From Micromonospora musae (GTDB lineage Bacteria; Actinomycetota; Actinomycetes; Mycobacteriales; Micromonosporaceae), in the NCBI RefSeq assembly GCF_003626635.1, contig NZ_RAZT01000011.1:1-64000 (forward strand): a stretch of DNA of 64,000 nt, read 5' to 3'. The position numbers and the translations under genes are program-made. The notes under the pieces were generated by a model. The model ran no database searches, was not told the origin of the DNA, and worked only from the letters and a program-made list of their open reading frames with translations. Positions 1 through 64,000 of this stretch are shown one piece after another. Position 1 is the stretch's first letter. Each line of letters opens with the position of its first letter.

Positions 1-106
1 CTTCAACCGGCTCAAGCAGTGCCGCAGCGTCGCGACCCGCTACGACAAGACCGCGACGTCGTACCAGGCCACGGTAACCATCGCCGCGCTACTGCAGTGG
101 TTGTGA
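1..106 (+). CDS. IS5-family transposase, C-terminal fragment (runs in from the left)
   Basis: The reading frame is open from the first bases and ends at a TGA at 104-106. The 34 visible residues begin FNRLKQCRSVATRYDKTA and end in a hydrophobic helix AALLQWL. This is the typical C-terminal end of DDE transposases of the IS5 group, where an N-R-L-K-x-x-R-x-x-A-T-R-Y-D-K block carries part of the active-site helix. Only the 3' end lies in the window, so it cannot be said whether the element is intact or a remnant. It lies about 110 bp from the 3' end of a tRNA gene. The assignment rests on motif recognition only. Confidence 0.75.
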   Translation, partial: FNRLKQCRSVATRYDKTATSYQATVTIAALLQWL

Positions 107-128
107 ACCTTTGAAGACACCGCCTAGT
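107..128 (+). repeat. Probable right end (terminal inverted repeat) of the IS element
   Basis: Directly after the transposase stop the sequence reads CTTTGAAGACACCGCCTAG. IS5-type elements usually end within a few tens of bases of the transposase stop, and this lies where the right inverted repeat should be; the closing CTAG could be part of the target site. The left end is outside the window, so the inverted repeat cannot be paired and the boundary is inferred. Confidence 0.35.
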
Positions 129-173
129 GGCCCGCAGACGGCCCGCCGGGCGCATCTGGCCTCAGCAGCATCG

Positions 174-213
174 AAGGCCCTGGCTGGGACTCGCGTCCCG
201 ACCAGGGCCTTTC
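174..213 (-). terminator. Hairpin terminator downstream of tRNA-Gly
   Basis: On the minus strand, just after the tRNA 3' end, GGCCCTGG and CCAGGGCC form a GC-rich stem whose interior (TCGGGAC / GTCCCAG) can pair further. There is no long U tract, which is usual for high-GC actinomycetes. Confidence 0.55.
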
Positions 214-216
214 GGT

Positions 217-290
217 TGGAGCGGGTGACGGGAATCGAACCCGCACTGTCAGCTTGGGAAGCTGATGTTCTGCCATTGAACTACACCCGC
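217..290 (-). tRNA. tRNA-Gly (anticodon CCC)
   Basis: Read on the minus strand the gene starts GCGGGTGTAGTTCAATGG and folds as a full cloverleaf. The 7-bp acceptor stem is GCGGGTG/CACCCGC, the anticodon stem TCAGC/GCTGA encloses loop TTCCCAA (anticodon CCC, reads GGG), and the T arm contains GGTTCGATTCC. The discriminator is T and the CCA end is encoded (217-219 on the complement). Confidence 0.95.
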
Positions 291-482
291 AAGCGGCACC
301 ACTGTACCCGAGTCGCCAACCTCCCGCATCCAGGTACCCCTCGGCGCACCGGTCCGCCAGATACTTTCACCACGGCAATATATAGGTGTTCTCAAGTCCC
401 TCGATGGCTTGTAGCGTCTGCCTCACGTTCTCAGCCACGGCGTGACACACCTCCCGTCGCGCCGCCAGAAAGAGGTGGGCCC

Positions 483-1463
483 ATGGGACTCCGTCCCAAC
501 CTGCTGACCCGGCGTGCCGCCGGCGTCGCCTCCACGACCCTCGCGCTGCTGCTCAGCACGGCAGCGGTCGGCGTCGCTCCGGCCGCTTCGGCCTTCTCCG
601 CCGCCCCTGGAGGCACCTGCGTCGAGCCGGCCGACGCGCACGCCGACGCCCGCGTCAAGGCCGGCGGCGCCGCGAAGCACGAACCGAACGAGCTGACCGC
701 CGCGCAGATCAAGGAGCGGGAGGCCGACCTGGCCGCCGCGCTGCGTGAGCGCGCCAGCCGGCGTACGGGTGCGGTCGCACCGCTCGCCACCGTCACGATC
801 CCGGTGGTCGTGCACGTGATTCAGGAGAACAGCACGCGGGCCGGCGGCAACATCCCGGACTCGATGATCCAGAACCAGATCACCGTGCTCAACCAGGCGT
901 ACAGCGGCGCGACCGGCGGGGCGGTCACGGCCTTCGCCTTCCAGCTCAGCAAGATCAACCGGGTGGTCAACCCGTCGTGGTACCCGATCCTCGAAGGCTC
1001 CTCGGCCGAGCGCTCGATGAAGTCGTCGCTGCGTGAGGGCGGCAAGAACACCTTGAACCTCTACCTGGGCGACGTGACCCCCGGCCTGCTCGGTTGGGCG
1101 ACCTTCCCGCAGCGGCGGCTCAGCAGCACCGATGGCGTGGTCGTGCTCAACGAGTCGCTGCCGGGCGGCACCGAGCCCAACTACAACCAGGGCGACACCG
1201 GCACCCACGAGGTCGGCCACTGGCTGAACCTCTACCACACCTTCCAGGGCGGCTGCTCCGCCTCGGGCGACAGCGTCGCGGACACGCCGGCCGAGGCCTC
1301 GCCGGCGTACGAGTGCCCGACCGGTCGGAACACCTGCAGCGCGGCCGGCCTGGACCCGATCACGAACTTCATGGACTACACCTACGACTCGTGCATGTAC
1401 CAGTTCACTCCTGGGCAGGCGAGCCGCATGTTGACCGCGTGGAACGCCTACCGCGCGGCCTGA
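483..1463 (+). CDS. Secreted zinc metalloprotease, M43 (pappalysin/cytophagalysin-like)
   Basis: This 326-residue protein has a Sec-type signal peptide (RR at about residues 10-11, then a hydrophobic core and an AxA-like site near residue 35). The start is the ATG at 483, preceded by an AGAGG ribosome site; longer in-frame extensions upstream run through the tRNA and are not real. The catalytic zinc motif [11 protein letters not shown] fits HExxHxxGxxH, except that the usual Gly after the second His pair is Asn. A Met-turn follows in [18 protein letters not shown]. Cysteines around the active site suggest disulfides, as in the M43 family. It is probably an extracellular protease. It stands alone, with a PPOX gene converging from the right. 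Confidence 0.85.
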
Positions 1464-1536
1464 CGTCGACGCGTACGACCGGTGCCGGCCCCGTCGCCAC
1501 GGGGCCGGCACCGGTGTTTCGCCCCCCAGGACGCGG

Positions 1537-2100
1537 TCAGGCCGCCGAGCGCTGGACGTCGCGGCGCCCGCGGCGGCCGGGTCGGGTCTGCGGCACGACG
1601 GGGGTGGGGCCGATCCGCCGATCGTTGGCGTGCGGGTCGAGCCAGACCTGCACCGCCGGACGGCCGTGCCCCTCGCCCGGCCCGCCCGCGCTGCCGGAGT
1701 CACGCCGGGAGAGCATCGCCACGTCGACGGTGAACTCGAAGAGCCGCCAGTCGACCTGCGGCGCGGCCCCGGCCCGGGCCGCGAGCCGGGCCACGCGGGC
1801 CTGGTCGGTGACCGGCCGGGCCTGCCCCGCCACGTAGGCCTCGTCGTCGCTCTCCTCCGGCGGGAAGGAGTGCAGCGCGTAGCGCCCGTCCCGCTCCAGG
1901 TCACGCCGCTTCGGCGAGTCGATGATGAAGCAGAAGAGCCCCTCGTCGGTGATCACCGGCGACACCGGGTGCACCCGGGGCCCGCCGTCGGCACGGACCG
2001 TGGCCAGGTAGCCGAAGCCCGGACCGTACTGCTGCATGAGAACGCGGATCCCGTCGGCGAGCCGGGGCTCGTCAGCGGCGAATTCGGACCAGGAAGCCAT
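1537..2100 (-). CDS. Pyridoxamine 5'-phosphate oxidase-fold protein (flavin- or F420-dependent)
   Basis: The protein has 187 residues. The N-terminal half shows the split-barrel pattern of the PPOX superfamily: [20 protein letters not shown], then the strand LFCFIID, then [18 protein letters not shown]. This layout is common in actinobacterial FMN- or F420-binding reductases that act on small molecules; the cofactor and substrate cannot be read from the sequence. The C-terminus from about residue 145 is Gly/Arg-rich and probably disordered. The start ATG at 2100 lies 13 bp from a LexA-like palindrome, and dcd is divergent, so the two genes may share a control region. Confidence 0.75.
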
Positions 2101-2112
2101 GCGGGCATTCTA

Positions 2113-2128
2113 TCGAACAAATGTTCTA
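2113..2128. promoter_or_regulatory. Candidate SOS (LexA) box between PPOX and dcd
   Basis: TCGAACAAATGTTCTA matches the actinobacterial LexA consensus TCGAACNNNNGTTCGA at 10 of 12 defined positions, with an intact inner GAACA/TGTTC palindrome. It lies immediately upstream of the minus-strand PPOX start and 71 bp upstream of dcd. Function is inferred from pattern and position only. Confidence 0.4.
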
Positions 2129-2199
2129 GAGGCGACGCGACGCGCTGGTCACGGGCACCGGATTCGAGCTGTCCGAACGTGCCTCGCTATGGTGGTCCG

Positions 2200-2778
2200 A
2201 TGCTGCTCTCCGACCGCGACCTGGTCTCCGAGATCAAGGCCGGCTCGCTCGGGCTGGAGCCGTTCGAGCCCACCCTGGTGCAACCGTCGAGCATCGACGT
2301 ACGTCTCGACCGGCTCTTCCGGGTCTTCAACAACCACCTCTACACCCACATCGATCCGGCACAGCAGCAGGACGACCTGACGTCGGTGGTCGAGGTCCCC
2401 GACGGGGAGCCGTTCGTGCTGCACCCGGGCGAGTTCGTGCTCGCCTCGACGCTCGAGGTCATCTCACTGGGCGAGCAGCTCGCCGGCCGGCTGGAGGGCA
2501 AGTCGAGCCTGGGCCGCCTCGGTCTGCTGACCCACTCCACCGCCGGCTTCATCGATCCGGGGTTCTCCGGCCACGTGACCCTGGAGCTGTCGAACGTGGC
2601 GAACCTTCCGATCACGCTCTGGCCGGGCATGAAGATCGGCCAGCTCTGCATCTTCCGGCTCTCGTCGCCCGCCGAGCACCCGTACGGTTCGGCCGTCTAC
2701 GGCTCGCGCTACCAGGGGCAGCGCGGCCCGACCCCGAGCCGGGCCTGGCAGAACTGGCGTACCTGGCCCACCCGCTGA
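2200..2778 (+). CDS. dcd: dCTP deaminase, probably bifunctional dCTP deaminase/dUTPase
   Basis: This 192-residue enzyme opens [12 protein letters not shown] and is recognisable along its whole length. It carries [26 protein letters not shown], the signature [21 protein letters not shown] with the catalytic region, and the C-terminal lid [16 protein letters not shown]. The mycobacterial enzyme with nearly the same sequence both deaminates dCTP and hydrolyses the resulting dUTP to dUMP, feeding thymidylate synthesis. The start is the ATG at 2200. A strong palindrome lies after the stop, between this gene and the convergent endopeptidase. Confidence 0.96.
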
Positions 2779-2805
2779 CCGACCGACCGGCCGACCAGGC
2801 TGCTC

Positions 2806-2857
2806 GTTCACGGAAAGAGTGGTCATTCGCGCGCGGATGACCACTCTTTCCGTGAAC
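2806..2857. terminator. Long perfect palindrome, probable bidirectional terminator
   Basis: A 21-bp perfect inverted repeat (core CACGGAAAGAGTGGTC and its complement) surrounds a 10-nt loop TCGCGCGCGG. It lies between the 3' ends of dcd (+) and the NlpC/P60 gene (-), where a shared terminator would be expected. The arms are far less GC-rich than the surroundings, which suggests a dispersed repeat element recruited to this position. Confidence 0.7.
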
Positions 2858-2870
2858 GTGCGCGGACGCG

Positions 2871-3911
2871 TCAGCCGGGACGGCCGAAGCTGTGGATCGG
2901 GCCGTCGTCGACCTTCTTCATCTTGACCGGCACTCCGGCCTGGGAGGCGTGCACCACCCATCCGCCGCCGACGTACATGCCGACGTGGTGCAGGTCGCTG
3001 TAGTAGAAGACGAGGTCGCCGGGGCGGAGGTCGGCCCGGCTCACCGTCTTCGTCGCCCGGCGCTGCTGCGCGGCGTTGTGCGGCAGCGACACCCCGGCCT
3101 TGGCCCAGGCCGCGAGCATGAGCCCCGAGCAGTCGTACGAGTCGGGGCCGTCGGCCCCCCAGACGTAGGGCTTGCCGATCTGGGCGCAGGCGAACTTCAC
3201 CGCCACCCCGGCCGCGCCACCCGGATAGGTGGCCGGGCACGGGGCCGGCCGCAGCGAGCCACCGCCACCGTTGCCGTACACCTTGATGCGCAGCTTCTGC
3301 AGCCGCTCGATCTCGGTGTTGATCTGCTTCTTCTTCGCCGCCAGTTGGGCCTCGGTACGGGTCAGCTCGGTGACCAGCTCGTCCAGCGGCGCCTTCTGCC
3401 GGGCCAGCTGGTCGCGCAATTCGACGACCTGGGCGACGTCCTGCTGCTGGTTGTGGGCGAACCGGTCGAGCAGCTCCAACTGCCCGACGACGTCACCCGG
3501 CGACTGGCTGCCGAGCAGCGCGTTGACGGTCGAGAGGTTCTCGCCCTTGTACGCCCGTACCGCGAGCACGCCGACCTTGTTCATGGCCTGGTCGATCCGG
3601 AGCTGCAGTGGCTTGATCCGGGCGGCGAGCGCATCGGCCTGCCGACGCTTGGCGGTGAGTTCCTGACGGGTCGCGTTGTGCCGCTCGATGACGGGTTCGA
3701 GCTTGTTCCAGTCCTGGTCGATCTGGCGCTCGATCTCGGCGACCGACGGGTCCGCGTGGGCCGCGGTGGCGCCGCCGCCGAGGACGACGCCGATGCCGAC
3801 GAGGGCGGCGAGGACGGTGGTGAAGCGGGACCAGCGTGGACGCGGCGCACCCGTCGTCAGGCCGGCTGTCGCCGGCCGTCCGGACGGAGGCCGCGGGGCA
3901 TGGTGGGCCAC
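2871..3911 (-). CDS. Secreted NlpC/P60 peptidoglycan endopeptidase with coiled coil (RipA-like)
   Basis: This protein of 346 residues has an N-terminal membrane/signal segment (about residues 30-53, ending in AAHADP). A long charged coiled coil follows at about 55-200, then a Gly/Pro linker and a C-terminal NlpC/P60 domain. Catalytic features are DSYDCSGLMLAAW (Cys), DLHHVGMYVGG (His) and the following HAS. This family cuts the D-Glu/mDAP bond in peptide stems during cell separation, and the coiled coil usually keeps the enzyme off or binds FtsX-type partners. The start is GTG at 3911 with GGAG just upstream. The leader is a c-di-AMP riboswitch, so expression should follow that second messenger. 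Confidence 0.9.
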   Translation of the reverse strand: MAHHAPRPPSGRPATAGLTTGAPRPRWSRFTTVLAALVGIGVVLGGGATAAHADPSVAEIERQIDQDWNKLEPVIERHNATRQELTAKRRQADALAARIKPLQLRIDQAMNKVGVLAVRAYKGENLSTVNALLGSQSPGDVVGQLELLDRFAHNQQQDVAQVVELRDQLARQKAPLDELVTELTRTEAQLAAKKKQINTEIERLQKLRIKVYGNGGGGSLRPAPCPATYPGGAAGVAVKFACAQIGKPYVWGADGPDSYDCSGLMLAAWAKAGVSLPHNAAQQRRATKTVSRADLRPGDLVFYYSDLHHVGMYVGGGWVVHASQAGVPVKMKKVDDGPIHSFGRPG

Positions 3912-3931
3912 CGGGCTCCGTACTCCTTCTT

Positions 3932-4062
3932 CCCTGACCGCCTACCGGGTTAGCTGACGGGTTCGGGCGGGAAGGTCAGCGCCCTACCGCAGTGGCTGCG
4001 GATTCACCCCGGGAACCTGGGTCCCCGGCTCGCTCGGGGAGCGACTCGGCGGTGTCGGACCG
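3932..4062 (-). promoter_or_regulatory. c-di-AMP riboswitch (ydaO-yuaA leader)
   Basis: On the minus strand, ahead of the NlpC/P60 gene, the conserved blocks of the ydaO class occur in order. These are a CCGAG helix strand, GGGGTGAATCCGC, then ACTGCGGTAGGGCG, then GCCCGAACCCGTCAGCTAAC, then CCGGTAGGCGGTCA, followed by GAAGAAGGAG. The terminal helix can form between the ACACCGCC region near 4055 and GGCGGTCA near 3935. In actinobacteria this class typically controls cell-wall hydrolase genes and turns them off when c-di-AMP is high. Boundaries are approximate; the class assignment is by recognition of the conserved core. Confidence 0.88.
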
Positions 4063-4300
4063 TTACCGCCCTGGTTGGACGGACCTGTTGCCGGCCGACG
4101 ATTGACCAGACTAGAGACCCTCGTTACCGATCCGCAACCCTTCGGGCGGTGACACTCCGTGCATGGAGCGGCGGAACGCACTCTCCGTGCGAATCTCGAA
4201 GATTTTTTTCCTATGCGATGGGCAGATCGAAAGGTATTGACCGAGGCGGGCCGGCGGAGCGAAGGTGACCAATACCTGACCCGTCCTTACTGGGGGCTCG

Positions 4301-6316
4301 ATGCATCGATCAACCATCTCCAGGAGCAGGCGCGCCCTGCTCACCGCCGCGGTGGTCAGCGCCACCGCGGCCGTGCCACTGACCGGCGTCCCGGCCAACG
4401 CCGCCCCGGCCGGCGACCGCCAGCAGCAGTACGTCGCCGCGGCGACGGCGTACGGGGTGCCGGAGAGCGTCCTGCTCGGCGTCTCGTACCTGGAATCCAG
4501 GTGGGACACCCACGCCGGCACGCCCAGCACGAGCGGCGGCTACGGCCCGCTGCACCTCACCGACGCAGCTCACGTCGCGAACCTGCCCGCCGCTTCGCAC
4601 GTCGACGAGGGCGAGGACCCGCGCGGTGACACGTCCCGGCCGTTGACCCTCGGTGCGCCGAAGAAGTCCGCAGCCGACGCACCCGCACCCGCGGCGCTAC
4701 GGACCCTCCAGGCCGCTGCGGCGCTCACCGGGGCCGACGCCGAGGCACTCCGCACCGACCCCGCCACCAACATCCGGGGCGGCGCGGCCCTGCTCGCCTC
4801 GCACCAGGAACAGCTGGGCGGCCCGGTGGGCGCGGCGACCGACCCGGGAGCCTGGTACGCGGCGGTGGCCCGCTACTCCGGCGCGGAGACCGAGGAGACG
4901 GCGACCGCCTTCGCCGACGAGGTGTACGACCAGATCCGACTCGGCGCGAGCCGACGCACCGACGACGGGCACCAGGTCACCCTCCGCGCACGGAAGGTGA
5001 CCACGGAGACCGGCGCGCTGCATCGGCTCGGGCTGCGCGAGCCGCAGGGGCGCGCAGGAGTCGAGTGCCCGGCGCGGCTCGGCTGCGAGTGGATCCCCGC
5101 GCCGTACGAGCAGTACGGCCCGACCGTCGGCGACTACGGCAACCACGACCTGGGTGACCGGCCGGCGCAGCAGAAGATCGAGTACATCGTCATCCACGAC
5201 ACCGAGGGGTACTACCAGCCCAGCGTCGGCCTCGTGCAGCAGGCGGACTACCTGGGCTGGCACTACACGCTGCGCTCGGTGGACGGCCACGTGGCCCAGC
5301 ACGTGAAGGCCGAGGACGTCGGCTGGCAGGCCGGCAACTGGTACGTCAACGCGAAGTCGATAGGCATCGAGCACGAGGGCTTCGCCGGCCACGGCACCTG
5401 GTACACCGAGGCGATGTACCGCGCCTCGGCCAAGCTGGTCCGGTACCTGGCGCTCAGGTTCGGCATCCCACTGGACCGGCAGCACATCATCGGGCACGAC
5501 AACGTGCCCGGGACGGTGGCCTCGACGGTGGCCGGCATGCACTGGGACCCGGGCCCGTACTGGGACTGGTCGCACTACTTCGACCTGCTGAAGGCGCCGT
5601 TCCGGACCACCGGCACCAAGCGGACCGGCCTGGTCACCATCGACCCGGACTTCGCCGCCAACCGGCCGGCGTTCGTCGGCTGCAACCGGCAGCCGCCGGG
5701 CGTGCCGAACCCGCCGCCGCCCGCCGAGCCCTGCCCGCTGCGCGGCTCGTCCGCGGTCGTCCTGCACAGCGCGCCGAGCCAGGACGCCCCGCTCGTCAAC
5801 GACCTGGGTCTGCGTCCGGACGGCTCGCCGAACACCATGTACATCTCCGACCACGGCGCCCGGGCCTCCGCCGGCCAGACGTACGCGGTGGCCGAGGTGC
5901 GCGGTGACTGGACGGCGATCTGGTACCTCGGGCAGAAGGCGTGGTTCCACAACCCCGCCTCGGCCCCCACCGCCAGGTGGGCCACCGGTTTCGTGGTGAC
6001 CCCGAAGCCGGGGAAGGCGACGATTCCGGTCTACGGCCGGGCCTACCCGGAGCAGGACGCGTACCCGGCCGGGGTGGCGTACCAGACGATCTCCCCGTTG
6101 CAGTACACGCTCGCCGCCGGTCAGCGGTACGCCGTCGGCGACGTGCTGCCGAGCGAGTACTACAAGGCCACCACCTTCGACGGCTCGTCCCCGGGCGACT
6201 GGACGGTGATCCGGGGCGACCTGCGGTACGTGCAGATCCAGTTCGGGCACCGCATCATGTACGTCAACCTCGACGACGTGCTGCTGCTCCCGTCCCTGGT
6301 GGGCGCGCCCCGCTGA
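4301..6316 (+). CDS. Secreted N-acetylmuramoyl-L-alanine amidase (Amidase_2) with N-terminal lysozyme-like region
   Basis: This 671-residue protein has a signal peptide (RSRRALLTAAVVSATAAVP, cleavage near ANAAP at about 36). Residues about 40-220 look like a degenerate transglycosylase/lysozyme-like fold (ESVLLGVSYLESRWDTH, then GGAALLASHQ). The Amidase_2 domain follows at about 290-430: zinc ligand His in YIVIHDTEG, second His in HIIGHDNVPG, and the acidic/aromatic MHWDPGPYWDW. The remaining 240 residues (NRPAFVGCN onward) form a C-terminal region with SH3-like strands that may bind the wall. It removes stem peptides from glycan chains. It is divergent from the riboswitch-controlled endopeptidase and convergent with a second one. 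Confidence 0.88.
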   Translation: MHRSTISRSRRALLTAAVVSATAAVPLTGVPANAAPAGDRQQQYVAAATAYGVPESVLLGVSYLESRWDTHAGTPSTSGGYGPLHLTDAAHVANLPAASHVDEGEDPRGDTSRPLTLGAPKKSAADAPAPAALRTLQAAAALTGADAEALRTDPATNIRGGAALLASHQEQLGGPVGAATDPGAWYAAVARYSGAETEETATAFADEVYDQIRLGASRRTDDGHQVTLRARKVTTETGALHRLGLREPQGRAGVECPARLGCEWIPAPYEQYGPTVGDYGNHDLGDRPAQQKIEYIVIHDTEGYYQPSVGLVQQADYLGWHYTLRSVDGHVAQHVKAEDVGWQAGNWYVNAKSIGIEHEGFAGHGTWYTEAMYRASAKLVRYLALRFGIPLDRQHIIGHDNVPGTVASTVAGMHWDPGPYWDWSHYFDLLKAPFRTTGTKRTGLVTIDPDFAANRPAFVGCNRQPPGVPNPPPPAEPCPLRGSSAVVLHSAPSQDAPLVNDLGLRPDGSPNTMYISDHGARASAGQTYAVAEVRGDWTAIWYLGQKAWFHNPASAPTARWATGFVVTPKPGKATIPVYGRAYPEQDAYPAGVAYQTISPLQYTLAAGQRYAVGDVLPSEYYKATTFDGSSPGDWTVIRGDLRYVQIQFGHRIMYVNLDDVLLLPSLVGAPR

Positions 6317-6354
6317 CGATCGCGGGCAGCGCGGGTGAGCGTGCCGAGAGACAC

Positions 6355-6387
6355 GAGGGCCCCCGGTCTTCTCGACCGGGGGCCCTC
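6355..6387. terminator. Bidirectional hairpin terminator
   Basis: GAGGGCCCCCGGTC and GACCGGGGGCCCTC form a perfect 14-bp stem around loop TTCTC. It lies between the convergent amidase and second NlpC/P60 genes. Confidence 0.8.
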
Positions 6388-6411
6388 GACGTTCGCGACG
6401 TTCGGGGTGGA

Positions 6412-7425
6412 TCAGCCGGGTCGTCGGAAGCCGGCGACCGGCATGTAGTTGATGCTCGTCACCTGGACCGGTTTACCGGCCCGTGGCGCGTGGACCATCT
6501 GGTCGTTGCCGAGGTAGAGCCCGACGTGGTGCAGGTCGCTGAAGAAGAAGACCAGGTCACCCGGGCGGGCCTCGGAGCGCGGAATGGCCTTGCCCTCGTT
6601 CCACTGCGCGCCCGTGAAGTGCGTGAGGCTGATCCCGGCGGCCTTGTACGCGTACTGGGTCAGGCCGGAGCAGTCGAACGAGTTCGGGCCGGTGGCACCC
6701 CAGACGTACGGGTCGCCGACCTGCTTGCAGGCCGTCTGGATCGCGGTGCGCGCCGCCTCGCTGACCACGCCCTTGATGGTGGGGCAGTTCTCCGGCATGA
6801 CGACCGACTTCGGCAGCAGCTTCTCCAGCCGCTTGATCTCGCCGTCGATCTTCTTCTTCTTGGCGGCGAGCTCGTTCTGCTGCTTCGTCTGGGTGGTGAT
6901 GAGCGTGTCGAGCTTCTGCTTCTCCGCGTCGTACTTGGCGCGGATCTTCAGGATGCCCTCGACCTGCTTGTGCTCCTGGCGGGCCAGCCGGTCGAGGATG
7001 GTGAGCTGCTCGGTGAGCGTGTCCGGCTTGGCGCTGACCAGCAGGGCGCCGAGGTCCTGCGACGGACCGCTGATGTAGTAACGGGAGGCGAGGTCACCGA
7101 CCCGGGTCATCGCCAGCTCGGTCTGGAGACTGAGCGGCTCGATCTTCTTCTCCAGCTCGGTCGACTTCTTCTGGTTGACCTTCAGCTGCGCCCGCACCTT
7201 GTTGTACTGCTCGATCGTGGGTTCCAGCTGCTCCCACTGCTTGTCGATCTGCGCCTCGATCTCCTCGACCGTGGGCGCGGCGTGGGCCGGCGCGGCGAGC
7301 AGGCCGGCGCCGACGGCCGCGGCAGCGACCAGTGTGAGCAGGCGGTGGGCAGCCCGACGCAGGCCACCCGGACGAGCGGAACGTCCCGGTGCGTGACGAT
7401 GGAGGGGCATGGTTGCCACCGGCAC
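6412..7425 (-). CDS. Secreted NlpC/P60 peptidoglycan endopeptidase with coiled coil (second copy)
   Basis: This protein has up to 337 residues: signal peptide (LLTLVAAAAVGAGLLAAPAHAAP), coiled coil from about residue 50 to 205, and a C-terminal NlpC/P60 domain. Catalytic Cys is in NSFDCSGLTQYAYKAAG, His in DLHHVGLYLGN, and the third polar residue in VHAPRAG. It is clearly paralogous to the endopeptidase at 2871-3911 but has no ydaO leader, so the pair is probably regulated differently. The start is ambiguous: GTG at 7425 is only 3 nt from AAAGGAG, GTG at 7419 is 9 nt away and better placed, and ATG at 7410 is also possible. It probably cuts stem peptides at the septum. Confidence 0.9.
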   Translation of the reverse strand: MPVATMPLHRHAPGRSARPGGLRRAAHRLLTLVAAAAVGAGLLAAPAHAAPTVEEIEAQIDKQWEQLEPTIEQYNKVRAQLKVNQKKSTELEKKIEPLSLQTELAMTRVGDLASRYYISGPSQDLGALLVSAKPDTLTEQLTILDRLARQEHKQVEGILKIRAKYDAEKQKLDTLITTQTKQQNELAAKKKKIDGEIKRLEKLLPKSVVMPENCPTIKGVVSEAARTAIQTACKQVGDPYVWGATGPNSFDCSGLTQYAYKAAGISLTHFTGAQWNEGKAIPRSEARPGDLVFFFSDLHHVGLYLGNDQMVHAPRAGKPVQVTSINYMPVAGFRRPG

Positions 7426-7622
7426 CGACTCCTTTGTAACCGACCGCCAGGCGCCTCGCAGAGGGGAAGGAGGCGAGGGCAGACGTCCACAGCGGTCGGT
7501 GCCCCACGATAGGGAAGCGCCGGAGCGGAATCAAGGCGAGGCCGCGCGTCGTCACTCCGGCGGAATGCGCCGCCTACCAAGGGTGCCGGTCTCCGGTGGC
7601 GGAGCGCGGCTAGCGTCGGGCC

Positions 7623-8300
7623 ATGCCGCAACTCACCCTCGCCCACGAACTTGCCCTGCTCGGCTACGACGACGCGGGCGTCAACCGCCTCGGCGCGCCG
7701 CATCTCGGCTACGGTCTCGCGGGTGCGCTGCTGCTCGAACTCGCCCTCGCCGAGCGGGTGACGGTCGTCGACGGCCGGCTCGCAGCCACCAGTGCGGAGC
7801 CGCTCGGCGTGCCGCTCCTGGACGACGCGCTCGCCCGGATCGTCGCTCACGGCAAGCGTCGCCGGCCGCGGGACTGGATCATGCCGCTCGCCAAGGGGCT
7901 GCCGGACCGGGTGCTGGACGGGCTCGTCGACGCCGGGGTGCTGCGCCGGGAGTCGGACCGGGTGCTCTGGGTCTTCCCGCGTACCCGCTACCCCTCGCCG
8001 ACCGGCGCGGAGCCGGCGGCGGAGACGCACGCACGTCAGCGGATGCTCGCGGCGGTGGCCGGGGAGGGCCCGGTCGAGCCACGAACGGCGGCTCTGATCA
8101 GCCTGACCCAGGCCGTCGGCCTGCACCGCAAGCTCTTCGGCGAACTGCCGAAGCCGCAGGTAAAGCGACGTCTGGCGGAGATCTCCGAGGCCGACTGGGC
8201 GTCGGCGGCGACGAAACGGGCGATCGCCGACACGCAGGCCGCAGTGTTGGCGGCCACCACCGCCAGCACCGCCGCGATCATGGTGAGCACGACCTCCTGA
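7623..8300 (+). CDS. GPP34 (GOLPH3/VPS74-like) family protein
   Basis: This 225-residue protein shows the GPP34 pattern. The opening MPQLTLAHELALLGYDDAG is followed by the GYGLAGALLLELALAERVTV helix-strand, then GVLRRESDRVLWVFPRTRYP and a helical C-terminus (LISLTQAVGLHRKLFG). The eukaryotic relatives bind PI4P at the Golgi. Actinomycetes carry many copies of unknown role, possibly membrane-associated or linked to secondary metabolism. No partner gene is evident: the endopeptidase is divergent and the Fe-S reductase convergent. Confidence 0.88.
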   Translation: MPQLTLAHELALLGYDDAGVNRLGAPHLGYGLAGALLLELALAERVTVVDGRLAATSAEPLGVPLLDDALARIVAHGKRRRPRDWIMPLAKGLPDRVLDGLVDAGVLRRESDRVLWVFPRTRYPSPTGAEPAAETHARQRMLAAVAGEGPVEPRTAALISLTQAVGLHRKLFGELPKPQVKRRLAEISEADWASAATKRAIADTQAAVLAATTASTAAIMVSTTS

Positions 8301-8366
8301 GCGCACCGGCGCGCGGCGGTGGCGGGTGGCCGCCGCCGCGGGGCCGCTCTCCTGCGGGCGTACGCC

Positions 8367-10568
8367 TCAGCCGGCGACCGGCTCGGCCTCCTTGTCACCC
8401 TGGGCCTGCTCGGGCTTGACCGAGCGGAGCAGCACGCTCGCCACGTCGATCACCTCGACCTGCTCGCCGGCGCCCTTGCCGTTCACCCCGTCGCTGAGCA
8501 TGGTCGAGCAGAACGGGCAGCCGACCGCCACCGTCTTGGCGCCGGTGGCCATGGCCTCCTCGACGCGCTCGACGTTGATCCGCTTGCCGATCTTCTCCTC
8601 CATCCACATCCGGGCGCCGCCGGCGCCGCAGCAGAAGGAGCGCTCGCTGTTGCGCGGCATCTCGGTGATCTCGGCGTCACCCAGGGCGCTGCCCAGCACC
8701 TCGCGCGGCGCGGCGAAGACCCGGTTGTGCCGGCCCAGGTAGCAGGGGTCGTGGTAGGTGACGCCGCCGTCGACGGGCTGGACGGGGGTGAGCTTGCCGG
8801 TGGCCACCAGGTGGGCCAGCAGTTGGGTGTGGTGTACGACCTCGAACTCACCGCCGAGCTGGTCGTACTCGTTGCCGAGGGTGTTGAAGCAGTGCGGGCA
8901 GGTGGCGACGATCTTGCGCTTGCTCTTCTCCCGGCCCTCGAACGCCTCGTTGAGCGTCTCGACGTTCTGCTGGGCGAGCATCTGGAAGACGAACTCGTTG
9001 CCGATCCGGCGGGCCGGGTCGCCCGAGCAGGTCTCCCCCTCACCGAGGATGGCGAAGGAGACGCCGGCCTCGTTGAGCAGCGTGGCGACGGCCCGGGTGG
9101 TCTTCTTCGCCCGGTCCTCGAACGCGCCGGCGCAGCCGACCCAGAAGAGGTACTCGAAGTCGTCGACCTCGCCGACCCGGGGCACCTCGAAGTCGAGCCC
9201 CTTGGTCCAGTCCTCGCGGGTGCTCTGCGGGGCGCCCCACGGGTTCCCCTTGTTCTCCAGGTTGCGGAGCATGACGCCGGCCTCGGACGGGAAGTTCGAC
9301 TCGATGAGCACCTGGTAGCGGCGCATGTCGACGATGTGGTCCACGTGCTCGATGTCGACCGGGCACTGCTCGACGCAGGCGCCACAGGTGGTGCAGGACC
9401 AGAGCACGTCCGGGTCGATGACACCACCGGACTCGGCGGTGCCGATCAGCGGCTTGTCGGCCTCGGCGAGCGCCAGTACGTCGACGTGGGCGAGCTGCGC
9501 GGCGGTGGCCTTCTCCTCGCCGGTCAGGTCCTTGCCGCCGCCGGCCAGCAGGTAGGGCGCCTTGGCGTACGCGTGGTCCCGCAGGCTCAGCACGAGCAGC
9601 TTCGGTGACAGCGGCTTGCCGGTGTTCCAGGCGGGGCACTGCGACTGGCAGCGGCCGCACTCGGTGCAGGTGCTGAAGTCGAGCAGCCCCTTCCAGGTGA
9701 ACTGCTCCACCTGGGCGACGCCGAACTGGTCCTTCTCCGGGTCGGCCTCCTCGAAGTCCAGCGGCTTCCCGTTGCTGGTCATCGGGCGCAGGGCGCCGAG
9801 GCCGGAGCCCGCCGCCTTCGCCGGCTCACGCTTGAAGAAGATGTTGAAGAAGGCCAGGAAGCGGTGCCAGGCCACGCCCATGGTGACGTTCAGCGAGATC
9901 ACGATGAGCCAGGTCATCGAAATGACGATCTTGATGAGGGCCGCGACGCTGACGCCGGACTCCCAGGCCGGGAGGGCGTTGCCGAGCGCGTGGCTGACCG
10001 GGGTGGCCCAGACCGGGTACTCGAAGTGGTCGGTGGAGACCTTGAAGCCCCGGATCACGAAGCCGAAGATCAGGACCAGCAGCACGACCCACTCGACGAA
10101 GTAGCCCTGCCACATGGTCGAGCCGGTGAACCGGGAGCGTCCGCCCGGTCGGCTGGGCCGGTTGCGCAGCCGGATCGCCATCAGCACCAGGATGCCGAGC
10201 AGGCCCAGCACCCCGATGATCTCGGTGGCCAGGCCGAAGACCGTCCAGTGCCCGATGATCGGCAGCTCTCCGGTGGAGCTGACCACCTCGAAGTACGCCT
10301 CGAGCACCAGCAGCGACAGCACGATGAACCCGACCATCACGAACCAGTGCGCGGCGCCCACCACGCTCCACTTGAGCATCCGGGTGTGGCCGGCGGTCTC
10401 GACCAGCATCGTCCTCGTGCGGGCGCCCTTGTCGGCGAGGCGCTCGGGGGCGGGTTGACCCAGCCGGATGACGGCCACCATCTTCAGGACCGCGCGTACC
10501 GCCAGCCCCACCGCCACCGCGGTGATGGCGGCCGCGAGAACCGTGGCGACGATCTGGACGCTGCCCAT
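8367..10568 (-). CDS. Membrane-bound Fe-S oxidoreductase with heterodisulfide-reductase-like (CCG) domains
   Basis: The protein has 733 residues from the ATG at 10568, chosen because GGGAGG precedes it; an upstream extension lacks coding character. About six transmembrane helices occupy residues 1-270. Two 4Fe-4S motifs follow, CTECGRCQSQCPAW (about 315) and CTTCGACVEQCPVD (about 400). Two cysteine-rich CCG-type blocks follow: CAGAFED with CPHCFNTLGNEY, and CYLGRHN with CCGAGGARMW and GCPFCSTML. The layout matches the mycobacterial iron-sulfur reductase Rv0338c and resembles GlpC/LutA/HdrD subunits that pass electrons to quinone. The electron donor is unknown and no partner subunit lies adjacent. 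Confidence 0.87.
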   Translation of the reverse strand: MGSVQIVATVLAAAITAVAVGLAVRAVLKMVAVIRLGQPAPERLADKGARTRTMLVETAGHTRMLKWSVVGAAHWFVMVGFIVLSLLVLEAYFEVVSSTGELPIIGHWTVFGLATEIIGVLGLLGILVLMAIRLRNRPSRPGGRSRFTGSTMWQGYFVEWVVLLVLIFGFVIRGFKVSTDHFEYPVWATPVSHALGNALPAWESGVSVAALIKIVISMTWLIVISLNVTMGVAWHRFLAFFNIFFKREPAKAAGSGLGALRPMTSNGKPLDFEEADPEKDQFGVAQVEQFTWKGLLDFSTCTECGRCQSQCPAWNTGKPLSPKLLVLSLRDHAYAKAPYLLAGGGKDLTGEEKATAAQLAHVDVLALAEADKPLIGTAESGGVIDPDVLWSCTTCGACVEQCPVDIEHVDHIVDMRRYQVLIESNFPSEAGVMLRNLENKGNPWGAPQSTREDWTKGLDFEVPRVGEVDDFEYLFWVGCAGAFEDRAKKTTRAVATLLNEAGVSFAILGEGETCSGDPARRIGNEFVFQMLAQQNVETLNEAFEGREKSKRKIVATCPHCFNTLGNEYDQLGGEFEVVHHTQLLAHLVATGKLTPVQPVDGGVTYHDPCYLGRHNRVFAAPREVLGSALGDAEITEMPRNSERSFCCGAGGARMWMEEKIGKRINVERVEEAMATGAKTVAVGCPFCSTMLSDGVNGKGAGEQVEVIDVASVLLRSVKPEQAQGDKEAEPVAG

Positions 10569-10781
10569 CGAGTTGGCCTCCCGGTCTGCTGCCTGTCGAG
10601 CGACTCGGCGACCGGGCCGACTCGGGCCGCGAGCGACGCGCCGCCGCTGCCCTGCCCTCGACCGGACCGGTCCATGACCGCGCTCCACCCGGTCATTCAG
10701 TGCAGCCTACGCGCAAGGTTACCCATCAGTAACGTGAGTCATCTCGCACCCGGGCCGCGCCGCCCTGCGCACACCATAGGG

Positions 10782-10810
10782 GCCCCCGCCCGAAACCGCC
10801 GGGCGGGGGC
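10782..10810 (-). terminator. Hairpin terminator after crgA
   Basis: GCCCCCGCCCG and CGGGCGGGGGC form an 11-bp perfect stem with loop AAACCGC, 54 bp past the crgA stop on its strand. The remaining bases between 10569 and 10863 show no gene; they include the leader of the Fe-S reductase. Confidence 0.75.
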
Positions 10811-10863
10811 AACGTCGAGTGAGATGGATCGACCCTGGCGGCGGCCGAGGCCGCCGCTCGGGA

Positions 10864-11127
10864 TCAACGCCAGCGCGAGAGCAGGATCAGCGAGGCGACC
10901 ATCGCGCCGAAGCCCACCGCGAGGTTCCAGTAACCCCACGACATGACCGGATACGCCTGCTCGGAGAGGTAGTAGACCACCAGCCAGCCGATGCCGACGA
11001 CGATCAGCGCGACCGCGGCGATCGGCAGCCAGGCCGGGCTAGGCTTGCGCGTCGCCGCCGTCGCCGTCGGGCGTACGTCCGTCGGCGGGGTGTACACCTT
11101 CTTCTTGCGGACCTGAGACTTGGGCAC
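10864..11127 (-). CDS. crgA: Cell division protein CrgA
   Basis: This small protein of 87 residues has a basic N-terminus (MPKSQVRKKKVYTPP) and two transmembrane helices (about 32-52 and 64-82) joined by the conserved loop SEQAYPVMSWGYWNLAVGFG. CrgA proteins are actinobacterial inner-membrane scaffolds that bring FtsZ, FtsQ, FtsI and CwsA together at the septum and affect the timing of sporulation septation. As in mycobacteria and streptomycetes it sits beside the DUF881/pabA/pknB region, divergent from the DUF881 gene. Confidence 0.96.
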   Translation of the reverse strand: MPKSQVRKKKVYTPPTDVRPTATAATRKPSPAWLPIAAVALIVVGIGWLVVYYLSEQAYPVMSWGYWNLAVGFGAMVASLILLSRWR

Positions 11128-11345
11128 GACGCTCTCCAGAGGGGGTTATTGCGACCTCGTCCGGCCTGACAACCGGGCGCGGGGGCGACGGTCCATGGCC
11201 AATAATGTTCGACAGCTAGCGTAGTCCGGAAGGCCCGTCCAATCCACGAATGGGGTCAGGCCGGTGCGAGGAGTGACCGGAAAAGGCGAAAGTATTCGGA
11301 TCCTCGCCCCGGTCGCGACGTGAGGACGACGGGAAGGAACGCTCG

Positions 11346-12152
11346 GTGGAGTACACATCCGGCGCTGCCTCCTGGCAGAAGGTGCTCCGGCGCGTCGGCG
11401 CCGGGCTGCTGCCACGGCGCCCGCGGCAACGGCGACCGGGCTGGTCGGTCGGCGTACCGCTGATCGCCGCCGCGGCCGGGCTCCTCTTCACCACCACCGC
11501 GACCACCGCCGGCGGCACCGCCCTGCGCGAGGACCGACGCCCCCAGCTCACCCAGTTGATCGAGGAACGCCGGCAGCAGGTCGCCGCGAGCGAGCGCGAG
11601 GCGGCGACCTTGCGCCAGGACATCGAGGAGCGGACCACCGCGCTCGGTGAACAGGACGGCCCGATCCGGGGCCAGCAGGACCGCGCCGCCGACAGCCTGC
11701 AGCCGGCCGGCTTCACCGCACTGACCGGCGTCGGTGTCACGGTCGAGCTCAACGACGCGCCCCGCCGCAACGACCAGCGCCTGCCCGAGGGGGTGAGCAA
11801 CGACGACCTGGTGGTCCACCAGGGCGACGTCCAGGCGGTGGTGAACGCGCTCTGGGCCGGCGGCGCGGAGGCCATGGCAATCATGAACGTCCGCGTACTC
11901 GCCACCAGCGCGGTACGCTGCGTCGGAAACACCCTGCTGCTACACGGCCGGGTGTATTCCCCACCATTCAAGATCGTAGCGATCGGCGATCCGACTTCCC
12001 TGCAGAAGGCTCTCGCCGAGTCCGAGGGAGTCCAGTTGTTCCGGGACGCGGTCGAGCACTACCAGCTCGGCTACCGGGAGGACGTCTCCACGGTCGCCGT
12101 GCCGGCGTTCGAGGACTCGACAGCGCTGCGCTCGGCGAAGGTGCTTCAGTGA
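11346..12152 (+). CDS. DUF881 family membrane protein
   Basis: This protein has 268 residues with a GTG start at 11346, nine bases after GGAAGGA. A basic N-terminus is followed by one transmembrane helix (about 32-55). Next come a coiled coil (about 62-112, [22 protein letters not shown]) and the DUF881 domain ([16 protein letters not shown], then [26 protein letters not shown] and [11 protein letters not shown]). The homologue in Mycobacterium (Rv0012) lies at the same place next to crgA and pabA. The biochemical role is unknown; membrane topology and synteny suggest a part in the division or wall machinery. Its 3' end shares a 26-bp-period duplication with the start of the sortase gene. Confidence 0.87.
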
Positions 12153-12178
12153 CCCGCGCGGCGAAGGTGCTCCAGTGA
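12133..12178 (+). repeat. 26-bp-period tandem duplication at the DUF881/sortase junction
   Basis: A 20-bp segment containing GAAGGTGCTTCAGTGA occurs at 12133-12152 and, with one change, at 12159-12178. The first copy holds the DUF881 stop and the second holds the sortase GTG start. Confidence 0.8.
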
Positions 12179-13890
12179 ACGACGACGACCGGCCCGACGG
12201 GCGGCATCGCGGCCAGGCCGACGAGCCGACGGCGTTCCTGCCCAAGGTCGACCGCTCCGAGCCGGGCGCCGGCCGCTCCCGGGGCGCCTGGCCCGACCCC
12301 GTGCCGCCGACCCGCGCACCGGCCACGCCGCCGGCGGGCGCGGATGACGCCGTCCCACGCCTGGCCGGGCCGCCGGGCCCGACCCGCCGCCCCTGGACGA
12401 ACCCGCCCCCCGCCTCCGGCGACGCCCACCCGGGACGCCCAGACTGGTCCTCCCCGGAGACCGGCCGACCCCCTGCCCGGCCCGTCGCGCACCCCGACGC
12501 CCCGCCACCGTGGCCCGGTGCCACCCGACCGGCGTCTCCCGCCGGCGCGGGAGGCGGCTTCGCGGCCCCCGGCGGATCGCCGACCCACCCGAGCGCCGGA
12601 GGCGACGCCCCGGGCCGGCCGGCCGAGTACGCCCGGCCGACCACCGCCGACCCCTCCGTGCGACCGGCCGCCCCCGGCGGCCACCCGGGTCAACCGCCCA
12701 CCGGCGGATCCGCACCCCGGGCGGCCGCCTCGAACTGGCCCCCGCACACCCAACCCGGTGCCGGCGAGCCCGCACGCGCGCAGCCGCGGCCCGCGGCCCC
12801 GCCCGACGCCGCGCCGGGCGGTCCTCCCGCCCCGGCGTCGTCGGGCACCCGGCCGCCGAGCGGCGGACACCCGCCGAACAACGCTGGGGACAGCCCGACC
12901 GCGCTCATCCCCACCGTCGCTCCGCGGGGCGAACGGGCCTCCGGTCGGCCGAACGCCGCGGGCACGCCCGCCGCCGACCCGGCGGCGACCGCACTCATCC
13001 CGGCCGTCTCCGGCGCCACGGCGCGGCCTCCGGCGATCGACTCGACCGCGTTGATGGGCGCGGTACCGAAGACGTCGGAGACCGACGACCCGGCGGAGAC
13101 CGGGCCCACCGAGCCGCCCCGTCCCCGCCGAGGCGAGCGGGTCGTCAAGCTACGCCCGGAGCAGACGGGCAAGGGCTACAAGAGCGTCTACTCGGAGCTG
13201 ACCCGGCCGTCCTTCGGCTCCCGGCTGCGTGGCGGTCTCCGGGTCACCGGCGAGGTCCTGATGACCTTCGGCCTGGTCGTGCTCCTCTTCGCCGGGTACG
13301 AGGTCTGGGGCAAGTCCGCGATCGTGGACGCCCACCAGAACGATCTCAGCCAGCAGCTCGCACAGGCGTGGGGGCCGACCGGGGACCCGACGATCTCCGC
13401 TCCCGCCGCCCCGTCGGTCAAGCCCTCCCCACCCGTACGGGGCAAGCCCATCGCGGGCCTCTACATCCCGAAGCTCGAGAAGAACTGGGTCGTCGTCGAG
13501 GGCGTGACCCAGGCCGACATCCGGTACGCCCCGGGCCACTACCCGGAGAGCGCCCTGCCGGGCCAGGTCGGCAACTTCTCCGTCGCCGGGCACCGCAACC
13601 GCGCCACGTTCTGGCGCCTCGACGAGCTGCGCGACGGCGACTCGATCGTGGTCGAGAGCAAGACCGACTGGTACGTCTACAAGGTCTCCAAGACCCGGAT
13701 AGTCAAGCCCACCCAGGTGGAGGTGGTGGCGGCGGTCCCGGGCGAGCCCGATAAGAAACCGACCAAACGGATGCTCACCCTCACCACCTGCAACCCGAAG
13801 TTCGACAACTACCAGCGGTTGATCGTCCACGCCGAGCTGGACCGGACGCAGCCGAAGTCGGACGGTCGCCCGACGGAGCTGGGGGGCTGA
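12175..13890 (+). CDS. Class E-type sortase with long proline-rich N-terminus
   Basis: The protein has 571 residues. About 320 N-terminal residues are extremely Pro/Gly/Ala-rich, hydrophilic and cytoplasmic by topology. A transmembrane helix follows at about 350-372 ([21 protein letters not shown]), then an extracellular sortase domain at about 415-560. Catalytic residues are visible: His in [13 protein letters not shown], Cys in [10 protein letters not shown], and the Arg shortly after in NYQRLIVH. Class E sortases anchor LAXTG-type proteins in high-GC actinobacteria. The start is the GTG at 12175 with GAAGG upstream. The disordered cytoplasmic arm beside PknA/PknB genes with Thr-Ala repeats (TALIPTV, TALIPAV, TALMGAV) could be a phosphorylation target; that is inference. 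Confidence 0.88.
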
Positions 13891-13896
13891 CGGGCG

Positions 13897-14181
13897 ATGT
13901 ACTCGTGGATCTGGCGCAAGCTCCCGTTCGGCCTGGTCGGCAAGCTGACCGGATCCGTGCTGCTCACCGCCGCGACGGTGGCCCTGCTCTGGTACGTGGT
14001 CTTCCCGTGGGCCGAGCCCCTGCTGCCCTTCGACGACGTGCAGGTCACCCAGGACTCCGAGGTGCCCGGTGCGCCGCCCGGCGAGGTGATCCCCGGTGAC
14101 GACGCCCCAGCCGGCGACGAGCACGACCTGCCGTACGACACCGAGCGGAACAACACCCCGCCCGCCTCCCCGAACCGGTGA
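13897..14181 (+). CDS. Small single-pass membrane protein of unknown function
   Basis: The protein has 94 residues and starts 6 bp after the sortase stop with GGGCG ahead, so it is probably in the same transcript. One transmembrane helix (about 18-42, SVLLTAATVALLWYVVFPWAEPLL) is followed by an acidic, Pro-rich extracellular tail of about 50 residues (DDVQVTQDSEVPG...). No catalytic motif is visible. Position between sortase and pabA suggests an envelope role. It carries no sorting motif and is too short to be an obvious sortase substrate. Confidence 0.75.
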   Translation: MYSWIWRKLPFGLVGKLTGSVLLTAATVALLWYVVFPWAEPLLPFDDVQVTQDSEVPGAPPGEVIPGDDAPAGDEHDLPYDTERNNTPPASPNR

Positions 14182-14185
14182 CACC

Positions 14186-14836
14186 ATGCGCGTCCTTGTG
14201 ATCGACAACTACGACTCGTTCGTCTTCAACCTGGTGCAGTACCTCGGCCAGCTCGGGGTGGAGTGCGAGGTACGCCGAAACGACGAGATCGACGTCGCCG
14301 AAGTGGGGAAGATCGGCGCGGCCGGCATCCTCCTCTCGCCCGGGCCGGGCAGCCCCGACCGCGCCGGCATCTGCCTGGACGTCATCCGGGAGTACGCCGG
14401 CGAGCTGCCCATCTTCGGCGTCTGCCTCGGTCACCAGGCGATCGGTGAGGCGTTCGGCGCGACCGTCGCCCGCGCGCCCGAGCTACTGCACGGCAAGACC
14501 TCCGAGGTGCGACACCAGTCGGTGGGCGTACTCGCCGGCCTGCCGGACCCGTTCACCGCGACCCGCTACCACTCGCTCGCGGTGCTGCCCGAGACGCTGC
14601 CGGACGAGCTGGAGGCCACCGGCTGGACGGGCTCGGGGGTGGTGATGGCGATGCGTCACCGCAGCCTCCCCATCGAGGGCGTGCAGTTCCACCCGGAGTC
14701 GGTCCTCACCGAGGGCGGGCACCTGATGCTCGCCAACTGGCTCGCCGGCTGCGGTCACCCCGAGGCGCTGGAGCGGGCACCGGCGCTGGCCGCCGAGGTC
14801 GACGCGCGCCGCCGGGCCGCCTTCAGCGCCGCCTGA
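14186..14836 (+). CDS. pabA: Aminodeoxychorismate/anthranilate synthase component II (glutamine amidotransferase)
   Basis: This class I glutamine amidotransferase has 216 residues and opens MRVLVIDNYDSFVFNLVQYL. The catalytic Cys is in GVCLGHQAIGEAFGA (about residue 82) and the His/Glu pair in GVQFHPESVLTEGG (about 172-174). It supplies ammonia to the chorismate-converting partner for p-aminobenzoate (folate) or anthranilate (Trp); sequence alone does not decide, and the partner subunit is not in the window. The mycobacterial orthologue at this locus is called trpG. The ATG at 14186 is only 4 bp after the previous gene. It converges on pknB. Confidence 0.93.
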   Translation: MRVLVIDNYDSFVFNLVQYLGQLGVECEVRRNDEIDVAEVGKIGAAGILLSPGPGSPDRAGICLDVIREYAGELPIFGVCLGHQAIGEAFGATVARAPELLHGKTSEVRHQSVGVLAGLPDPFTATRYHSLAVLPETLPDELEATGWTGSGVVMAMRHRSLPIEGVQFHPESVLTEGGHLMLANWLAGCGHPEALERAPALAAEVDARRRAAFSAA

Positions 14837-15020
14837 CCCACTGGGCGTCCCCGGACGTCGAATGGCCGGCCGGGTGACCTGGCGTGGGCCGCGACTCCGA
14901 CGACCTGCAGACGCCGGGCGAGGTCCGGCGCCGCCGGCCGCGAGGCCCGGTTCAGCGGAGCGGCCGATACCGGCGCGACGGCCGGCCGCTCCGGCGGACG
15001 CCATGATCGACTCAGGGTTT

Positions 15021-15050
15021 CCGGGGTGTCCGTGCAGGCGGACACCCCGG
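15021..15050. terminator. Hairpin terminator between pabA and pknB
   Basis: CCGGGGTGTCCG and CGGACACCCCGG form a perfect 12-bp stem around TGCAGG. It lies between the convergent 3' ends of pabA and pknB. Confidence 0.78.
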
Positions 15051-15096
15051 CTCATCTGGAAGTCGGGCCGGGCCACATCGGGCCGGCTGCCGGTGC

Positions 15097-16907
15097 TCAG
15101 TCGTTGCGGGGGAAGCCCGGCGGCAGGGGAGGCATCGGGAACCCGCCGCCACCACCGGTGCCCGGCGTGGTCGGCGTCACCGTCGGGGTGGGCGAGTTCG
15201 AGTCGCTCGGCGGTGCGTCCGGCGCGGGGACGGTCACGTAGATGGTGACCTCCCGGCCGCGCGGCAGGTTCGCGCCCGACTCGGGGCTCTGCCGCTCCAC
15301 CCGGCCGGCCTGGTCCGCGGGCACCTCGCTCCCCTCGCGGACCCGGACGCCGTAGCCCGCGTCCTCGAGCTCCTCCCGCGCGTCGTCCTCGGTGGCGCCG
15401 ATCACCCGGGGCACCTGGCCGACGTTGCCCTTGGAGACGGTGAGGGTGATCGCGGTCCCCTCGGCCACCTCCTTGCCGGCCTCGGGCGACATCTCGAGGA
15501 CGGTGTTCTTCTCCCGCGAGCTGTCCTTCTCCTTCGGCGGGTCGTTGACCTTGAAGCCCAGGCTCTCGAGCTGCTGCTTCGCGCTGTCGAAGCTGGAGTT
15601 GACCACGTTCGGGATGGTCCGCGTGTTCGGCCCGGCGCAGACCTGGATGGTCACCGTCCGGTTCGGTTCGAGCTCGGTGTCCGGCGCCGGGTTCTGCGCG
15701 ACCACCGTGCCCTTCTCACAGGTGGGGTTGTTCACCTGTTCGCCCGCCTGCGGGGCGAAGCCGGCGTTCTGGACCGCCTGGAACGCCTCCTGCTGGGTCA
15801 TGCCGGTCAGCGACGGCACCCGCCGCAGGTCTTCCTCCTTGCCGTTCATGAGCAGCGCGGCGACGAGGGCGATCACCGCGAGCACGCCCACCGCCGAGAA
15901 GAGCGCGATCAGCCAGGATGAGGCCCGGCGGCGGCGCGGGTCACCGACCCGGGCCGGGATCTGCCGGGTCGGCGGGGCGGCCCCACCACCGGCCGGATAG
16001 CCGCCGGCGGCCGGGGCCATCGGCATGGTCTCCTGCTCGCGCATCACCGGCGTGGCCAGCACGGGCCGCCCGGCGGCGGCGCGCAGCAGATCGGCCCGCA
16101 TCTCGGCGGCGCTCTGGTAGCGGTTCAGCGGATTCTTCGACAGCGCCTTCAACACGATCGCGTCGACCGCCGGATTCACGTCCGGGTTGATGTCGCTCGG
16201 CGTCGGCGGCGCCTCCCGGACGTGCTGGTACGCGACGCTCACCGGGCTGTCGCCGACGAACGGCGGGTGCCCGCAGAGCAGCTCGAAGAGCACGCAGCCC
16301 GCCGCGTAGACGTCGGAGCGGGCGTCGACCGCCTCGCCCCGGGCCTGCTCGGGAGAGAGGTACTGCGCCGTGCCGATCACCGCGCTGGTCTGCGTCATGG
16401 TGGTGGCGCCGCTGGCCAGGGCGCGGGCGATGCCGAAGTCCATCACCTTGACCTGGCCGGTCTGGGTGAGCATCACGTTTCCGGGCTTGATGTCCCGGTG
16501 GATGATGCCGTGCCGGTGGCTGAACTCCAGCGCCGCGCAGACGTCGGCGCAGATCTCCAGCGCCCGCCGCGGCTGGAGCCGCCCCTCGGCCGCCAGCACC
16601 TCCTTGAGGGTCCGCCCGTTGACGAACTCCATGACGATGAACGGCAACGTCTCGCCGGTCGGCGCGGTCTCCTCGCCGGTGTCGTAGACGGCCACGATCG
16701 CCGGGTGGTTGAGCGACGCCGCGTTCTGCGCCTCCCGCCGGAACCGCATCTGGAAGGTGGCGTCCCGGGCGAGGTCCGTGCGGAGCATCTTGATCGCGAC
16801 GTCCCGACCGAGCCGGAGGTCGCGACCGCGGTGCACCTCGGCCATGCCGCCGTAGCCGAGCAGCTCGCCGACCTGGTACCTGCCACCGAGCAGGCGGGCC
16901 TGGGCTG

Positions 16908-16911
<4 letters not shown>
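15097..16911 (-). CDS. pknB: Ser/Thr protein kinase PknB with three PASTA domains
   Basis: This 604-residue transmembrane receptor kinase starts at ATG 16911, overlapping the pknA stop as ATGA. The kinase domain (about 10-270) shows the Gly loop GYGGMAEVH, VAIKML, catalytic HRDIKPGN and DFGIARA, followed by an activation segment with TTMTQTS. A single membrane helix (about 333-355) leads to extracellular PASTA repeats at about 360-430, 431-500 and 500-570, and then to a Pro/Thr/Gly-rich tail. PASTA domains sense muropeptides or lipid II, and PknB controls wall synthesis and division. Three repeats are readable against four in the M. tuberculosis protein. It closes the fhaA-to-pknB operon. Confidence 0.96.
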
Positions 16912-18320
<1,409 letters not shown>

Positions 18321-18321
18321 G

Positions 18322-19830
18322 TCAGCGACTCCCGGGGTCGGAGATGACCGCCTGCATGATCTTGCCGGCAATCCGGGCGGCCTCGGCGCTGCCGCCCGGC
18401 CCGGCCTGCTCCAGTTCGACGCAGACGGCGGAGATCGGGGTGCCGTTCTTGTCCATGACGAAGCCGATGAACCAGCCGTGGTCGGGCCGGTCGGGCGCGG
18501 ACTGGGCGGTGCCGGTCTTGCCGCCGACCGTGTAGCCGTTGATCCGCGCGTTGCGGCCGGTGCCGTTCTCGACCACGCTGACCATCATGTCCCGCAGGTC
18601 GCCGGCGACCTGGCCGCTGATCGGCTGTCGCAGCTCCCGAGGCTCCGCCGTGTAGTAGCTGGTGGTCCGGTCCGGGCCCAGCAGCTGCCGCACCAGGTAC
18701 GGACGCATCTGCTTGCCGTCCTTGTTGGCGACGGCGGCGGCGATCATCGCGCCCTGCAGCGGGGTCATCCGCACGTTGTTCTGGCCGATGGAGGACTGGG
18801 CCAACGCGGCCGGGTCGGTGCCGCCGTCCGGATTCTGCATGTCCCCGGTGCGGCTCGCCGCCACCGGCAGCCCGCCCTCGCCGAGCTGGCCGACGGTGAG
18901 GTCCTCCTGCTCGAAGCCGAACTGCCGGGCCTTCTCCTTGAGCACGTCGGCGCCGAGGCGCACACCGAGCTGGGCGAAGCCGGTGTTGCACGACTCGGTG
19001 ACCGCCTCCATCAGGGTGACCTGATCCCCGGGGCAGATGGACGCCGCCGCGTTGCGGATCGGCGTGCCCGAGGTCGGCGCGGTGTAGCTGGGACCGGCCG
19101 GGATCTTCGTCTCCTTGCCGACGCCGTCCTCCAGCGCCGCCGCGGCGACCACGATCTTGAAGGTGGAGCCGGGCGGCAGGACCTCCCCGAGTGCCCGGTT
19201 CTTCAGCGGGCCGTTCGGATCCTGCTCCAACTCGTTGTACGCGGCGGCGGCCTTCGTGCTGTCGTGGCTCGCCAGCGGATTCGGGTCGAAGCTGGGCATG
19301 GAGACCAGGGCCTGAATCGCACCGGTACGCGGGTCGATGGCGATCGCGGCGCCCCGCTTCACACCGATCGTGTTGTTCCGCAGCTGGTTGTACGCCGCAT
19401 CCTGGGCCTTCTTGGAGAGGCTGAGCAGGACGTTGCCGCCGCCGGTCTGGTCGCCGGTGAAGAGGTCCTTGATCCGGTCGCCGATCAGCTGGTCGCTGGT
19501 GCCGGCCAGGAACTCGTCCTCGACCCGCTCGATGCCGGTCTCGGCCAGGTTGACCGGCTTGTAGCCGAGCGCGTGAGCGTACTCGGCGCCGGCCGGGTAG
19601 GTCCGCAGGAATCGCAGCTTCCCGCCGGTGTCCTTGCTGGTGGCCAGCGCCGTTCCGCCGGCTTCGATGTTGCCGCGCTTGCGCTCGTACTCGGCGACCT
19701 GAACCCGGCCGTTGTAGTCACTGTTGCGGTATTCGTCCGCCTTGTAGGCCTGAATCCAGTTCAGGTTCGCGAAGAGCAGACCGAAGAGGACTATGACGAC
19801 GACACCGGCGCGGCGCAGGGGTGCGTTCAC
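18322..19830 (-). CDS. pbpA: Penicillin-binding protein A (class B transpeptidase)
   Basis: The protein has 502 residues. It has an N-terminal membrane anchor (about 8-27), a dimerisation-type region and a C-terminal transpeptidase domain. Active-site motifs are in order: SxxK in PPGSTFKIV, SxN as SCN in TESCNTGFAQ, and KTG in GGKTGTAQ. It cross-links peptidoglycan in partnership with the glycosyltransferase RodA encoded just upstream. The GTG start overlaps the rodA TGA as GTGA, so translation is probably coupled. Confidence 0.95.
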   Translation of the reverse strand: MNAPLRRAGVVVIVLFGLLFANLNWIQAYKADEYRNSDYNGRVQVAEYERKRGNIEAGGTALATSKDTGGKLRFLRTYPAGAEYAHALGYKPVNLAETGIERVEDEFLAGTSDQLIGDRIKDLFTGDQTGGGNVLLSLSKKAQDAAYNQLRNNTIGVKRGAAIAIDPRTGAIQALVSMPSFDPNPLASHDSTKAAAAYNELEQDPNGPLKNRALGEVLPPGSTFKIVVAAAALEDGVGKETKIPAGPSYTAPTSGTPIRNAAASICPGDQVTLMEAVTESCNTGFAQLGVRLGADVLKEKARQFGFEQEDLTVGQLGEGGLPVAASRTGDMQNPDGGTDPAALAQSSIGQNNVRMTPLQGAMIAAAVANKDGKQMRPYLVRQLLGPDRTTSYYTAEPRELRQPISGQVAGDLRDMMVSVVENGTGRNARINGYTVGGKTGTAQSAPDRPDHGWFIGFVMDKNGTPISAVCVELEQAGPGGSAEAARIAGKIMQAVISDPGSR

Positions 19831-21317
19831 GGCCTGATCACCTCCGTGGGGGCACCGTGCAGCTGCTCCGGCGGGCCGCCCGACGGTCGCGCGGTCCCGC
19901 CCCCGCCGGTCACCGGCCGGTGCGCACCGTCGGAGACCCGGAGCAGCACCGCGATGAGCAGCCAGTTCGCCATCAACGACGAGCCACCGGCGGAGAGGAA
20001 CGGGGTGGTCTGGCCGGTCAGCGGAATGAGCTTGCTGATCCCGCCCACGATCACGAAGACCTGCAGCCCGAGGGTGAACGCCAAGCCGCCGGCGACCAGC
20101 TTGCCGAACGAGTCACGGACCGCCAGCGCGGCGCGCAGGCCGCGCTCCACGATCAGCAGGTAGATGACCAGCAGCGCGGAGAGGCCGAAGAGGCCGATCT
20201 CCTCGCCGAGTCCGGCGAAGATGAAGTCGTTCTGCACCTCGGGTAGCAGGCCCGGCTGGCCACCGCCCGGCCCGGCGCCGAAGAGCCCGCCGGTGCCGAG
20301 CGCGAGCAACCCCTGCACCAGCTGGTAGCCGTCGTTGTGCGGATCGGCGAACGGGTCCAGCCAGATCTCCGCCCGCAGGTAGAAGTTGGCGAACGGCCCG
20401 CCCACGAGATCACCGAGGATGTACGCGAGGTAGGCGCCGCCGAAGAAGAGCACCAGGCCGATGATCAGCCAACTGACCCGCTCGGTGGCGATGTAGAGCG
20501 TCACCACGAACATGCCGAAGTAGAGCAGTGAGGTGCCGAGGTCCTTCTCGAAGACCAGGACCAGGAGGCTGATCAGCCAGACCACCACCACCGGGCCGAG
20601 GTCACGCCCGCGCGGGAAGTCGATGCCGAGGAATCGTCGGCTCGCCAGCGAGAGCACCTCGCGCTTGCGCACCAGGTAGTAGGCGAAGAAGACCAGCAGC
20701 GCCAGCTTGGCGAACTCGCCGGGCTGGATGGAGAAGGTGTCGCCGAACTTGATCCACAGCTTGGCGCCGTTGATCTCGGAGAACCGGCTGGGCAGCACCG
20801 CCGGGATCATCACCAGCACGATGCCGGCCAGCCCCAGGGTGTACGCGTAGCGGGAGACCGACCGGTGGTCGCGCAGGATGACGAGCAGCCCGGCCGCGAG
20901 GATCACCGAGACAAGGGTCCAGGCGAGCTGGCGGCCGCCCGTGCCGGCGAAGACGGCGAGGCCCTCCCGCTCGGCGGGAACGGCGTCACTCAGGTCGAGC
21001 CGGCGCAGGAAGCCCACGCCCAGCCCGTTGAGCAGCGCCACCGCCGGCAGCAGGGCCGGGTCGGCGAACGGGGCGAGGAACCGGATGACCAGGTGGAGGC
21101 CGAGGAACACGGCACCGAGCGCGGCAGCCGGGATCCAGAAGTCCGGGGTGACCGTGTCGAGCATGGTCGCCTCGACGGTCGCCCCGTACGCGGCTACCAG
21201 CACCATGGCCAGCAGCAGCAGGGAGAGCTCGGCGTTGCGCCGGGACCGGGCCAGGCGTACGCCGGGCTGCTCGCCCGTGGTGGCGGGCGAGGCTGCCGGT
21301 GTGGCCGCTGCGGTCAC
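19827..21317 (-). CDS. rodA: RodA/FtsW/SpoVE-family peptidoglycan glycosyltransferase
   Basis: This 496-residue SEDS protein has about 12 transmembrane helices. The conserved extracellular loop region includes NGAKLWIKFGDTFSIQPGEFAKLALLVFFAYYL, and the later signatures QVFVIVGG and PLTGQTTPFLSAGGSS are SEDS hallmarks. It polymerises lipid II and pairs with the class B PBP encoded next (pbpA, GTGA overlap). The start is a GTG at 21317, 28 bp after pstP. The gene sits in the conserved pstP-rodA-pbpA order. Confidence 0.95.
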   Translation of the reverse strand: MTAAATPAASPATTGEQPGVRLARSRRNAELSLLLLAMVLVAAYGATVEATMLDTVTPDFWIPAAALGAVFLGLHLVIRFLAPFADPALLPAVALLNGLGVGFLRRLDLSDAVPAEREGLAVFAGTGGRQLAWTLVSVILAAGLLVILRDHRSVSRYAYTLGLAGIVLVMIPAVLPSRFSEINGAKLWIKFGDTFSIQPGEFAKLALLVFFAYYLVRKREVLSLASRRFLGIDFPRGRDLGPVVVVWLISLLVLVFEKDLGTSLLYFGMFVVTLYIATERVSWLIIGLVLFFGGAYLAYILGDLVGGPFANFYLRAEIWLDPFADPHNDGYQLVQGLLALGTGGLFGAGPGGGQPGLLPEVQNDFIFAGLGEEIGLFGLSALLVIYLLIVERGLRAALAVRDSFGKLVAGGLAFTLGLQVFVIVGGISKLIPLTGQTTPFLSAGGSSLMANWLLIAVLLRVSDGAHRPVTGGGGTARPSGGPPEQLHGAPTEVIRP

Positions 21318-21345
21318 GGAAGGGTCCTCGGGGTCGGGCCGACGC

Positions 21346-22851
21346 TCACTCGGGCGACCGGCAGCCGGCCGGGTCGAGCGCCGGCGGAGCCGAGTCGGAG
21401 GGTGGCGCGTCGGGCGTGCTGGTCGGCTCGGTGCCGACCACGCTGCCGCTCGGGCTGGGGCTGTTCGAGACCTGGCCGACGCGGCTGCTGGCCGTCGGCG
21501 CGCCGACGGCGGCGCTGCCGCTCGGCGTGGGCGTCGTCGCGACGGTGCTCGGCGACGGACTCGACGAGGTCGACGGGGTCGACGGGGTCGACGGGGTCGA
21601 CGAGGCGACCGGCGTGGACGGGCTCGGGCAGACCGGCTTGAGGTTCGGGTTGGTCGGGTCCTCGCTGGTCAGCTCGGCCAGCCGACGCTCGGCGTCCGGC
21701 TCGCTCTTGGCGGGGATGCCCTGCTTGACCTGCTCCTGTGCGGCCAGGGTCAGGTCGTCGAGCTGTGCGGGGCTGGTGGAGTGCACGGTGGAGAGATCCA
21801 GGCCGGCGATCTGGCCCTGGATCCCACGGAAGACTGCGACCTGGCCCTCCTCCGTGGCCCCGACGTAGTACTGCTGCTGGGTGTAGCTCCAGCCGGCGAA
21901 GAGGCCACCGCCGAGGATCACCAGCAGGGCGATCCCCATTGCGGCCGCGCGTACCGGCCGGTGCCGGCGCCGCTCGGGCTCGTCCTCGTCGGGAGTCGGC
22001 TCCTCGGGCGCCGGTGAGCGCGGCGCCGAGAGCGCCGAAGCCCGGGCGGCCGGGGTGGAGATGTCCGCCGAGGTCGCCATGCCCCGATCCCGGGCGGCGG
22101 CGCCGCCCACGATCGGTGTCGCCTCGACGATGTCCTGGTCGGTCGCGTCAGCGATGATCACCGTGATGTTGTCCGGGCCACCACCGCGGAGCGCGAGCTG
22201 GACGAGCCGCTCGACGCACTGCTGCGGGTCGGTGTACTCACGCATGGTCTCGCCGATGGTGTCCGCGCTGACCACACCGGAGAGCCCGTCGCTGCAGATC
22301 AGGTAGCGGTCACCGGGAAGCACCTGGCGCACTGAGTATTCCGGGTCGATGTCCCGGCCGTCGAGCGCACGGGTCAGCAGCGACCGCTGCGGGTGGCTGC
22401 TCGCCTCCTCGGCGCTGATCCGGCCCTCGTCGACGAGCATCTGGACGTAGGTGTCGTCCTTGGTGATCTGCGCGAACTCGCCGTTGCGCAGCAGGTACGC
22501 ACGGGAGTCGCCGATGTGCACCATGCCGAGCTTGCTGCCGGAGAAGAGCGTCGCGGTGAGTGTGGTGCCCATCCCCTCCAGTTGGGGATTGGCGTCCACG
22601 GTGTCGCGGAGTTGTTGGTTGGCGGTGCCGACGGCTGATCGCAGCGCGTCGACGAGAGCGTCCCCGGGGACGTCCTCGTCGAGCGGCGCCATGGCACCGA
22701 TGACGATGTTGCTGGCGACGTCACCGGCGGCCATGCCGCCCATGCCGTCGGCAACGGCGAGTAGCCGCGGTCCGGCGTAGACGGAATCCTGGTTGCCGTC
22801 TCGGATCAGACCGCGGTCGCTGTGGGCCGCGTAGCGCAGGGTCAGAGTCAT
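21346..22851 (-). CDS. pstP: PP2C-family Ser/Thr phosphatase PstP
   Basis: The protein has 501 residues. The catalytic PP2C domain (about 1-240) shows the metal-binding motifs RDGNQDSVY, VADGMGGMAAG, GDSRAYLLRNG, CSDGLSG and GGGPDNITVI. A cytoplasmic linker, one transmembrane helix (about 302-325), an extracellular domain of about 90 residues, and a Ser/Thr/Pro-rich tail with a 9-bp tandem repeat follow. It dephosphorylates PknA/PknB and their targets. The ATG overlaps the fhaB stop as ATGA. The long STP-rich tail is longer than the part needed for function and varies readily among relatives. Confidence 0.95.
   Translation of the reverse strand: MTLTLRYAAHSDRGLIRDGNQDSVYAGPRLLAVADGMGGMAAGDVASNIVIGAMAPLDEDVPGDALVDALRSAVGTANQQLRDTVDANPQLEGMGTTLTATLFSGSKLGMVHIGDSRAYLLRNGEFAQITKDDTYVQMLVDEGRISAEEASSHPQRSLLTRALDGRDIDPEYSVRQVLPGDRYLICSDGLSGVVSADTIGETMREYTDPQQCVERLVQLALRGGGPDNITVIIADATDQDIVEATPIVGGAAARDRGMATSADISTPAARASALSAPRSPAPEEPTPDEDEPERRRHRPVRAAAMGIALLVILGGGLFAGWSYTQQQYYVGATEEGQVAVFRGIQGQIAGLDLSTVHSTSPAQLDDLTLAAQEQVKQGIPAKSEPDAERRLAELTSEDPTNPNLKPVCPSPSTPVASSTPSTPSTPSTSSSPSPSTVATTPTPSGSAAVGAPTASSRVGQVSNSPSPSGSVVGTEPTSTPDAPPSDSAPPALDPAGCRSPE
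21569..21604 (-). repeat. 9-bp tandem repeat inside pstP
   Basis: Four consecutive near-identical GTCGACGGG units (plus-strand reading) encode the S-T-P repeats in the extracellular tail of PstP. Such units can vary in number by slippage. Confidence 0.7.
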
Positions 22852-23333
22852 GGCCGTAATTCGAGGGAAGTGCGGCCGATCCGGATCGGCACGCCGAGGG
22901 GGACGGGGGTCGGTCCGGTGACCTTAGCGCGATCCAGATAGGTGCCGTTAGTCGAACCGAGGTCCTCTACGAACCACTGCCCGTCACGTGGCACGAGTCG
23001 GGCGTGTCGCGCCGACGCGTAGTCGTCGGTGATGACGAGGGTGGAGTCCTCCGCACGACCGATGGTGATCTGCGCCTCACCGAGCGTGATTCGAGTGCCG
23101 GCCAGCTGACCGGCGGTCACCACCAGCTGGTGCGCTGCCCGACCCCGCTTCACCTTGGCCGGCTTCGCCGCCTGACCCGCCACGGCGCCCAACGTCCGGG
23201 GCGCGGCGACCAGCCGGCCCGAGCGGGCACCCGCGAAGAGGTCGCGGCGGATGACGCCGACCACCGTGAAGACGAAGATCCACAGCAGGATCAGGAACCC
23301 GAACCGGGCGACGGTGATGACGAGTTCCGGCAA
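22848..23333 (-). CDS. fhaB: FHA-domain membrane protein FhaB (FipA)
   Basis: The protein has 161 residues. An N-terminal transmembrane helix (about 7-28, ARFGFLILLWIFVFTVVGVI) is followed by a basic linker and an FHA domain (about 80-155) with ITIGRAEDSTLVI, YASARHARLV and DLGSTNGTYLD, the phosphothreonine-binding loops. FhaB binds phosphorylated FtsZ/FtsQ partners or kinases in mycobacteria. The start is a TTG at 23333, the only initiator that keeps the conserved MPEL start of the family, 6 bp after fhaA. Confidence 0.93.
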   Translation of the reverse strand: MPELVITVARFGFLILLWIFVFTVVGVIRRDLFAGARSGRLVAAPRTLGAVAGQAAKPAKVKRGRAAHQLVVTAGQLAGTRITLGEAQITIGRAEDSTLVITDDYASARHARLVPRDGQWFVEDLGSTNGTYLDRAKVTGPTPVPLGVPIRIGRTSLELRP

Positions 23334-23339
23334 CGCTGA

Positions 23340-24101
23340 TCAGCCGTCCACGCGGAAGGTCAGTGTGGTGGTGCCGAGCTGGATCATGTCCCCGGGGTTG
23401 AGGGCGACGGCCGAGACCCGCTGACCGTTGACCATCGTGCCGTTGGTCGAGCCGAGGTCGGTCAGCACCACCTGACCACCGTCGAAGTCGAGGCGGGCGT
23501 GCCGCCGGGAGATCCCGACGTCCGGCAGCCGGAGGTTGGCCTGGTCACCACGGCCGATGACCGTGGAGCCCATCTGCAACGGGTAGGTGCGACCGTCGCC
23601 GGAGACCAGGCGTACGTTGCGCCCGCCGCCGTGCCCGGGCGGAGGCCCGTAGCCGCCACCCTGGTCGTACGCGGGATAGGCGGGCGGGCCGGCGTCGTAG
23701 CCGGGGCCCGGGGCCGGGGCCACGTCGCCGCCGGTGTAGACCTCGGCGGTGACCCGGAACATCCCGGTGTCCAGCCCGTCGCCGCGCTCGATCTCGACGA
23801 TCACGTCGCCGTAGACCGTCCAGGCCTGCTCGCCGATGAACTCCGCCTGCGACTGGGCCAGCTCCTGGGCCAGCGCGGCAGCGTAGGGCGCCAGCCGACT
23901 GTGGTCGTACGGCGAGAGATCGATCACGTAGCGGTTGGGCACGAGGGTGCGCCCACCGGCCAGGATGGCCTTGTGCGCCTCAGCCTCCCGCTGCATGGCG
24001 TTGAGGATCTCCACGGGGTGGACCACCCCTTTGAAGACCTTGGCGAAGGCCCCTTCGACCAGGCCTTCCAGACGCTTCTCGAAGCGTTGCAGCACGCTCA
24101 C
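23340..24101 (-). CDS. fhaA: FHA-domain protein FhaA
   Basis: The protein has 253 residues from the GTG at 24101, which has GAGGAGG ahead; an upstream ATG would place this site inside the gene. The N-terminal domain (about 1-125) is the DUF3662-type module (VLQRFEKRLEGLVEGAFAKVFKG, then PNRYVIDLSPYD). A Tyr/Gly/Pro-rich linker and a C-terminal FHA domain follow (STVIGRGDQANLRL, GISRRHARLDF, DLGSTNGTMVNG). In mycobacteria FhaA binds phosphorylated MviN/MurJ pseudokinase and links PknB to lipid II supply. It is the first gene of the seven-gene operon and so marks its promoter at about 24,110-24,330. Confidence 0.94.
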   Translation of the reverse strand: MSVLQRFEKRLEGLVEGAFAKVFKGVVHPVEILNAMQREAEAHKAILAGGRTLVPNRYVIDLSPYDHSRLAPYAAALAQELAQSQAEFIGEQAWTVYGDVIVEIERGDGLDTGMFRVTAEVYTGGDVAPAPGPGYDAGPPAYPAYDQGGGYGPPPGHGGGRNVRLVSGDGRTYPLQMGSTVIGRGDQANLRLPDVGISRRHARLDFDGGQVVLTDLGSTNGTMVNGQRVSAVALNPGDMIQLGTTTLTFRVDG

Positions 24102-24335
24102 CGGCTCCTCCTCGGGTCCCGAGGACATGATGGTATCCGGCCGGCGCGCGCGCAGCTCACACGCCGCTCGGCCGCCTGCTCCCGGCCCGTTCGGATGGGC
24201 CGCTCCTACCGTGCTACTCTTTCGTCCGCCACGAACGGTAACCGGTCGTGGCGATGACCGGAACAGCGTAATATGTGCCGGGCCCCGCCGCTGGCGGCGA
24301 GGTCGGGTCGGGTTACAGTTATCCGGTCGTGCCAC

Positions 24336-24421
24336 GGGGAAGTGGCGGAATGGCAGACGCGCACGGTTCAGGTCCGTGTGCCCGAAAGGGCGTGGGGGTT
24401 CAACTCCCCCCTTCCCCACCA
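24336..24421 (+). tRNA. tRNA-Leu (anticodon CAG)
   Basis: The gene begins GGGGAAGTGGCGGAATGG and ends CTTCCCCACCA with encoded CCA. The anticodon stem CACGG/CCGTG holds loop TTCAGGT (anticodon CAG). A long variable arm (GTGCCCGAAAGGGCGT), typical of a class II tRNA, precedes the T arm GGGGGTTCAACTCCCCC. A TACAGT element about 20 bp upstream could be its -10. Confidence 0.96.
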
Positions 24422-24427
24422 CCACAC

Positions 24428-24454
24428 GAGGGCTCCGCGGGTCGCGGGGCCCTC
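24428..24454 (+). terminator. Hairpin terminator after tRNA-Leu
   Basis: GAGGGCTCCGCG and CGCGGGGCCCTC pair (one bulge) just downstream of the tRNA CCA end. Confidence 0.6.
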
Positions 24455-24530
24455 GCGGCATATCGGGGCATGTCGAGCATCACGCTATGCTCCGAATGGT
24501 TTTCTGCCTCCGATGGACCAGGAGTGGCGT

Positions 24531-25604
24531 GTGAGTGTCGCGTTGGTGACCGGGTCGGGCGGTCTGATCGGCTCCGAGGCGGTCCGGCACTTCGCCGGTC
24601 TCGGTCTCGACGTGGTCGGTATCGACAACGACATGCGGCAGCAGTTCTTCGGGTCGGAGGCGTCGACCGCGTGGAACGTCAAGCGGCTGACCCAGGAGCT
24701 GGGGTCGGCGTACACACATCACTCGATCGACATCCGCGACCGGGACGCGCTGGCGAAGCTCTTCCAGTGGTACGGCGCGGAGATCGCCGTGGTGATCCAC
24801 ACGGCCGCGCAGCCCTCGCACGACTGGGCGGTCCGTGACCCCTACACCGACTTCGACGTCAACGCCGGCGGCACGCTGAACGTTCTCCAGAACGTCCGCG
24901 AGCACTGCATCGAGGCGCCGGTCATCCACTGCTCGACCAACAAGGTCTACGGCGACCGGCCCAACAGCCTGCCCTTCGTGGAGCTGGAGACCCGCTGGGA
25001 GATCGAGCCCGGGCACCCGTACGAGCAGGGCATCCGGGAGGACATGTCGATCGACTCCTCCCTGCACTCGATCTTCGGCGCCTCGAAGGTCGCCGCGGAC
25101 GTGATGGTGCAGGAGTACGGCCGCTACTTCGACATGCGTACGGCGTGTTTCCGCGGCGGCACGCTGACCGGCCCGGCCCACTCCGCCACCGAGCTGCACG
25201 GCTTCCTCGGCTACGTCATGCGGGCCAACATGGAGCGCCGGACGTACCGGATCTACGGCTACCAGGGTAAGCAGGTCCGGGACGCCATCCACAGCTCGGA
25301 CGTGGTCGGGGCGTTCGAGGCGTTCTTCCGTAACCCCCGCTCGGCGGCGGTCTACAACCTGGGCGGCGGGCGGCACTCCAACACCTCCATGCGGGAGGCG
25401 TTCGCCGAGGCCGAGCGGATCACCGGCCGGGAGATGGTCTCGGAGTACGTCGAGGCCAACCGGGTCGGCGACCACAAGTGGTGGATCGGCTCGAACGAGG
25501 CGTTCCAGGCCGACTATCCCGAATGGAAGCAGGTCTACGACGTACCGATGATCATGCGGGAGATCTACGAGGCCAACGTGGACAAGTGGGTGCCCTCGGC
25601 ATGA
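24531..25604 (+). CDS. NAD-dependent nucleotide-sugar epimerase/dehydratase (extended SDR)
   Basis: The protein has 357 residues. The start is GTG 24531 with AGGAG eight bases upstream; an ATG at 24513 would place that site inside the gene. The Rossmann motif [11 protein letters not shown] lies at residues 7-17, followed by [15 protein letters not shown] and [11 protein letters not shown], a layout like CDP-tyvelose/paratose 2-epimerases. At the YxxxK position the codons give FGASK (about residue 185), so the usual catalytic Tyr is Phe. The ATGA overlap with the following glycosyltransferase indicates joint production of an activated sugar for an envelope glycan. The substrate is unknown. Confidence 0.87.
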
Positions 25605-26407
25605 CCGTGCAGCGCAAGCAGAACGTGCTCGGCGTCCTGGTCGACGCCACCGACTACGCCGAGGCGACCGAGCAGGTCGTCGCGGCCGCCCAGGAACGCC
25701 GCCCGCTGGCGCTGACCGCGCTGGCCGTGCACGGCGTGATGACGGGCGTGCTCGACCGGGCCCACAACGCCCGGCTCAACTCCTTCGACGTCGTCACCCC
25801 GGACGGCCAGCCGGTGCGCTGGGCGCTCAACCTGCTGCACCACGCAGGCCTCCGGGACCGGGTGTACGGCCCGACGTTGACCCTGCACGTGCTCTCCCGG
25901 TTCGCCGACGAGGGTCTGCCGGTCTACCTGTACGGCTCGACCGAGGAGACGCTGTCCCGGCTGATCCCGGCGTTGGAGCGGATGTTCCCGGCGCTCAAGA
26001 TCGCCGGTGTGGAGCCGTCCAAGTTCCGGGCCGTGCAGCCGGGCGAGGACGTCGAGATCGCGGACCGGATCCGGGCCAGTGGCGCCCGGCTCGTCCTGGT
26101 CGGGCTCGGCTGTCCCCGGCAGGAGGTCTTCACGTACGCCATGCGGCCGCTGCTCGACATGCCGCTCATGGCGGTCGGGGCCGCCTTCGACTACCACGCC
26201 GGGCTGTTGCGCAAGCCCCCGCCGTGGATGCAGCGGGCCGGTCTGGAGTGGCTCTGGCGTCTGGGCCTGGAGCCCAAGCGGCTCTGGCGCCGGTACGTGA
26301 TCCTCAACCCGGCGTTCCTGAGCCGGCTCTTCGCGCAGAAGCTCGGGCTGTGGAAGGCGGCGCCGCCGGCACCGGCCGCGGAACGCCCCGCCGGCTTCGC
26401 GGTCTGA
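25601..26407 (+). CDS. WecG/TagA/CpsF-family glycosyltransferase
   Basis: The protein has 268 residues. GT26 signatures are [50 protein letters not shown] and [11 protein letters not shown], followed by the [21 protein letters not shown] tail. This family transfers N-acetylmannosamine(uronic acid)-type sugars onto a polyprenyl-linked acceptor at the cytoplasmic face, in wall teichoic acid or polysaccharide assembly. The start overlaps the epimerase stop (ATGA), so the two form an operon of their own, closed by a strong hairpin. Confidence 0.92.
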
Positions 26408-26430
26408 CCGCACTCGTCGACGACACGTGT

Positions 26431-26462
26431 GAGGACCCCTCCCCGACCGGGGAGGGGTCCTC
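26431..26462. terminator. Bidirectional hairpin terminator
   Basis: GAGGACCCCTCCCC and GGGGAGGGGTCCTC form a perfect 14-bp stem with loop GACC, between the convergent glycosyltransferase and subtilisin genes. Confidence 0.85.
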
Positions 26463-26474
26463 CGTCGCCACTGG

Positions 26475-28349
26475 TCAGAGGGTCAGCGACCAGGTGTTGA
26501 TATAGCCGGTGTCGCCCGAGTAGACGTCCCGCACCCGCAGCTGCCAGGTGCCGTTCGCCGCCTCGCTGGAGAGGTTGACGGTGTAGGTCGTGTTCACGTT
26601 GTCGACGCCGTCGAAGAAGCTGCTGTTCTTCAGCCGGTACGACGAGCCGTCCGGGGCGACCAGGTCGATCACCAGGTCACCGCGGAAGGTGTGCACGATG
26701 TTGACCGGAACCTGCGAGCTCGCCGAGGCGTTGCGGCCGCATCCGGAGATCACGATCGAGCTGGCCACCGTGGCACCGGTGTCCGGGATCGCGACGTCGG
26801 TGCCGTTCGTGCCCGAGCAGCCGCCGCCCGTACCGGTCACGGTCAGCGTGTAGGTGGCCGTACGGGTCGCCGACGCACCGGTACCGGTGATGGTGATCGG
26901 ATAGCTTCCGGCCGGCGTGCCGGCCGAGGTGGCGATGGTGAGGGTCGAGGAGCCGCCCGAGGTCACCGTCGACGGGCTGAACGAGGCGGTCGCGCCGCTC
27001 GGCAGGCCACTGGCGGAGAGGCTGACCGACTGGGCGGAGCCGTTCGTGGTGGCCGTACCGACGGTCGCCGTGACCGAGCCGCCCGGCGCGGTGGAGCCGG
27101 AGGTCGGCGACACCGAGACCGAGAAGTCGTTGGTGGGCGGCGGGGTGGACCCGTTCACGACGTAGAGCAGCCGGTTCGGGGTGCCGGTGCCGAGGTTGGT
27201 CAGCACGTTCGGGGTCGAGTTGTTGACCAGGTTGTCGCGGACCTGCTGCGGGGTCAGCCCCGGCGTCGCGGAGAGCACGAGCGCCGCGACGCCGGCGACG
27301 TGCGGCGAGGCCATCGATGTGCCGCTGATCGTGTTCGTCGCGGTGTTGCTGGTGTACCAGGCGGAGGTGATGTTCACGCCCGGGGCCAGGATGTCGACGC
27401 AGGTGCCGAAGTTGGAGAAGCTGGCGGCCGCGTCGTTGTTCTGGGTAGCGCCGACGGTGATCGCGGGTCCGACCCGGGCCGGCGAGTAGTTGCAGGCGTT
27501 CTGCCGGTTGCCGAAGATGTCGCCGTTGCCGGCGGCGACCGCGTACGTGATGCCCGAGTTGATCGAGTTGGTGACGGCCGTGTCGATCGAGCTGTTGGCC
27601 GAGCCGCCGAGGCTCATGTTCGCCACCGCCGGCTTGACGGCGTTCGCGGTCACCCAGTCGATGCCGGCCACGACCTGGGCGTTGGTGCCGCTGCCCTGGC
27701 AGTTGAGCACCCGGACGCCGACGAGCTGGACGCCCTTGGCCACACCGTAGGCGGAGCCGCCGACAGTCCCCGCGACGTGCGTGCCGTGACCGTTGCAGTC
27801 GTCGGCCGCGCCGCCGTCGATCGCGTCGAAGCCGGAGACGGCCCGACCGCCGAAGTCGTTGTGCGTGAACCGGATGCCGGTGTCGATGATGTAGGCGCGG
27901 ACGTTGGACGCCGTGTTCGGGTAGGTGTAGGAGCTGTTCAGGGGCAGGTTCCGCTGGTCGATCCGGTCCAGGCCCCAGGACGGCGGGTTGGGCTGGGTGT
28001 CGGCGATCGAAACGGTGTGGTTCTGCTCGACGTACGCCACGGCGGGGTCGGCCGCGATCCGTGCGGCGGTCTTCTCGTCGACCCGCGCCTCGAATCCGCG
28101 CAGCGCGGCTTCGTAGGTGCGGGCGACGGATCCGCCGTGCCGCCCGGTCAGGCGGTGGGCGTTGTCGCTGACGGAGTCCCGGCCGACCGCGGTGTCCTTG
28201 AAGACGACGATGTAGCTGTCGGCCACGGCGGTGGCCCCGCCCGCCGCTCGGATGGTGCCGGTCGGTTCGGCGGCCAGTGCGGGCGTGGCGGCGGCCAGCA
28301 TGCTGAGCGTGGCCACCCCGACGAGTACGGACCTGTGGGCAAGACCCAT
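26475..28349 (-). CDS. Secreted subtilisin-like serine protease (S8) with inhibitor propeptide and C-terminal P-domain
   Basis: The protein has 624 residues. It has a signal peptide (1-27, ATPALAAEP) and an I9-type propeptide (about 40-115, SYIVVFKD...VAYVEQNHTV). The catalytic domain (about 120-390) has Asp in YIIDTGI, His in NGHGTHVAGT, oxyanion Asn in AAGNGD and Ser in SGTSMASPHVAG. An Ig-like repeat follows (about 405-500), then a proprotein-convertase P-domain (about 510-624) with HTFRGDLVIDLVAPDGSSYRL. It is an extracellular protease that matures by removing its own propeptide. It lies divergent from a small membrane protein and alone on its strand. Confidence 0.95.
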   Translation of the reverse strand: MGLAHRSVLVGVATLSMLAAATPALAAEPTGTIRAAGGATAVADSYIVVFKDTAVGRDSVSDNAHRLTGRHGGSVARTYEAALRGFEARVDEKTAARIAADPAVAYVEQNHTVSIADTQPNPPSWGLDRIDQRNLPLNSSYTYPNTASNVRAYIIDTGIRFTHNDFGGRAVSGFDAIDGGAADDCNGHGTHVAGTVGGSAYGVAKGVQLVGVRVLNCQGSGTNAQVVAGIDWVTANAVKPAVANMSLGGSANSSIDTAVTNSINSGITYAVAAGNGDIFGNRQNACNYSPARVGPAITVGATQNNDAAASFSNFGTCVDILAPGVNITSAWYTSNTATNTISGTSMASPHVAGVAALVLSATPGLTPQQVRDNLVNNSTPNVLTNLGTGTPNRLLYVVNGSTPPPTNDFSVSVSPTSGSTAPGGSVTATVGTATTNGSAQSVSLSASGLPSGATASFSPSTVTSGGSSTLTIATSAGTPAGSYPITITGTGASATRTATYTLTVTGTGGGCSGTNGTDVAIPDTGATVASSIVISGCGRNASASSQVPVNIVHTFRGDLVIDLVAPDGSSYRLKNSSFFDGVDNVNTTYTVNLSSEAANGTWQLRVRDVYSGDTGYINTWSLTL

Positions 28350-28564
28350 CTCTCTACCTCCCTCCGACTGGCAGCCGTCCGAAACGGGTACCCGATCGGA
28401 TCGACGACTGCCGATCTAGCCGAGAGTAGAGCGAGGGGGTGCGTCATTGAAACATGTCGAATCTTTCATAACGCGTGAAGGATGACCCCTACGGGAGCAC
28501 GTCCGGGGCCAACGGGGGCGCTGCCCGGATTCGCCGAGCGGGCGGACGGGCAAGGCTGTTCGGC

Positions 28565-29164
28565 ATGGATAGTCATCTCGTCGTGCTGCTGCCGGTCGCC
28601 GCGGTCTGGCTGGCCGCCGGCCTCCTCGCGGACGGACTACCCCGGCTGGAGCGCGCCTGCTCGATCCGTCGGCGCAGCGGATGGCTGCTCGGCCTGGTCG
28701 TGAGCGGGCTCGCGCTGACCTCGGCCGTGCTGGTGGCCGGGCTGCTCAGCGGTGGGGACGCGCCGGCCGACCGGGCCGCCGCGGCCCTCGACGTGGCCGC
28801 CGTACCCGCCCTGGTCGTCGCCGTCTGCACCGTCCGCCGGGTGCGCCGGCTCTGGGCCGGAGCGGGCGCCTTCGCCACTGCCCCGGACACGCCGGCGCCG
28901 TACGGTCTGCGCGCCGCGGCAGCGCATCCGTTGATGGGCCTGCCCCTGCAGGTGACCGCTCTGCTGGCGGTGGCCGAGATGATCGCGGCGAGCGGCGGTG
29001 ACCAACTCACCGAACCGGGGGTCACCGGACCGGCGATCACCGCCGGTGCGCTCGGGATCCTCGCCGTCGGAATCCGGCACGCGCTGCGGCACAACCGGCT
29101 CAGCGAGCGGGCCCGGGTGCCGGCGCCGGCCTCATCGGGGGCGGCCCGCCCCCTGCATGTATAG
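28565..29164 (+). CDS. Predicted membrane protein of unknown function
   Basis: The protein has 199 residues with about five transmembrane helices: residues 4-22, 37-60, 68-88, about 117-135 and 147-167. The linkers are Arg-rich (RRVRRLWAG). The start is the ATG at 28565, which begins with a hydrophobic helix; the 30 extra codons upstream are Gly/Arg-rich and lie next to the protease promoter. No family motif is recognised. Its last 33 bases overlap the end of the minus-strand gene at 29132-29518. Confidence 0.65.
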   Translation: MDSHLVVLLPVAAVWLAAGLLADGLPRLERACSIRRRSGWLLGLVVSGLALTSAVLVAGLLSGGDAPADRAAAALDVAAVPALVVAVCTVRRVRRLWAGAGAFATAPDTPAPYGLRAAAAHPLMGLPLQVTALLAVAEMIAASGGDQLTEPGVTGPAITAGALGILAVGIRHALRHNRLSERARVPAPASSGAARPLHV

Positions 29165-29518
29165 CAGCTCCAGAATCGCGCGGGTCGCCTCGAACCAGCG
29201 GTCGAGCCAGCCGGGCGGCGGCAGGCTGCCCTTCGGCGGCAGCTCCAACAGCAGCCCTTGCAGCAGTGGGTGGTCGACCAGCGAGTCGCCCGGCTCGGTG
29301 GACCAGCTGGCCGGGAAGTTCGCGGCACCGTGCGAGTTCGGCTCCAGCGACGGCAGGTTGATCGCAGAGGCGGAGTGCTCGGCCGCCTCCTCCCGCTCGG
29401 GGTCACCCGCGACCACCTCCGTGAGGACGGTGTCCCGACGCGCACCGCGGTACTTGCCACCGAACCGCTCCGATTTGCTCGGACCGTTGGTGAGGTTCTC
29501 TGACCCGATCGTCGTCAT
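29132..29518 (-). CDS. Conserved-looking hypothetical protein, 128 residues
   Basis: The protein starts MTTIGSENLTNGPSKSERF. It has a charged, Ala/Glu-rich middle and a C-terminal helix pair (DHPLLQGLLLELPPKG, then WLDRWFEATRAILELLYMQG). The last block resembles the LLxxLPxxG...WLxxAxxxFDLxY ending of many small actinomycete proteins of unknown role. Third codon positions are strongly G/C, supporting real coding. It lies downstream of the Scr1-like/DUF397 pair on the same strand but beyond a hairpin, so it may be transcribed separately. Confidence 0.6.
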   Translation of the reverse strand: MTTIGSENLTNGPSKSERFGGKYRGARRDTVLTEVVAGDPEREEAAEHSASAINLPSLEPNSHGAANFPASWSTEPGDSLVDHPLLQGLLLELPPKGSLPPPGWLDRWFEATRAILELLYMQGAGRPR

Positions 29519-29716
29519 GCGTCTCGCCTGCCTCGCTCGGTTGCCGATCCCCCGCGGCCGGTTTCTGCACCGGCGCCATACCGACGGGTTCAACGAGGCG
29601 GGGCGCTTGTGGCGACGGGACGCCCGGTGGATCGTGGCCCGCCGCGGCCTCTTCGAAAGGAAATGGAGCGCACGTCCGTCGGTGATTGTTCGGGCGATCG
29701 GGCCCGGAACGCGGCA

Positions 29717-29754
29717 GCGGGCCCCCGTCCGGTGAATCCCGGACGAGGACCCGC
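29717..29754 (-). terminator. Hairpin terminator after the DUF397 gene
   Basis: GCGGGCCCCCGTCCGG pairs almost perfectly with TCCCGGACGAGGACCCGC. It lies 26 bp past the DUF397 stop on its strand. Confidence 0.65.
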
Positions 29755-29779
29755 CCCGTCGCCTTTGCGCCCGAGTGCT

Positions 29780-30007
29780 TCAGGCCGAACCGAACCCGCC
29801 GTTCCTGGTGCTGGCGACGAAGGCGTGCCAGTCAGCGGGAGCGAAGATCAGGGCCGGCCCCGTCTTGTCCTTCGAGTCCCGGACGCCGACCACTCCCGGC
29901 ACGTACGCCACCTCCACGCAGTTGTCACAGTTCGGCCCGCTCTTCGAGCTCTTGAACCACGTTGCCTGCGTCAGGTCCACGGAGAACCCCTTGGTCGCCA
30001 TTTCCAC
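29780..30007 (-). CDS. DUF397 domain protein
   Basis: The protein has 75 residues. The DUF397 hallmarks are present: TWFKSSKSGPNCDNCVEVAYV, then GVRDSKDKTGPALIFAPADWHAFV. These small proteins are almost always encoded next to Scr1/WhiJ-type HTH regulators in actinomycetes and behave like partners in antitoxin-style or developmental switches. The GTG at 30007 follows GAGGAG by 5 nt and lies inside the end of the regulator gene (37-bp overlap), so translation is probably coupled. Confidence 0.92.
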   Translation of the reverse strand: MEMATKGFSVDLTQATWFKSSKSGPNCDNCVEVAYVPGVVGVRDSKDKTGPALIFAPADWHAFVASTRNGGFGSA

Positions 30008-30852
30008 AGCGGCTCCTCTACCAGTTTCGCGATGTGTGCGATGGACTCCTCCGGACGAATGGCCGCCGCTCGAATGTGATCGAAGATGAAGCTGTACTTC
30101 TGCAGTTCGTCGCCCTTCTCGAGGAAGAGCCCACCCGTGGCGTTCTCCGCGTACACGACATCCGGATCACCGGGCTCGGGGAAGCTCAGGATCGTGAAGG
30201 TGCCATCCATGCCGGCGTGCGCCCCCACCTCGAAAGGCAGGATCTGCAACGTCACGTTCGGCAGCTCCGCGACCTCGACCAGCCGTTTCAACTGGTTCCG
30301 CATCACTTCGTCCCCGCCCACCGGACGGCTCACCACCGCCTCATCGAGCACCACCCACAGATCGACCGGATCATCCTGTGTCAGCAACGACTGCCGACCG
30401 AGGCGGACACGGACACGTTGTGCGACTTGATCCGGGGTGAAGTCCGGGCGGGCGGCCCGGATCATCGCGCCCGCGTACTCCTCGGTCTCGAGCAGACCCG
30501 GCACCACCTGCTGTTCGTACGCCCGGATCGAACTCGCCGCCGCCTCCAGCCCGACGTACGCGCCGACCAGCACGGTGCTGTACGGATGCCACCAGCCCTT
30601 CTGCCGGGCCTCCCGGGCGATCTGCACCAACTCGTCGCTCTCCACGCCGACCACTCCGTAGATCCGGAGCATGTCGCGCACGTCGCGCGGCGTGGCCGTG
30701 GTGTGACCGGTCTCGATCCGGGAAACCTTCGACGCCGAGCACTCCAGCTGCTCGGCCACGGCCTCGATGGTGATGCCGGCCGCCTCGCGCTGGCGCCGCA
30801 ACTCGGCGCCGAGGCGCCGTCGCCGGATGGTCGGGCTGCGCCGCTCGCTCAC
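29971..30852 (-). CDS. Scr1/WhiJ-like XRE-family transcriptional regulator (DUF5753 C-terminus)
   Basis: The protein has 293 residues. The N-terminal helix-turn-helix (about 12-65) reads RRLGAELRRQREAAGITIEAVAEQLECSASKVSRIE. The remaining 220 residues are the DUF5753-type effector domain (IRAYEQQVVPGLLETEEYAGAMI, then VVLDEAVVSRPVGG, LPFEVGAHAGMDGTFTIL and VVYAEN). In streptomycetes such regulators pair with DUF397 proteins and influence development and antibiotic production; the ligand is unknown. ACGTG-containing inverted repeats 250-330 bp upstream are candidate operators. Confidence 0.92.
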   Translation of the reverse strand: MSERRSPTIRRRRLGAELRRQREAAGITIEAVAEQLECSASKVSRIETGHTTATPRDVRDMLRIYGVVGVESDELVQIAREARQKGWWHPYSTVLVGAYVGLEAAASSIRAYEQQVVPGLLETEEYAGAMIRAARPDFTPDQVAQRVRVRLGRQSLLTQDDPVDLWVVLDEAVVSRPVGGDEVMRNQLKRLVEVAELPNVTLQILPFEVGAHAGMDGTFTILSFPEPGDPDVVYAENATGGLFLEKGDELQKYSFIFDHIRAAAIRPEESIAHIAKLVEEPLWKWRPRGSPWT

Positions 30853-31105
30853 CGAGCCACCCCGCTTCGCCTCGTGCCCGGCCCGCCTAGCGCGCGGAGG
30901 AGTGTCACCCCGACATGCCGGCTCTTCGCCCTCACCCGCCTGTACCTCCGGTCGACGCGCCGATGGTCGCCGTCCGCCGCGGCGCGCAGCTTCGACGGCG
31001 GACGGTTCGCGGCTCGGGGGGTGGTGCCGGTCGTCGACCGGCCGCGGGCGGGCGAAACCGGTCCTCAGTGTGACGCCCGAACGCGGATGGCTTCAAGCGC
31101 TGTTT

Positions 31106-31163
31106 TACGTGTCGCACTCACGTATCGGCAAAAGTCGACGTGCAACTTGCATGAAGCACGTCG
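31106..31163. promoter_or_regulatory. Cluster of ACGTG-core inverted repeats upstream of the Scr1-like regulator
   Basis: CGACGTGC (31136-31143) and GCACGTCG (31156-31163) are perfect 8-bp arms with a 12-nt spacer. Just before them, ACGTG and CACGT form a second dyad (31108-31124). The local sequence is also AT-richer than its surroundings. This may be an operator region; no protein is assigned. Apart from this, the 30,853-31,218 stretch holds no convincing gene. Confidence 0.35.
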
Positions 31164-31218
31164 CTGGTGCACTCTGTCCGTATGGCTCGGATTACTCACC
31201 GTCTCGACAGCCTACCCG

Positions 31219-31416
31219 TTAGTGATCATCGCAGCGGGGGCGGCCTGCCGAACGGCCCGATCCGGCCAGCGACAACCAGATCTGCCCCGGGGTGATGACC
31301 CCACCGCTGCACGCCAGCCGGCTGCGGCGGTGGGCGCAAAAACCCGGAAGCAGCCGGGTGATGGTCGGGTGGCGGCGCGCCACCAGCGGGTACGGCCCGA
31401 CCACCACCACCCGCAC
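31219..31416 (-). CDS. Possible small protein of unknown function
   Basis: This 65-residue frame from GTG 31416 has clearly G/C-biased third positions over nearly its whole length and a plausible globular sequence. It begins MRVVVVGPYPLVARRHPTI and continues TRLLPGFCAHRRSRLACSGG and TPGQIWLSLAG. The frame is open upstream to a TTG at 31503, but that would leave only 18 bp to the divergent gene at 31522. The two Cys and one His could bind a metal. No family is recognised, the ribosome site is weak, and the reading is tentative. Confidence 0.35.
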   Translation of the reverse strand: MRVVVVGPYPLVARRHPTITRLLPGFCAHRRSRLACSGGVITPGQIWLSLAGSGRSAGRPRCDDH

Positions 31417-31521
31417 CACCCACCGGTACGCGAGACACGACCTCGCCGTATCGACCCGTGAAAAGTCCCCCCGACGAGACTCGCCGGCGAGGCCGCCGGC
31501 CAACCTTCCTCAGGAGCCCAT

Positions 31522-31815
31522 GTGCTTCCCCGCTCCGGTGACGTACTGCACGTGACTCGCGCGGCGAGTGTCCAGTTCCTCCGGCCCATCAAGTTCCGGG
31601 TGATCCGGGTGCTCGACTGGCCAACCTACGACGGTTGGCTCTGGCTCGACGGCTACGAGTTGAACGCGGCGGGGGACGCGGTCAACCGGCGGTCGATCTT
31701 CGTACAGCGGGAGGGGCTGCAGCAACTGCCGCAGCACCGGCCCGTGCCGCAGCAGCGACCGCACACCGCGCGGCAGCGCAGGCCGGTCTCCCGTACGCCG
31801 GTCCGGGTGGGCTGA
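31522..31815 (+). CDS. Small hypothetical protein with W-rich core
   Basis: The protein has 97 residues. GTG 31522 follows AGGAG by 5 nt. The core FLRPIKFRVIRVLDWPTYDG, then WLWLDGYELNAAGDAVNRRSIFV, reads like a small beta-barrel with an aromatic strand and seems conserved in actinomycetes by recognition, though without a known role. The C-terminal 35 residues are Gln/Arg/Pro-rich (QQLPQHRPVPQQRP) and probably disordered and nucleic-acid-like in charge. Confidence 0.65.
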   Translation: MLPRSGDVLHVTRAASVQFLRPIKFRVIRVLDWPTYDGWLWLDGYELNAAGDAVNRRSIFVQREGLQQLPQHRPVPQQRPHTARQRRPVSRTPVRVG

Positions 31816-31835
31816 GCACCGCGAACCCGCAGTTT

Positions 31836-31872
31836 GTGGGCGTGTCTCGCATTAGACTCAGGGCACGCCCAC
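31836..31872 (+). terminator. Inverted repeat between two small genes
   Basis: GTGGGCGTG and CACGCCCAC form a 9-bp stem about 20 bp after the 97-residue gene. A TAGACT element in the loop could also be the -10 of the following gene, so the role is ambiguous. Confidence 0.4.
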
Positions 31873-31915
31873 CCCGGCAGGTTCCACCCCGCGCGTCCAG
31901 GACCCCGAACCTGGG

Positions 31916-32398
31916 ATGGCCATGCTCAATCTGCCCGCCGCGCGGCGGCAACACCGCTCACCTATCACCTATGCCTTCGTACTCCTGGCGTTCTTCGGCG
32001 CCGCCACCACCCTCGCGGTCGTGGTACGCGACCCCGCCCTCTCCTCGACCACCCATCTGCCGGAGCCGGTGCCCGCACCGGAGATCACGGTGATCGGCGA
32101 GGGGTCCTCACCCGACCCGGACGACGGACCCGGCTGGGACGGAACGCCCGGCGTCGCTGATCCGCTCGACGACGGAAGCAGCACGGTCCCGGGCGACCCG
32201 AACAACGCGGCCGATCCGGCCGGCGAAGACCCGGCGAACGGCTCCGGAGCCGGCGCGCTGGCCGGCGAGAGCGCCCCGCACACGGGACGACACTCACCGG
32301 ACGACGTCCGCCGGGCACTCTTCTGGTCCGGCGTCCTCGGGTTGACCATCTCGCTCGCCGGGCTCGGCCTGGTCGGCACCCGACGACGGATGTGGTGA
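31916..32398 (+). CDS. Envelope protein with two membrane helices and acidic Pro/Asp-rich ectodomain
   Basis: The protein has 160 residues. An N-terminal helix (about 19-38, TYAFVLLAFFGAATTLAVVV) is followed by about 90 acidic, Gly/Pro/Asp/Ser-rich residues. The C-terminus is one more hydrophobic helix (about 132-153) and a basic tail GTRRRMW. The end resembles a cell-wall sorting signal (hydrophobic stretch plus RRR), but no LPxTG or LAxTG motif precedes it, so anchoring by sortase is not supported. The function is unknown. Confidence 0.65.
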   Translation: MAMLNLPAARRQHRSPITYAFVLLAFFGAATTLAVVVRDPALSSTTHLPEPVPAPEITVIGEGSSPDPDDGPGWDGTPGVADPLDDGSSTVPGDPNNAADPAGEDPANGSGAGALAGESAPHTGRHSPDDVRRALFWSGVLGLTISLAGLGLVGTRRRMW

Positions 32399-32445
32399 CC
32401 GCACCTCCTCAGCCCCACCGGTCCGGCCCGCGGGAACGCCCCCGA

Positions 32446-33231
32446 TCAGGGAGTAGCCGTCGTCGTGGGGGCCGACGTCGGCAGGCCGGTCGGGGCGGCC
32501 GAGGTGGCATCGGCCTGTGAGATCAGGAGCGCGATCTCCTCCTCCTCGGTCACCACCTCACCCGCCTCCGGGTCGGTACCGATCACTCGCCCCGGCGGCA
32601 GCTCCGACGGACGGAACTCCACCCGATAGCTCAACCCGAGCCGGTCCAGCAGCGCCTCAGCAGCCGCCTGCGGCAGACCGGCCAGCGGCGGCACCGGCAC
32701 CTCGACCGCCTCGGTGGCGGTCGGCGGAGCGCTGCTCGGGGACTCGGTCGTCGGCTCGGCCGAGGTCGGGGCGGCGCTGGTCGGCGCGGCCGTGGTGAGC
32801 GAGGGCGACACTGACGGCTCCGGGCCGGGCCGCTCGTCCGCGGCATTGCTCAGCAGCCACAACGCGACGCCGAGCAGAGCCACCAGGAGCAACGCGAGGA
32901 TGCCCCAGAGGATCGGCAGCCACCAGCGCCGGCCACCCTGCTCCTCCTCGTACCACTCGCCGGCCGGCTCGGGGTAGTCGGACGGTCGAGGCGGCGGCAC
33001 CCCGGCCCGCCCGGACCAGGGCGCCACCCGCTCCGGCTGCGCCGGAACGTTCCGATCGGTGGGCCGGCCCAGCGGGGTCGTCGCGTCCGCCGACTCAGGG
33101 GAGCTCGCCCCGGCGCGCTCCGCCGGACCGGGCAGCCGTTGGGTCTGGTCGTCCGGCTCGCCGCCGGAGCGCGGAAGCGGGCGGGTCTCGTCGCGGTCGC
33201 CGGCGGGTGGCTCCTGGCGGTCGTCGCTCAT
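32446..33231 (-). CDS. Single-pass membrane protein with extracellular PASTA-like domain
   Basis: The protein has 261 residues. The cytoplasmic part (about 1-102) is polar and Pro/Asp/Arg-rich. A transmembrane helix at about 105-128 (LPILWGILALLLVALLGVALWLL) is followed by a Ser/Thr/Pro-rich stalk and one PASTA-type module (about 178-240): VPPLAGLPQAAAEALLDRLGLSYRVEF, then GRVIGTDPEAGEVVTEEEEIALLIS. PASTA modules bind muropeptides or beta-lactams. Here there is no kinase or PBP domain, so it may be a sensor or adaptor. It lies upstream-to-downstream with a second such gene on the same strand. Confidence 0.75.
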   Translation of the reverse strand: MSDDRQEPPAGDRDETRPLPRSGGEPDDQTQRLPGPAERAGASSPESADATTPLGRPTDRNVPAQPERVAPWSGRAGVPPPRPSDYPEPAGEWYEEEQGGRRWWLPILWGILALLLVALLGVALWLLSNAADERPGPEPSVSPSLTTAAPTSAAPTSAEPTTESPSSAPPTATEAVEVPVPPLAGLPQAAAEALLDRLGLSYRVEFRPSELPPGRVIGTDPEAGEVVTEEEEIALLISQADATSAAPTGLPTSAPTTTATP

Positions 33232-33375
33232 GGCACGTCCTCTCCCGAGCCGGGCAGGCGTCCTGGCCTCCTGTCCGCCAACCTAGCTGGCCGCGCAACC
33301 ATCGGCCCGGATCAACGTGCCGACCCGCCCACGGACGACCGTCGCCGACCGTCCGTCCAGTTCAGGCCGTCTGCG

Positions 33376-34059
33376 TCACGGGGCCGGAAAGAACGGTGGC
33401 TGGTTCGACTTCTCCGCCCCGCACCAGATCCGCACCTGGTCGTTCCAGCGCGCCGAGCCCCCCTCGGACGGCTCCTGGCGGGTCACCTCGCCGCGCTTCC
33501 CATTCGGGTAGTCCGGGTAGAAGCCCGACTCGCCCAGCTCGTCCGCCGCGTCGGCGCAGTCGTCACCGACGACGTCCGGCACCTCACTCTCCGGTGGCGG
33601 TCCGGCCACGTAGAGCGTCACCGTCGTCCCCCGCCGTACCTCGCGGCCGACCTCGGGATCGGTGCGTTCGATCGAGCGGCCCGCACCGTCACCGAAGACC
33701 AGACGCCAGCCCAGCCGGAGATCGCGCAGCTCGTCGCGCGCGTACAGGAAATCCGTGCCGATCACCGGCGGTACGGTCAGCCCCGAGGCGGTCGACGCCG
33801 AGGTGCGCGGCGCCGACGGGGTGGTCCGCGTGGGCTCCGGGCGGTGGCTGGGTCTTCCGCTCGCCGCTCCGGTCGCGCTCGGCGCCGCCACCGGCTTCTC
33901 CGGGGACTGCTCGCCCTCGCCCGCCAGCAGCCAACCGCCGGTCGCGCCGATCGCGGCGAGCAGCACGGCGACCATGCCGCCGCCGAGCACCACGGTGAGT
34001 CGTCCCGGGCTGCCCTCGCGTCTCTCGCCGAGATTGCCGTTCGTGTTCCCGTCCGTCAT
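33376..34059 (-). CDS. Membrane-anchored protein with two PASTA-like domains
   Basis: The protein has 227 residues. A short cytoplasmic N-terminus is followed by one helix (about 23-46, VVLGGGMVAVLLAAIGATGGWLLAG), a Ser/Thr/Pro stalk, and two PASTA-like modules. The first, at about 95-152, runs from VPPVIGTDFLYARDELRDLRLGWRL through DPEVGREVRRGTTVTLYV; the second, at about 160-215, from VPDVVGDDCADAADELGESGFYP. The two Cys in the second module (DDCAD and RIWCGAE) may form a disulfide. With the neighbouring gene it makes a pair of kinase-free PASTA proteins. Confidence 0.75.
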   Translation of the reverse strand: MTDGNTNGNLGERREGSPGRLTVVLGGGMVAVLLAAIGATGGWLLAGEGEQSPEKPVAAPSATGAASGRPSHRPEPTRTTPSAPRTSASTASGLTVPPVIGTDFLYARDELRDLRLGWRLVFGDGAGRSIERTDPEVGREVRRGTTVTLYVAGPPPESEVPDVVGDDCADAADELGESGFYPDYPNGKRGEVTRQEPSEGGSARWNDQVRIWCGAEKSNQPPFFPAP

Positions 34060-34181
34060 ACCGACACCGCCTCAGTCACCCGCGACCGTACCGAGTCCCG
34101 CCAGGTCGCCGCCGCCACCGTCCAGACGGGACGGTTGTCGACGACTCGCCGCGCCGACGACGGGACGTTACGCTGCCCGGC

Positions 34182-35606
34182 ATGGCCAGACGCGGCTGGG
34201 GAGGATCCATCGCGACCGCCGTCGGCGTTGCTGCCGGCACCGGCGCGGCCCAACTGGGCTTCGGCTACGGGTTGGGCATCATCAACTGGGCACCGGCCGA
34301 CGCCGGTGCGGCCCGGGGGGCGTGGGTCGCCAGCCTGGTCTGGGCCACCTGGATCGCCGGCACCTCGACCATCCTCGGCGCGGTCTGCGCGTACCGCCTG
34401 CACGAGCGGGCGCGCGACGCCGCGAGGGTGACGGCCCACGAACCGAGCCCGGCGAGCTCCGACGTCACTTCCGACGCCGCCACGACCCGACTCGACGGTT
34501 CGACCGCCCCGACCGGGTCCGGTGCGCCGCGGCAGGCCGACGAGGGTGACCCGGTACCGGCCGGCCGGGGGACGGAGGAGACCGCTCGCGCCAGCAGTCT
34601 CCGGCGGATCGCCCTGTCGATCGCGGCCGGGCTGGGCGGCCTCGTCACCGTGCTGCTGGTCGCGGTTCCCGCCCGGGTGGCGGTGGCCGCGGACACCGCC
34701 ACCCCGCAGCGGCTCGCCGCCGGGTACGCGGCGATCGGGGTGCTGTTGGGGGTGTTGACCGCGCTCTGGGCGCTGCGCTCACGCGCCGCCGCCGCCAACG
34801 TGATCGCGACGGTCGCCTGGCTCTGGCTGCTCGCCGTGGTCGCGGTGGTCGACGGAGTACTCGCCGGACGCGGGCTCGCCAGCGCCCAGCTCGGCATCTG
34901 GCAGATCAGCTCGGACCGGCCGGGATTCTGGATCCGGGACTACCTCTACTGGCCGGGAGTGGTGCTCTCGCTCGGCTCCGCGCTGCTGATCGGCGTACTG
35001 GCTGCCCGGCGCACCGCCCGCTCGGCGGAGCACCGGATCGGCGCGGCCATCTCCGGCGCGGCCGGGCCGCTGCTCGTCGCGGTGGCCTACCTGTTGGCCG
35101 TACCACGGCTGTCGGCGATCACCCCGGAGCAGGTGTCGGCGCATCTGATCGCCCCGTACGCGGTGATCGTCGGAATCGGCGGTTCGGTGCTGGTGGCAGC
35201 GCTCGCACAGGGCCGGGCCCGGCGGGCGGCGTCGCGGGCCGGCGCGAACTCGACCGGCACGGCGAGCGGGTCGGGGCCGACGGTCGGCACGACCGAGCCG
35301 GCGACCGGACCGACGATCCCGACCGAGGCCGAGACGGCGGTGGGGGCTCGGACGACCGGCGACTCGACCGGGACGTACCGCCCGGCTGCCACGCCACCGC
35401 CGGACGCCGTCCGGCCCACCGACAGCGGGGAGTTCGCGCCGCCCGGCAGCACCCCTCCCGTGCCGAAGGTGCCCGCGCCGCGTACCGGGGAGGCCGATCG
35501 ACTCGACGACCCGGGCGAGCCGGAGGCGGCCGCGGCCACCGCGGAGCCGGTCAAGCCGGAGACCCGGTCCGGTCGCCGTGCCCGGCCGCCGCGTCGCACC
35601 GGCTGA
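34182..35606 (+). CDS. Multipass membrane protein of unknown function with disordered tail
   Basis: The protein has 474 residues. A first pair of helices lies at about 8-30 and 42-68, followed by an acidic linker. A block of about six more helices spans residues 145-345 (SIAAGLGGLVTVLLVAVPARVAV, ATVAWLWLLAVVAVVDGVLAG, YLYWPGVVLSLGSALLIGVLA). The last 125 residues are Thr/Pro/Gly/Glu-rich and end RRARPPRRTG. No catalytic motif is recognised. It is divergent from the PASTA pair, which may share its promoter region (34,060-34,181). Confidence 0.7.
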   Translation: MARRGWGGSIATAVGVAAGTGAAQLGFGYGLGIINWAPADAGAARGAWVASLVWATWIAGTSTILGAVCAYRLHERARDAARVTAHEPSPASSDVTSDAATTRLDGSTAPTGSGAPRQADEGDPVPAGRGTEETARASSLRRIALSIAAGLGGLVTVLLVAVPARVAVAADTATPQRLAAGYAAIGVLLGVLTALWALRSRAAAANVIATVAWLWLLAVVAVVDGVLAGRGLASAQLGIWQISSDRPGFWIRDYLYWPGVVLSLGSALLIGVLAARRTARSAEHRIGAAISGAAGPLLVAVAYLLAVPRLSAITPEQVSAHLIAPYAVIVGIGGSVLVAALAQGRARRAASRAGANSTGTASGSGPTVGTTEPATGPTIPTEAETAVGARTTGDSTGTYRPAATPPPDAVRPTDSGEFAPPGSTPPVPKVPAPRTGEADRLDDPGEPEAAAATAEPVKPETRSGRRARPPRRTG

Positions 35607-35780
35607 CGAACGCTCACCCTCGATCGGGTCGGCTCCCACCGGCACCGGCCCGGCCGGAACGCTCTCGACGTGCCCAGCGCGGTCGGCGGGTCAGGCGCGG
35701 TCGCACGTCCGGCGTGTCGACGGGTCAGGTGTGGTCGACGGGTCCGGCGCAAGCGCGCCCGACGCTCCGGTCGACGGAAG

Positions 35781-37259
35781 TCAGTCAACCGGCCAGGTGT
35801 GCACCGGCTCGTTGCTGCGCTGGAGCTCGGCATAGCGCTGCACCATGTGGTGCAGGGCCGCCTCGCGGTCCAGGCCCCGGTGCCGCTCGGCCGCCCAGAC
35901 CGCCTCGGTCTGCCAGGTAGCGCCGTTGCGGCCGGTACGGCAGCGTTGTTCGATCACTCCGAGCAGGCGGTCCCGCTGCGCCGGGGCGACACCGAAACCG
36001 TCCAGACCGGCGGCGGCCTTGGGCAGCAGCACGTCCAGCACGAGTTCGGTCACCGGCACGTCGCCGAGCCTCGGCCAGTGCAGTACGGCATCCAGGCCGC
36101 GCCGGGCGGCGGCGTGGAAGTTCTCCTCCGCGGAGCTGAACGTCAGCTGGCTCCAGATCGGGCGGTCCGCCTCGGCCAGCGCGCGGGCCAGACCGAAGTA
36201 GAACGCCGCGTTGGCCAGCATGTCGACCACCGTCGGCCCGGCCGGCAGCACCCGGTTCTCCACCCTCAGGTGGGGGCGGCCGTCCATGATGTCGTAGACC
36301 GGCCGGTTCCAGCGGTAGACGGTGCCGTTGTGCAGGCGCAGCTCACCGAGTTGGGGCACCCCGCCGGCATGCAGCACCTCCACCGGGTCCTCCTCCTCGC
36401 AGATCGGCAGCAGCGGCGGAAAATACCGGACGTTCTCCTCGAAGAGATCGAAGATCGAGGTGATCCACCGCTCCCCGAACCACACCCGGGGTCGTACGCC
36501 CTGCGCCTTCAGCTCGTCCGGGCGGGTGTCGGTGGCCTGCTCGAAGAGGGCGATCCGGGTCTCCGCCCAGAGTTGGCGACCGTAGAGGTAGGGGGAGTTC
36601 GCGCCGACCGCGACCTGCACCGCGGCGATCGCCTGGGAGGCGTTCCAGTAGTCGGCGAAGCTGTCCGGCGCGACCTGGAGGTGGAACTGGAGGCTGGTGC
36701 AGGCGGCCTCCGGCGCGATCGAGTCGGTGTGCGTGCGCAGCCGCTCGACGCCGTTGATGTCCAGCTCGATGTCCTCACCCCGGGCGCCGACGATCTGGTC
36801 GTTGAGCGCCCGGTAGCGCTCGTTCGTGGAGAGGTTCTCCGCGATCAGGTGCCGCTCGGTGAGGGTGGGCAGGATGCCGACCAGCAGGATCTTGGCGTCC
36901 GACTTGGCGGCCCGCTCGTCCGCCCGGGCGAGACTGCCGCGCAGGTCGTGCGCGTAGTCGGCGAAGCCGGTGCCCTCGATGAGCCGGGGCAGCGCGTTCA
37001 GTTCGAGGTTGAACTGGCCCAGTTCGGTCTGGAAGAGCGGGTCCGCGATGTGGGCGAGGATCTCCTCGTTGCGCATCGCCGGCTCGGCGGTCGAGTCGAT
37101 CAGGTTGAGTTCGATCTCCAGCCCGGTCATCGGCCGGTCGGCGTCGAAGCCGAAGTCGTCCAGCATCAGGGCGAAGACGTCCAGACAGCGCCGGACCTTC
37201 TGCCGGTAGCGGACCCGGTCCTCGCGGGAGTAGGCGCCCTGCGAGACGTCCCTGCCCAT
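35781..37259 (-). CDS. Glutamate-cysteine ligase family protein (GCS2 type)
   Basis: The protein has 492 residues and an ATG start at 37259. GCS2 hallmarks are GLEIELNLID (metal and glutamate site, about residue 46), FNLELNALPR, CTSLQFHLQV, RPVYDIMDGRPHLRVENRVLPAGPT and the later FYFGLARALAE. Enzymes of this fold join glutamate to cysteine or other amines using ATP. In actinomycetes, which make mycothiol instead of glutathione, such genes can serve ergothioneine (EgtA-like) or other ligations. No ergothioneine partners are adjacent, so the substrate is open. Confidence 0.85.
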   Translation of the reverse strand: MGRDVSQGAYSREDRVRYRQKVRRCLDVFALMLDDFGFDADRPMTGLEIELNLIDSTAEPAMRNEEILAHIADPLFQTELGQFNLELNALPRLIEGTGFADYAHDLRGSLARADERAAKSDAKILLVGILPTLTERHLIAENLSTNERYRALNDQIVGARGEDIELDINGVERLRTHTDSIAPEAACTSLQFHLQVAPDSFADYWNASQAIAAVQVAVGANSPYLYGRQLWAETRIALFEQATDTRPDELKAQGVRPRVWFGERWITSIFDLFEENVRYFPPLLPICEEEDPVEVLHAGGVPQLGELRLHNGTVYRWNRPVYDIMDGRPHLRVENRVLPAGPTVVDMLANAAFYFGLARALAEADRPIWSQLTFSSAEENFHAAARRGLDAVLHWPRLGDVPVTELVLDVLLPKAAAGLDGFGVAPAQRDRLLGVIEQRCRTGRNGATWQTEAVWAAERHRGLDREAALHHMVQRYAELQRSNEPVHTWPVD

Positions 37260-37493
37260 GTGCCCCTCCCGGCATAAGGCGCGACCGGGGCCGTACCGTC
37301 CCGACGCGCGTTGTCAGCCCATAACGTTAAGAGCGCTCACCTCGTCAGGACCAGAGGCGGAGAGCGGCCGATCCGTTCGACGCGGCCGCCGGGCCGGTCG
37401 TGGGATGAGCGCTGGTCGTATCTCTACCCAGTCGACCTGCTGCGTCATCGGTTCGGGCGGCACGCGGGCCGTGACGATCCGCACATGCGACGA

Positions 37494-37531
37494 CGCCGGG
37501 TCCACGCCGCTTTCGCGAGGTGGACCCGGCG
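37494..37531 (-). terminator. Hairpin terminator after the YceI gene
   Basis: CGCCGGGTCCAC and GTGGACCCGGCG form a perfect 12-bp stem around a 14-nt loop containing CTTTCG, 15 bp after the YceI stop. Confidence 0.75.
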
Positions 37532-37545
37532 TACGGGCCGGGGGG

Positions 37546-38127
37546 TCAGGCCTGCCGGACGGCCTCGCCCTCGATCTCGATCTTGACCTTCTTGCCGACC
37601 AGCACGCCGCCGCCCTCGATCGCGACGTTCCAGGTCAGGCCGAACTCCTCGCGGTCGATCTCCGTCTTCGCCGAGAAGCCGAAGATGTCCTGGCCGTACG
37701 GGCTACGACCGACGCCCTCGAACTCGACGTGCAGCTCGACCTGGCGGGTCACGTCCTTGATGGTCAGCTCACCGAGGAGGACGAACTCGTTGCCGTGGCG
37801 GGACTTCACCCCGGTGCTGCGGAACTCCAGGGTCGGGAACTTCTCGACGTCGAGGAAGTCGCCGCTGCGGAGGTGACCGTCCCGGTCGGCCGTGCCGGTG
37901 TGGATGCTGCCAGCCTGGATGGTCGCGGTGACGGAGGACTGCATCGGGTCCTCGGCTACCGTGATGGTGGCGGCCGCCTCACCGAACTCGCCGCGCACCT
38001 TCGACACCATCATGTGACGGGCAACGAAGCCGACGCGCTTGTGTGCAGCGTCCAGCGCGTAGGTGCCGGGGGTGGGGATGGTGAGACCCTCCCACTGGCG
38101 GGTCGCGGCCTCGGTGCTGCTGGTCAT
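37546..38127 (-). CDS. YceI-family lipocalin-like protein
   Basis: The protein has 193 residues, with ATG 38127 preceded by GGAGGA; there is no signal peptide, so it is cytoplasmic. The YceI pattern is TYALDAAHKRVGFVARHMMVSKVRGEF, then TADRDGHLRSGDFLDVEKFPTLEFRS, then GELTIKDVTRQVELHVEF. YceI proteins bind polyprenoid lipids in an eight-stranded barrel and are often stress-induced. The adjacent divergent MarR gene is the likely regulator. A TTGACA/TATAGT pair about 50-75 bp upstream (spacing 19) is a candidate promoter. Confidence 0.92.
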   Translation of the reverse strand: MTSSTEAATRQWEGLTIPTPGTYALDAAHKRVGFVARHMMVSKVRGEFGEAAATITVAEDPMQSSVTATIQAGSIHTGTADRDGHLRSGDFLDVEKFPTLEFRSTGVKSRHGNEFVLLGELTIKDVTRQVELHVEFEGVGRSPYGQDIFGFSAKTEIDREEFGLTWNVAIEGGGVLVGKKVKIEIEGEAVRQA

Positions 38128-38226
38128 GGCGTTCCTCCGGATTTTGTTTAGTAGCCCAACCGCTGACGCAGCAACTATAGCCAGGTCAATATTCCCCGTG
38201 TCAAGAACTGATACGATGGATCGGTG

Positions 38227-38733
38227 ATGAACGTGTTCGACGCCCCCGGGATCACCGCCATCGGGCTCCTGTACGAGGTGCACGCCGCGCTGTCGACCCG
38301 GTTCGCCGCCCAGTTCGAGGAACACAAGCTCTCCACCGTCGAGTTCGAGGTGCTGACCCGCCTCGCCCGCTCGCCGCAGCACCAGCTCCGGATGACCGAC
38401 CTCGCCGCCCAGACCACCCTCTCCACCAGCGGTGTGACCCGGGTGATCGACCGGATGGAGCGCGACGGCCTGGTCACCCGCCGCGCCTGCCCCTCCGACC
38501 GGCGCAGCTCGTTCGCGGTGATCACCGCGGCCGGCCTGCAACGCCTGAACGAGGTGCTCCCCGGGCACCTGCGGATCATCGAGGAGTGGTTCACCGGCCA
38601 ACTCGACCCGGAATCGCTGCAGGCGCTGGTCGGCGCCCTCCGTCAGGTCCGCGACGCCGTACACCCCTGCGCGACCGCCGGGAGCGACAGCAAGTGCGAC
38701 GACGAGACGAAGGAGCCCGAGCCGGCGGCGTGA
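38227..38733 (+). CDS. MarR-family transcriptional regulator
   Basis: The protein has 168 residues from the ATG at 38227 (a GTG one codon earlier is also possible). The winged helix (about 45-110) has STVEFEVLTRLARSP, LRMTDLAAQTTLSTSGVTRVIDRME and GLVTRRACPSDRRSSFAVIT, with the DxR wing motif. The C-terminus is helical and has a Cys pair (HPCATAGSDSKC) that might respond to oxidation. A GATACGAT element ends about 8 bp before the start and no ribosome site is seen, so the mRNA may be leaderless. It probably controls the divergent YceI gene. Confidence 0.92.
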   Translation: MNVFDAPGITAIGLLYEVHAALSTRFAAQFEEHKLSTVEFEVLTRLARSPQHQLRMTDLAAQTTLSTSGVTRVIDRMERDGLVTRRACPSDRRSSFAVITAAGLQRLNEVLPGHLRIIEEWFTGQLDPESLQALVGALRQVRDAVHPCATAGSDSKCDDETKEPEPAA

Positions 38734-38804
38734 CGGTCGGCGACCGTACCGGCAGAAAGACCGGCAGAACTACCCGGGCCACCGGACACCGATTGCGAAA
38801 CCGG

Positions 38805-38818
38805 ACCAACCGGTTGGT
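38805..38818. repeat. Perfect 14-bp palindrome ACCAACCGGTTGGT
   Basis: It lies in the 239-bp gap between the convergent MarR and STAND-regulator genes. No U tract follows and the stem has no loop, so it is not an obvious terminator. It could be a protein-binding site or chance. Nothing else is apparent in this gap. Confidence 0.35.
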
Positions 38819-38972
38819 ACCCGCTGGCTAGTCTTCGGCTCAGCGGGGGATCACCGGGGGGTGACGGCGCGGGCGGAGAGCGAGGGGTTAGCAACAAAGG
38901 GGGCTGTTCGCCCGCGCCACCCCGACCCGGGCACGCGCTGCCGGCCGCCGGGCCCGCCACCGGATTCCCCGG

Positions 38973-41642
38973 TCACCGTGACGCCCGACCATCACGGTTC
39001 GCGGCCAACGCGTACAGCAGCTCCTCCTCGTGCGGCAACAGCCGGATGGCGCCCTCCCGACACACCAGCTCCAGCCGATCCAGCACAGCCGGATCACCGG
39101 TGCTGGAGGCGAGGCCGACCAGCGCCTCCACCGTGTCCCGACGGTCGTAGTCGTCCGCGCCCGCCTCGACGGCAGCGCTGAACCACTCCGCCGCCAACTC
39201 CCGGTCACCCTGGTGCAGCGCGAGGTTCCCCTCGACCAGCGCGCAGATGCCCGCCTCCGGATGCGGCCACCGCCAGCCGGCCTCCCGCGGGGCCATACCG
39301 GCCGTCGGAACGACAGATCGCTGCCGGGGCACGACCTGCTCCCCCGGTGGACGCAGCCGCAGCCGCATCGGGGCACAGGTACGGAGTTCGGCAAGCACCT
39401 CGGCGGCCTCGTCGGCCCGGCCGTCCTGGGCGAGCGCCAACCCGACCCGGCCGAGCACCCGGCGCCGGTGCCCCGGGTCACCCAGCTCCGCGAGCATCGC
39501 CAGCACCCGGTGCCCCTGGTCGATGGCGTCGCAGTACCGCCCCTCCAGCCGGGCGACCTCGGCCAGATTCGCCCGCGCGAGCACCCGCAGCCGCGGCTCC
39601 CCACACTGCGCGGCGATCCGGTCCACGGCGGCGAGCCGCCGCCGGGCCGCCGCCAGGTCGGCGAGGCGGACCTCGTGCCAGGCCAGGTTGTTCTGCGCCA
39701 CCGCCACGTCCCGGATCCGTCCGTGTCGCGTCGCCAACCGCAGCACCGCTTCGGCCTGCTCCCGGGCCTCCACCGGGCGACCGGTCCGGATCAGCAGACT
39801 GCCGAGAACGGTGCCGGCCGCGAGCTGTCCGGAGACGTCACCGGCGTTCCGGAACGCGGCCACTGCCGCGCGCCCCCCGGGTAGCTCCTCGTCGGCAGCC
39901 CCGTGCTCGGCGGCGAGCCGGGCCGCGCCGAGCGCCGCCCACGCCCGCAGCGCCGGCTCCGCATCGGCGGTACGCGGATCGGCCAGCAGCCTGCGCAGCC
40001 ACTGCCGACCGGCCACGTCCCGCCCCCGGAATCGCCACCACCGGGACAGCCCCGACGCGAGCCGCAGGGCGGTCAGCGGATCGTGGGTGGCGGCGTACGA
40101 CAAGGCGGAGCTGATGTCGCCGTTCAGGTCGTCGAGTCGGCGCACCGCATCGGTGAGGCGGGCGCCGACCAGATCGGGCACGGTCCGGGCGACCAGCCCG
40201 GCGATCACCGCGGCGTGCCGGCTGCGGATCCGCGCCAGCTCGCCAGTGCCTGCGGCCTGCTCGATGGCGAACTCACGGACCGCGTCGAGCAGGCGGAACC
40301 GCAACGGTCCGGGGCCGGATACGCTCAACAGGCCCAGCTCGACGAGCCGGTCCAGGACCGGAATGGGATCGATCGCCACCGTGCCGTCCGCGTCCGCGTC
40401 GCAGACGAGCATCTCCTCGGCCAAATCCACCGACCAGCGGTGACCGAACGCGGCGAGCCGCCGCAGCGCCAACCGCTCCTCGGGAGCGAGCAGCCGGTAG
40501 CTGGCCGCCACGGCATCCCGGAGCGTCACCGCCACCGACGGCCCGTACGGCTCCGCGCCACCCGGCTCCCAACCCCGGCTCTGCGTGCCCCGGTCCGGAG
40601 TGGCGAGATCGAGGACTCGGTCGCCGTATCTGTCGAGCAGCTCGGCCGGGTCGAGGATCCGGCCGCGCGCGGCCATCAGTTCGATGGCGAGCGGCAGACC
40701 GCCGAGGCGGCGTACGAGCGCGGCGATGGCCGGCAGCTCGGCGGGCACGGGCGGTTCGCGGCGCACCTGGGCGAGCCGCGCGAGAAAGAGTTCGACCGCC
40801 GGCCACCCGGTCAGCGCCGCGGGCCCGCCCACCTCCGCCTCCGCCGGCGGCACCTCGAGCGGGGTCACCGGCCACACCCGCTCCCCGGACAGCCCGACCG
40901 GATGCCGCCCGGTGACCAGCACCCGCAGTGACGGCACCGCGGCGATCAGGCGGTGCAGCACCTCGGCCACCGGACCCGGAGCGCGCTCGGCGGCGTCCAC
41001 CACGAGCAGCACCGGGCGGCCCGCCAGCCGGGCGACGAGCTCCGGCGCACGGCCCGCGCCGAGCACGGCCATCGAGGTGGCGAAGACGTCGTAGGCGTCC
41101 GACCCCTCGCCGATCAGCACCCCGGCGACTCCGGCGGGATGGCTCTCCGCCACCGCATGCCCCACGGTCAGCGCCAGCGCGGACTTGCCGACACCCGCCA
41201 GGCCGACGAGGCTCACCAGCCGGGGGCCCAGCTCGTCGGTGAGCATGGTGACCAGCTCGTCGACGTCCCGATCGCGACCGATCAACTCGACCGGCGGCGG
41301 AAGCGTCACCGCGAGTCCGGCTTCGCCGGGCCCGGATGCGGAGGGCTCCACCGGACCCGGGGACGGGTTGGCCGGTTCGCCGGTCGGGCCGCGAGCCGCG
41401 GCCAGAAAGGCCGTACGGGCCGCACCGGCGAGATCGAGCGCGCCGGCCAGCAGCTCGACGGTCGTCCGCTGGGGCCGGGAGGAGCGGCCCCGCTCCAGGT
41501 CACGCACCGTCCGCACGCCCACCCCCGCGCGGTCCGCCAACTCGGCCTGGGTGAGAGCGGCGGCCAGCCGGTGCCCACGCAGCAGTTCCGGCAGGGCGGC
41601 GCCGCCGTCCGGGTCGGGCGAGCGATCACGAGCCGGGGTCAC
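38973..41642 (-). CDS. STAND-type regulator: XRE helix-turn-helix, NB-ARC-like ATPase, TPR
   Basis: The protein has 889 residues with a GTG start at 41642. The N-terminal HTH (about 18-75) reads LRGHRLAAALTQAELADRAGVGVRTVRDLERGRSS. The NTPase domain (about 115-370) has Walker A GLAGVGKSALA, Walker B VLLVVDAAERAPG, sensor RVLVTGRHP and GLPLAIELMAARGR. A winged-helix/ARC2-like region and TPR-like helices (about 480-860) complete it. The arrangement is like AfsR-family regulators without the SARP domain. Ligand binding to the TPR region would permit ATP-driven oligomerisation and transcription control. The target is unknown; the leucine-catabolic cluster lies upstream on the same strand. Confidence 0.87.
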   Translation of the reverse strand: MTPARDRSPDPDGGAALPELLRGHRLAAALTQAELADRAGVGVRTVRDLERGRSSRPQRTTVELLAGALDLAGAARTAFLAAARGPTGEPANPSPGPVEPSASGPGEAGLAVTLPPPVELIGRDRDVDELVTMLTDELGPRLVSLVGLAGVGKSALALTVGHAVAESHPAGVAGVLIGEGSDAYDVFATSMAVLGAGRAPELVARLAGRPVLLVVDAAERAPGPVAEVLHRLIAAVPSLRVLVTGRHPVGLSGERVWPVTPLEVPPAEAEVGGPAALTGWPAVELFLARLAQVRREPPVPAELPAIAALVRRLGGLPLAIELMAARGRILDPAELLDRYGDRVLDLATPDRGTQSRGWEPGGAEPYGPSVAVTLRDAVAASYRLLAPEERLALRRLAAFGHRWSVDLAEEMLVCDADADGTVAIDPIPVLDRLVELGLLSVSGPGPLRFRLLDAVREFAIEQAAGTGELARIRSRHAAVIAGLVARTVPDLVGARLTDAVRRLDDLNGDISSALSYAATHDPLTALRLASGLSRWWRFRGRDVAGRQWLRRLLADPRTADAEPALRAWAALGAARLAAEHGAADEELPGGRAAVAAFRNAGDVSGQLAAGTVLGSLLIRTGRPVEAREQAEAVLRLATRHGRIRDVAVAQNNLAWHEVRLADLAAARRRLAAVDRIAAQCGEPRLRVLARANLAEVARLEGRYCDAIDQGHRVLAMLAELGDPGHRRRVLGRVGLALAQDGRADEAAEVLAELRTCAPMRLRLRPPGEQVVPRQRSVVPTAGMAPREAGWRWPHPEAGICALVEGNLALHQGDRELAAEWFSAAVEAGADDYDRRDTVEALVGLASSTGDPAVLDRLELVCREGAIRLLPHEEELLYALAANRDGRASR

Positions 41643-41809
41643 GGAGTGGAAGAGTACGGACCAGGTGCGATCCTCGGCAGCTCAGCGTCGGGCTGCCGAC
41701 GTTCGCCCGCCGAAATCCGACAGCAGTCGCCCGCCGCCCGCCTCGGCGGTCGGCGTCCACCGGTGGTCGGCTCTTCGCGGTCGGTGTCCCGCCGGCGCGG
41801 TCGGCGTCC

Positions 41810-42964
41810 TCAGAGGCCGAGGTCGCGAGCGATGATCATCCTCTGCACCTCGCTGGTGCCCTCACCGATCTCGAGGATCTTCGAATCCCGCCAGAACCGG
41901 GCCACCGGGTACTCGTTCATGAAGCCGTAGCCGCCGTGGATCTGGGTGGCCTCCCGGGCGTTGTCCACGGCGATCGTGCTGGCGTGCAGCTTGGCGATGG
42001 CGGCCTGCCGCTTGAACGGCTCGCCCGCGAGCATCCGCGCCGCGGCGTCGTAGTACGCCAGGCGGGCAATGTGCGTCTTCGCCTCCATGTCGGCGATCTT
42101 GAACTGGATCGCCTGGTAGTTCCCGATCGGCTGACCGAAGGCGTGCCGCTCCTTCGCGTACTTGATCGACTCGTCGACGCAGCCCTGGGCGAGGCCGACG
42201 GCGAGCGCCGCGATGGCGATCCGCCCCTCGTCGAGGATGCGCAGGAACTGGGCGAAGCCGCGGCCGCGCTCGCCGAGCAGGTTGCCCGCCGGCACCCGGC
42301 AGTCGTCGAAGGTCAGCTCGTGGGTGTCGGAGGCGTTCCACCCCACCTTCGAGTACGCCGGCGCGACGGTGAAGCCCGGCGTGCCCGAGGGCACGATGAT
42401 GGTCGAGAGCTCCTTCGAGCCGTCCGGCCGGGTACCGGTGACCGCGGTGACCGTGACCAGCGTGGTGATGTCGGTGCCGGAGTTGGTGATGAACGCCTTC
42501 GAGCCGTTGATCACCCACTCGTTCGTCGCCTCGTCGAGCACCGCCCGGGTCTGGGTGCCACCGGCGTCCGAACCGGTGCCCGGCTCGGTGAGGCCGAAGC
42601 CGGCCAGGGCCTCTCCGCTGAGCAGCTTCGGCAGCCACTGCGCCTGCTGATCAGCGGTACCGAACCGGTAGATCGGCATCGCGCCCAGCGAGATCGCGGC
42701 CTCCAGCGTGATGGCCACACTGGAGTCGACCCGGGCCAGCTCCTCCAGCGCGAGGCAGAGCGCGAAGTAGTCACCGCCCATCCCACCCTGCTCCTCGGGG
42801 AAGGGCAGGCCGAAGAGACCCATCTTGCCCATCTGCCGGATCACCTCGTACGGGAAGGTGTGCTTCTCGTAGTGCTCGGCGATGACCGGCGCGACCACCT
42901 CCCGCGCGAAGTCCCGCACGCTCTCCCGCAGCGCCTCTTGCTCCTCGGTGAGCCGGAAGTCCAT
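41810..42964 (-). CDS. Acyl-CoA dehydrogenase, probably isovaleryl-CoA type
   Basis: This FAD enzyme has 384 residues. Its signatures are GLTEPGTGSDAGG (acyl-CoA/FAD loop), NGSKAFITNSG, the second family signature QIHGGYGFMNEYPVARFWRDSKILEIGEGTSE, and a catalytic Glu expected in that last region. It introduces the alpha,beta double bond into a short branched acyl-CoA. The neighbours (carboxyltransferase, HMG-CoA lyase, biotin carboxylase) point to isovaleryl-CoA from leucine, but an isobutyryl or 2-methylbutyryl substrate is possible. It lies 66 bp downstream of the carboxyltransferase gene. Confidence 0.92.
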   Translation of the reverse strand: MDFRLTEEQEALRESVRDFAREVVAPVIAEHYEKHTFPYEVIRQMGKMGLFGLPFPEEQGGMGGDYFALCLALEELARVDSSVAITLEAAISLGAMPIYRFGTADQQAQWLPKLLSGEALAGFGLTEPGTGSDAGGTQTRAVLDEATNEWVINGSKAFITNSGTDITTLVTVTAVTGTRPDGSKELSTIIVPSGTPGFTVAPAYSKVGWNASDTHELTFDDCRVPAGNLLGERGRGFAQFLRILDEGRIAIAALAVGLAQGCVDESIKYAKERHAFGQPIGNYQAIQFKIADMEAKTHIARLAYYDAAARMLAGEPFKRQAAIAKLHASTIAVDNAREATQIHGGYGFMNEYPVARFWRDSKILEIGEGTSEVQRMIIARDLGL

Positions 42965-43030
42965 CTGGTTCCTCCTGTACGTACGGGCGCCGGGCGTTCG
43001 TGACGTCGCGGCGAACGCGGGAATGGTCGA

Positions 43031-44563
43031 TCAGACCGGGGTGACGCCGTGCCGGCGTCGGGAGAAGTGGCGGTCCTTGCCACGCGCCGCGGCGAACCGG
43101 CGGACCAGTTCGTCCCGCAGCTCGTACGGCTCGACGATCGCGTCCACCACCAGCTCGCTGGCGAGGCGGACGATGTCGATGTCGCGCTCGTACTCCTCGC
43201 GCTTCGCGGCGACGAAGTCGGCACGCTCCGCCTCGTCGGCGATCGCGGCGATCTTGTTGGCGTAGACGGCGTTCACCGCCGCCTCGGCGCCCATCACCGC
43301 GATCTTCGCGGTGGGGAGCGCGATCGTGGCGTCCGGCTCGAAGCCGGGGCCGGCCATCGCGTAGAGGCCCGCGCCGTACGCCTTGCGGACCACGACGCAG
43401 ATCTTCGGCACCGTCGCCTCGGAGATCGCGGTGATCATCTTGGCGCCGTGGCGGATGATGCCCTGCTTCTCCACCGCGCTGCCGACCATGAAACCGGGTA
43501 CGTCGGAGAGGAAGAGCAGCGGCACGTTGAACGCGTCGCAGAGCTGCACGAACCGGGTGGCCTTGTCGGCCGAGTCGACGAAGAGGACTCCGCCCTTGAA
43601 CATGGAGTTGTTGCCGACCACGCCGACGACCTCGCCGTTCAACCGGCCGAAGCCGATGGTCAGCTCCTTGGCCCAGAGCGCCTGGATCTCGAAGAAGGAA
43701 CCCTCGTCGAGCAGGCCCTTGACGTACCGCCGCATGTCGAACGCCTGCCGCTCGCTCGCCGGCACCAGCGCGGCGAGGTCGGCCTTCTCGGGCGCCGGCG
43801 CGGCCTCGGCGGTCGGCGGGTCCTGCGTCCAGTTCGCCGGCAGGTACGACAGGTAGCGCTTCACCACGTCGAGCGCCTCGGCGTCGGTCTTGCAGAGGAA
43901 GTGCCCGACGCCGGACTCGGTGCAGTGCACCTTCGCCCCGCCCATCGCCTCGAGGGTGGTCTTCTCGCCGGTGACCATCTCGACCATCCGGTCCGAGCCG
44001 AGATACATGCTGGCGTTGCCGTCGACCATGGCCACCACGTCACAGAACGCGGGGATGTACGCACCGCCGGCGGCGCTCGGCCCGAAGAGCGCGCAGACCT
44101 GCGGGATCGAGCCGGAGGCGCGGACCTGGTTCCAGAAGATCTTTCCGGCGCCGCGCCGGCCAGGGAAGAGCTCGACCTGGTCGGTGATCCGGGCGCCGGC
44201 CGAGTCGACCAGGTAGACCATCGGCACGGCGGTGGTGTACGCCCGCTCGATGATCCGGATGATCTTCTCGACCGTCCGGGCGCCCCAGCTGCCGGCCTTG
44301 ACCGTGGAGTCGTTCGCCATCAGGCAGACCCGCCGGCCGTCGATGGTGGCGGTGCCGGTGACCACCCCGTCGGCGGGGAGCCCGTCGGCGAGCGCGTTGG
44401 CGTAGAGGCCGTCCTCGACGAAGCTGCCCTCGTCGACCAGGAGCGCGACCCGTTCCCGGGCGAAGAGCTTGCCCTTTGCGGCGTTCGCCGCATGGTACTT
44501 GTCCGCCCCGCCGGCCTTGGCCCGCTTGCGCAGCTGCTCCAGTGCCTCACCGTCGAGCGTCAC
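43031..44563 (-). CDS. Acyl-CoA carboxylase beta subunit (methylcrotonyl-CoA carboxyltransferase)
   Basis: This 510-residue carboxyltransferase has two crotonase-like halves. The N half has VYLVDSAGARI and GPSAAGGAYIPAFCDVVAMV; the C half has LFLSDVPGFMVGSAVEKQGI, YGAGLYAMAGPGFEPDAT and AVMGAEAAVNAVY. It moves CO2 from biotin to 3-methylcrotonyl-CoA, the next step of leucine breakdown, as judged by resemblance to AccD1/MccB and by context. It begins with GTG. Its presumed partner, the biotin carboxylase at 46685, is separated from it by a snapalysin gene on the other strand and by HMG-CoA lyase. Confidence 0.92.
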   Translation of the reverse strand: MTLDGEALEQLRKRAKAGGADKYHAANAAKGKLFARERVALLVDEGSFVEDGLYANALADGLPADGVVTGTATIDGRRVCLMANDSTVKAGSWGARTVEKIIRIIERAYTTAVPMVYLVDSAGARITDQVELFPGRRGAGKIFWNQVRASGSIPQVCALFGPSAAGGAYIPAFCDVVAMVDGNASMYLGSDRMVEMVTGEKTTLEAMGGAKVHCTESGVGHFLCKTDAEALDVVKRYLSYLPANWTQDPPTAEAAPAPEKADLAALVPASERQAFDMRRYVKGLLDEGSFFEIQALWAKELTIGFGRLNGEVVGVVGNNSMFKGGVLFVDSADKATRFVQLCDAFNVPLLFLSDVPGFMVGSAVEKQGIIRHGAKMITAISEATVPKICVVVRKAYGAGLYAMAGPGFEPDATIALPTAKIAVMGAEAAVNAVYANKIAAIADEAERADFVAAKREEYERDIDIVRLASELVVDAIVEPYELRDELVRRFAAARGKDRHFSRRRHGVTPV

Positions 44564-44831
44564 GCCGACTCCCTCGCCGTACCGACCTGAACGATCGTTA
44601 GGTTAGCGCATCGCGGCCGCAGTGGACCACTCGACCGGCTGGCGGCGCCGGCCTGAGTTCGACAGCCGTGGGTCCGGCCCGGCCGGCGGCGCAGAGCCGA
44701 GTCGGACGGCCCCGCGCAATCCGAGCCGGACGGCCCCGCCCGACCGGAGCCGGACCGTGCAGGATATTGATATCTGCCTATCTCTATGGCTAGGCTCCTG
44801 GCACCCCACACCTTCCGGATTGGAGTGAGTG

Positions 44832-45401
44832 ATGACCTCACGAATCGGCCGAGTCGTGGCCGCGTCCGCAGCGACGGCGGTGGCCACCCTCGGCGTGACG
44901 GTGGCCAACCCGGCACCGGCCTCCGCCGCCATGACCATCTGCTACAACACCAGCCAGGCGGGGAGCTTCGCCGGCATCGCCGGCCAGGCCGCCTCGATCT
45001 GGAACAACGCCACGACGAACCTCACGCTCTCGGCGAACTGCGGCTCGAACCTCCGGATCTACCAGATCACCGGCGGTGGGTCGTACGCCATCCGGACCAG
45101 CCTCGGCAACGGCCGGGTCTACATCGACACGCAGCAGGCCCAGCAGTACAGCCCACTGCGGATCATGACCCACGAGATCGGGCACATCCTCGGCCTGCCG
45201 GACAACTACAACGGCAACTGCTCGCTGCTGATGTCCGGCGGCAGCGCCGGCACCAGCTGCACGAACCCGTATCCGAGCACGACCGAGGCGAACCGGGTCA
45301 GCAACCTCTTCGCCGGCACCCGGGCCGCCGAGCGGGCCGAGGGCAGCGGTAGCGCCGTCTTCCGCGACAGCTGGCCGGCCGTAGCCGCGACGGTCGGCTG
45401 A
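44832..45401 (+). CDS. Snapalysin-family secreted zinc metalloprotease (M7)
   Basis: The protein has 189 residues. ATG 44832 follows GGAG by 6 nt. It has a signal peptide (1-33, cleavage near ASAA) and a small protease domain. The zinc motif HEIGHILGLPDNY matches snapalysin's HExxHxxGLPDxY, where the Asp in the third position is the family's distinctive ligand. A likely Met-turn follows (LLMSGGSAGTSC), with paired Cys. Snapalysins are small extracellular proteases of streptomycetes, usually controlled by a LysR gene; none lies here, although a GATAT-TG-ATATC palindrome lies about 60 bp upstream (44763-44774). It interrupts a leucine-catabolic gene set. Confidence 0.93.
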   Translation: MTSRIGRVVAASAATAVATLGVTVANPAPASAAMTICYNTSQAGSFAGIAGQAASIWNNATTNLTLSANCGSNLRIYQITGGGSYAIRTSLGNGRVYIDTQQAQQYSPLRIMTHEIGHILGLPDNYNGNCSLLMSGGSAGTSCTNPYPSTTEANRVSNLFAGTRAAERAEGSGSAVFRDSWPAVAATVG

Positions 45402-45431
45402 CCGACCGGAGGGCCGGCACCGCGCCGGTTC

Positions 45432-45460
45432 GCAGGGGCCGGCGTCCTGCCGGCCCCTGC
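45432..45460 (+). terminator. Hairpin terminator after snapalysin gene
   Basis: GCAGGGGCCGG and CCGGCCCCTGC form an 11-bp stem with loop CGTCCTG, between the convergent snapalysin and HMG-CoA lyase genes. Confidence 0.75.
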
Positions 45461-45613
45461 TCCGTTCGGCGGCGAGCCCGGTCCGCCGGGTCAGGCCCTG
45501 CCTGGCTCTGTTGCGCAAGGCTCGCCCGAGCGAGCCGAGGCCCTGGCGGTCGCCCGCCGGTCGTCGCCCCCGGGCCAGCGCAGCCGGGCCGGGCCGGCCG
45601 CCGGCCCCGGGCT

Positions 45614-46525
45614 CTAACTCGCCAGGCGGGTACGCGGACCGGCGCGGAGCACGCCGGAGGGCAGTTGCCGGCCGACCAGGCGCTCGGCCAACTCGGCCAC
45701 CTCGACGAGGGCGTCCAGGTCGATGCCGGTGTCGATGCCCATGTCGTGCAACATGTGCACCGCCTCCTCGGTGGCGAGGTTGCCGCTCGCCCCCGGGGCG
45801 TACGGGCAGCCGCCCAGGCCACCGACGCTGGCGTCGAACTCGGTGACGCCCAGCTCCAGCGCGGTGAGCAGGTTCGCCAGGGCCGTGCCACGGGTGTTGT
45901 GGAAGTGCAGCAGCACCGGGACGTGGGCGTTGCGGTCGCGTACCGCCGTCAGCAGCTCCCGGACCCGGCGCGGCGTGCCCATCCCCGTGGTGTCGCCGAA
46001 GGCGACCCGGTCGGCCCCGTCCCGCACCACCCGGTCCACGATGCCGGCCACCCGCTGCGGGTCGATGTCCCCCTCGTACGGGCAGCCGAAGCTGGTCGCC
46101 ACGATCACCTCGGCTCGGGCACCCGCACCGTGCAGCAGGTCGATCAGCTCGGCGATGTCGTCGAGCGACTCCTCAGTCGAGCGGTTGACGTTGCGCCGGT
46201 TGTGCGTGTCGCTGGCCGAGACCACCACCTCGATCTCGGTGAACCCGGCGGCGAGCGCGCGCTGCGCCCCGCGCGTGTTCGGCACCAGCGCCGAGTAGCG
46301 CACCCCGTCGACGCGGTCGGCGCGCTGCCACACCTCGTCCGCGTCGGCCATCTGCGGAATCGCCTTCGGGTGCACGAAGGAGACCGCCTCGATCCGCTTC
46401 ACGCCGGTGCGGGAGAGCGCGTCGAGCAGACGTACCTTGGCGTCGGTCGGGATCGGATCCTCGTTCTGCAACCCGTCGCGGGGTCCGACCTCCCGGATCG
46501 ACACGGAGTTCGGCAGGCTCGTCAT
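45614..46525 (-). CDS. Hydroxymethylglutaryl-CoA lyase
   Basis: This 303-residue TIM-barrel enzyme has the start block EVGPRDGLQNE (catalytic Arg/Asp), the metal ligands in HFHNTRGTALAN, and the active-site signature GGLGGCPYAPGASGN with the catalytic Cys in the flexible loop. It splits HMG-CoA to acetyl-CoA and acetoacetate, the last step of leucine degradation. The intermediate enoyl-CoA hydratase is not visible in the window. A repeat palindrome separates it from the upstream biotin carboxylase gene, so co-transcription depends on whether that element terminates. Confidence 0.95.
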   Translation of the reverse strand: MTSLPNSVSIREVGPRDGLQNEDPIPTDAKVRLLDALSRTGVKRIEAVSFVHPKAIPQMADADEVWQRADRVDGVRYSALVPNTRGAQRALAAGFTEIEVVVSASDTHNRRNVNRSTEESLDDIAELIDLLHGAGARAEVIVATSFGCPYEGDIDPQRVAGIVDRVVRDGADRVAFGDTTGMGTPRRVRELLTAVRDRNAHVPVLLHFHNTRGTALANLLTALELGVTEFDASVGGLGGCPYAPGASGNLATEEAVHMLHDMGIDTGIDLDALVEVAELAERLVGRQLPSGVLRAGPRTRLAS

Positions 46526-46595
46526 AAGGGGTCACCTCACTGTGACGCGGTACTGGTCCTGGTCCCCCCAGCATGTCACCCCACCCGCCGGACGA

Positions 46596-46657
46596 CGTTG
46601 ATCAAGAGGTTTGCGTCAGACGGAGCCGGAATCCCGACGCAAATCTCTTGATCAACG
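46596..46657. repeat. Intergenic palindrome, copy 1 (GTTGATCAAGAG family)
   Basis: Two 22-bp arms, built around GTTGATCAAGAGGTTTGCGT and its complement with one mismatch, flank an 18-nt loop. A second copy with the same arms but a different loop lies at 48107-48166. The conserved arms, variable loop and AT-richer content mark a dispersed repeat (REP/MITE-like) rather than an ordinary terminator. Confidence 0.85.
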
Positions 46658-46684
46658 AGAGCTGGGCAGAAGGAGCGGGCGGGG

Positions 46685-48022
46685 TCAGCGCATGCGGGTG
46701 ATCAGGGCGGTGTCGTAGTCGCCGGAGATGAACTCAGGGTTCTCCAGCAGCTCGGCGAAGAAGGGCAGGTTGCACTTCGGACCGGCGACCTCGAACGCGG
46801 CCACGGCCGCCCTCGCGCGCTCGATCGCCTCGGCCCGATCCGCCCCGCTGACGATCAACTTTGCCATCAGGCTGTCGTAGAACTGGGTGACCGTGTTGCC
46901 GGCGACGTACCCGGAGTCGACCCGTACGCCCTCGCCGACCGGCTCGGTCCACGCGCTGATCGCGCCCGGTCCCGGAATGAAGCGCTTCGGGTCCTCGGCG
47001 TTGATCCTCAGCTCGATCGCGTGCCCGCGCGGGGTGAGCGCCGCCGGATCGAACGTCGGGGCCAGCCCGGAGGCCACCCGCAGCTGCTCCGCCACCAGAT
47101 CGATGCCGTAGACCAGCTCGGTGACCGGGTGCTCGACCTGGAGCCGGGTGTTCATCTCCAGGAAGAAGAACTCGTTCGTGGCCGGATCCAACAGGCACTC
47201 GACCGTGCCCGCGTTGCGGTAGTTCACCGCCTCGCCGGCCCGCACGGCGGCGGCGAGGAACCGCTCCCGCAGCTGCGGGTCGACCGCCGGCGACGGGGAC
47301 TCCTCGACCAGCTTCTGATTGCGCCGCTGCACCGAGCACTCGCGTTCGCCGATGGCGACGACCCGGCCGTCGGCGAGGCCGAGGATCTGCACCTCGACGT
47401 GGCGGACACGCGGAAAGTACCGCTCGATCAGCACCGAGCCGTCGCCGAACATCCGCTCGGCGAACGCGCGCACCTTGTCGTACTCGGTGCCCAGCGCCGC
47501 CTCGTCGGTGGCCACACCCATGCCCATGCCACCGCCGCCGGCCGCGGCCTTCACCATCACCGGGTAGCCGATCTCGGCCGCGGCGGCCGTCGCCGCCGCG
47601 AGGCCGGCGGCGGGCTCGGTGGTGCCGGGCGCGACCGGAACACCCGCCGCCGCCATGAGGTTCCGAGCATTGATCTTGTCGCCCATCGCGGCGATCGCGT
47701 CGGCGCCGGGCCCGACCCAGACCAGCCCGCTCGACTCGACGGTACGAGCGAAGTCGGCGTTCTCCGACAGGAAGCCGTAGCCGGGGTGGATGGCCTGCGC
47801 ACCGGTGGACTTCGCGGCGTCCAGGATCGCCTCGACGTTGCGGTAGCTCTGTGCCGGGTTCGCCGGCCCCACGCACACCGCCTCGTCGGCCTCGGCCACG
47901 AACGGCAGGTCCGCGTCGACCTCCGAGTGCACCGCGATCGCCCGGACGCCGAGCCGCTTGGCGGTACGGATGATCCGGCGGGCGATCTCCCCCCGGTTGG
48001 CGACCAGCAGTGACTCGATCAT
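46685..48022 (-). CDS. Biotin carboxylase subunit (acyl-CoA carboxylase alpha) without carrier domain
   Basis: The protein has 445 residues, from ATG 48022 with GGAGGAG ahead. The biotin carboxylase fold shows VANRGEIARRIIRTAKRLG, the ATP-grasp glycine loop KAAAGGGGMGMG, GERECSVQRRNQKLVEESPSP, and FLEMNTRLQVEHPVTE with the catalytic Arg. The chain ends ...DTALITRMR at the end of the biotin carboxylase domain. There is no BCCP with an AMKM/SMKM lysine, unlike the usual 600-700-residue methylcrotonyl- or propionyl-CoA carboxylase alpha subunits of actinomycetes. A separate carrier protein would be needed; none is encoded nearby. Confidence 0.92.
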   Translation of the reverse strand: MIESLLVANRGEIARRIIRTAKRLGVRAIAVHSEVDADLPFVAEADEAVCVGPANPAQSYRNVEAILDAAKSTGAQAIHPGYGFLSENADFARTVESSGLVWVGPGADAIAAMGDKINARNLMAAAGVPVAPGTTEPAAGLAAATAAAAEIGYPVMVKAAAGGGGMGMGVATDEAALGTEYDKVRAFAERMFGDGSVLIERYFPRVRHVEVQILGLADGRVVAIGERECSVQRRNQKLVEESPSPAVDPQLRERFLAAAVRAGEAVNYRNAGTVECLLDPATNEFFFLEMNTRLQVEHPVTELVYGIDLVAEQLRVASGLAPTFDPAALTPRGHAIELRINAEDPKRFIPGPGAISAWTEPVGEGVRVDSGYVAGNTVTQFYDSLMAKLIVSGADRAEAIERARAAVAAFEVAGPKCNLPFFAELLENPEFISGDYDTALITRMR

Positions 48023-48106
48023 GGCTCCTCCAGCGTCCAAGGGTTGGGACGGATCTCAGCGAACCATGCCACCCCGGCCGCGCACGACCCCCACCCCCCG
48101 GGACGC

Positions 48107-48166
48107 GTTGATCAAGAGGCTTGCGTCAGTACTCGCGCGGAAGATGACGCAAACTTCTTGATCAAC
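48107..48166. repeat. Intergenic palindrome, copy 2 (GTTGATCAAGAG family)
   Basis: The 22-bp arms match copy 1 (46596-46657) apart from two mismatches within the stem, and surround a 16-nt loop of unrelated sequence. It lies between the TetR gene and the biotin carboxylase gene, which point the same way. Confidence 0.85.
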
Positions 48167-48198
48167 ACGGTGCCAGGCGAAGGCCCGAGGGGGTGGGG

Positions 48199-48798
48199 TC
48201 AGGCGAGGAGGGCGGCGAGGGTGGCGCCGCGGAGCAGCTCCGCCCGACGTCGACGGTCCACCTCTCCGCCGAGGAACGGAGTGGAGTTCATCAGGCCGAA
48301 CGCCGCGTGGGCCAGCACCCGGGCCTCACCGTCGGGCATGCCCGGGTGCAGGGCCGTGAGCACCGTGACCCACTCCTCGACGTAGAGCCGCTGGAGGCGG
48401 CGGATCCGGCGGCGCGGCTCGTCGGGGAGGCGATCCAGCTCGTGCAGGTGCAGGGCGATCACCGCCGGGTTCGCCAGCGCGAAGTCGACGTGGAAGTCGA
48501 TGAGCGACTCCAGCGCGGCCCGCGGGTCGTCCGGGTGGGCGGTGGCGCGCTCACGGCCACCGTCGAGCAGCCCCTCGCTCACCGGAATGAGCGCGGCGAC
48601 CAGCATGGCTTCCTTGCCGGCGAAGTGGTGGTAGAGCGCCGGCCCGGTGACTCCGGCCGCCGCACCGATGTCGTCCATCGAGACACCGTGGTAGCCGCGC
48701 GCGGCGAAGAGACCGACCGCGATCTCCAGGATCTCGTCCTTACGAGAACGACGCCGGCTCGCGCCGGCCGCGCCCCGCGCCTGCTGCTCCACCGTCAC
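48199..48798 (-). CDS. TetR-family transcriptional regulator
   Basis: The protein has 199 residues from GTG 48798; an upstream extension to 48909 is Pro/Ser/Arg-rich and lacks coding character. The HTH (about 15-60) reads KDEILEIAVGLFAARGYHGVSMDDIGAAAGVTGPALYHHFAGKEAM, and an effector domain follows. A TACGCT element ends about 6 bp before the GTG with no ribosome site, suggesting a leaderless mRNA. Its position first in the leucine-catabolic set makes it the likely regulator, sensing an acyl-CoA as relatives do; that is inference. Confidence 0.88.
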   Translation of the reverse strand: MTVEQQARGAAGASRRRSRKDEILEIAVGLFAARGYHGVSMDDIGAAAGVTGPALYHHFAGKEAMLVAALIPVSEGLLDGGRERATAHPDDPRAALESLIDFHVDFALANPAVIALHLHELDRLPDEPRRRIRRLQRLYVEEWVTVLTALHPGMPDGEARVLAHAAFGLMNSTPFLGGEVDRRRRAELLRGATLAALLA

Positions 48799-48873
48799 GG
48801 GGCAAGCGTAGACCTGCGCGGACGGTGAGGAGGAGGCAAGGTTGCCGGATGGTCGATCAGACCCGGCCGATGG

Positions 48874-48905
48874 CCCGGGCCGACCGGTACGACGGCCGGC
48901 CCGGG
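48874..48905 (-). terminator. Hairpin terminator after the TPR gene
   Basis: CCCGGGCCG and CGGCCCGGG pair 7 bp after the TPR gene stop codon. Confidence 0.55.
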
Positions 48906-48911
48906 TCACGA

Positions 48912-51770
48912 TCAGTGGTCGTGGTCGAGGTTGTGCTCGGCGCGCAGCTCGGCGGCCTCGTCCGACCGGCCGAGACCATCCAGCGCCTGGGCGAGCAGCC
49001 AGGCCGCCTGCTGCACCGGCCGGCTCCCGACGGGCAGCCCGCCCAGCACGTCGCGCAGCAGCCGCTCCGCGTCGGCCGGCCGATCCGACCGCAGCAGCAG
49101 CTCCCCGGTGAAGATCTCCACCTGCGCCGCCTCGCCGAACGCCTCGATCGACCGGAGGCGGTCCGGCAACCCGGCCAGCCGGTCCAGCGCCTCGCCCTCA
49201 CGGCCCTCGCCGGCCAGCACCCGCGCCGCCGCCTCGGTCGCCATCGCCCGCTCGTACGTCGCCGGCGGCTCCGGATCGTCGGCGAGCGCGGCCGAGAGGC
49301 CGTCCATCACCTCCACCACCCGCAGCGCCGTCGCACCGTCACCGGCCCACATCCAGGCGTACGCCTCACGTCGACGGGCCCGCAGTTCGTCCACGGCGAG
49401 CCCGGCCAGCTCGTACGTGCTCGCCGCCGCGGCGAACCGCTCGGCGGCCAGCGCGTCCCGGTCGACGCCGTAGAGCAGCCCACCCGCCTCCTCCAGCATC
49501 TCGGCCCGGTGCGGCAGATTGTCCGGACCGTCCAGGTTCTCTGCGAGCTGTTCGAGCAGGGCGAGCGCGGGCTCGGTCTCGCCGAGCCCCTGGTAGACGC
49601 CGGCCAGCAGGTACCGGCAACGGTCCGCCTGGACCTGCGCCCCGAGCTTGTCCAACCCGAGCACGGCCTCCTCGGCGACCTCGGCCGCCTCGTTCAACCG
49701 CCCGGCGACCCGGTACGCGTTCGCCAGCTCCCAACGGAGCAGGGCGTCTCCCGTGGCGCCCTGCTCCACGCAGAGCGTCACCGCCTCGGCGAAGTCGTCC
49801 ACCGCCTCGTCCGCGCGCCCGGCCGCCATCAGCGCCCGGGCCCGGGTGACCCGGACCGCGAGCAGTGCGTTCGGTGGCGCGACGGCCAGTGCCTCGTCGC
49901 AGGCGGTGACCGCCTCCGCCGGGTCCTCGGCCGAACGGGCGTACGCCAGGCAGGCGCTCATCAGCAGCTCGCCGACGCCCAACTCCCGAGCCAGCCCGCG
50001 GGCCCGCTCGGCCGCCGAGCGGAACTCCTCCGCCTTCTCCGACTCCTCCAGCGCATGGGCGCGGTGCAGCGCGACTCGCAGCTCCAGGTACGGGTCGGCG
50101 ACCGGCGGAATCCGCTCCAGCTCGGCCAGCGCCTCCGCCCAACGCTCGCCGTGCATCAGCGCCAGCGCCACCCGGTCCCGCGCGGCGGCCCGCTGCCGGT
50201 CGTCCCCGAGCCGGTCGAGGGCGTCGGCGGCGGCCTCCACCAGCGCCAGCCCCTCCTCCCGGCCCGTCTCGGTCATGGCGAGCAGCACCCCGAGCCGGCT
50301 GGCGACCACCTGCGCGCGGAGTTCGTCGCCCAGCTCCCGGTAGGCGGCCGTGGCCGCCCGGGCGGTCTCGATGGCGACCGGGACCTGCTCGTCATCGCTC
50401 AACTCGGCCGCCCGCAGCTCCAGCCGCCGGGCCGTCGTGACCGCTGTGGGTTCCGTCGCGCCGAACCGCTCGTCGTAGGCGGAGAGGGCGGCCTGGAAGC
50501 CGGGACGGTCGTGCCGGTGCCAGCACGACTCGGCGAGGTCGAGCAGCTCGTCGGGTCCGGCGTCGACCGGGATCTCCGGCGTCGCCGGTCCGGAAGCGGT
50601 GGTGTCCTCGACGCTGATCGGCGGCACGGTTCCCGCCGGGGAACCCGGGACCGGCACGCGACGGCGCACGCTCGCCGAGAGCGGCACGTGCTCACCGCTC
50701 GGTAGCATCGCCAGCCGGGCGGCGATCAGCTCGGACTGGCGGGCGGTGCCGTTGCGGGCGTCGAACCGGGCGGCCAGCTCGGTGGCGGTCTCCGCCAGCT
50801 CCGCGGCGAGCCGGGCCGCCGGCACGTCGGCGGCCGGGCGGTCGGCCGATGCCCGCCGGTAGACGGTCAACCCGCCGTCCACCTGCCGCAGCGCCGCAGC
50901 GGCGGTCGCCGCGAAGTGCATGGCCGCGGCCGGGGAGGGCGAGCGGTCCAGCCAGTCCAGGTGCCGCTCGACCAGCTCCAGCGCCCGCGCCTCGTTACCG
51001 GTGACCGTGCAGAACTCGATGTGGTCGCCGATGTCCCACAGGTCGGAGAGGTTGCCCCGCATCCGGCGGTACGCCGTCCGGTGTGCGTTGAGCGCGTCGT
51101 CGTGCCGACCGGTCCGCAGGTAGGGCACGAGCAGCGCGGTCAGGATCGCCTGGGGCTGCTCGTTGCAGGTGAGCCGCCCGGCGAGCACCGGCTCGGCCAG
51201 GCTCGCCGCCTCGGCGTACCGGCCGGTGTCGGCGAGGTACTGCACCTCGGTGGTCGGGTCGCAGCCGGCGCAGTCGGAGAGCTGGTCGCGCGGGGTGGTC
51301 TGCCAGAGCCGGTACCAGTGCGACGCCGCGTCGGTGTCCCCGACGTGCTCGGCGACCCGGAACCGGTGCTTGTGGACGGCCTGGAGGCTGTGCCCGCCGG
51401 CCTGGTACCGCCGCTGCATGTCGTCGAGGACCGCGTACGTCCGGTCGAGCGGCACCTCGGGGAACTTCAGCATCAGGTTGACCATGTACTTGAAGTGCCA
51501 GAGCAGCTGCCCGGCGTGGCGGGCGTGGTAGGGCTGCGGGTCGCGGTCGAACTCGGCGAGGCACCAGGAGAAGGTCACGAAGGACTTCGCCGGCTCACCG
51601 CCGTACGTGTACGCGGTGGTGCCCTGCATCCGGGTGACGAAGGCGAGTTCCCGGTCCTCGGCCGTGTCGACCCGCCGGAGCAGCTGCTCCAGCGCGGCGA
51701 TCTGCCCCGGCCCGTACGGCATGTTGCTGACCTCGCGGAGCACCCGCCAGAGATCCTCGGTGGTCCCCAC
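48912..51770 (-). CDS. Large TPR-repeat protein coupled to an HSP90-family chaperone
   Basis: The protein has 952 residues, almost wholly helical and Ala/Leu/Glu/Arg-rich. It is built of TPR-like pairs in two blocks (about 20-345 and 400-945) joined by a Pro/Ser-rich linker (RRRVPVPGSPAGTVPP region, about 365-400). Examples are GDALLRWELANAYRVAGRLNEAAEVAEEAVLGL and RCRYLLAGVYQGLGETEPALALLEQL. No enzyme motif is seen; a Cys pair SDCAGCD lies near 190. Only 3 bp separate the HSP90 stop from its GTG, and its AGGAG site lies within the last HSP90 codons, so the two are co-translated. It is probably a dedicated co-chaperone or client adaptor. Confidence 0.85.
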   Translation of the reverse strand: MGTTEDLWRVLREVSNMPYGPGQIAALEQLLRRVDTAEDRELAFVTRMQGTTAYTYGGEPAKSFVTFSWCLAEFDRDPQPYHARHAGQLLWHFKYMVNLMLKFPEVPLDRTYAVLDDMQRRYQAGGHSLQAVHKHRFRVAEHVGDTDAASHWYRLWQTTPRDQLSDCAGCDPTTEVQYLADTGRYAEAASLAEPVLAGRLTCNEQPQAILTALLVPYLRTGRHDDALNAHRTAYRRMRGNLSDLWDIGDHIEFCTVTGNEARALELVERHLDWLDRSPSPAAAMHFAATAAAALRQVDGGLTVYRRASADRPAADVPAARLAAELAETATELAARFDARNGTARQSELIAARLAMLPSGEHVPLSASVRRRVPVPGSPAGTVPPISVEDTTASGPATPEIPVDAGPDELLDLAESCWHRHDRPGFQAALSAYDERFGATEPTAVTTARRLELRAAELSDDEQVPVAIETARAATAAYRELGDELRAQVVASRLGVLLAMTETGREEGLALVEAAADALDRLGDDRQRAAARDRVALALMHGERWAEALAELERIPPVADPYLELRVALHRAHALEESEKAEEFRSAAERARGLARELGVGELLMSACLAYARSAEDPAEAVTACDEALAVAPPNALLAVRVTRARALMAAGRADEAVDDFAEAVTLCVEQGATGDALLRWELANAYRVAGRLNEAAEVAEEAVLGLDKLGAQVQADRCRYLLAGVYQGLGETEPALALLEQLAENLDGPDNLPHRAEMLEEAGGLLYGVDRDALAAERFAAAASTYELAGLAVDELRARRREAYAWMWAGDGATALRVVEVMDGLSAALADDPEPPATYERAMATEAAARVLAGEGREGEALDRLAGLPDRLRSIEAFGEAAQVEIFTGELLLRSDRPADAERLLRDVLGGLPVGSRPVQQAAWLLAQALDGLGRSDEAAELRAEHNLDHDH

Positions 51771-51773
51771 CGC

Positions 51774-53561
51774 TCACTCCTGTCCTGGTACGGCCCGGCC
51801 GAGCAGGCCGAGGAACGAACTGTTCAGCAGCGCGGCGTCGGCCGCGCGGATCGGATGGTGCCCGAGCAGCAGCGCCTGCCCGTAGAGCGCCTCGACGGCG
51901 AGCCCGACCAGGTCCGGGTCGGTGAGCGTGGCGACCCGGCGGACCAGCGGGTTGCGGTGGTTGAGCACCAGCTGCGGGCGGTCCGGAGGGGCGGACGCGG
52001 CGAGCGCGTCGAGCACCCCGCCCCACAGCTCGTCGGCCTTGTCGCGGCTCGCCGCCAGCTGGTCGTTGAAGGCCGCCGAGCGGCTCACCAGGTAGAGCGC
52101 GGGCAGCGAGACCGGCTCGTACGCCCGGATCACCACCTCGCAGCCCGACCGCTCCAGCGCCCGCTGGGCGGCGGTGAGGAAGGGCCGCAGGGCCAGCTCG
52201 ACCTTGGGGTCGAGGTTGTCGAACCGGGTGGTCAGGTCGCTCGGCTCCAGCCGTTCGATGAGCACCGACCGCTCCACCGAGGGCAGCCGCTCGATCAGCT
52301 CGGTGTCGTACGTGTAGCCACCGTTGACCACCGCCAGGTCCTGGGCGGCGGCGACCGCGGCGAGCTGGCGGAACTCGTCCAGGCTCGCCGCGTACCGGAT
52401 CAGGCCGTGCCGCTGGCGGAACTCGGCCAGGGTGAGGGTGCCGACGTTCGTGTCCATGGGCCACCACTGGTCGACCAGCCGGAGCATCTCGTCGTCGTGC
52501 AGCGCCAGCGCCTTCACCCCGAGGTGGTGGATCTGGAGGAACTCGGCGAGCCGGCGCGGATCGTGCTTGGCGAGCCGCACCAGCCAGCCCCGCACCTGGT
52601 CGCCGAGCGCCTCCCGGGCGGCGTTGAGCAGGGTGTCCTCGTAGAGTGCCTCCCGGCTCGCGGTCGGCCGCAGCTCGCTGGCGTCCACCACGCAGTGGGC
52701 GAAGAACGCCCAGTCCGGCAGCAGGCCGTCGGCGTGCTCGGTGAGGAGCATCCGCTTCAGGTAGACCCGGTGGCCGGCGCGGACCGCCGGGTTCACCGGC
52801 TCCGGGAGGATGAACGCCGCGCCCGTCAGCCCCGCCTCCGGCACCGAGAGCGGCAGCACGTCGAACGGGTCGAAGCCGAGCGTCTCCCGGGCGTACCGGA
52901 TCAGGGCCGGACGGTCGACCGGCGTGCCGGGCGTGGTCGGCCAGGGCGGTGCCCCGACGGTCGTGACCGCGTCGCCGACCCGCACGGTGACCGGCAGCAG
53001 CGAGCCGAAGAGCCGCGCCAGGTCGGTGACGGTCGGGGTGGTGAACCACTGGTCGGCGTCCCGGCGTGGAACCAGGGTGACGGTGGTGCCCGGTTCGCTC
53101 CGCCCGGCCCCCGGCGGTGCGGGCTCGACGGTGTAGCGGCCGTCGGAGTAGCCGGTCCAGCAGACGGTCGGCTGGTCGCCGTGGCGGGTGAAGACCCGGA
53201 TCTCCTCGGCGACGAGGAAGCAGGAGAGCAGCCCGATACCGAACTGGCCGAGGAAGTCGTGCCGGGAGAAGCCCAGCTCGTCGCGCTTGGAGCTGCGCCC
53301 GATCGTGGCCAGCAGTTCGTGCACCTGCGCCTCGGTGAGGCCGATGCCGGTGTCGTGCACCCGGAGCGTCCCGTCACCGGTCAGCTCGGGCGGCTCGACC
53401 CGGATCAGCGCGGGCGCGTCCGGGTCGGACGTCCGCCGCGCGGTGATCGCGTCGACCGCGTTCTGCAAGAGCTCGCGGAGGTAGACCCGCGGGCTGCCGT
53501 AGAGGTGATGACTGAGCAGGTCGACGACGCCACGAAGGTCGACCTGGAAAGTGTGGTCCAC
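51774..53561 (-). CDS. HSP90-family molecular chaperone (HtpG-like)
   Basis: The protein has 595 residues. The GHKL ATPase domain has its N-box at RELLQNAVDA (Glu30, Asn34), VHDTGIGLT with Asp70, IGRSSKRDE, and the lid/G2 loop GQFGIGLLSCF. The middle domain keeps the HSP90 catalytic-Arg motif as RPTASREALYED (about 295). The C-terminal third is divergent and ends RAVPGQE rather than EEVD. Length and order are close to E. coli HtpG (624 residues), but sequence outside the motifs is distant, so it is an HSP90 paralogue. It is followed at once by a large TPR gene. The start is the GTG at 53561, divergent from an MFS gene. Confidence 0.92.
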   Translation of the reverse strand: MDHTFQVDLRGVVDLLSHHLYGSPRVYLRELLQNAVDAITARRTSDPDAPALIRVEPPELTGDGTLRVHDTGIGLTEAQVHELLATIGRSSKRDELGFSRHDFLGQFGIGLLSCFLVAEEIRVFTRHGDQPTVCWTGYSDGRYTVEPAPPGAGRSEPGTTVTLVPRRDADQWFTTPTVTDLARLFGSLLPVTVRVGDAVTTVGAPPWPTTPGTPVDRPALIRYARETLGFDPFDVLPLSVPEAGLTGAAFILPEPVNPAVRAGHRVYLKRMLLTEHADGLLPDWAFFAHCVVDASELRPTASREALYEDTLLNAAREALGDQVRGWLVRLAKHDPRRLAEFLQIHHLGVKALALHDDEMLRLVDQWWPMDTNVGTLTLAEFRQRHGLIRYAASLDEFRQLAAVAAAQDLAVVNGGYTYDTELIERLPSVERSVLIERLEPSDLTTRFDNLDPKVELALRPFLTAAQRALERSGCEVVIRAYEPVSLPALYLVSRSAAFNDQLAASRDKADELWGGVLDALAASAPPDRPQLVLNHRNPLVRRVATLTDPDLVGLAVEALYGQALLLGHHPIRAADAALLNSSFLGLLGRAVPGQE

Positions 53562-53680
53562 GCCTTTGCGCTCCCCGGTCCGAATCCGGCGCTCACCGTA
53601 CCGATGATCACCGACAAGCGCGTCCTCCTTTCACCCGGCGGCTTGACCCTCGACCGGCTCGAACCCGCAGGCTGCCCGGC

Positions 53681-54964
53681 GTGCCCACGACCCGCCTCGG
53701 CCGCGACTTCCACCTGCTGTGGTCGGCCGCCGTCTCCTCGCGGCTCGGCGATGCCCTGCGTACGCCGGCGCTCGCCCTGCTCGCCGCCACGCTCACCCGC
53801 GACCCCCGGCTGATCGCCGCGATGACCGTGGCCGCGCAGCTGCCGCCGCTGCTCTTCGGTCTGCTGGGTGGTGTCTACGCCGACCGCTGGGACCGCCGGC
53901 GCACCATGGCGCTGGTGGACGGCGCGCGCGCCGCCCTGGTGGCCGCGTTCGCGGTGGCGATCGTCACCGGTCGGGCCGGTGTGGTGACCCTGCTGCTGGT
54001 CGCGTTCCTGCTCGCCGCGCTGGGCTCCCTCTTCGACGCCGCCTCCTTCGCGCTGCTGCCCTCGGTCGTGCCGCCGACGGCCCTGCCCCGGGCCAACGGC
54101 CGCCTCCAGGCCGGTACGGCGGTCGCCGGAGGCTTCCTCGGCGCGCCCGTCGCCGGGCTGGCGTTCGCCGCCTCGCCCGCCCTCCCCTTCGCCGTCGACG
54201 CCGTCACCTTCGCCCTGGCCGCCCTCCTCGTCCTCGCCCTGCCCCGGGGCGGTCACCCGCCCGTCACGGCCGGTCCGCCGACTGATCGGGCGAGACGGCC
54301 GTCGGTGCTGGCCGAGGTCACGGCCGGCCTCCGCCGGCTGCGCGACGACCGGACACTGTGGCAGGTCAGCCTGCTCTCCGCGGGCTGCAACCTGGCGATC
54401 AGCGGGCTGCTCGCCGTCCTGGTGCTCCACGCGCTGGACGTGCTGCGGGTGCCACCGGCGGGGTACGGGCTCTTCACCGCGACCGCGATCGTCGGTGGCG
54501 TGGTCGGGGCGTTGACGGCCGGCCGGATCGCCGCGCGGTTCGGCACCCTGCCCGCGCTGCGCGTCGTGCTCGCCGGGCAGACCGTGGCGCTCGCCGGGTT
54601 CGCGTTCGCCCGGCACCCGGTGCCGGCCGGTCTCGCGCTGGCCGTCTTCGCCGCCGGCACCTCCGTGTGGAACAGCCTCTGGACGTCGTACGGGCAGCAG
54701 CGGGTGCCGGCCGCCCTGCTCGGTCGGGTGGGCGCGGCTCAGCGGATGCTCGGGCTGCTCGCCGCCCCCGTCGGCGCGACGCTCGCCGGGCTGGTCGCCG
54801 GGGCGTACGGGACGGTGCCGGTCATGGTGGCGGCCACGGGGACGTTCGCGCTGGTCACGGCCGCGGCGTGGCGGATGCTGCGACCGGTGGCACCGACGCC
54901 GCCCGTCGACCGGCCCACCACGGCCGGGACAGCAGTCCGGCCAGGACCGCCCCCGTCGCGTTGA
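53681..54964 (+). CDS. MFS transporter (probable drug or metabolite exporter)
   Basis: The protein has 427 residues with 12 predicted helices. The intracellular loop motif between helices 2 and 3, GGVYADRWDRRRTMALVD, is the MFS motif A; a second such loop (AGRIAARFG) lies in the C-terminal half. The start is a GTG at 53681 (MPTTRLGRDFHLLWSAAVSSRLGDALR, typical of the MFS_3/enterobactin exporter-like group). The substrate is unknown. The 3' end overlaps the convergent VanZ gene by 110 bp. Confidence 0.9.
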   Translation: MPTTRLGRDFHLLWSAAVSSRLGDALRTPALALLAATLTRDPRLIAAMTVAAQLPPLLFGLLGGVYADRWDRRRTMALVDGARAALVAAFAVAIVTGRAGVVTLLLVAFLLAALGSLFDAASFALLPSVVPPTALPRANGRLQAGTAVAGGFLGAPVAGLAFAASPALPFAVDAVTFALAALLVLALPRGGHPPVTAGPPTDRARRPSVLAEVTAGLRRLRDDRTLWQVSLLSAGCNLAISGLLAVLVLHALDVLRVPPAGYGLFTATAIVGGVVGALTAGRIAARFGTLPALRVVLAGQTVALAGFAFARHPVPAGLALAVFAAGTSVWNSLWTSYGQQRVPAALLGRVGAAQRMLGLLAAPVGATLAGLVAGAYGTVPVMVAATGTFALVTAAAWRMLRPVAPTPPVDRPTTAGTAVRPGPPPSR

Positions 54965-55424
54965 GCAGCACGTCGTCCACGGAGGAGACCCGGCCGAGGT
55001 CCAGCGCGTACTGGAGGAGTTCGACGAGCACCGAGCCCGCCGCGCCGAGCAGGAAGAGCCGGCCGGGCCCGGCCAGCACGGTCAGGCGTACCGGTGCGAA
55101 GAAGCCCAGCGCGGCGAAGACCAGCAGGTTGCCGACCACCTGGACCACGGCGGTGGTGGGCGACCCGGTCAGCAGGTCGAGCAGATCGTGCAGGGGCACC
55201 GCGTCGACCTCGCGGGGCGCCGCGCGCGGGGTCAGGATCATCCACACCCACGGCACCGTCCCGGCGACCGCGCCCACCTCGGCGACGCTGCGCCACCAGG
55301 CCTCACCGGCCGGGACGGTGCTGCGGCGCGTCCGTACCAGCCCGGCGACGAGCAGGGCCAGCAGCGGCAGCGCGGCGCACGCGGCGAGCAGGACGCCGCC
55401 CCAGTCCCGCCAGACCTGTGTCAC
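54855..55424 (-). CDS. VanZ-family membrane protein
   Basis: The protein has 189 residues with four to five helices (about 10-30, 45-65, 90-110, 120-140 and 145-162). VanZ hallmarks are VGNLLVFAALGFFAPV, then LLGAAGSVLVELLQYALDLGRVSSVDDVLLNATGAVLAGLL. VanZ proteins give low-level teicoplanin resistance in enterococci; most actinobacterial members are uncharacterised. Both it and the MFS gene keep coding character through the 110-bp convergent overlap. Confidence 0.9.
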   Translation of the reverse strand: MTQVWRDWGGVLLAACAALPLLALLVAGLVRTRRSTVPAGEAWWRSVAEVGAVAGTVPWVWMILTPRAAPREVDAVPLHDLLDLLTGSPTTAVVQVVGNLLVFAALGFFAPVRLTVLAGPGRLFLLGAAGSVLVELLQYALDLGRVSSVDDVLLNATGAVLAGLLSRPWWAGRRAASVPPVAASATPRP

Positions 55425-55433
55425 CGGCGCAGC

Positions 55434-56591
55434 CTATTCGGCGCTCGCGCTCCGATGGGAGAGTCCGGAGAGTCGCAGGGTGATCCGCTGCCGAAGGGGC
55501 GGCACCGCCCCGGCGAGCCGCAGCAGCACGTCCCGCACGGGCCGCCCGGCCGGGGGGAGGGTGGCGAGCCGGGTGAGCCCGGCCGCGAAGCGCAGGACGT
55601 CCTCGGCCATCGGCCGCTGCCGGGCGGTGTACCCGTCGAGCCCCGTCGCGGAACCGTCGGCGAGCACGTCGGCCAGGGCGGTTCCGAGCGCGACCGCGTC
55701 GCAGATGCCGAGGTTCATGCCCTGCCCGCCGGCCGGGCTGTGCACGTGCGCGGCGTCCCCGGCGAGCAGGAGCGGCCCGGCCCGGTAGGTGTCGGCGACC
55801 CGGTGGTGCACCCGGAAACGGGACGCCCACAACACCTCGGTCACCCGATCCGGCCGTCGCGCCGGCCCTCGCTCGTCGAGCAGCGCCTGGAGGTCGGCGA
55901 GTCCGGGCTCGGCGGCCGCCTGCGGCACGGCGGCCACCAGCCGGACCACCCCGTCGGGCAGCGGCGCCCAGATCAGCGGCCCGGATCGGGCGAGGAAGAG
56001 AGCCGCCTCGTCGCGGGGCAGGTCGCTGTGCACGCGGACGTCGGCGAGCACGAAGGATTCCTCGCCGGTCCGCCCGGCGAAGCCGATGCCGGCGATCCGG
56101 CGGACCGTGCTGCGCATGCCGTCCGCGCCGACCACGAAACGGGCGCGGAGCTGTTCGTCGTCGACCTGCGCGAGCACGCCGTCTCCGGTCGGCGTCACGC
56201 CGGTCAGTCGGCACGGCCGACGCACCGTCACGCCCAGCCCGCTCAACTGCTCGGTGAGCGCCGCCTCGGTGACCGACTGGGAGACCAGCAGCGCGTAGGG
56301 GAAGCGGGTCGGCAACCGGTGGAACGGCACCGCCATCAGCACCCGGTCGTGGTCGCGCACGGTGAAGCGCGGCGCCCGCACACCCTGGGCCACCAGCGGC
56401 GTCGCCGCGCCGATCCGGTCCAGCACCTCCAGGGTGTACGCGTGCACGACGGCGGCCCGGGAGGTGGTCGGTGGCCGGTCCGTCTGGTCGAGGAGTGTCA
56501 CGTCGACTCCTCGCCGGGCGAGGGTGAGCGCGGTGGCGAGCCCCGTCGGGCCGGCTCCGACCACCAGGACGTCGGTCTTCGTGGGCAGCAT
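55434..56591 (-). CDS. FAD-dependent aromatic monooxygenase (PHBH fold)
   Basis: The protein has 385 residues, with ATG 56591 six bases after GGAGG. The FAD-binding motifs are DVLVVGAGPTGLATALTLARRG (GxGxxG), VVGADGMRSTVRR (DG motif) and LLLAGDAAHVHSPAGGQGMNLGICDA (GD motif). It is a class A flavoprotein monooxygenase that hydroxylates an aromatic or polyketide substrate using NAD(P)H. About 385 residues is on the short side because it lacks a C-terminal thioredoxin-like domain. Tandem palindromes between it and the divergent TetR gene suggest tight repression, for example as self-protection against an aromatic antibiotic. Confidence 0.92.
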   Translation of the reverse strand: MLPTKTDVLVVGAGPTGLATALTLARRGVDVTLLDQTDRPPTTSRAAVVHAYTLEVLDRIGAATPLVAQGVRAPRFTVRDHDRVLMAVPFHRLPTRFPYALLVSQSVTEAALTEQLSGLGVTVRRPCRLTGVTPTGDGVLAQVDDEQLRARFVVGADGMRSTVRRIAGIGFAGRTGEESFVLADVRVHSDLPRDEAALFLARSGPLIWAPLPDGVVRLVAAVPQAAAEPGLADLQALLDERGPARRPDRVTEVLWASRFRVHHRVADTYRAGPLLLAGDAAHVHSPAGGQGMNLGICDAVALGTALADVLADGSATGLDGYTARQRPMAEDVLRFAAGLTRLATLPPAGRPVRDVLLRLAGAVPPLRQRITLRLSGLSHRSASAE

Positions 56592-56612
56592 GACCACCTC
56601 CGGAGCAACGTT

Positions 56613-56698
56613 GCCAACAGTCGTTGGCCAACACTTGTTGGCAAGTTTGACTACTGTGGACTGGAAATGTCAACGGGTGTTGGCCTACGGTCGTTGGC
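56613..56698. promoter_or_regulatory. Four tandem TetR operator-like palindromes (GCCAACNNNNGTTGGC)
   Basis: Copies are at 56613-56628 (perfect), 56627-56642 (perfect), 56669-56684 (one change) and 56683-56698 (one change). Within each pair the copies are offset by 14 bp and share 2 bp, and the pairs are exactly 56 bp apart. One pair overlies the monooxygenase leader and the other abuts the TetR start codon, so a TetR dimer could control both directions. Confidence 0.8.
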
Positions 56699-57280
56699 AT
56701 GACAGCGACAACCGAGCCGGCCCGTCCCCGCCGATCGGACGCCACCCGCGCGGCGATCCTCCGAGCCGCCCGGGACCGGTTCGCCGCCGAGGGCTACGAG
56801 CGGGCCACCATCCGGGCGATCGCGGCGGACGCCCGGATCGACCCGTCGATGGTGATGCGGTACTACGGCAACAAGGAGGGCCTCTTCGCGGCCGCAGCCG
56901 AGTTCGACCTGCGCCTGCCCGACCTGACCGCCGTACCGCCCGGACAGCTCGGCGAGGTGCTCATCCGCCACTTCCTCACCCGGTGGGAGGGGGACGAGAC
57001 GCTGGCCGCACTGCTCCGCACCGCCAGCACGAACCCGGGCGCGGCCGAGCGGATGCGGGCCCTCTTCACCGACCAGCTCACCGCGGCCGTGGCCGCTTTC
57101 GGCACCGACCCGGCGACGACCGCCCGGCGGGCGGGCCTGGTGGCCTCTCAGACCCTCGGCATCGCCTTCACCCGCTACATAGTCAAGCTGCCACCGATGG
57201 TGGCGATGGCACCGGAGGAGCTGGTCGCCTGGGTGGCGCCGACCCTCCAGCATTACCTGACCGGGCTGCCGGAGAAGTGA
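56699..57280 (+). CDS. TetR-family transcriptional regulator
   Basis: The protein has 193 residues. The HTH (about 14-60) reads TRAAILRAARDRFAAEGYERATIRAIAADARIDPSMVMRYYGNKEGLFAAA. The C-terminal domain is of the type seen in actinobacterial TetR_C repressors (SQTLGIAFTRYIVKLPPMV). The start ATG lies directly against the last operator copy with no ribosome site of its own, so the mRNA may be leaderless or translated weakly. It probably represses itself and the divergent monooxygenase. Confidence 0.93.
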   Translation: MTATTEPARPRRSDATRAAILRAARDRFAAEGYERATIRAIAADARIDPSMVMRYYGNKEGLFAAAAEFDLRLPDLTAVPPGQLGEVLIRHFLTRWEGDETLAALLRTASTNPGAAERMRALFTDQLTAAVAAFGTDPATTARRAGLVASQTLGIAFTRYIVKLPPMVAMAPEELVAWVAPTLQHYLTGLPEK

Positions 57281-57350
57281 CCCAACCTTTTCCGCCCTCC
57301 CGTGCGTCTGCCAGGTGACGTGGAACGCGACGGCCGGGAGAGGGGGGCGG

Positions 57351-57878
57351 ATGGGACCGGCGGCGAGCGACGGGCGGGACGGCTACATCGCCTTCGTGGA
57401 GAGCCACCAGCACCGGCTGCTGCGCGCCGCGTACCTGGTCTGCGGCAACCGGCACCAGGCCGAGGACCTCCTCCAGGACGCGCTGCTGAAGCTGGCGCTG
57501 CGCTGGCCCAGCGTGCGCGACGGTGACCCGGCCGCCTACGTACGGTCGATCCTCTACCGGGACGCGGTCTCCTGGTGGCGACGCCGCCGCCGGGAGTGGC
57601 TCAGCGCGCAGCCACCGGAGCGGTCGACCGCCGACCGGGACGGCGCGCTCCGGCTCGCGCTGCACGACGCCCTCGGGCAACTCCCGCCGCGTCAACGGGC
57701 GGTCCTGGTGCTGCGTTACTACGAGGACCTGACCGAGGCGTCCACCGCCGAGGTGCTCGGCGTGACCGTGGGCACCGTGAAGAGCCAGTGCCACGCGGCG
57801 CTGCGCCGACTCCGTGAGGTCGCGCCCGACCTGGGCCGCGACGACGGCCTCGCCAACGGGATGGAGGTGACCCGGTGA
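57351..57878 (+). CDS. SigE-family ECF RNA polymerase sigma factor
   Basis: The protein has 175 residues, with ATG 57351 after GGGAGAGG. Region 2 (about 10-80) has FVESHQHRLLRAAYLVCGNRHQAEDLLQDALLKLALRW; region 4 (about 105-160) has LPPRQRAVLVLRYYEDLTEASTAEVLGVTVGTVKSQCHAALRRL. This short ECF group lacks a typical anti-sigma partner in databases as I know them. The overlapping downstream gene (GTGA) encodes a membrane protein with a propeller-like ectodomain, a likely regulator or target. The same arrangement recurs at 62499-64000. Confidence 0.93.
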   Translation: MGPAASDGRDGYIAFVESHQHRLLRAAYLVCGNRHQAEDLLQDALLKLALRWPSVRDGDPAAYVRSILYRDAVSWWRRRRREWLSAQPPERSTADRDGALRLALHDALGQLPPRQRAVLVLRYYEDLTEASTAEVLGVTVGTVKSQCHAALRRLREVAPDLGRDDGLANGMEVTR

Positions 57879-59059
57879 GGGAGGAGGAGCTCGGCCGCCT
57901 GCTGACCCTGGCCGCCGACGAGATCCGACCCGAACGCCCGGCCGCCGAGGGCTGGGAGCAGGCCCGGCGACTCCGCCGCCACCGGCGCGCCGGTGCGGCC
58001 GCCGTCGTCGCCGTCGTCCTGCTCACCGGCGGTACGGTGCTGACCCTGCGCCCCGCCGACCCACCGGCGCCGACCACGCCCACCACCTCGACCGCGACCC
58101 CGGCCCCGAACGCGTCGCCGGTGCAGCGACCGCCGACGGAGCTCAACTACCCCGGCGACCCGCTCGGTCGCCTCGGTGATCCGGTGACCGCGTCGCTCTC
58201 CGGCCGTCCGGTCCGCCAGGCGCTGGCCCTCTACCAGCCGATCGACCCGGAGACCGGTGTCGAGGGGCGGATCCGGGTGCTCGGCGACGACGGCGTGGTG
58301 CGGGACCTCGACGTGGTCACCCCGGCCCGAACCCGGGACGCCAGCGGCAACGAGGCGGTGCCCCTGAAGTCCGGCAGCCTCTCCCCGGACGGACGGCTCG
58401 CCGCGTTCGCCCAGACCGACGAGGTGATCGTGGTCGAGCTGACCACCGCCCAGGTCCGCCGCTACCCGCTCAAGGGCTACCTGGAGCACGTCCTCTGGGC
58501 CGGCGACCGGCTCTTGGTCGGGGACGACGACACGACGTACGAGCTCGACCGGCAGACGGGTGCCACCCGGACCGTGCCGCTCTCACCCTGGGAGCTGGTC
58601 ACCCCCGACCCGGCCGGCCGAGACGACGACCTGCTGGCGTTGGGGGGCCTCCGGGACGGCGTCACCCTGACTCGTTGGACGCGCAGCGCCGACGGCACCG
58701 ATCGGGGCGACCGGCCGCTCGACCTCCGCGCCCTGCCGACCGGCAACTCGGTGAACGAGTTCTACGGACGGGGCTGGCAGCGCGGCGACGAGATCGCCCG
58801 GGCGGCCTGGATCACCACCGGGATCATGGACGGGGCGGAGGGGGTCGCGGTGTTGGACGCCCGGACCGGAGTGGTGACCCGCCTGCTCGACCTGGGCCGC
58901 GACCGCTCGAAGGGCTGCTGCGAGGTGCTCGGCTGGGACGGCGACGCCGTGCTGCTCCGCCACGACCCGGGCGGGCTGCTGCGCTGGCGGCCGGCGACCG
59001 GCGAGATCACCGGAGTGGTCCGGGACCTGTACGGCAAGCTCTCCCTCGCCGCCCGCTGA
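57875..59059 (+). CDS. Membrane-anchored propeller-like protein paired with sigma factor
   Basis: The protein has 394 residues and overlaps the sigma gene by 4 bp. The cytoplasmic N-terminus (about 1-40, REEELGRLLTLAADEIRPE...) is short. One helix follows (about 41-60), then a Thr/Pro stalk, then an ectodomain of about 300 residues with repeated SPDGRLAAF-like and D-x-x-T-G strands typical of TolB/WD40-like propellers. There is no zinc-finger anti-sigma motif. It may hold the sigma factor through the cytoplasmic arm and sense an extracellular signal; this is inferred from the coupling. Confidence 0.72.
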   Translation: MREEELGRLLTLAADEIRPERPAAEGWEQARRLRRHRRAGAAAVVAVVLLTGGTVLTLRPADPPAPTTPTTSTATPAPNASPVQRPPTELNYPGDPLGRLGDPVTASLSGRPVRQALALYQPIDPETGVEGRIRVLGDDGVVRDLDVVTPARTRDASGNEAVPLKSGSLSPDGRLAAFAQTDEVIVVELTTAQVRRYPLKGYLEHVLWAGDRLLVGDDDTTYELDRQTGATRTVPLSPWELVTPDPAGRDDDLLALGGLRDGVTLTRWTRSADGTDRGDRPLDLRALPTGNSVNEFYGRGWQRGDEIARAAWITTGIMDGAEGVAVLDARTGVVTRLLDLGRDRSKGCCEVLGWDGDAVLLRHDPGGLLRWRPATGEITGVVRDLYGKLSLAAR

Positions 59060-59077
59060 CCCACCGGCGCTACGTCG

Positions 59078-59117
59078 AAGGGCCCGGTCGCACCGGAACC
59101 GGCGCGATCGGGCCCTT
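59078..59117. terminator. Bidirectional hairpin terminator
   Basis: AAGGGCCCG and CGGGCCCTT with further inner pairing (GTCGCACCGG / CCGGCGCGAT) form a long stem between the convergent propeller and rhodanese genes; the downstream TTTCC resembles a short U tract. Confidence 0.75.
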
Positions 59118-59131
59118 TCCGTCGACCGAGG

Positions 59132-60034
59132 TCAGGGGTTCAGGCCACCGGGCTGGTCACCCTGCACGACGGGGGCGCGGACCAGGTTGCCCCACTCGGT
59201 CCACGAGCCGTCGTAGTTGCGCACCTGCGGGTAGCCGAGCAGGTGCCGTAGCACGAACCAGGTGTGGCTGGAGCGCTCCCCGATCCGGCAGTAGGCCACG
59301 ATGTCGTCGTCCGGGCTCAACCCGAGCTGGTCGGCGTAGATGGCACGCAGCTCGTCCGGGGACTTGAACGTCCCGTCGTCGTTGGCCGCGGACTTCCACG
59401 GCTTGTTCACCGCGCCCGGGATGTGCCCGCCGCGCAGCGCGCCCTCCTGCGGATAGTCCGGCATGTGCAGCATCTCGCCGGTGTACTCGCCGGGCGATCG
59501 GACGTCGACCAGCGGACGGCCCGCGGCCACGTGCGCCATCACCTGCTCGCGGTACGCCCGGATCGGGGCGTCGTCCCGCTGCGGCACCGGATAGTCGGCC
59601 CGCGGTCGGCTCACCTTGTCGCGGCTCAGCTCCCGCCCCTCGGCGATCCACTTCTGCCGGCCACCGTCGAGCAGCCGTACGTCCGCGTGGCCGAAGAGGG
59701 AGAAGACCCAGAGGGCGTACGCGGCCCACCAGTTGAAGTTGTCACCGTAGAAGACGACGGTGTCGTCGCGGCCGATGCCCTTGGCGGCGCAGAGCTCGGC
59801 GAAGCTCTTGGCGTCCAGGTAGTCCCGGGTCACCTGGTCGTTCAACTCCAGGTGCCAGTCCACCTTGACGGCGCCGGGGATGTGGCCGGTGTCGTAGAGC
59901 AGGACGTCCTCGTCGGACTCGATGACGACGAGGCCCTCGTCGCCGAGGTGCTCGGCCAGCCAGGCGGTGGTGACCAGGCGCTGCGGGTCCGCGTACGCCT
60001 GGAGACGGGAATCAGGATCGCTCGGCACAGACAT
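59132..60034 (-). CDS. Thiosulfate/mercaptopyruvate sulfurtransferase (tandem rhodanese)
   Basis: The protein has 300 residues from ATG 60034 (a TTG nine bases upstream is less likely). Two rhodanese domains are present: N-terminal ([37 protein letters not shown]) and C-terminal ([15 protein letters not shown]). The active-site loop [14 protein letters not shown] with catalytic Cys is at about residue 250. It moves sulfane sulfur to cyanide or other acceptors; it is close to the actinobacterial CysA/SseC type by its CRIGERS loop. It lies 71 bp downstream of the SGNH gene on the same strand. Confidence 0.94.
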
Positions 60035-60105
60035 GATGCCCAAGGTACGCCGGACTCCCCGGCGTCAACCCGTAAACGTGACCGGCCAGGCAGGCCGGGC
60101 AGCGG

Positions 60106-60873
60106 TCAGTCGGAGATCGGGCCGAGCAGCGGGCGTTTCGCGGTGACGGTGTCCCCGGACGAGCGGCCGGTGAGCCGACGCTTGATCCACGGTGCCAGGT
60201 GCTGGCCGGCCCAGCGCGCGTCGGCCGCGCGGGCGGCCAGCCACGGCGTCGGCGCCGGGTGTGGTGGGACCAGGAGCCACTGCTCGTCGCAGCCGACCCC
60301 GAGCGCGTCGAGGACCTGGCCGGCGACCCGCCGGTGCCCCGCCGCCGAGAGGTGCAGCCGGTCGATGCCCCAGAGCGTGGGGTTGAGGTAGGTGTCGTCC
60401 GCGTACAGGTCGACCATGATCGCGCCGTGCCGTTCGGCGGCCTCGCCGACCGCCCGGTTGAGCAGCTCCACCCGGGGCTTGACCAGGCGCTGGCCGGGCA
60501 GCCGGGCCATCACGTCGGCGAACCGGAAGATCACCACGTCGGCGCCGGTCGCCCGGAACCTTCCCACGATCTCGTCGAACCGGGCGACCAGCGTCTCCGG
60601 GTCGAAGGTGCGGCGCAGCACGTCGTTGCCGCCGGCGGCGAAGCTGACCAGGTCCGGTTTCATGGCGAGCGCCTCGGGAACCTGGTTCGCCACGATGTCC
60701 GGGAAGAGCCGACCGCGGATGGCGAGGTTCGCGTACCGGAAATCCGGGCCGGCCTCGGCGGCCAGCCGGGTCGCGACCAGGTCCGCCCAGCCCCGGTAGC
60801 TGCCGTCCGGGTACGGATCGTCCATTCCCTCGGTGAAGCTGTCGCCCACCGCCACGAAGCTGCGCCAACGCAC
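60106..60873 (-). CDS. SGNH/GDSL-family hydrolase
   Basis: The protein has 255 residues from GTG 60873, which follows AAGGAGG; upstream extension is Arg-rich and unsupported. The SGNH blocks are FVAVGDSFTEGM (catalytic Ser), FAAGGNDVLRR (Gly/Asn of the oxyanion hole) and GIDRLHLSAAGH (Asp/His). There is no signal peptide, so it is cytoplasmic. It is a lipase/esterase-like enzyme with unknown substrate. The C-terminal 50 residues (DARWAGQHLAPWIKRRLTG) are typical of a common actinobacterial subgroup. Confidence 0.93.
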   Translation of the reverse strand: MRWRSFVAVGDSFTEGMDDPYPDGSYRGWADLVATRLAAEAGPDFRYANLAIRGRLFPDIVANQVPEALAMKPDLVSFAAGGNDVLRRTFDPETLVARFDEIVGRFRATGADVVIFRFADVMARLPGQRLVKPRVELLNRAVGEAAERHGAIMVDLYADDTYLNPTLWGIDRLHLSAAGHRRVAGQVLDALGVGCDEQWLLVPPHPAPTPWLAARAADARWAGQHLAPWIKRRLTGRSSGDTVTAKRPLLGPISD

Positions 60874-60992
60874 GGCGGCCTCCTTCACGCTCCCTGGTTG
60901 CCTGCGGCGACCAGTTTGGCACCGAGGGCCCGTCCGGCGGTGCCCTCCAGCGGAGGAACGTGGCACACGTGACACCCGCCCAGCGGACGTAC

Positions 60993-61029
60993 GACGACGG
61001 GCCACCCCCCGTCGGTGTGGCCCGTCGTC
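60993..61029 (-). terminator. Hairpin terminator after the lipoprotein gene
   Basis: ACGACGGGCCAC and GTGGCCCGTCGT form a perfect 12-bp stem 16 bp after the lipoprotein stop on its strand. Confidence 0.75.
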
Positions 61030-61044
61030 CGTCCGCGTCCGTGG

Positions 61045-62172
61045 TCAGCCGAGCAGGCGGCCCCACGGGGTGCCGGCCGGGACCGGCAGGCTCGCCAGCA
61101 CCCGTCCGTCGGCGGCGTACCGGACCAGCCGGTAGGCGGGCGCGTCGTCGGTGGGGGTGGCGGTGTTGATCTGCGCGAGCAACGTCCCGTCCGGCCGGAA
61201 CGTCACGTGCTCGGCAATCCCGTGGCCGGTCGCCTCGCGCCAGGCCGGGTCGAGCGGCGCCAGCTCGGTGGCCGCACCGGTGGCGAGGGTCACCTGGTAG
61301 TTGCGGATCCGCCAGGTGCAGGCGCACTCGCCGGCGTTCGGCACGTGAGCGCTGATCACGAGGCTCCGGCCGTCCAGGGAGAAGCCGGCCAGGCCGTGGA
61401 TCCTGAGGTTGGCCGGAATGCGCGGCGCCACCGTACGGAAGGCGCCGCTGCCGTCGCCGACCCGCAGCGTCCGGTCCTGGACGAAGCCGATCAGGTTGTG
61501 CCCGGCGATCGGGCAGGTGGCCTGGTGCGTCGCGATGACGTTTCGGGTGGCGCGGTCGGCCCTGGTCTCGATCACCGTCCAGTCACCCTGCTGGCCCTCG
61601 GCGTAGACGAGGGTGAGATTGTCCAGCCACTGCGGCGCGCAATCGAGGGTGCCCTGGAGCGGAACGGAGACGACCGACCCACCCTCGAAGCGGCTGATCG
61701 CCAGCCGGTTCGGCTTCGCTGAGAGCCAGGCCGCCCGCCGGCCGTCCGGAGAGGCGACCACCTTGCCCTCGACATCCGGGTCGGCGCTGCTCGCCTCGCG
61801 GACGAGCTCCCAGCGCCCGTCCGGCGTGCTCCGCCAAACCCGAGCGGGCGCACCGCCGGCGACTCCGTACTCCGGCTCGGAGTGCCAGGCGAGCTGCGGC
61901 CAGCTCTTTCGGACGGCGACGGCCGAGGGGGACGGCGACGTCGGACGGGATGCCGCCGCCGGCGGAGTGGACCCGCCGGCACCGCCGCTGCCGGCCGCGA
62001 GGACCGCGTGCGCCGGCTCGGTGGCGGGGGCGGTGGCCGGCAGCGGGGGAATCTCGTTCGCCGGTGCCGGCGCGGCGCACCCGGAGGCGGCTACGGGAAG
62101 CAGCACCAGCGCGGCGGCAGCCATCAACGCGCGCGGGGCGACGCGGACACGGGGGGTGATGTTGCGATCCAT
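61045..62172 (-). CDS. Lipoprotein with TolB/WD40-like propeller domain
   Basis: The protein has 375 residues, with ATG 62172 after GGAGG. The lipoprotein signal peptide ends in the lipobox AASGC (Cys at about 33), followed by a Pro/Ala stalk. The ectodomain has repeated strands such as VVASPDGRRAAWLS, ISRFEGGSVVSV and FSLDGRSLVISA, each containing the D-G-R turn of propeller blades. Cys pairs in GECACTW may form a disulfide. It probably sits on the outer face of the membrane; the role is unknown. Confidence 0.78.
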   Translation of the reverse strand: MDRNITPRVRVAPRALMAAAALVLLPVAASGCAAPAPANEIPPLPATAPATEPAHAVLAAGSGGAGGSTPPAAASRPTSPSPSAVAVRKSWPQLAWHSEPEYGVAGGAPARVWRSTPDGRWELVREASSADPDVEGKVVASPDGRRAAWLSAKPNRLAISRFEGGSVVSVPLQGTLDCAPQWLDNLTLVYAEGQQGDWTVIETRADRATRNVIATHQATCPIAGHNLIGFVQDRTLRVGDGSGAFRTVAPRIPANLRIHGLAGFSLDGRSLVISAHVPNAGECACTWRIRNYQVTLATGAATELAPLDPAWREATGHGIAEHVTFRPDGTLLAQINTATPTDDAPAYRLVRYAADGRVLASLPVPAGTPWGRLLG

Positions 62173-62431
62173 GGGGTTGCCTCCGGGAAGGTGATCTCGT
62201 TGTGACGCCACCCATGACGCGTCTCCTGTGGAGCACAGTTGCCGCTGGTGAATGCTGTTATCCGACAGCTTTTTCCGGCCCTGGACGGCAACCATCCGGG
62301 CACTGGCAGGCGTCTGGACCCAACCACCCCGGCGTCGTCATGGAACGCGACAGGAAGAACCCGTGCTCACCACGCACCTGGAAGTCGTTCGACCACGCCG
62401 ATCGCCTCTGACCCAGAACCCGCGCCGGAAC

Positions 62432-62475
62432 GGCGATGTGGCGGCATCCCAACGCGGGGACACCACCACATCGCC
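62432..62475 (-). terminator. Inverted repeat after the propeller gene
   Basis: GGCGATGTGG and CCACATCGCC form a perfect 10-bp stem with a 24-nt loop, 24 bp after the stop of the gene at 62499. The rest of the 62,173-62,498 gap holds only the promoter side of the lipoprotein gene; no further gene is seen. Confidence 0.5.
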
Positions 62476-62498
62476 GACTCGGAGTCGATCAGCCGTGC

Positions 62499-63680
62499 CT
62501 AGCCGGCCGTCCCGATGATTTGCATGTTCGTGAGGCTCGACGGCTCGGCCTCCTCGCTGATCTTCGTCCCGTCCTCGTCCACGAGGATCAGGGTGGAGTG
62601 GCCTCCGCTGCGCACTCGGACCACCATCGAGCCGTCCGCTTGGAAGAAGACCTGACGCAGTTCCCGCCCACCCAGGGGCAGACTGACCGCCTTGCCGGTA
62701 CGCGTGTCCAGCACCGCGCTGGCCCGCAGGAACCTGGCGACGTCTCGCTGGTCCTCCTCCTGCGGGTGGAAGCGGTACAGAGCGATCCGGGATCCGTTCG
62801 GGGCGATGCTGGCGATGTGACCGCTCCACCAGTTGCCGTTGTGGCTCAGCCCCGGTACGTCACGCTTCCGCTTGCCGTCCGGGTCGAAGAGGGTCACCCC
62901 GGCGCTGGTGTTCATGGCGATGGTGTTGCCATCGGCCGACCAGAGAGCGTGGCACGCCTCGGGTTCGGCGGTCCACCAATGCACCGTCTTCTTCGCGGAC
63001 CGTGTGTCCAGGACGCCGTAGCGGCGCGGAACTCCCGTGTCGTCCGCGCTCTCCCGGAACAACAGATGGCGGGAATCCGGTGACCAGGTCGGGGTGACGC
63101 AGGCGCGGTCCGCCCCGACGACCATCGGCTTCCTGCCCGAGCCGTCGACATTCGCCACGTACAGAGTCGGCTGGTCGCCATCCTCCACCCAGGCGACCCG
63201 CTGGCCGTCCGGAGAGACGCTGGCGCTGGTCAGCGCCGGAACCTGCGGCAGCGACGCCAGTCGCGTCGGGTCGTCACCGGGCCGCCAGGAGCGCAGCCGC
63301 ACACTCTGCGCCCCGGGCGTCACGTCCTCCGGGACGTAGAACAGCCGGTCGAAGGTGGCGGTGTCGCCCAGTGACGCCGGTGCGCCAGAGCTGGGGGTGG
63401 ACGGGTCGGTACTGACCGACGGGGTCGGGGACGCGGAGGGTGACGGGCTCGCGGTGATGGACGGGGTGGTCGCCGGAAGCGGGTCCGCCCCTCGGCCGGG
63501 CAGGATCGCAAAGGCGGTGCCGGTCGCCGCGGCCAGCATCAACACGACTGCGGCGGAGGTGGCGACGGCGCGCTGAGTGCCGATTCGGCGGGACGTCCGC
63601 AGCGCGCGGTCCCGCAGGTCGACCGGGGTGACCTCCTCAGCCAGGTCGGCCAGGTCGAGCCGAAGACGCTGATCGTTCAT
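62499..63680 (-). CDS. Membrane-anchored propeller-like protein paired with sigma factor (second copy)
   Basis: The protein has 393 residues and starts ATG 63680, overlapping the sigma-factor stop as ATGA. A cytoplasmic arm (about 1-38, NDQRLRLDLADLAEEVTPVDLRDRALRTSRRIG) precedes one helix (about 39-60), a Ser/Thr/Pro stalk, and an ectodomain of TolB-like blades (SVSPDGQRVAWVEDGDQPTLYVANVDG, WSPDSRHLLFRES, ALWSADGNTIAMNTSAGVTLFDPDG). The layout matches the protein at 57875-59059 apart from sequence divergence, so the two are likely paralogous partners of SigE-family factors. Confidence 0.75.
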   Translation of the reverse strand: MNDQRLRLDLADLAEEVTPVDLRDRALRTSRRIGTQRAVATSAAVVLMLAAATGTAFAILPGRGADPLPATTPSITASPSPSASPTPSVSTDPSTPSSGAPASLGDTATFDRLFYVPEDVTPGAQSVRLRSWRPGDDPTRLASLPQVPALTSASVSPDGQRVAWVEDGDQPTLYVANVDGSGRKPMVVGADRACVTPTWSPDSRHLLFRESADDTGVPRRYGVLDTRSAKKTVHWWTAEPEACHALWSADGNTIAMNTSAGVTLFDPDGKRKRDVPGLSHNGNWWSGHIASIAPNGSRIALYRFHPQEEDQRDVARFLRASAVLDTRTGKAVSLPLGGRELRQVFFQADGSMVVRVRSGGHSTLILVDEDGTKISEEAEPSSLTNMQIIGTAG

Positions 63681-64000
63681 CGGGCGCTTCCTTCCAGGAC
63701 GTACAGCTCGGCGAGCTCGGGGGCCACGCTGCGCAGCTTGGCCAGGGCCTTGGAGGTCTGGCTCTTCACGGTGCCGACGGTGACGCCGAGCAGCTCGGCG
63801 ACCTCGACCTCGGTGCGGTCCTCGAAGTAGCGCAGCACCAGTACCGCGCGTTGTTTCGGAGACAGCTTGGCCAGAGCGGCCCGCAGCGTGAGTCGCAGAG
63901 TCGTCTGGCTGGCATGGTCGGGGCCCGAGTCGCCTCCGCGGGGTTCGGGCAGGTCGCCCGTCATCGACTCGGGTACCCGCCGCCGCCTCCACCAGGAGAC
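63677..64000 (-). CDS. SigE-family ECF RNA polymerase sigma factor, partial (5' end beyond window)
   Basis: The visible 107 C-terminal residues begin VSWWRRRRVPES at the window edge. That matches the WWRRRRR linker of the sigma factor at 57351, so the gene continues past the window and the ATG at 63964 is internal. Region 4 (LSPKQRAVLVLRYFEDRTEVEVAELLGVTVGTVKSQTSKALAKLR) is complete. It overlaps the following propeller gene by 4 bp. Confidence 0.9.
   Translation of the reverse strand, partial: VSWWRRRRVPESMTGDLPEPRGGDSGPDHASQTTLRLTLRAALAKLSPKQRAVLVLRYFEDRTEVEVAELLGVTVGTVKSQTSKALAKLRSVAPELAELYVLEGSAR

Follow-up and report, generated by a model that had tools for sequence, protein, structure and literature searches.

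The window, i.e., the whole stretch of DNA analyzed here, comprises 64,000 nt of Micromonospora musae (assembly GCF_003626635.1, contig NZ_RAZT01000011.1, positions 1–64,000 of the forward strand). It carries two paralogous NlpC/P60 endopeptidase genes, A and B, with a divergent Amidase_2 gene between them (Table 1). Their proteins are 42% identical over 293 aligned positions, and both belong to the NlpC/P60 family by their PF00877 scores (82.6 bits for A and 96.1 bits for B at a cut-off of 23). Gene A is similar to RipC-type hydrolases. Membership of the RipC family NF038345 was rejected for both proteins, with 140.9 bits for A and 151.2 bits for B being below the curated cut-off of 425 bits. 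The genome has six NlpC/P60 genes, A included, and one diadenylate cyclase gene. In three other Micromonospora loci (L022, L034, L035) the amidase gene is missing or a remnant, and A and B are adjacent; the amidase gene may have been inserted into a B–A pair that already existed, or may have been lost repeatedly.

Table 1. Genes and leader elements of the A–B locus in M. musae, in window coordinates
Feature	Position	Strand	Basis
Gene A, secreted coiled-coil NlpC/P60 endopeptidase, GTG start	2871–3911	-	PF00877, E 2.3e-23
AAGGAG, Shine-Dalgarno of A, 11 nt before GTG	3923–3928	-	GAAGGAG invariant across 30 leaders
c-di-AMP (ydaO/yuaA) riboswitch aptamer, RF00379	3924–4061	-	cmscan, 92 bits, E 2.6e-20
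GGGAAG, pseudoknot partner, immediately 5' of AAGGAG	3929–3934	-	Sequence complementarity
Aptamer helix P1, 3' strand GGCG	3939–3942	-	Rfam structure line
CUUCCC in aptamer hairpin loop, loop side of pseudoknot	3969–3974	-	Sequence; loop–tail pairing beats swapped pairs
Aptamer helix P1, 5' strand CGCC, 2 nt after P0	4048–4051	-	Rfam structure line
P0, predicted 5'-terminal stem	4054–4099	-	Minimum free energy fold of segment and full leader, alifold of 30 leaders, pair counts, family and held-out tests
TAGTCT, -10-like hexamer (TANNNT) of A	4108–4113	-	TANNNT at matching place relative to P0/P1 in most class-set leaders
TTGCGG, -35-like hexamer of A, 18 nt before -10	4132–4137	-	Sequence; TTGCG invariant in 30 leaders
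Amidase_2 gene, divergent, between A and B	4301–6316	+	PF01510, E 1.5e-29
Gene B, NlpC/P60 endopeptidase, paralogue of A	6412–7425	-	PF00877, E 1.5e-27
AAGGAG, Shine-Dalgarno of B	7429–7434	-	Sequence
Candidate B-leader RNA: outer stem ACCGACCGC..GCGGUCGGU, 5'-strand bulge, hairpin with pyrimidine-rich loop	7439–7500	-	Conservation, both-side pair changes
TATCGT, -10-like hexamer of B (TAATGT in most relatives)	7506–7511	-	Sequence comparison

The original prediction had placed a ydaO element at 3932–4062 in the leader of gene A. The covariance search with RF00379 that it had proposed as a check matched the complete model (positions 1–134) with ends agreeing within 8 nt, and the score of 92 bits compares with a gathering threshold of 38 bits (E value calculated for the whole window). 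RF00379 was the only one of 4227 Rfam models to match in 3880–4320 at E ≤ 10. The core blocks GGGGUGAAUCC and CCGAACCCGUCAGCUAACC are present in the A leader and form mostly invariant columns in an alignment of 30 leaders. That the match arose by chance, or is a decayed relic without ligand binding, is hardly credible against this score and the conserved blocks, with core columns invariant across the 30 leaders; we found nothing in favor of it. The aptamer is an ordinary further member of a known riboswitch kind, and what the locus adds is structural.

Five RF00379 elements are present in the M. musae genome. They precede gene A, a C39-like peptidase gene, a gene for an Rpf-LysM protein and two genes for coiled-coil proteins without Pfam match; the genome scan found none before the five NlpC/P60 genes other than A. 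The two coiled-coil proteins (L003, 481–1497, minus strand, contig 7; L004, 1629–2708, plus strand, contig 3) follow an A-like plan, and their C-terminal domain, itself without Pfam match, is probably another wall hydrolase domain. At the C39-like gene (L002, minus strand, contig 2), a 28-codon open frame lies behind the aptamer's Shine-Dalgarno, between aptamer and gene, and stops 82 nt before the first listed gene start; this riboswitch may act via a short leader peptide. Among relatives, RF00379 was found in 145/150 genomes of the family sample, 165/200 of the order, 152/216 of the class and 22/119 of the phylum sample. The number of RF00379 copies varies widely, from 1–2 in some genomes to 11 in two Micromonosporaceae (G064, G106) and up to 12 in a genome of family f95 (G583).

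We scanned 80 GTDB loci around relatives of A with a covariance model built from these five elements. One aptamer-bearing NlpC gene was accompanied by one aptamer-free NlpC gene in 66 loci, by two in 2 loci and by none in 4 loci; the remainder had no aptamer-bearing gene, with two NlpC genes in 5 loci and one in 3 loci. None of the 80 loci showed two aptamers. These counts include L050 and L077 as aptamer-bearing on weak R1 matches without an Rfam match. A check of 21 of the 80 loci with Rfam gave exactly one RF00379 in each of 11; in the other 10, whose matches had been weak or lacking, the only RF00379 was that of L042, away from its NlpC genes. In the NlpC tree (quick method, root disregarded, with one very long row, L061_9079), A belongs to a group whose 28 rows all bear an aptamer, and B to one whose 26 rows are all aptamer-free; SH-aLRT is 100 for either group. 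Gene order varies, i.e., B lies 5' of A in Micromonospora, and the aptamer-bearing gene comes first in most Streptomyces loci. Because the asymmetry recurs across GTDB loci, it is stable and not an accident of the M. musae strain, and the one-of-two aptamer pattern is old. It is not new in kind, given the similar asymmetry published for C. glutamicum cg2402/cg2401 (PMC9960051).

The loop–tail pseudoknot of RF00379 is present in the A leader as CUUCCC/GGGAAG. Across 165 non-redundant leaders the two sides covary: pairing of each loop with its own tail gave -11.58 compared with -10.32 for swapped tails (sd 0.18), and none of 200 permutations was as good. The result was the same for the 147 leaders of the window's class (-11.68 versus -10.65, sd 0.17, 0/200) and the 18 leaders of other classes (-10.70 versus -8.38, sd 0.40, 0/200). 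In two NlpC leaders (L045, L043) an insert separates P1 from the Shine-Dalgarno; there the pseudoknot partner has moved and is still at the Shine-Dalgarno. This reading of partner positions left out 15 loci without anchor, non-riboswitch loci among these, and double anchors in L105, L106 and L169 may be spurious. In L104, from another Actinomycetota class, pseudoknot loop AGCUCUUUUGG and tail CCAAAAGAGCU have 11 complementary bases. No terminator-like site was found in 3700–4320, and with the partner adjoining AAGGAG this anatomy fits a translational riboswitch. A loop–tail step that hides the ribosome binding site (RBS) is known in kind, and the comparative test supports it for the A leader. 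The folding energy of the whole A leader is unexceptional (z -0.24), and its predicted fold is without the aptamer core.

A strict sigma-70 scan of the A leader gave no promoter and did not report TTGCGG; we assign the promoter from the fixed position of TANNNT across leaders. This hexamer ends 4–12 nt before the stem P0 in 83 of 97 P0-bearing leaders, and 6–8 nt before it in 69 of them, compared with 1/97, 0/97, 0/97 and 6/91 in control windows. It lies 38–72 nt before P1 in 121 of 137 class-set leaders. In 106 of these 121 (37.7 expected), the stretch between predicted start and P1 folds into a terminal stem, leaving 0–3 nt before P1; with ten same-class leaders of the phylum sample added, it does so in 108/128 (39.9 expected). 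In the window's class the -10-like hexamer is mostly 6–8 nt before P0, and P0 ends 0–3 nt before P1, so the mRNA is predicted to begin with P0. If transcription in the window started 7 nt downstream of the -10 hexamer, that start would fall 40 nt before the RF00379 match; the mapped start of C. glutamicum cg2402 is 42 nt before its Rfam match, as given in a 2013 paper with an older Rfam release (PMC3890552). For rpf1 the same source gives a start just 20 nt ahead of the match, a distance too short to hold a full P0. Likewise, in four leaders from distant Actinomycetota (L092, L094, L095, L113) the -10-like hexamer ends at most 10 nt from P1, so that P0 has no room there.

P0 is composed of an outer stem (GUCGG/CCGAC and CCG/CGG), an unpaired stretch on the 5' strand and a CCGUCC-AACCA-GGGCGG hairpin. 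It lies outside RF00379, the Rfam model having 10 unpaired positions 5' of P1, and no Rfam family for it was found among 4227 models (3880–4320, E ≤ 10). Among non-redundant leaders, the Micromonosporaceae set, which includes one metagenome-assembled genome of unsure family (L043), gave P0-like folds in 44/62 (shuffle expectation 12.3) and the Streptomyces set in 15/16 (3.1). The P0 definition had been set after seeing this first leader set and was applied unchanged to a held-out set, where 38 of 59 new non-redundant class leaders fold in this way (12.8 expected). Before counting we left out L036 and L189, which are too short, and redundant leaders (165 to 106, and 79 to 59). P0 arms pair with their own partners at a mean of -14.41 kcal/mol compared with -8.48 kcal/mol when swapped (sd 0.23), and none of 200 permutations was as good. 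The common alifold structure of 30 leaders has 95% and 98% of cells paired in the two P0 helices, with two pairs changed on both sides in each. The whole structure has 5 such pairs, a number reached by 10/500 shuffles; this covariation is modest because slid structures also reach 4. The energy of the window's own P0 segment has a z of -1.39, and 18/200 shuffles fold as well.

The stem is sparse in some held-out families (1/4 leaders in f60, 0/2 in f47). Among phylum-sample leaders, those of the window's class (a subset of L092–L119) had P0-like folds in 3/10 (2.2 expected) and terminal stems in 2/7 (1.8 expected), those of other classes in 3/18 (3.5 expected) and 0/5 (0.6 expected), respectively. 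P0 is thus not universal, and some leaders of the window's class are without it; its absence outside the class is read from few leaders. Where it occurs, P0 has a preferred shape. A bulge of 3–7 nt is on the 5' strand in 70/103 unbranched folds and on the 3' strand in 0/103, compared with 144 versus 135 in shuffles, and the hairpin loop is A.?CC in 45/103 folds (6.1 expected), a pattern picked after viewing the list. Bulge, loop and -10 spacing counts pool the first and the held-out set and exclude L092–L119. Stem letters vary freely, and we saw no obvious shared sequence in the bulge. We rejected a switch in which the 3' arm GGGCGG of P0 pairs with the 5' strand of P1: in L038 the P0 hairpin (CUUCC..GGAAG) no longer matches P1, i.e., this pairing is not conserved. 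Our literature search on ydaO, RF00379, c-di-AMP riboswitches, Streptomyces, Actinobacteria and rpfA found no description of P0, which is no proof of novelty as key older papers lay outside the search. It also found no paper on the c-di-AMP riboswitch with Micromonospora.

Gene B had been predicted to have no such leader. As regards the aptamer, this was borne out: no RF00379 match was found in 7300–7800 even at E ≤ 10, which also rules out a decayed aptamer before B. As regards the leader as such it was not, for the B leader (about 7426–7505) is a conserved RNA with a supported fold. Mean column identity across 25 Micromonospora sequences is 92% in the leader and 70% just upstream of the -10 hexamer. 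The stem starts 5 nt after the -10 hexamer and is followed by the 5'-strand bulge, the hairpin and the Shine-Dalgarno; in position and layout the B leader is similar to P0, in sequence it is not. Within Micromonospora no B-leader pair has changed on both sides. With wider relatives (alignment A5), 11 pairs have done so, in 19 cells; 0/500 shuffles are as high and slid structures reach at most 7 cells, in an alignment that was fitted to the model and therefore leans towards structure. None of 4227 Rfam models matches the B leader, and 7300–7800 gives two weak, unrelated matches (7347–7403 and 7584–7638).

A model of the B leader found one place above chance in the M. musae genome and matched in 13/61 family genomes and 9/44 genera, with two matches in one genome. 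An RF00379 place lies 1.2–3.5 kb from the match in at least 10 genomes besides the window's own (coordinates compared by eye); for G036 and G002 there was none nearby among the matches listed. Of 12 loci read in the frame of the B-leader model, 10 have a following gene that is closer to B than to A, and L268 and L269 had no match in this frame. We regard the B leader as a candidate structured RNA whose target gene is clear and which, conceivably, has a regulatory role.

We propose that gene A is under a translational c-di-AMP OFF riboswitch with P0 at the mRNA start, and that B is outside this control with a leader of its own; we give this reading a probability of about 0.7. The mRNA of A would begin with the short stem P0, with the aptamer following 2 nt on. 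Binding of c-di-AMP would stabilize the aptamer fold, and in the stabilized aptamer the CUUCCC loop would pair with GGGAAG adjoining AAGGAG. The ribosome would then be excluded and less wall endopeptidase A be made. The most likely task of P0 would be to shield the 5' end of this mRNA and to prevent mispairing of the first aptamer helix. B would escape c-di-AMP control and present its own conserved RNA before its Shine-Dalgarno. The earlier idea that one enzyme is tied to c-di-AMP and the other is not agrees with an aptamer on A only, with 66/80 loci arranged alike and with the single diadenylate cyclase gene. What has to be revised is the role of B, which has a structured leader as well. Rather than as a regulated A and a plain B, the pair should be read as A with P0 and a c-di-AMP lock, and B with another conserved RNA.

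The same aptamer could instead make RNA polymerase stop early in the leader upon c-di-AMP binding, with the loop–tail pairing merely part of the aptamer fold. Premature termination by c-di-AMP has been reported for S. coelicolor rpfA, according to a review (PMC10117811). In C. glutamicum, presence of the riboswitch itself lowered the transcript at any c-di-AMP level (PMC9960051), which likewise counts against the translational reading. Moreover, the crystallized aptamer, a relative that binds two c-di-AMP molecules, also has a pseudoknot, its printed sequence containing the complementary CUCCUUCG and CGAAGGAG (PMC5393176); loop–tail pairing hence need not be a ribosome lock. This is countered by the lack of a terminator-like site in 3700–4320 and by the position of the partner, which in the window, L045 and L043 alike is at or adjoining the Shine-Dalgarno; in the latter two it has shifted together with that site. 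In C. glutamicum, high c-di-AMP lowered the protein of an nlpC riboswitch reporter, not its mRNA (PMC9960051). For S. coelicolor, too, the riboswitch seems to block the RBS, as stated in an S. lividans paper with reference to Haiser 2009 and Block 2010 (PMC8079986). We consider early termination at gene A unlikely, with perhaps one chance in several.

Two other views concern P0. It might simply reflect GC-rich sequence and have no function as a structure, as suggested by the modest z of the window's own segment, by P0-like folds at 61/324 control CGCC sites in the held-out loci and by the lack of a clear excess in the ten phylum-sample leaders of the window's class. The frequency of terminal stems and held-out P0-like folds, the preference of P0 arms for their own partners and the -10-like hexamer 6–8 nt before P0 in 69/97 leaders all argue against it, and we consider this view disfavored to the point of being very improbable. 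Alternatively, P0 might be a second sensor or a protein-binding site, with the A leader then responding to two signals and the B leader being a first module of this kind that lacks the aptamer. A plain protective stem would need neither a set bulge side nor a set loop, so that docking of P0, or a binding partner for it, is conceivable, and the B leader likewise begins near the predicted mRNA start with its bulge on the 5' strand. Against this, P0 stems vary freely in sequence, the bulge is without an obvious common sequence, and the hairpin loop of B is long and pyrimidine-rich, unlike that of P0. On balance we think a sensing or protein-binding P0 rather doubtful, and prefer 5'-end protection together with prevention of P1 mispairing.

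A broader, tentative reading is that many actinomycete wall-endopeptidase leaders are modular. A 5'-terminal domain with a 5'-strand bulge would come first, joined at A by the aptamer that locks the Shine-Dalgarno, and a related domain would stand alone at B as a new class of cis-regulatory RNA sensing another signal. If so, the paralogue pair would read two different signals via RNA. A 5' domain absent from the current RNA family model appears to be present in many actinomycete c-di-AMP leaders. As this domain precedes the aptamer, a construct that begins with the aptamer would be without the native 5' terminus. The A/B pair moreover is a natural comparison, within one genome, of an endopeptidase with and one without c-di-AMP control.

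Compared with the ydaO/yuaA family as modeled in RF00379, the A leader has the complete aptamer with its loop–tail pairing and differs in the extra P0 5' of P1. Stem-loops at the 5' terminus are known to stabilize mRNAs, e.g., E. coli ompA. Like these, P0 sits at the very 5' end of the predicted mRNA, and it may share their stabilizing role; it differs in its preferred bulge side and loop and in abutting an aptamer.

Among actinobacterial NlpC genes, riboswitch control has been published for C. glutamicum cg2402/nlpC (PMC9960051). There, too, the gene behind the aptamer is of the NlpC/P60 type and is linked to another nlpC-type gene, a canonical terminator is lacking according to that source, and a loop–RBS pseudoknot (CTCC/GGAG) has been proposed as thinkable. 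As to the divided roles in growth or spore germination that the original prediction had suggested for A and B, and which are hypothetical, loss of nlpC in C. glutamicum caused no visible morphological change (PMC9960051). In C. glutamicum, however, the second gene is in one operon with the first, whereas M. musae B lies 5' of A and has promoter-like hexamers and an RNA leader of its own. S. coelicolor rpfA likewise has a c-di-AMP aptamer on a wall hydrolase gene, but premature termination is reported for it (PMC10117811), though RBS blocking is cited for S. coelicolor as well (PMC8079986). One review groups ydaO with riboswitches whose docking hides the RBS (PMC10907184). In preQ1-III and cobalamin env8 riboswitches, with interdomain docking, a ligand-stabilized aptamer docks on the RBS (PMC10907184), as we propose for gene A; these are other aptamers, and docking was measured there, whereas for A it is predicted.
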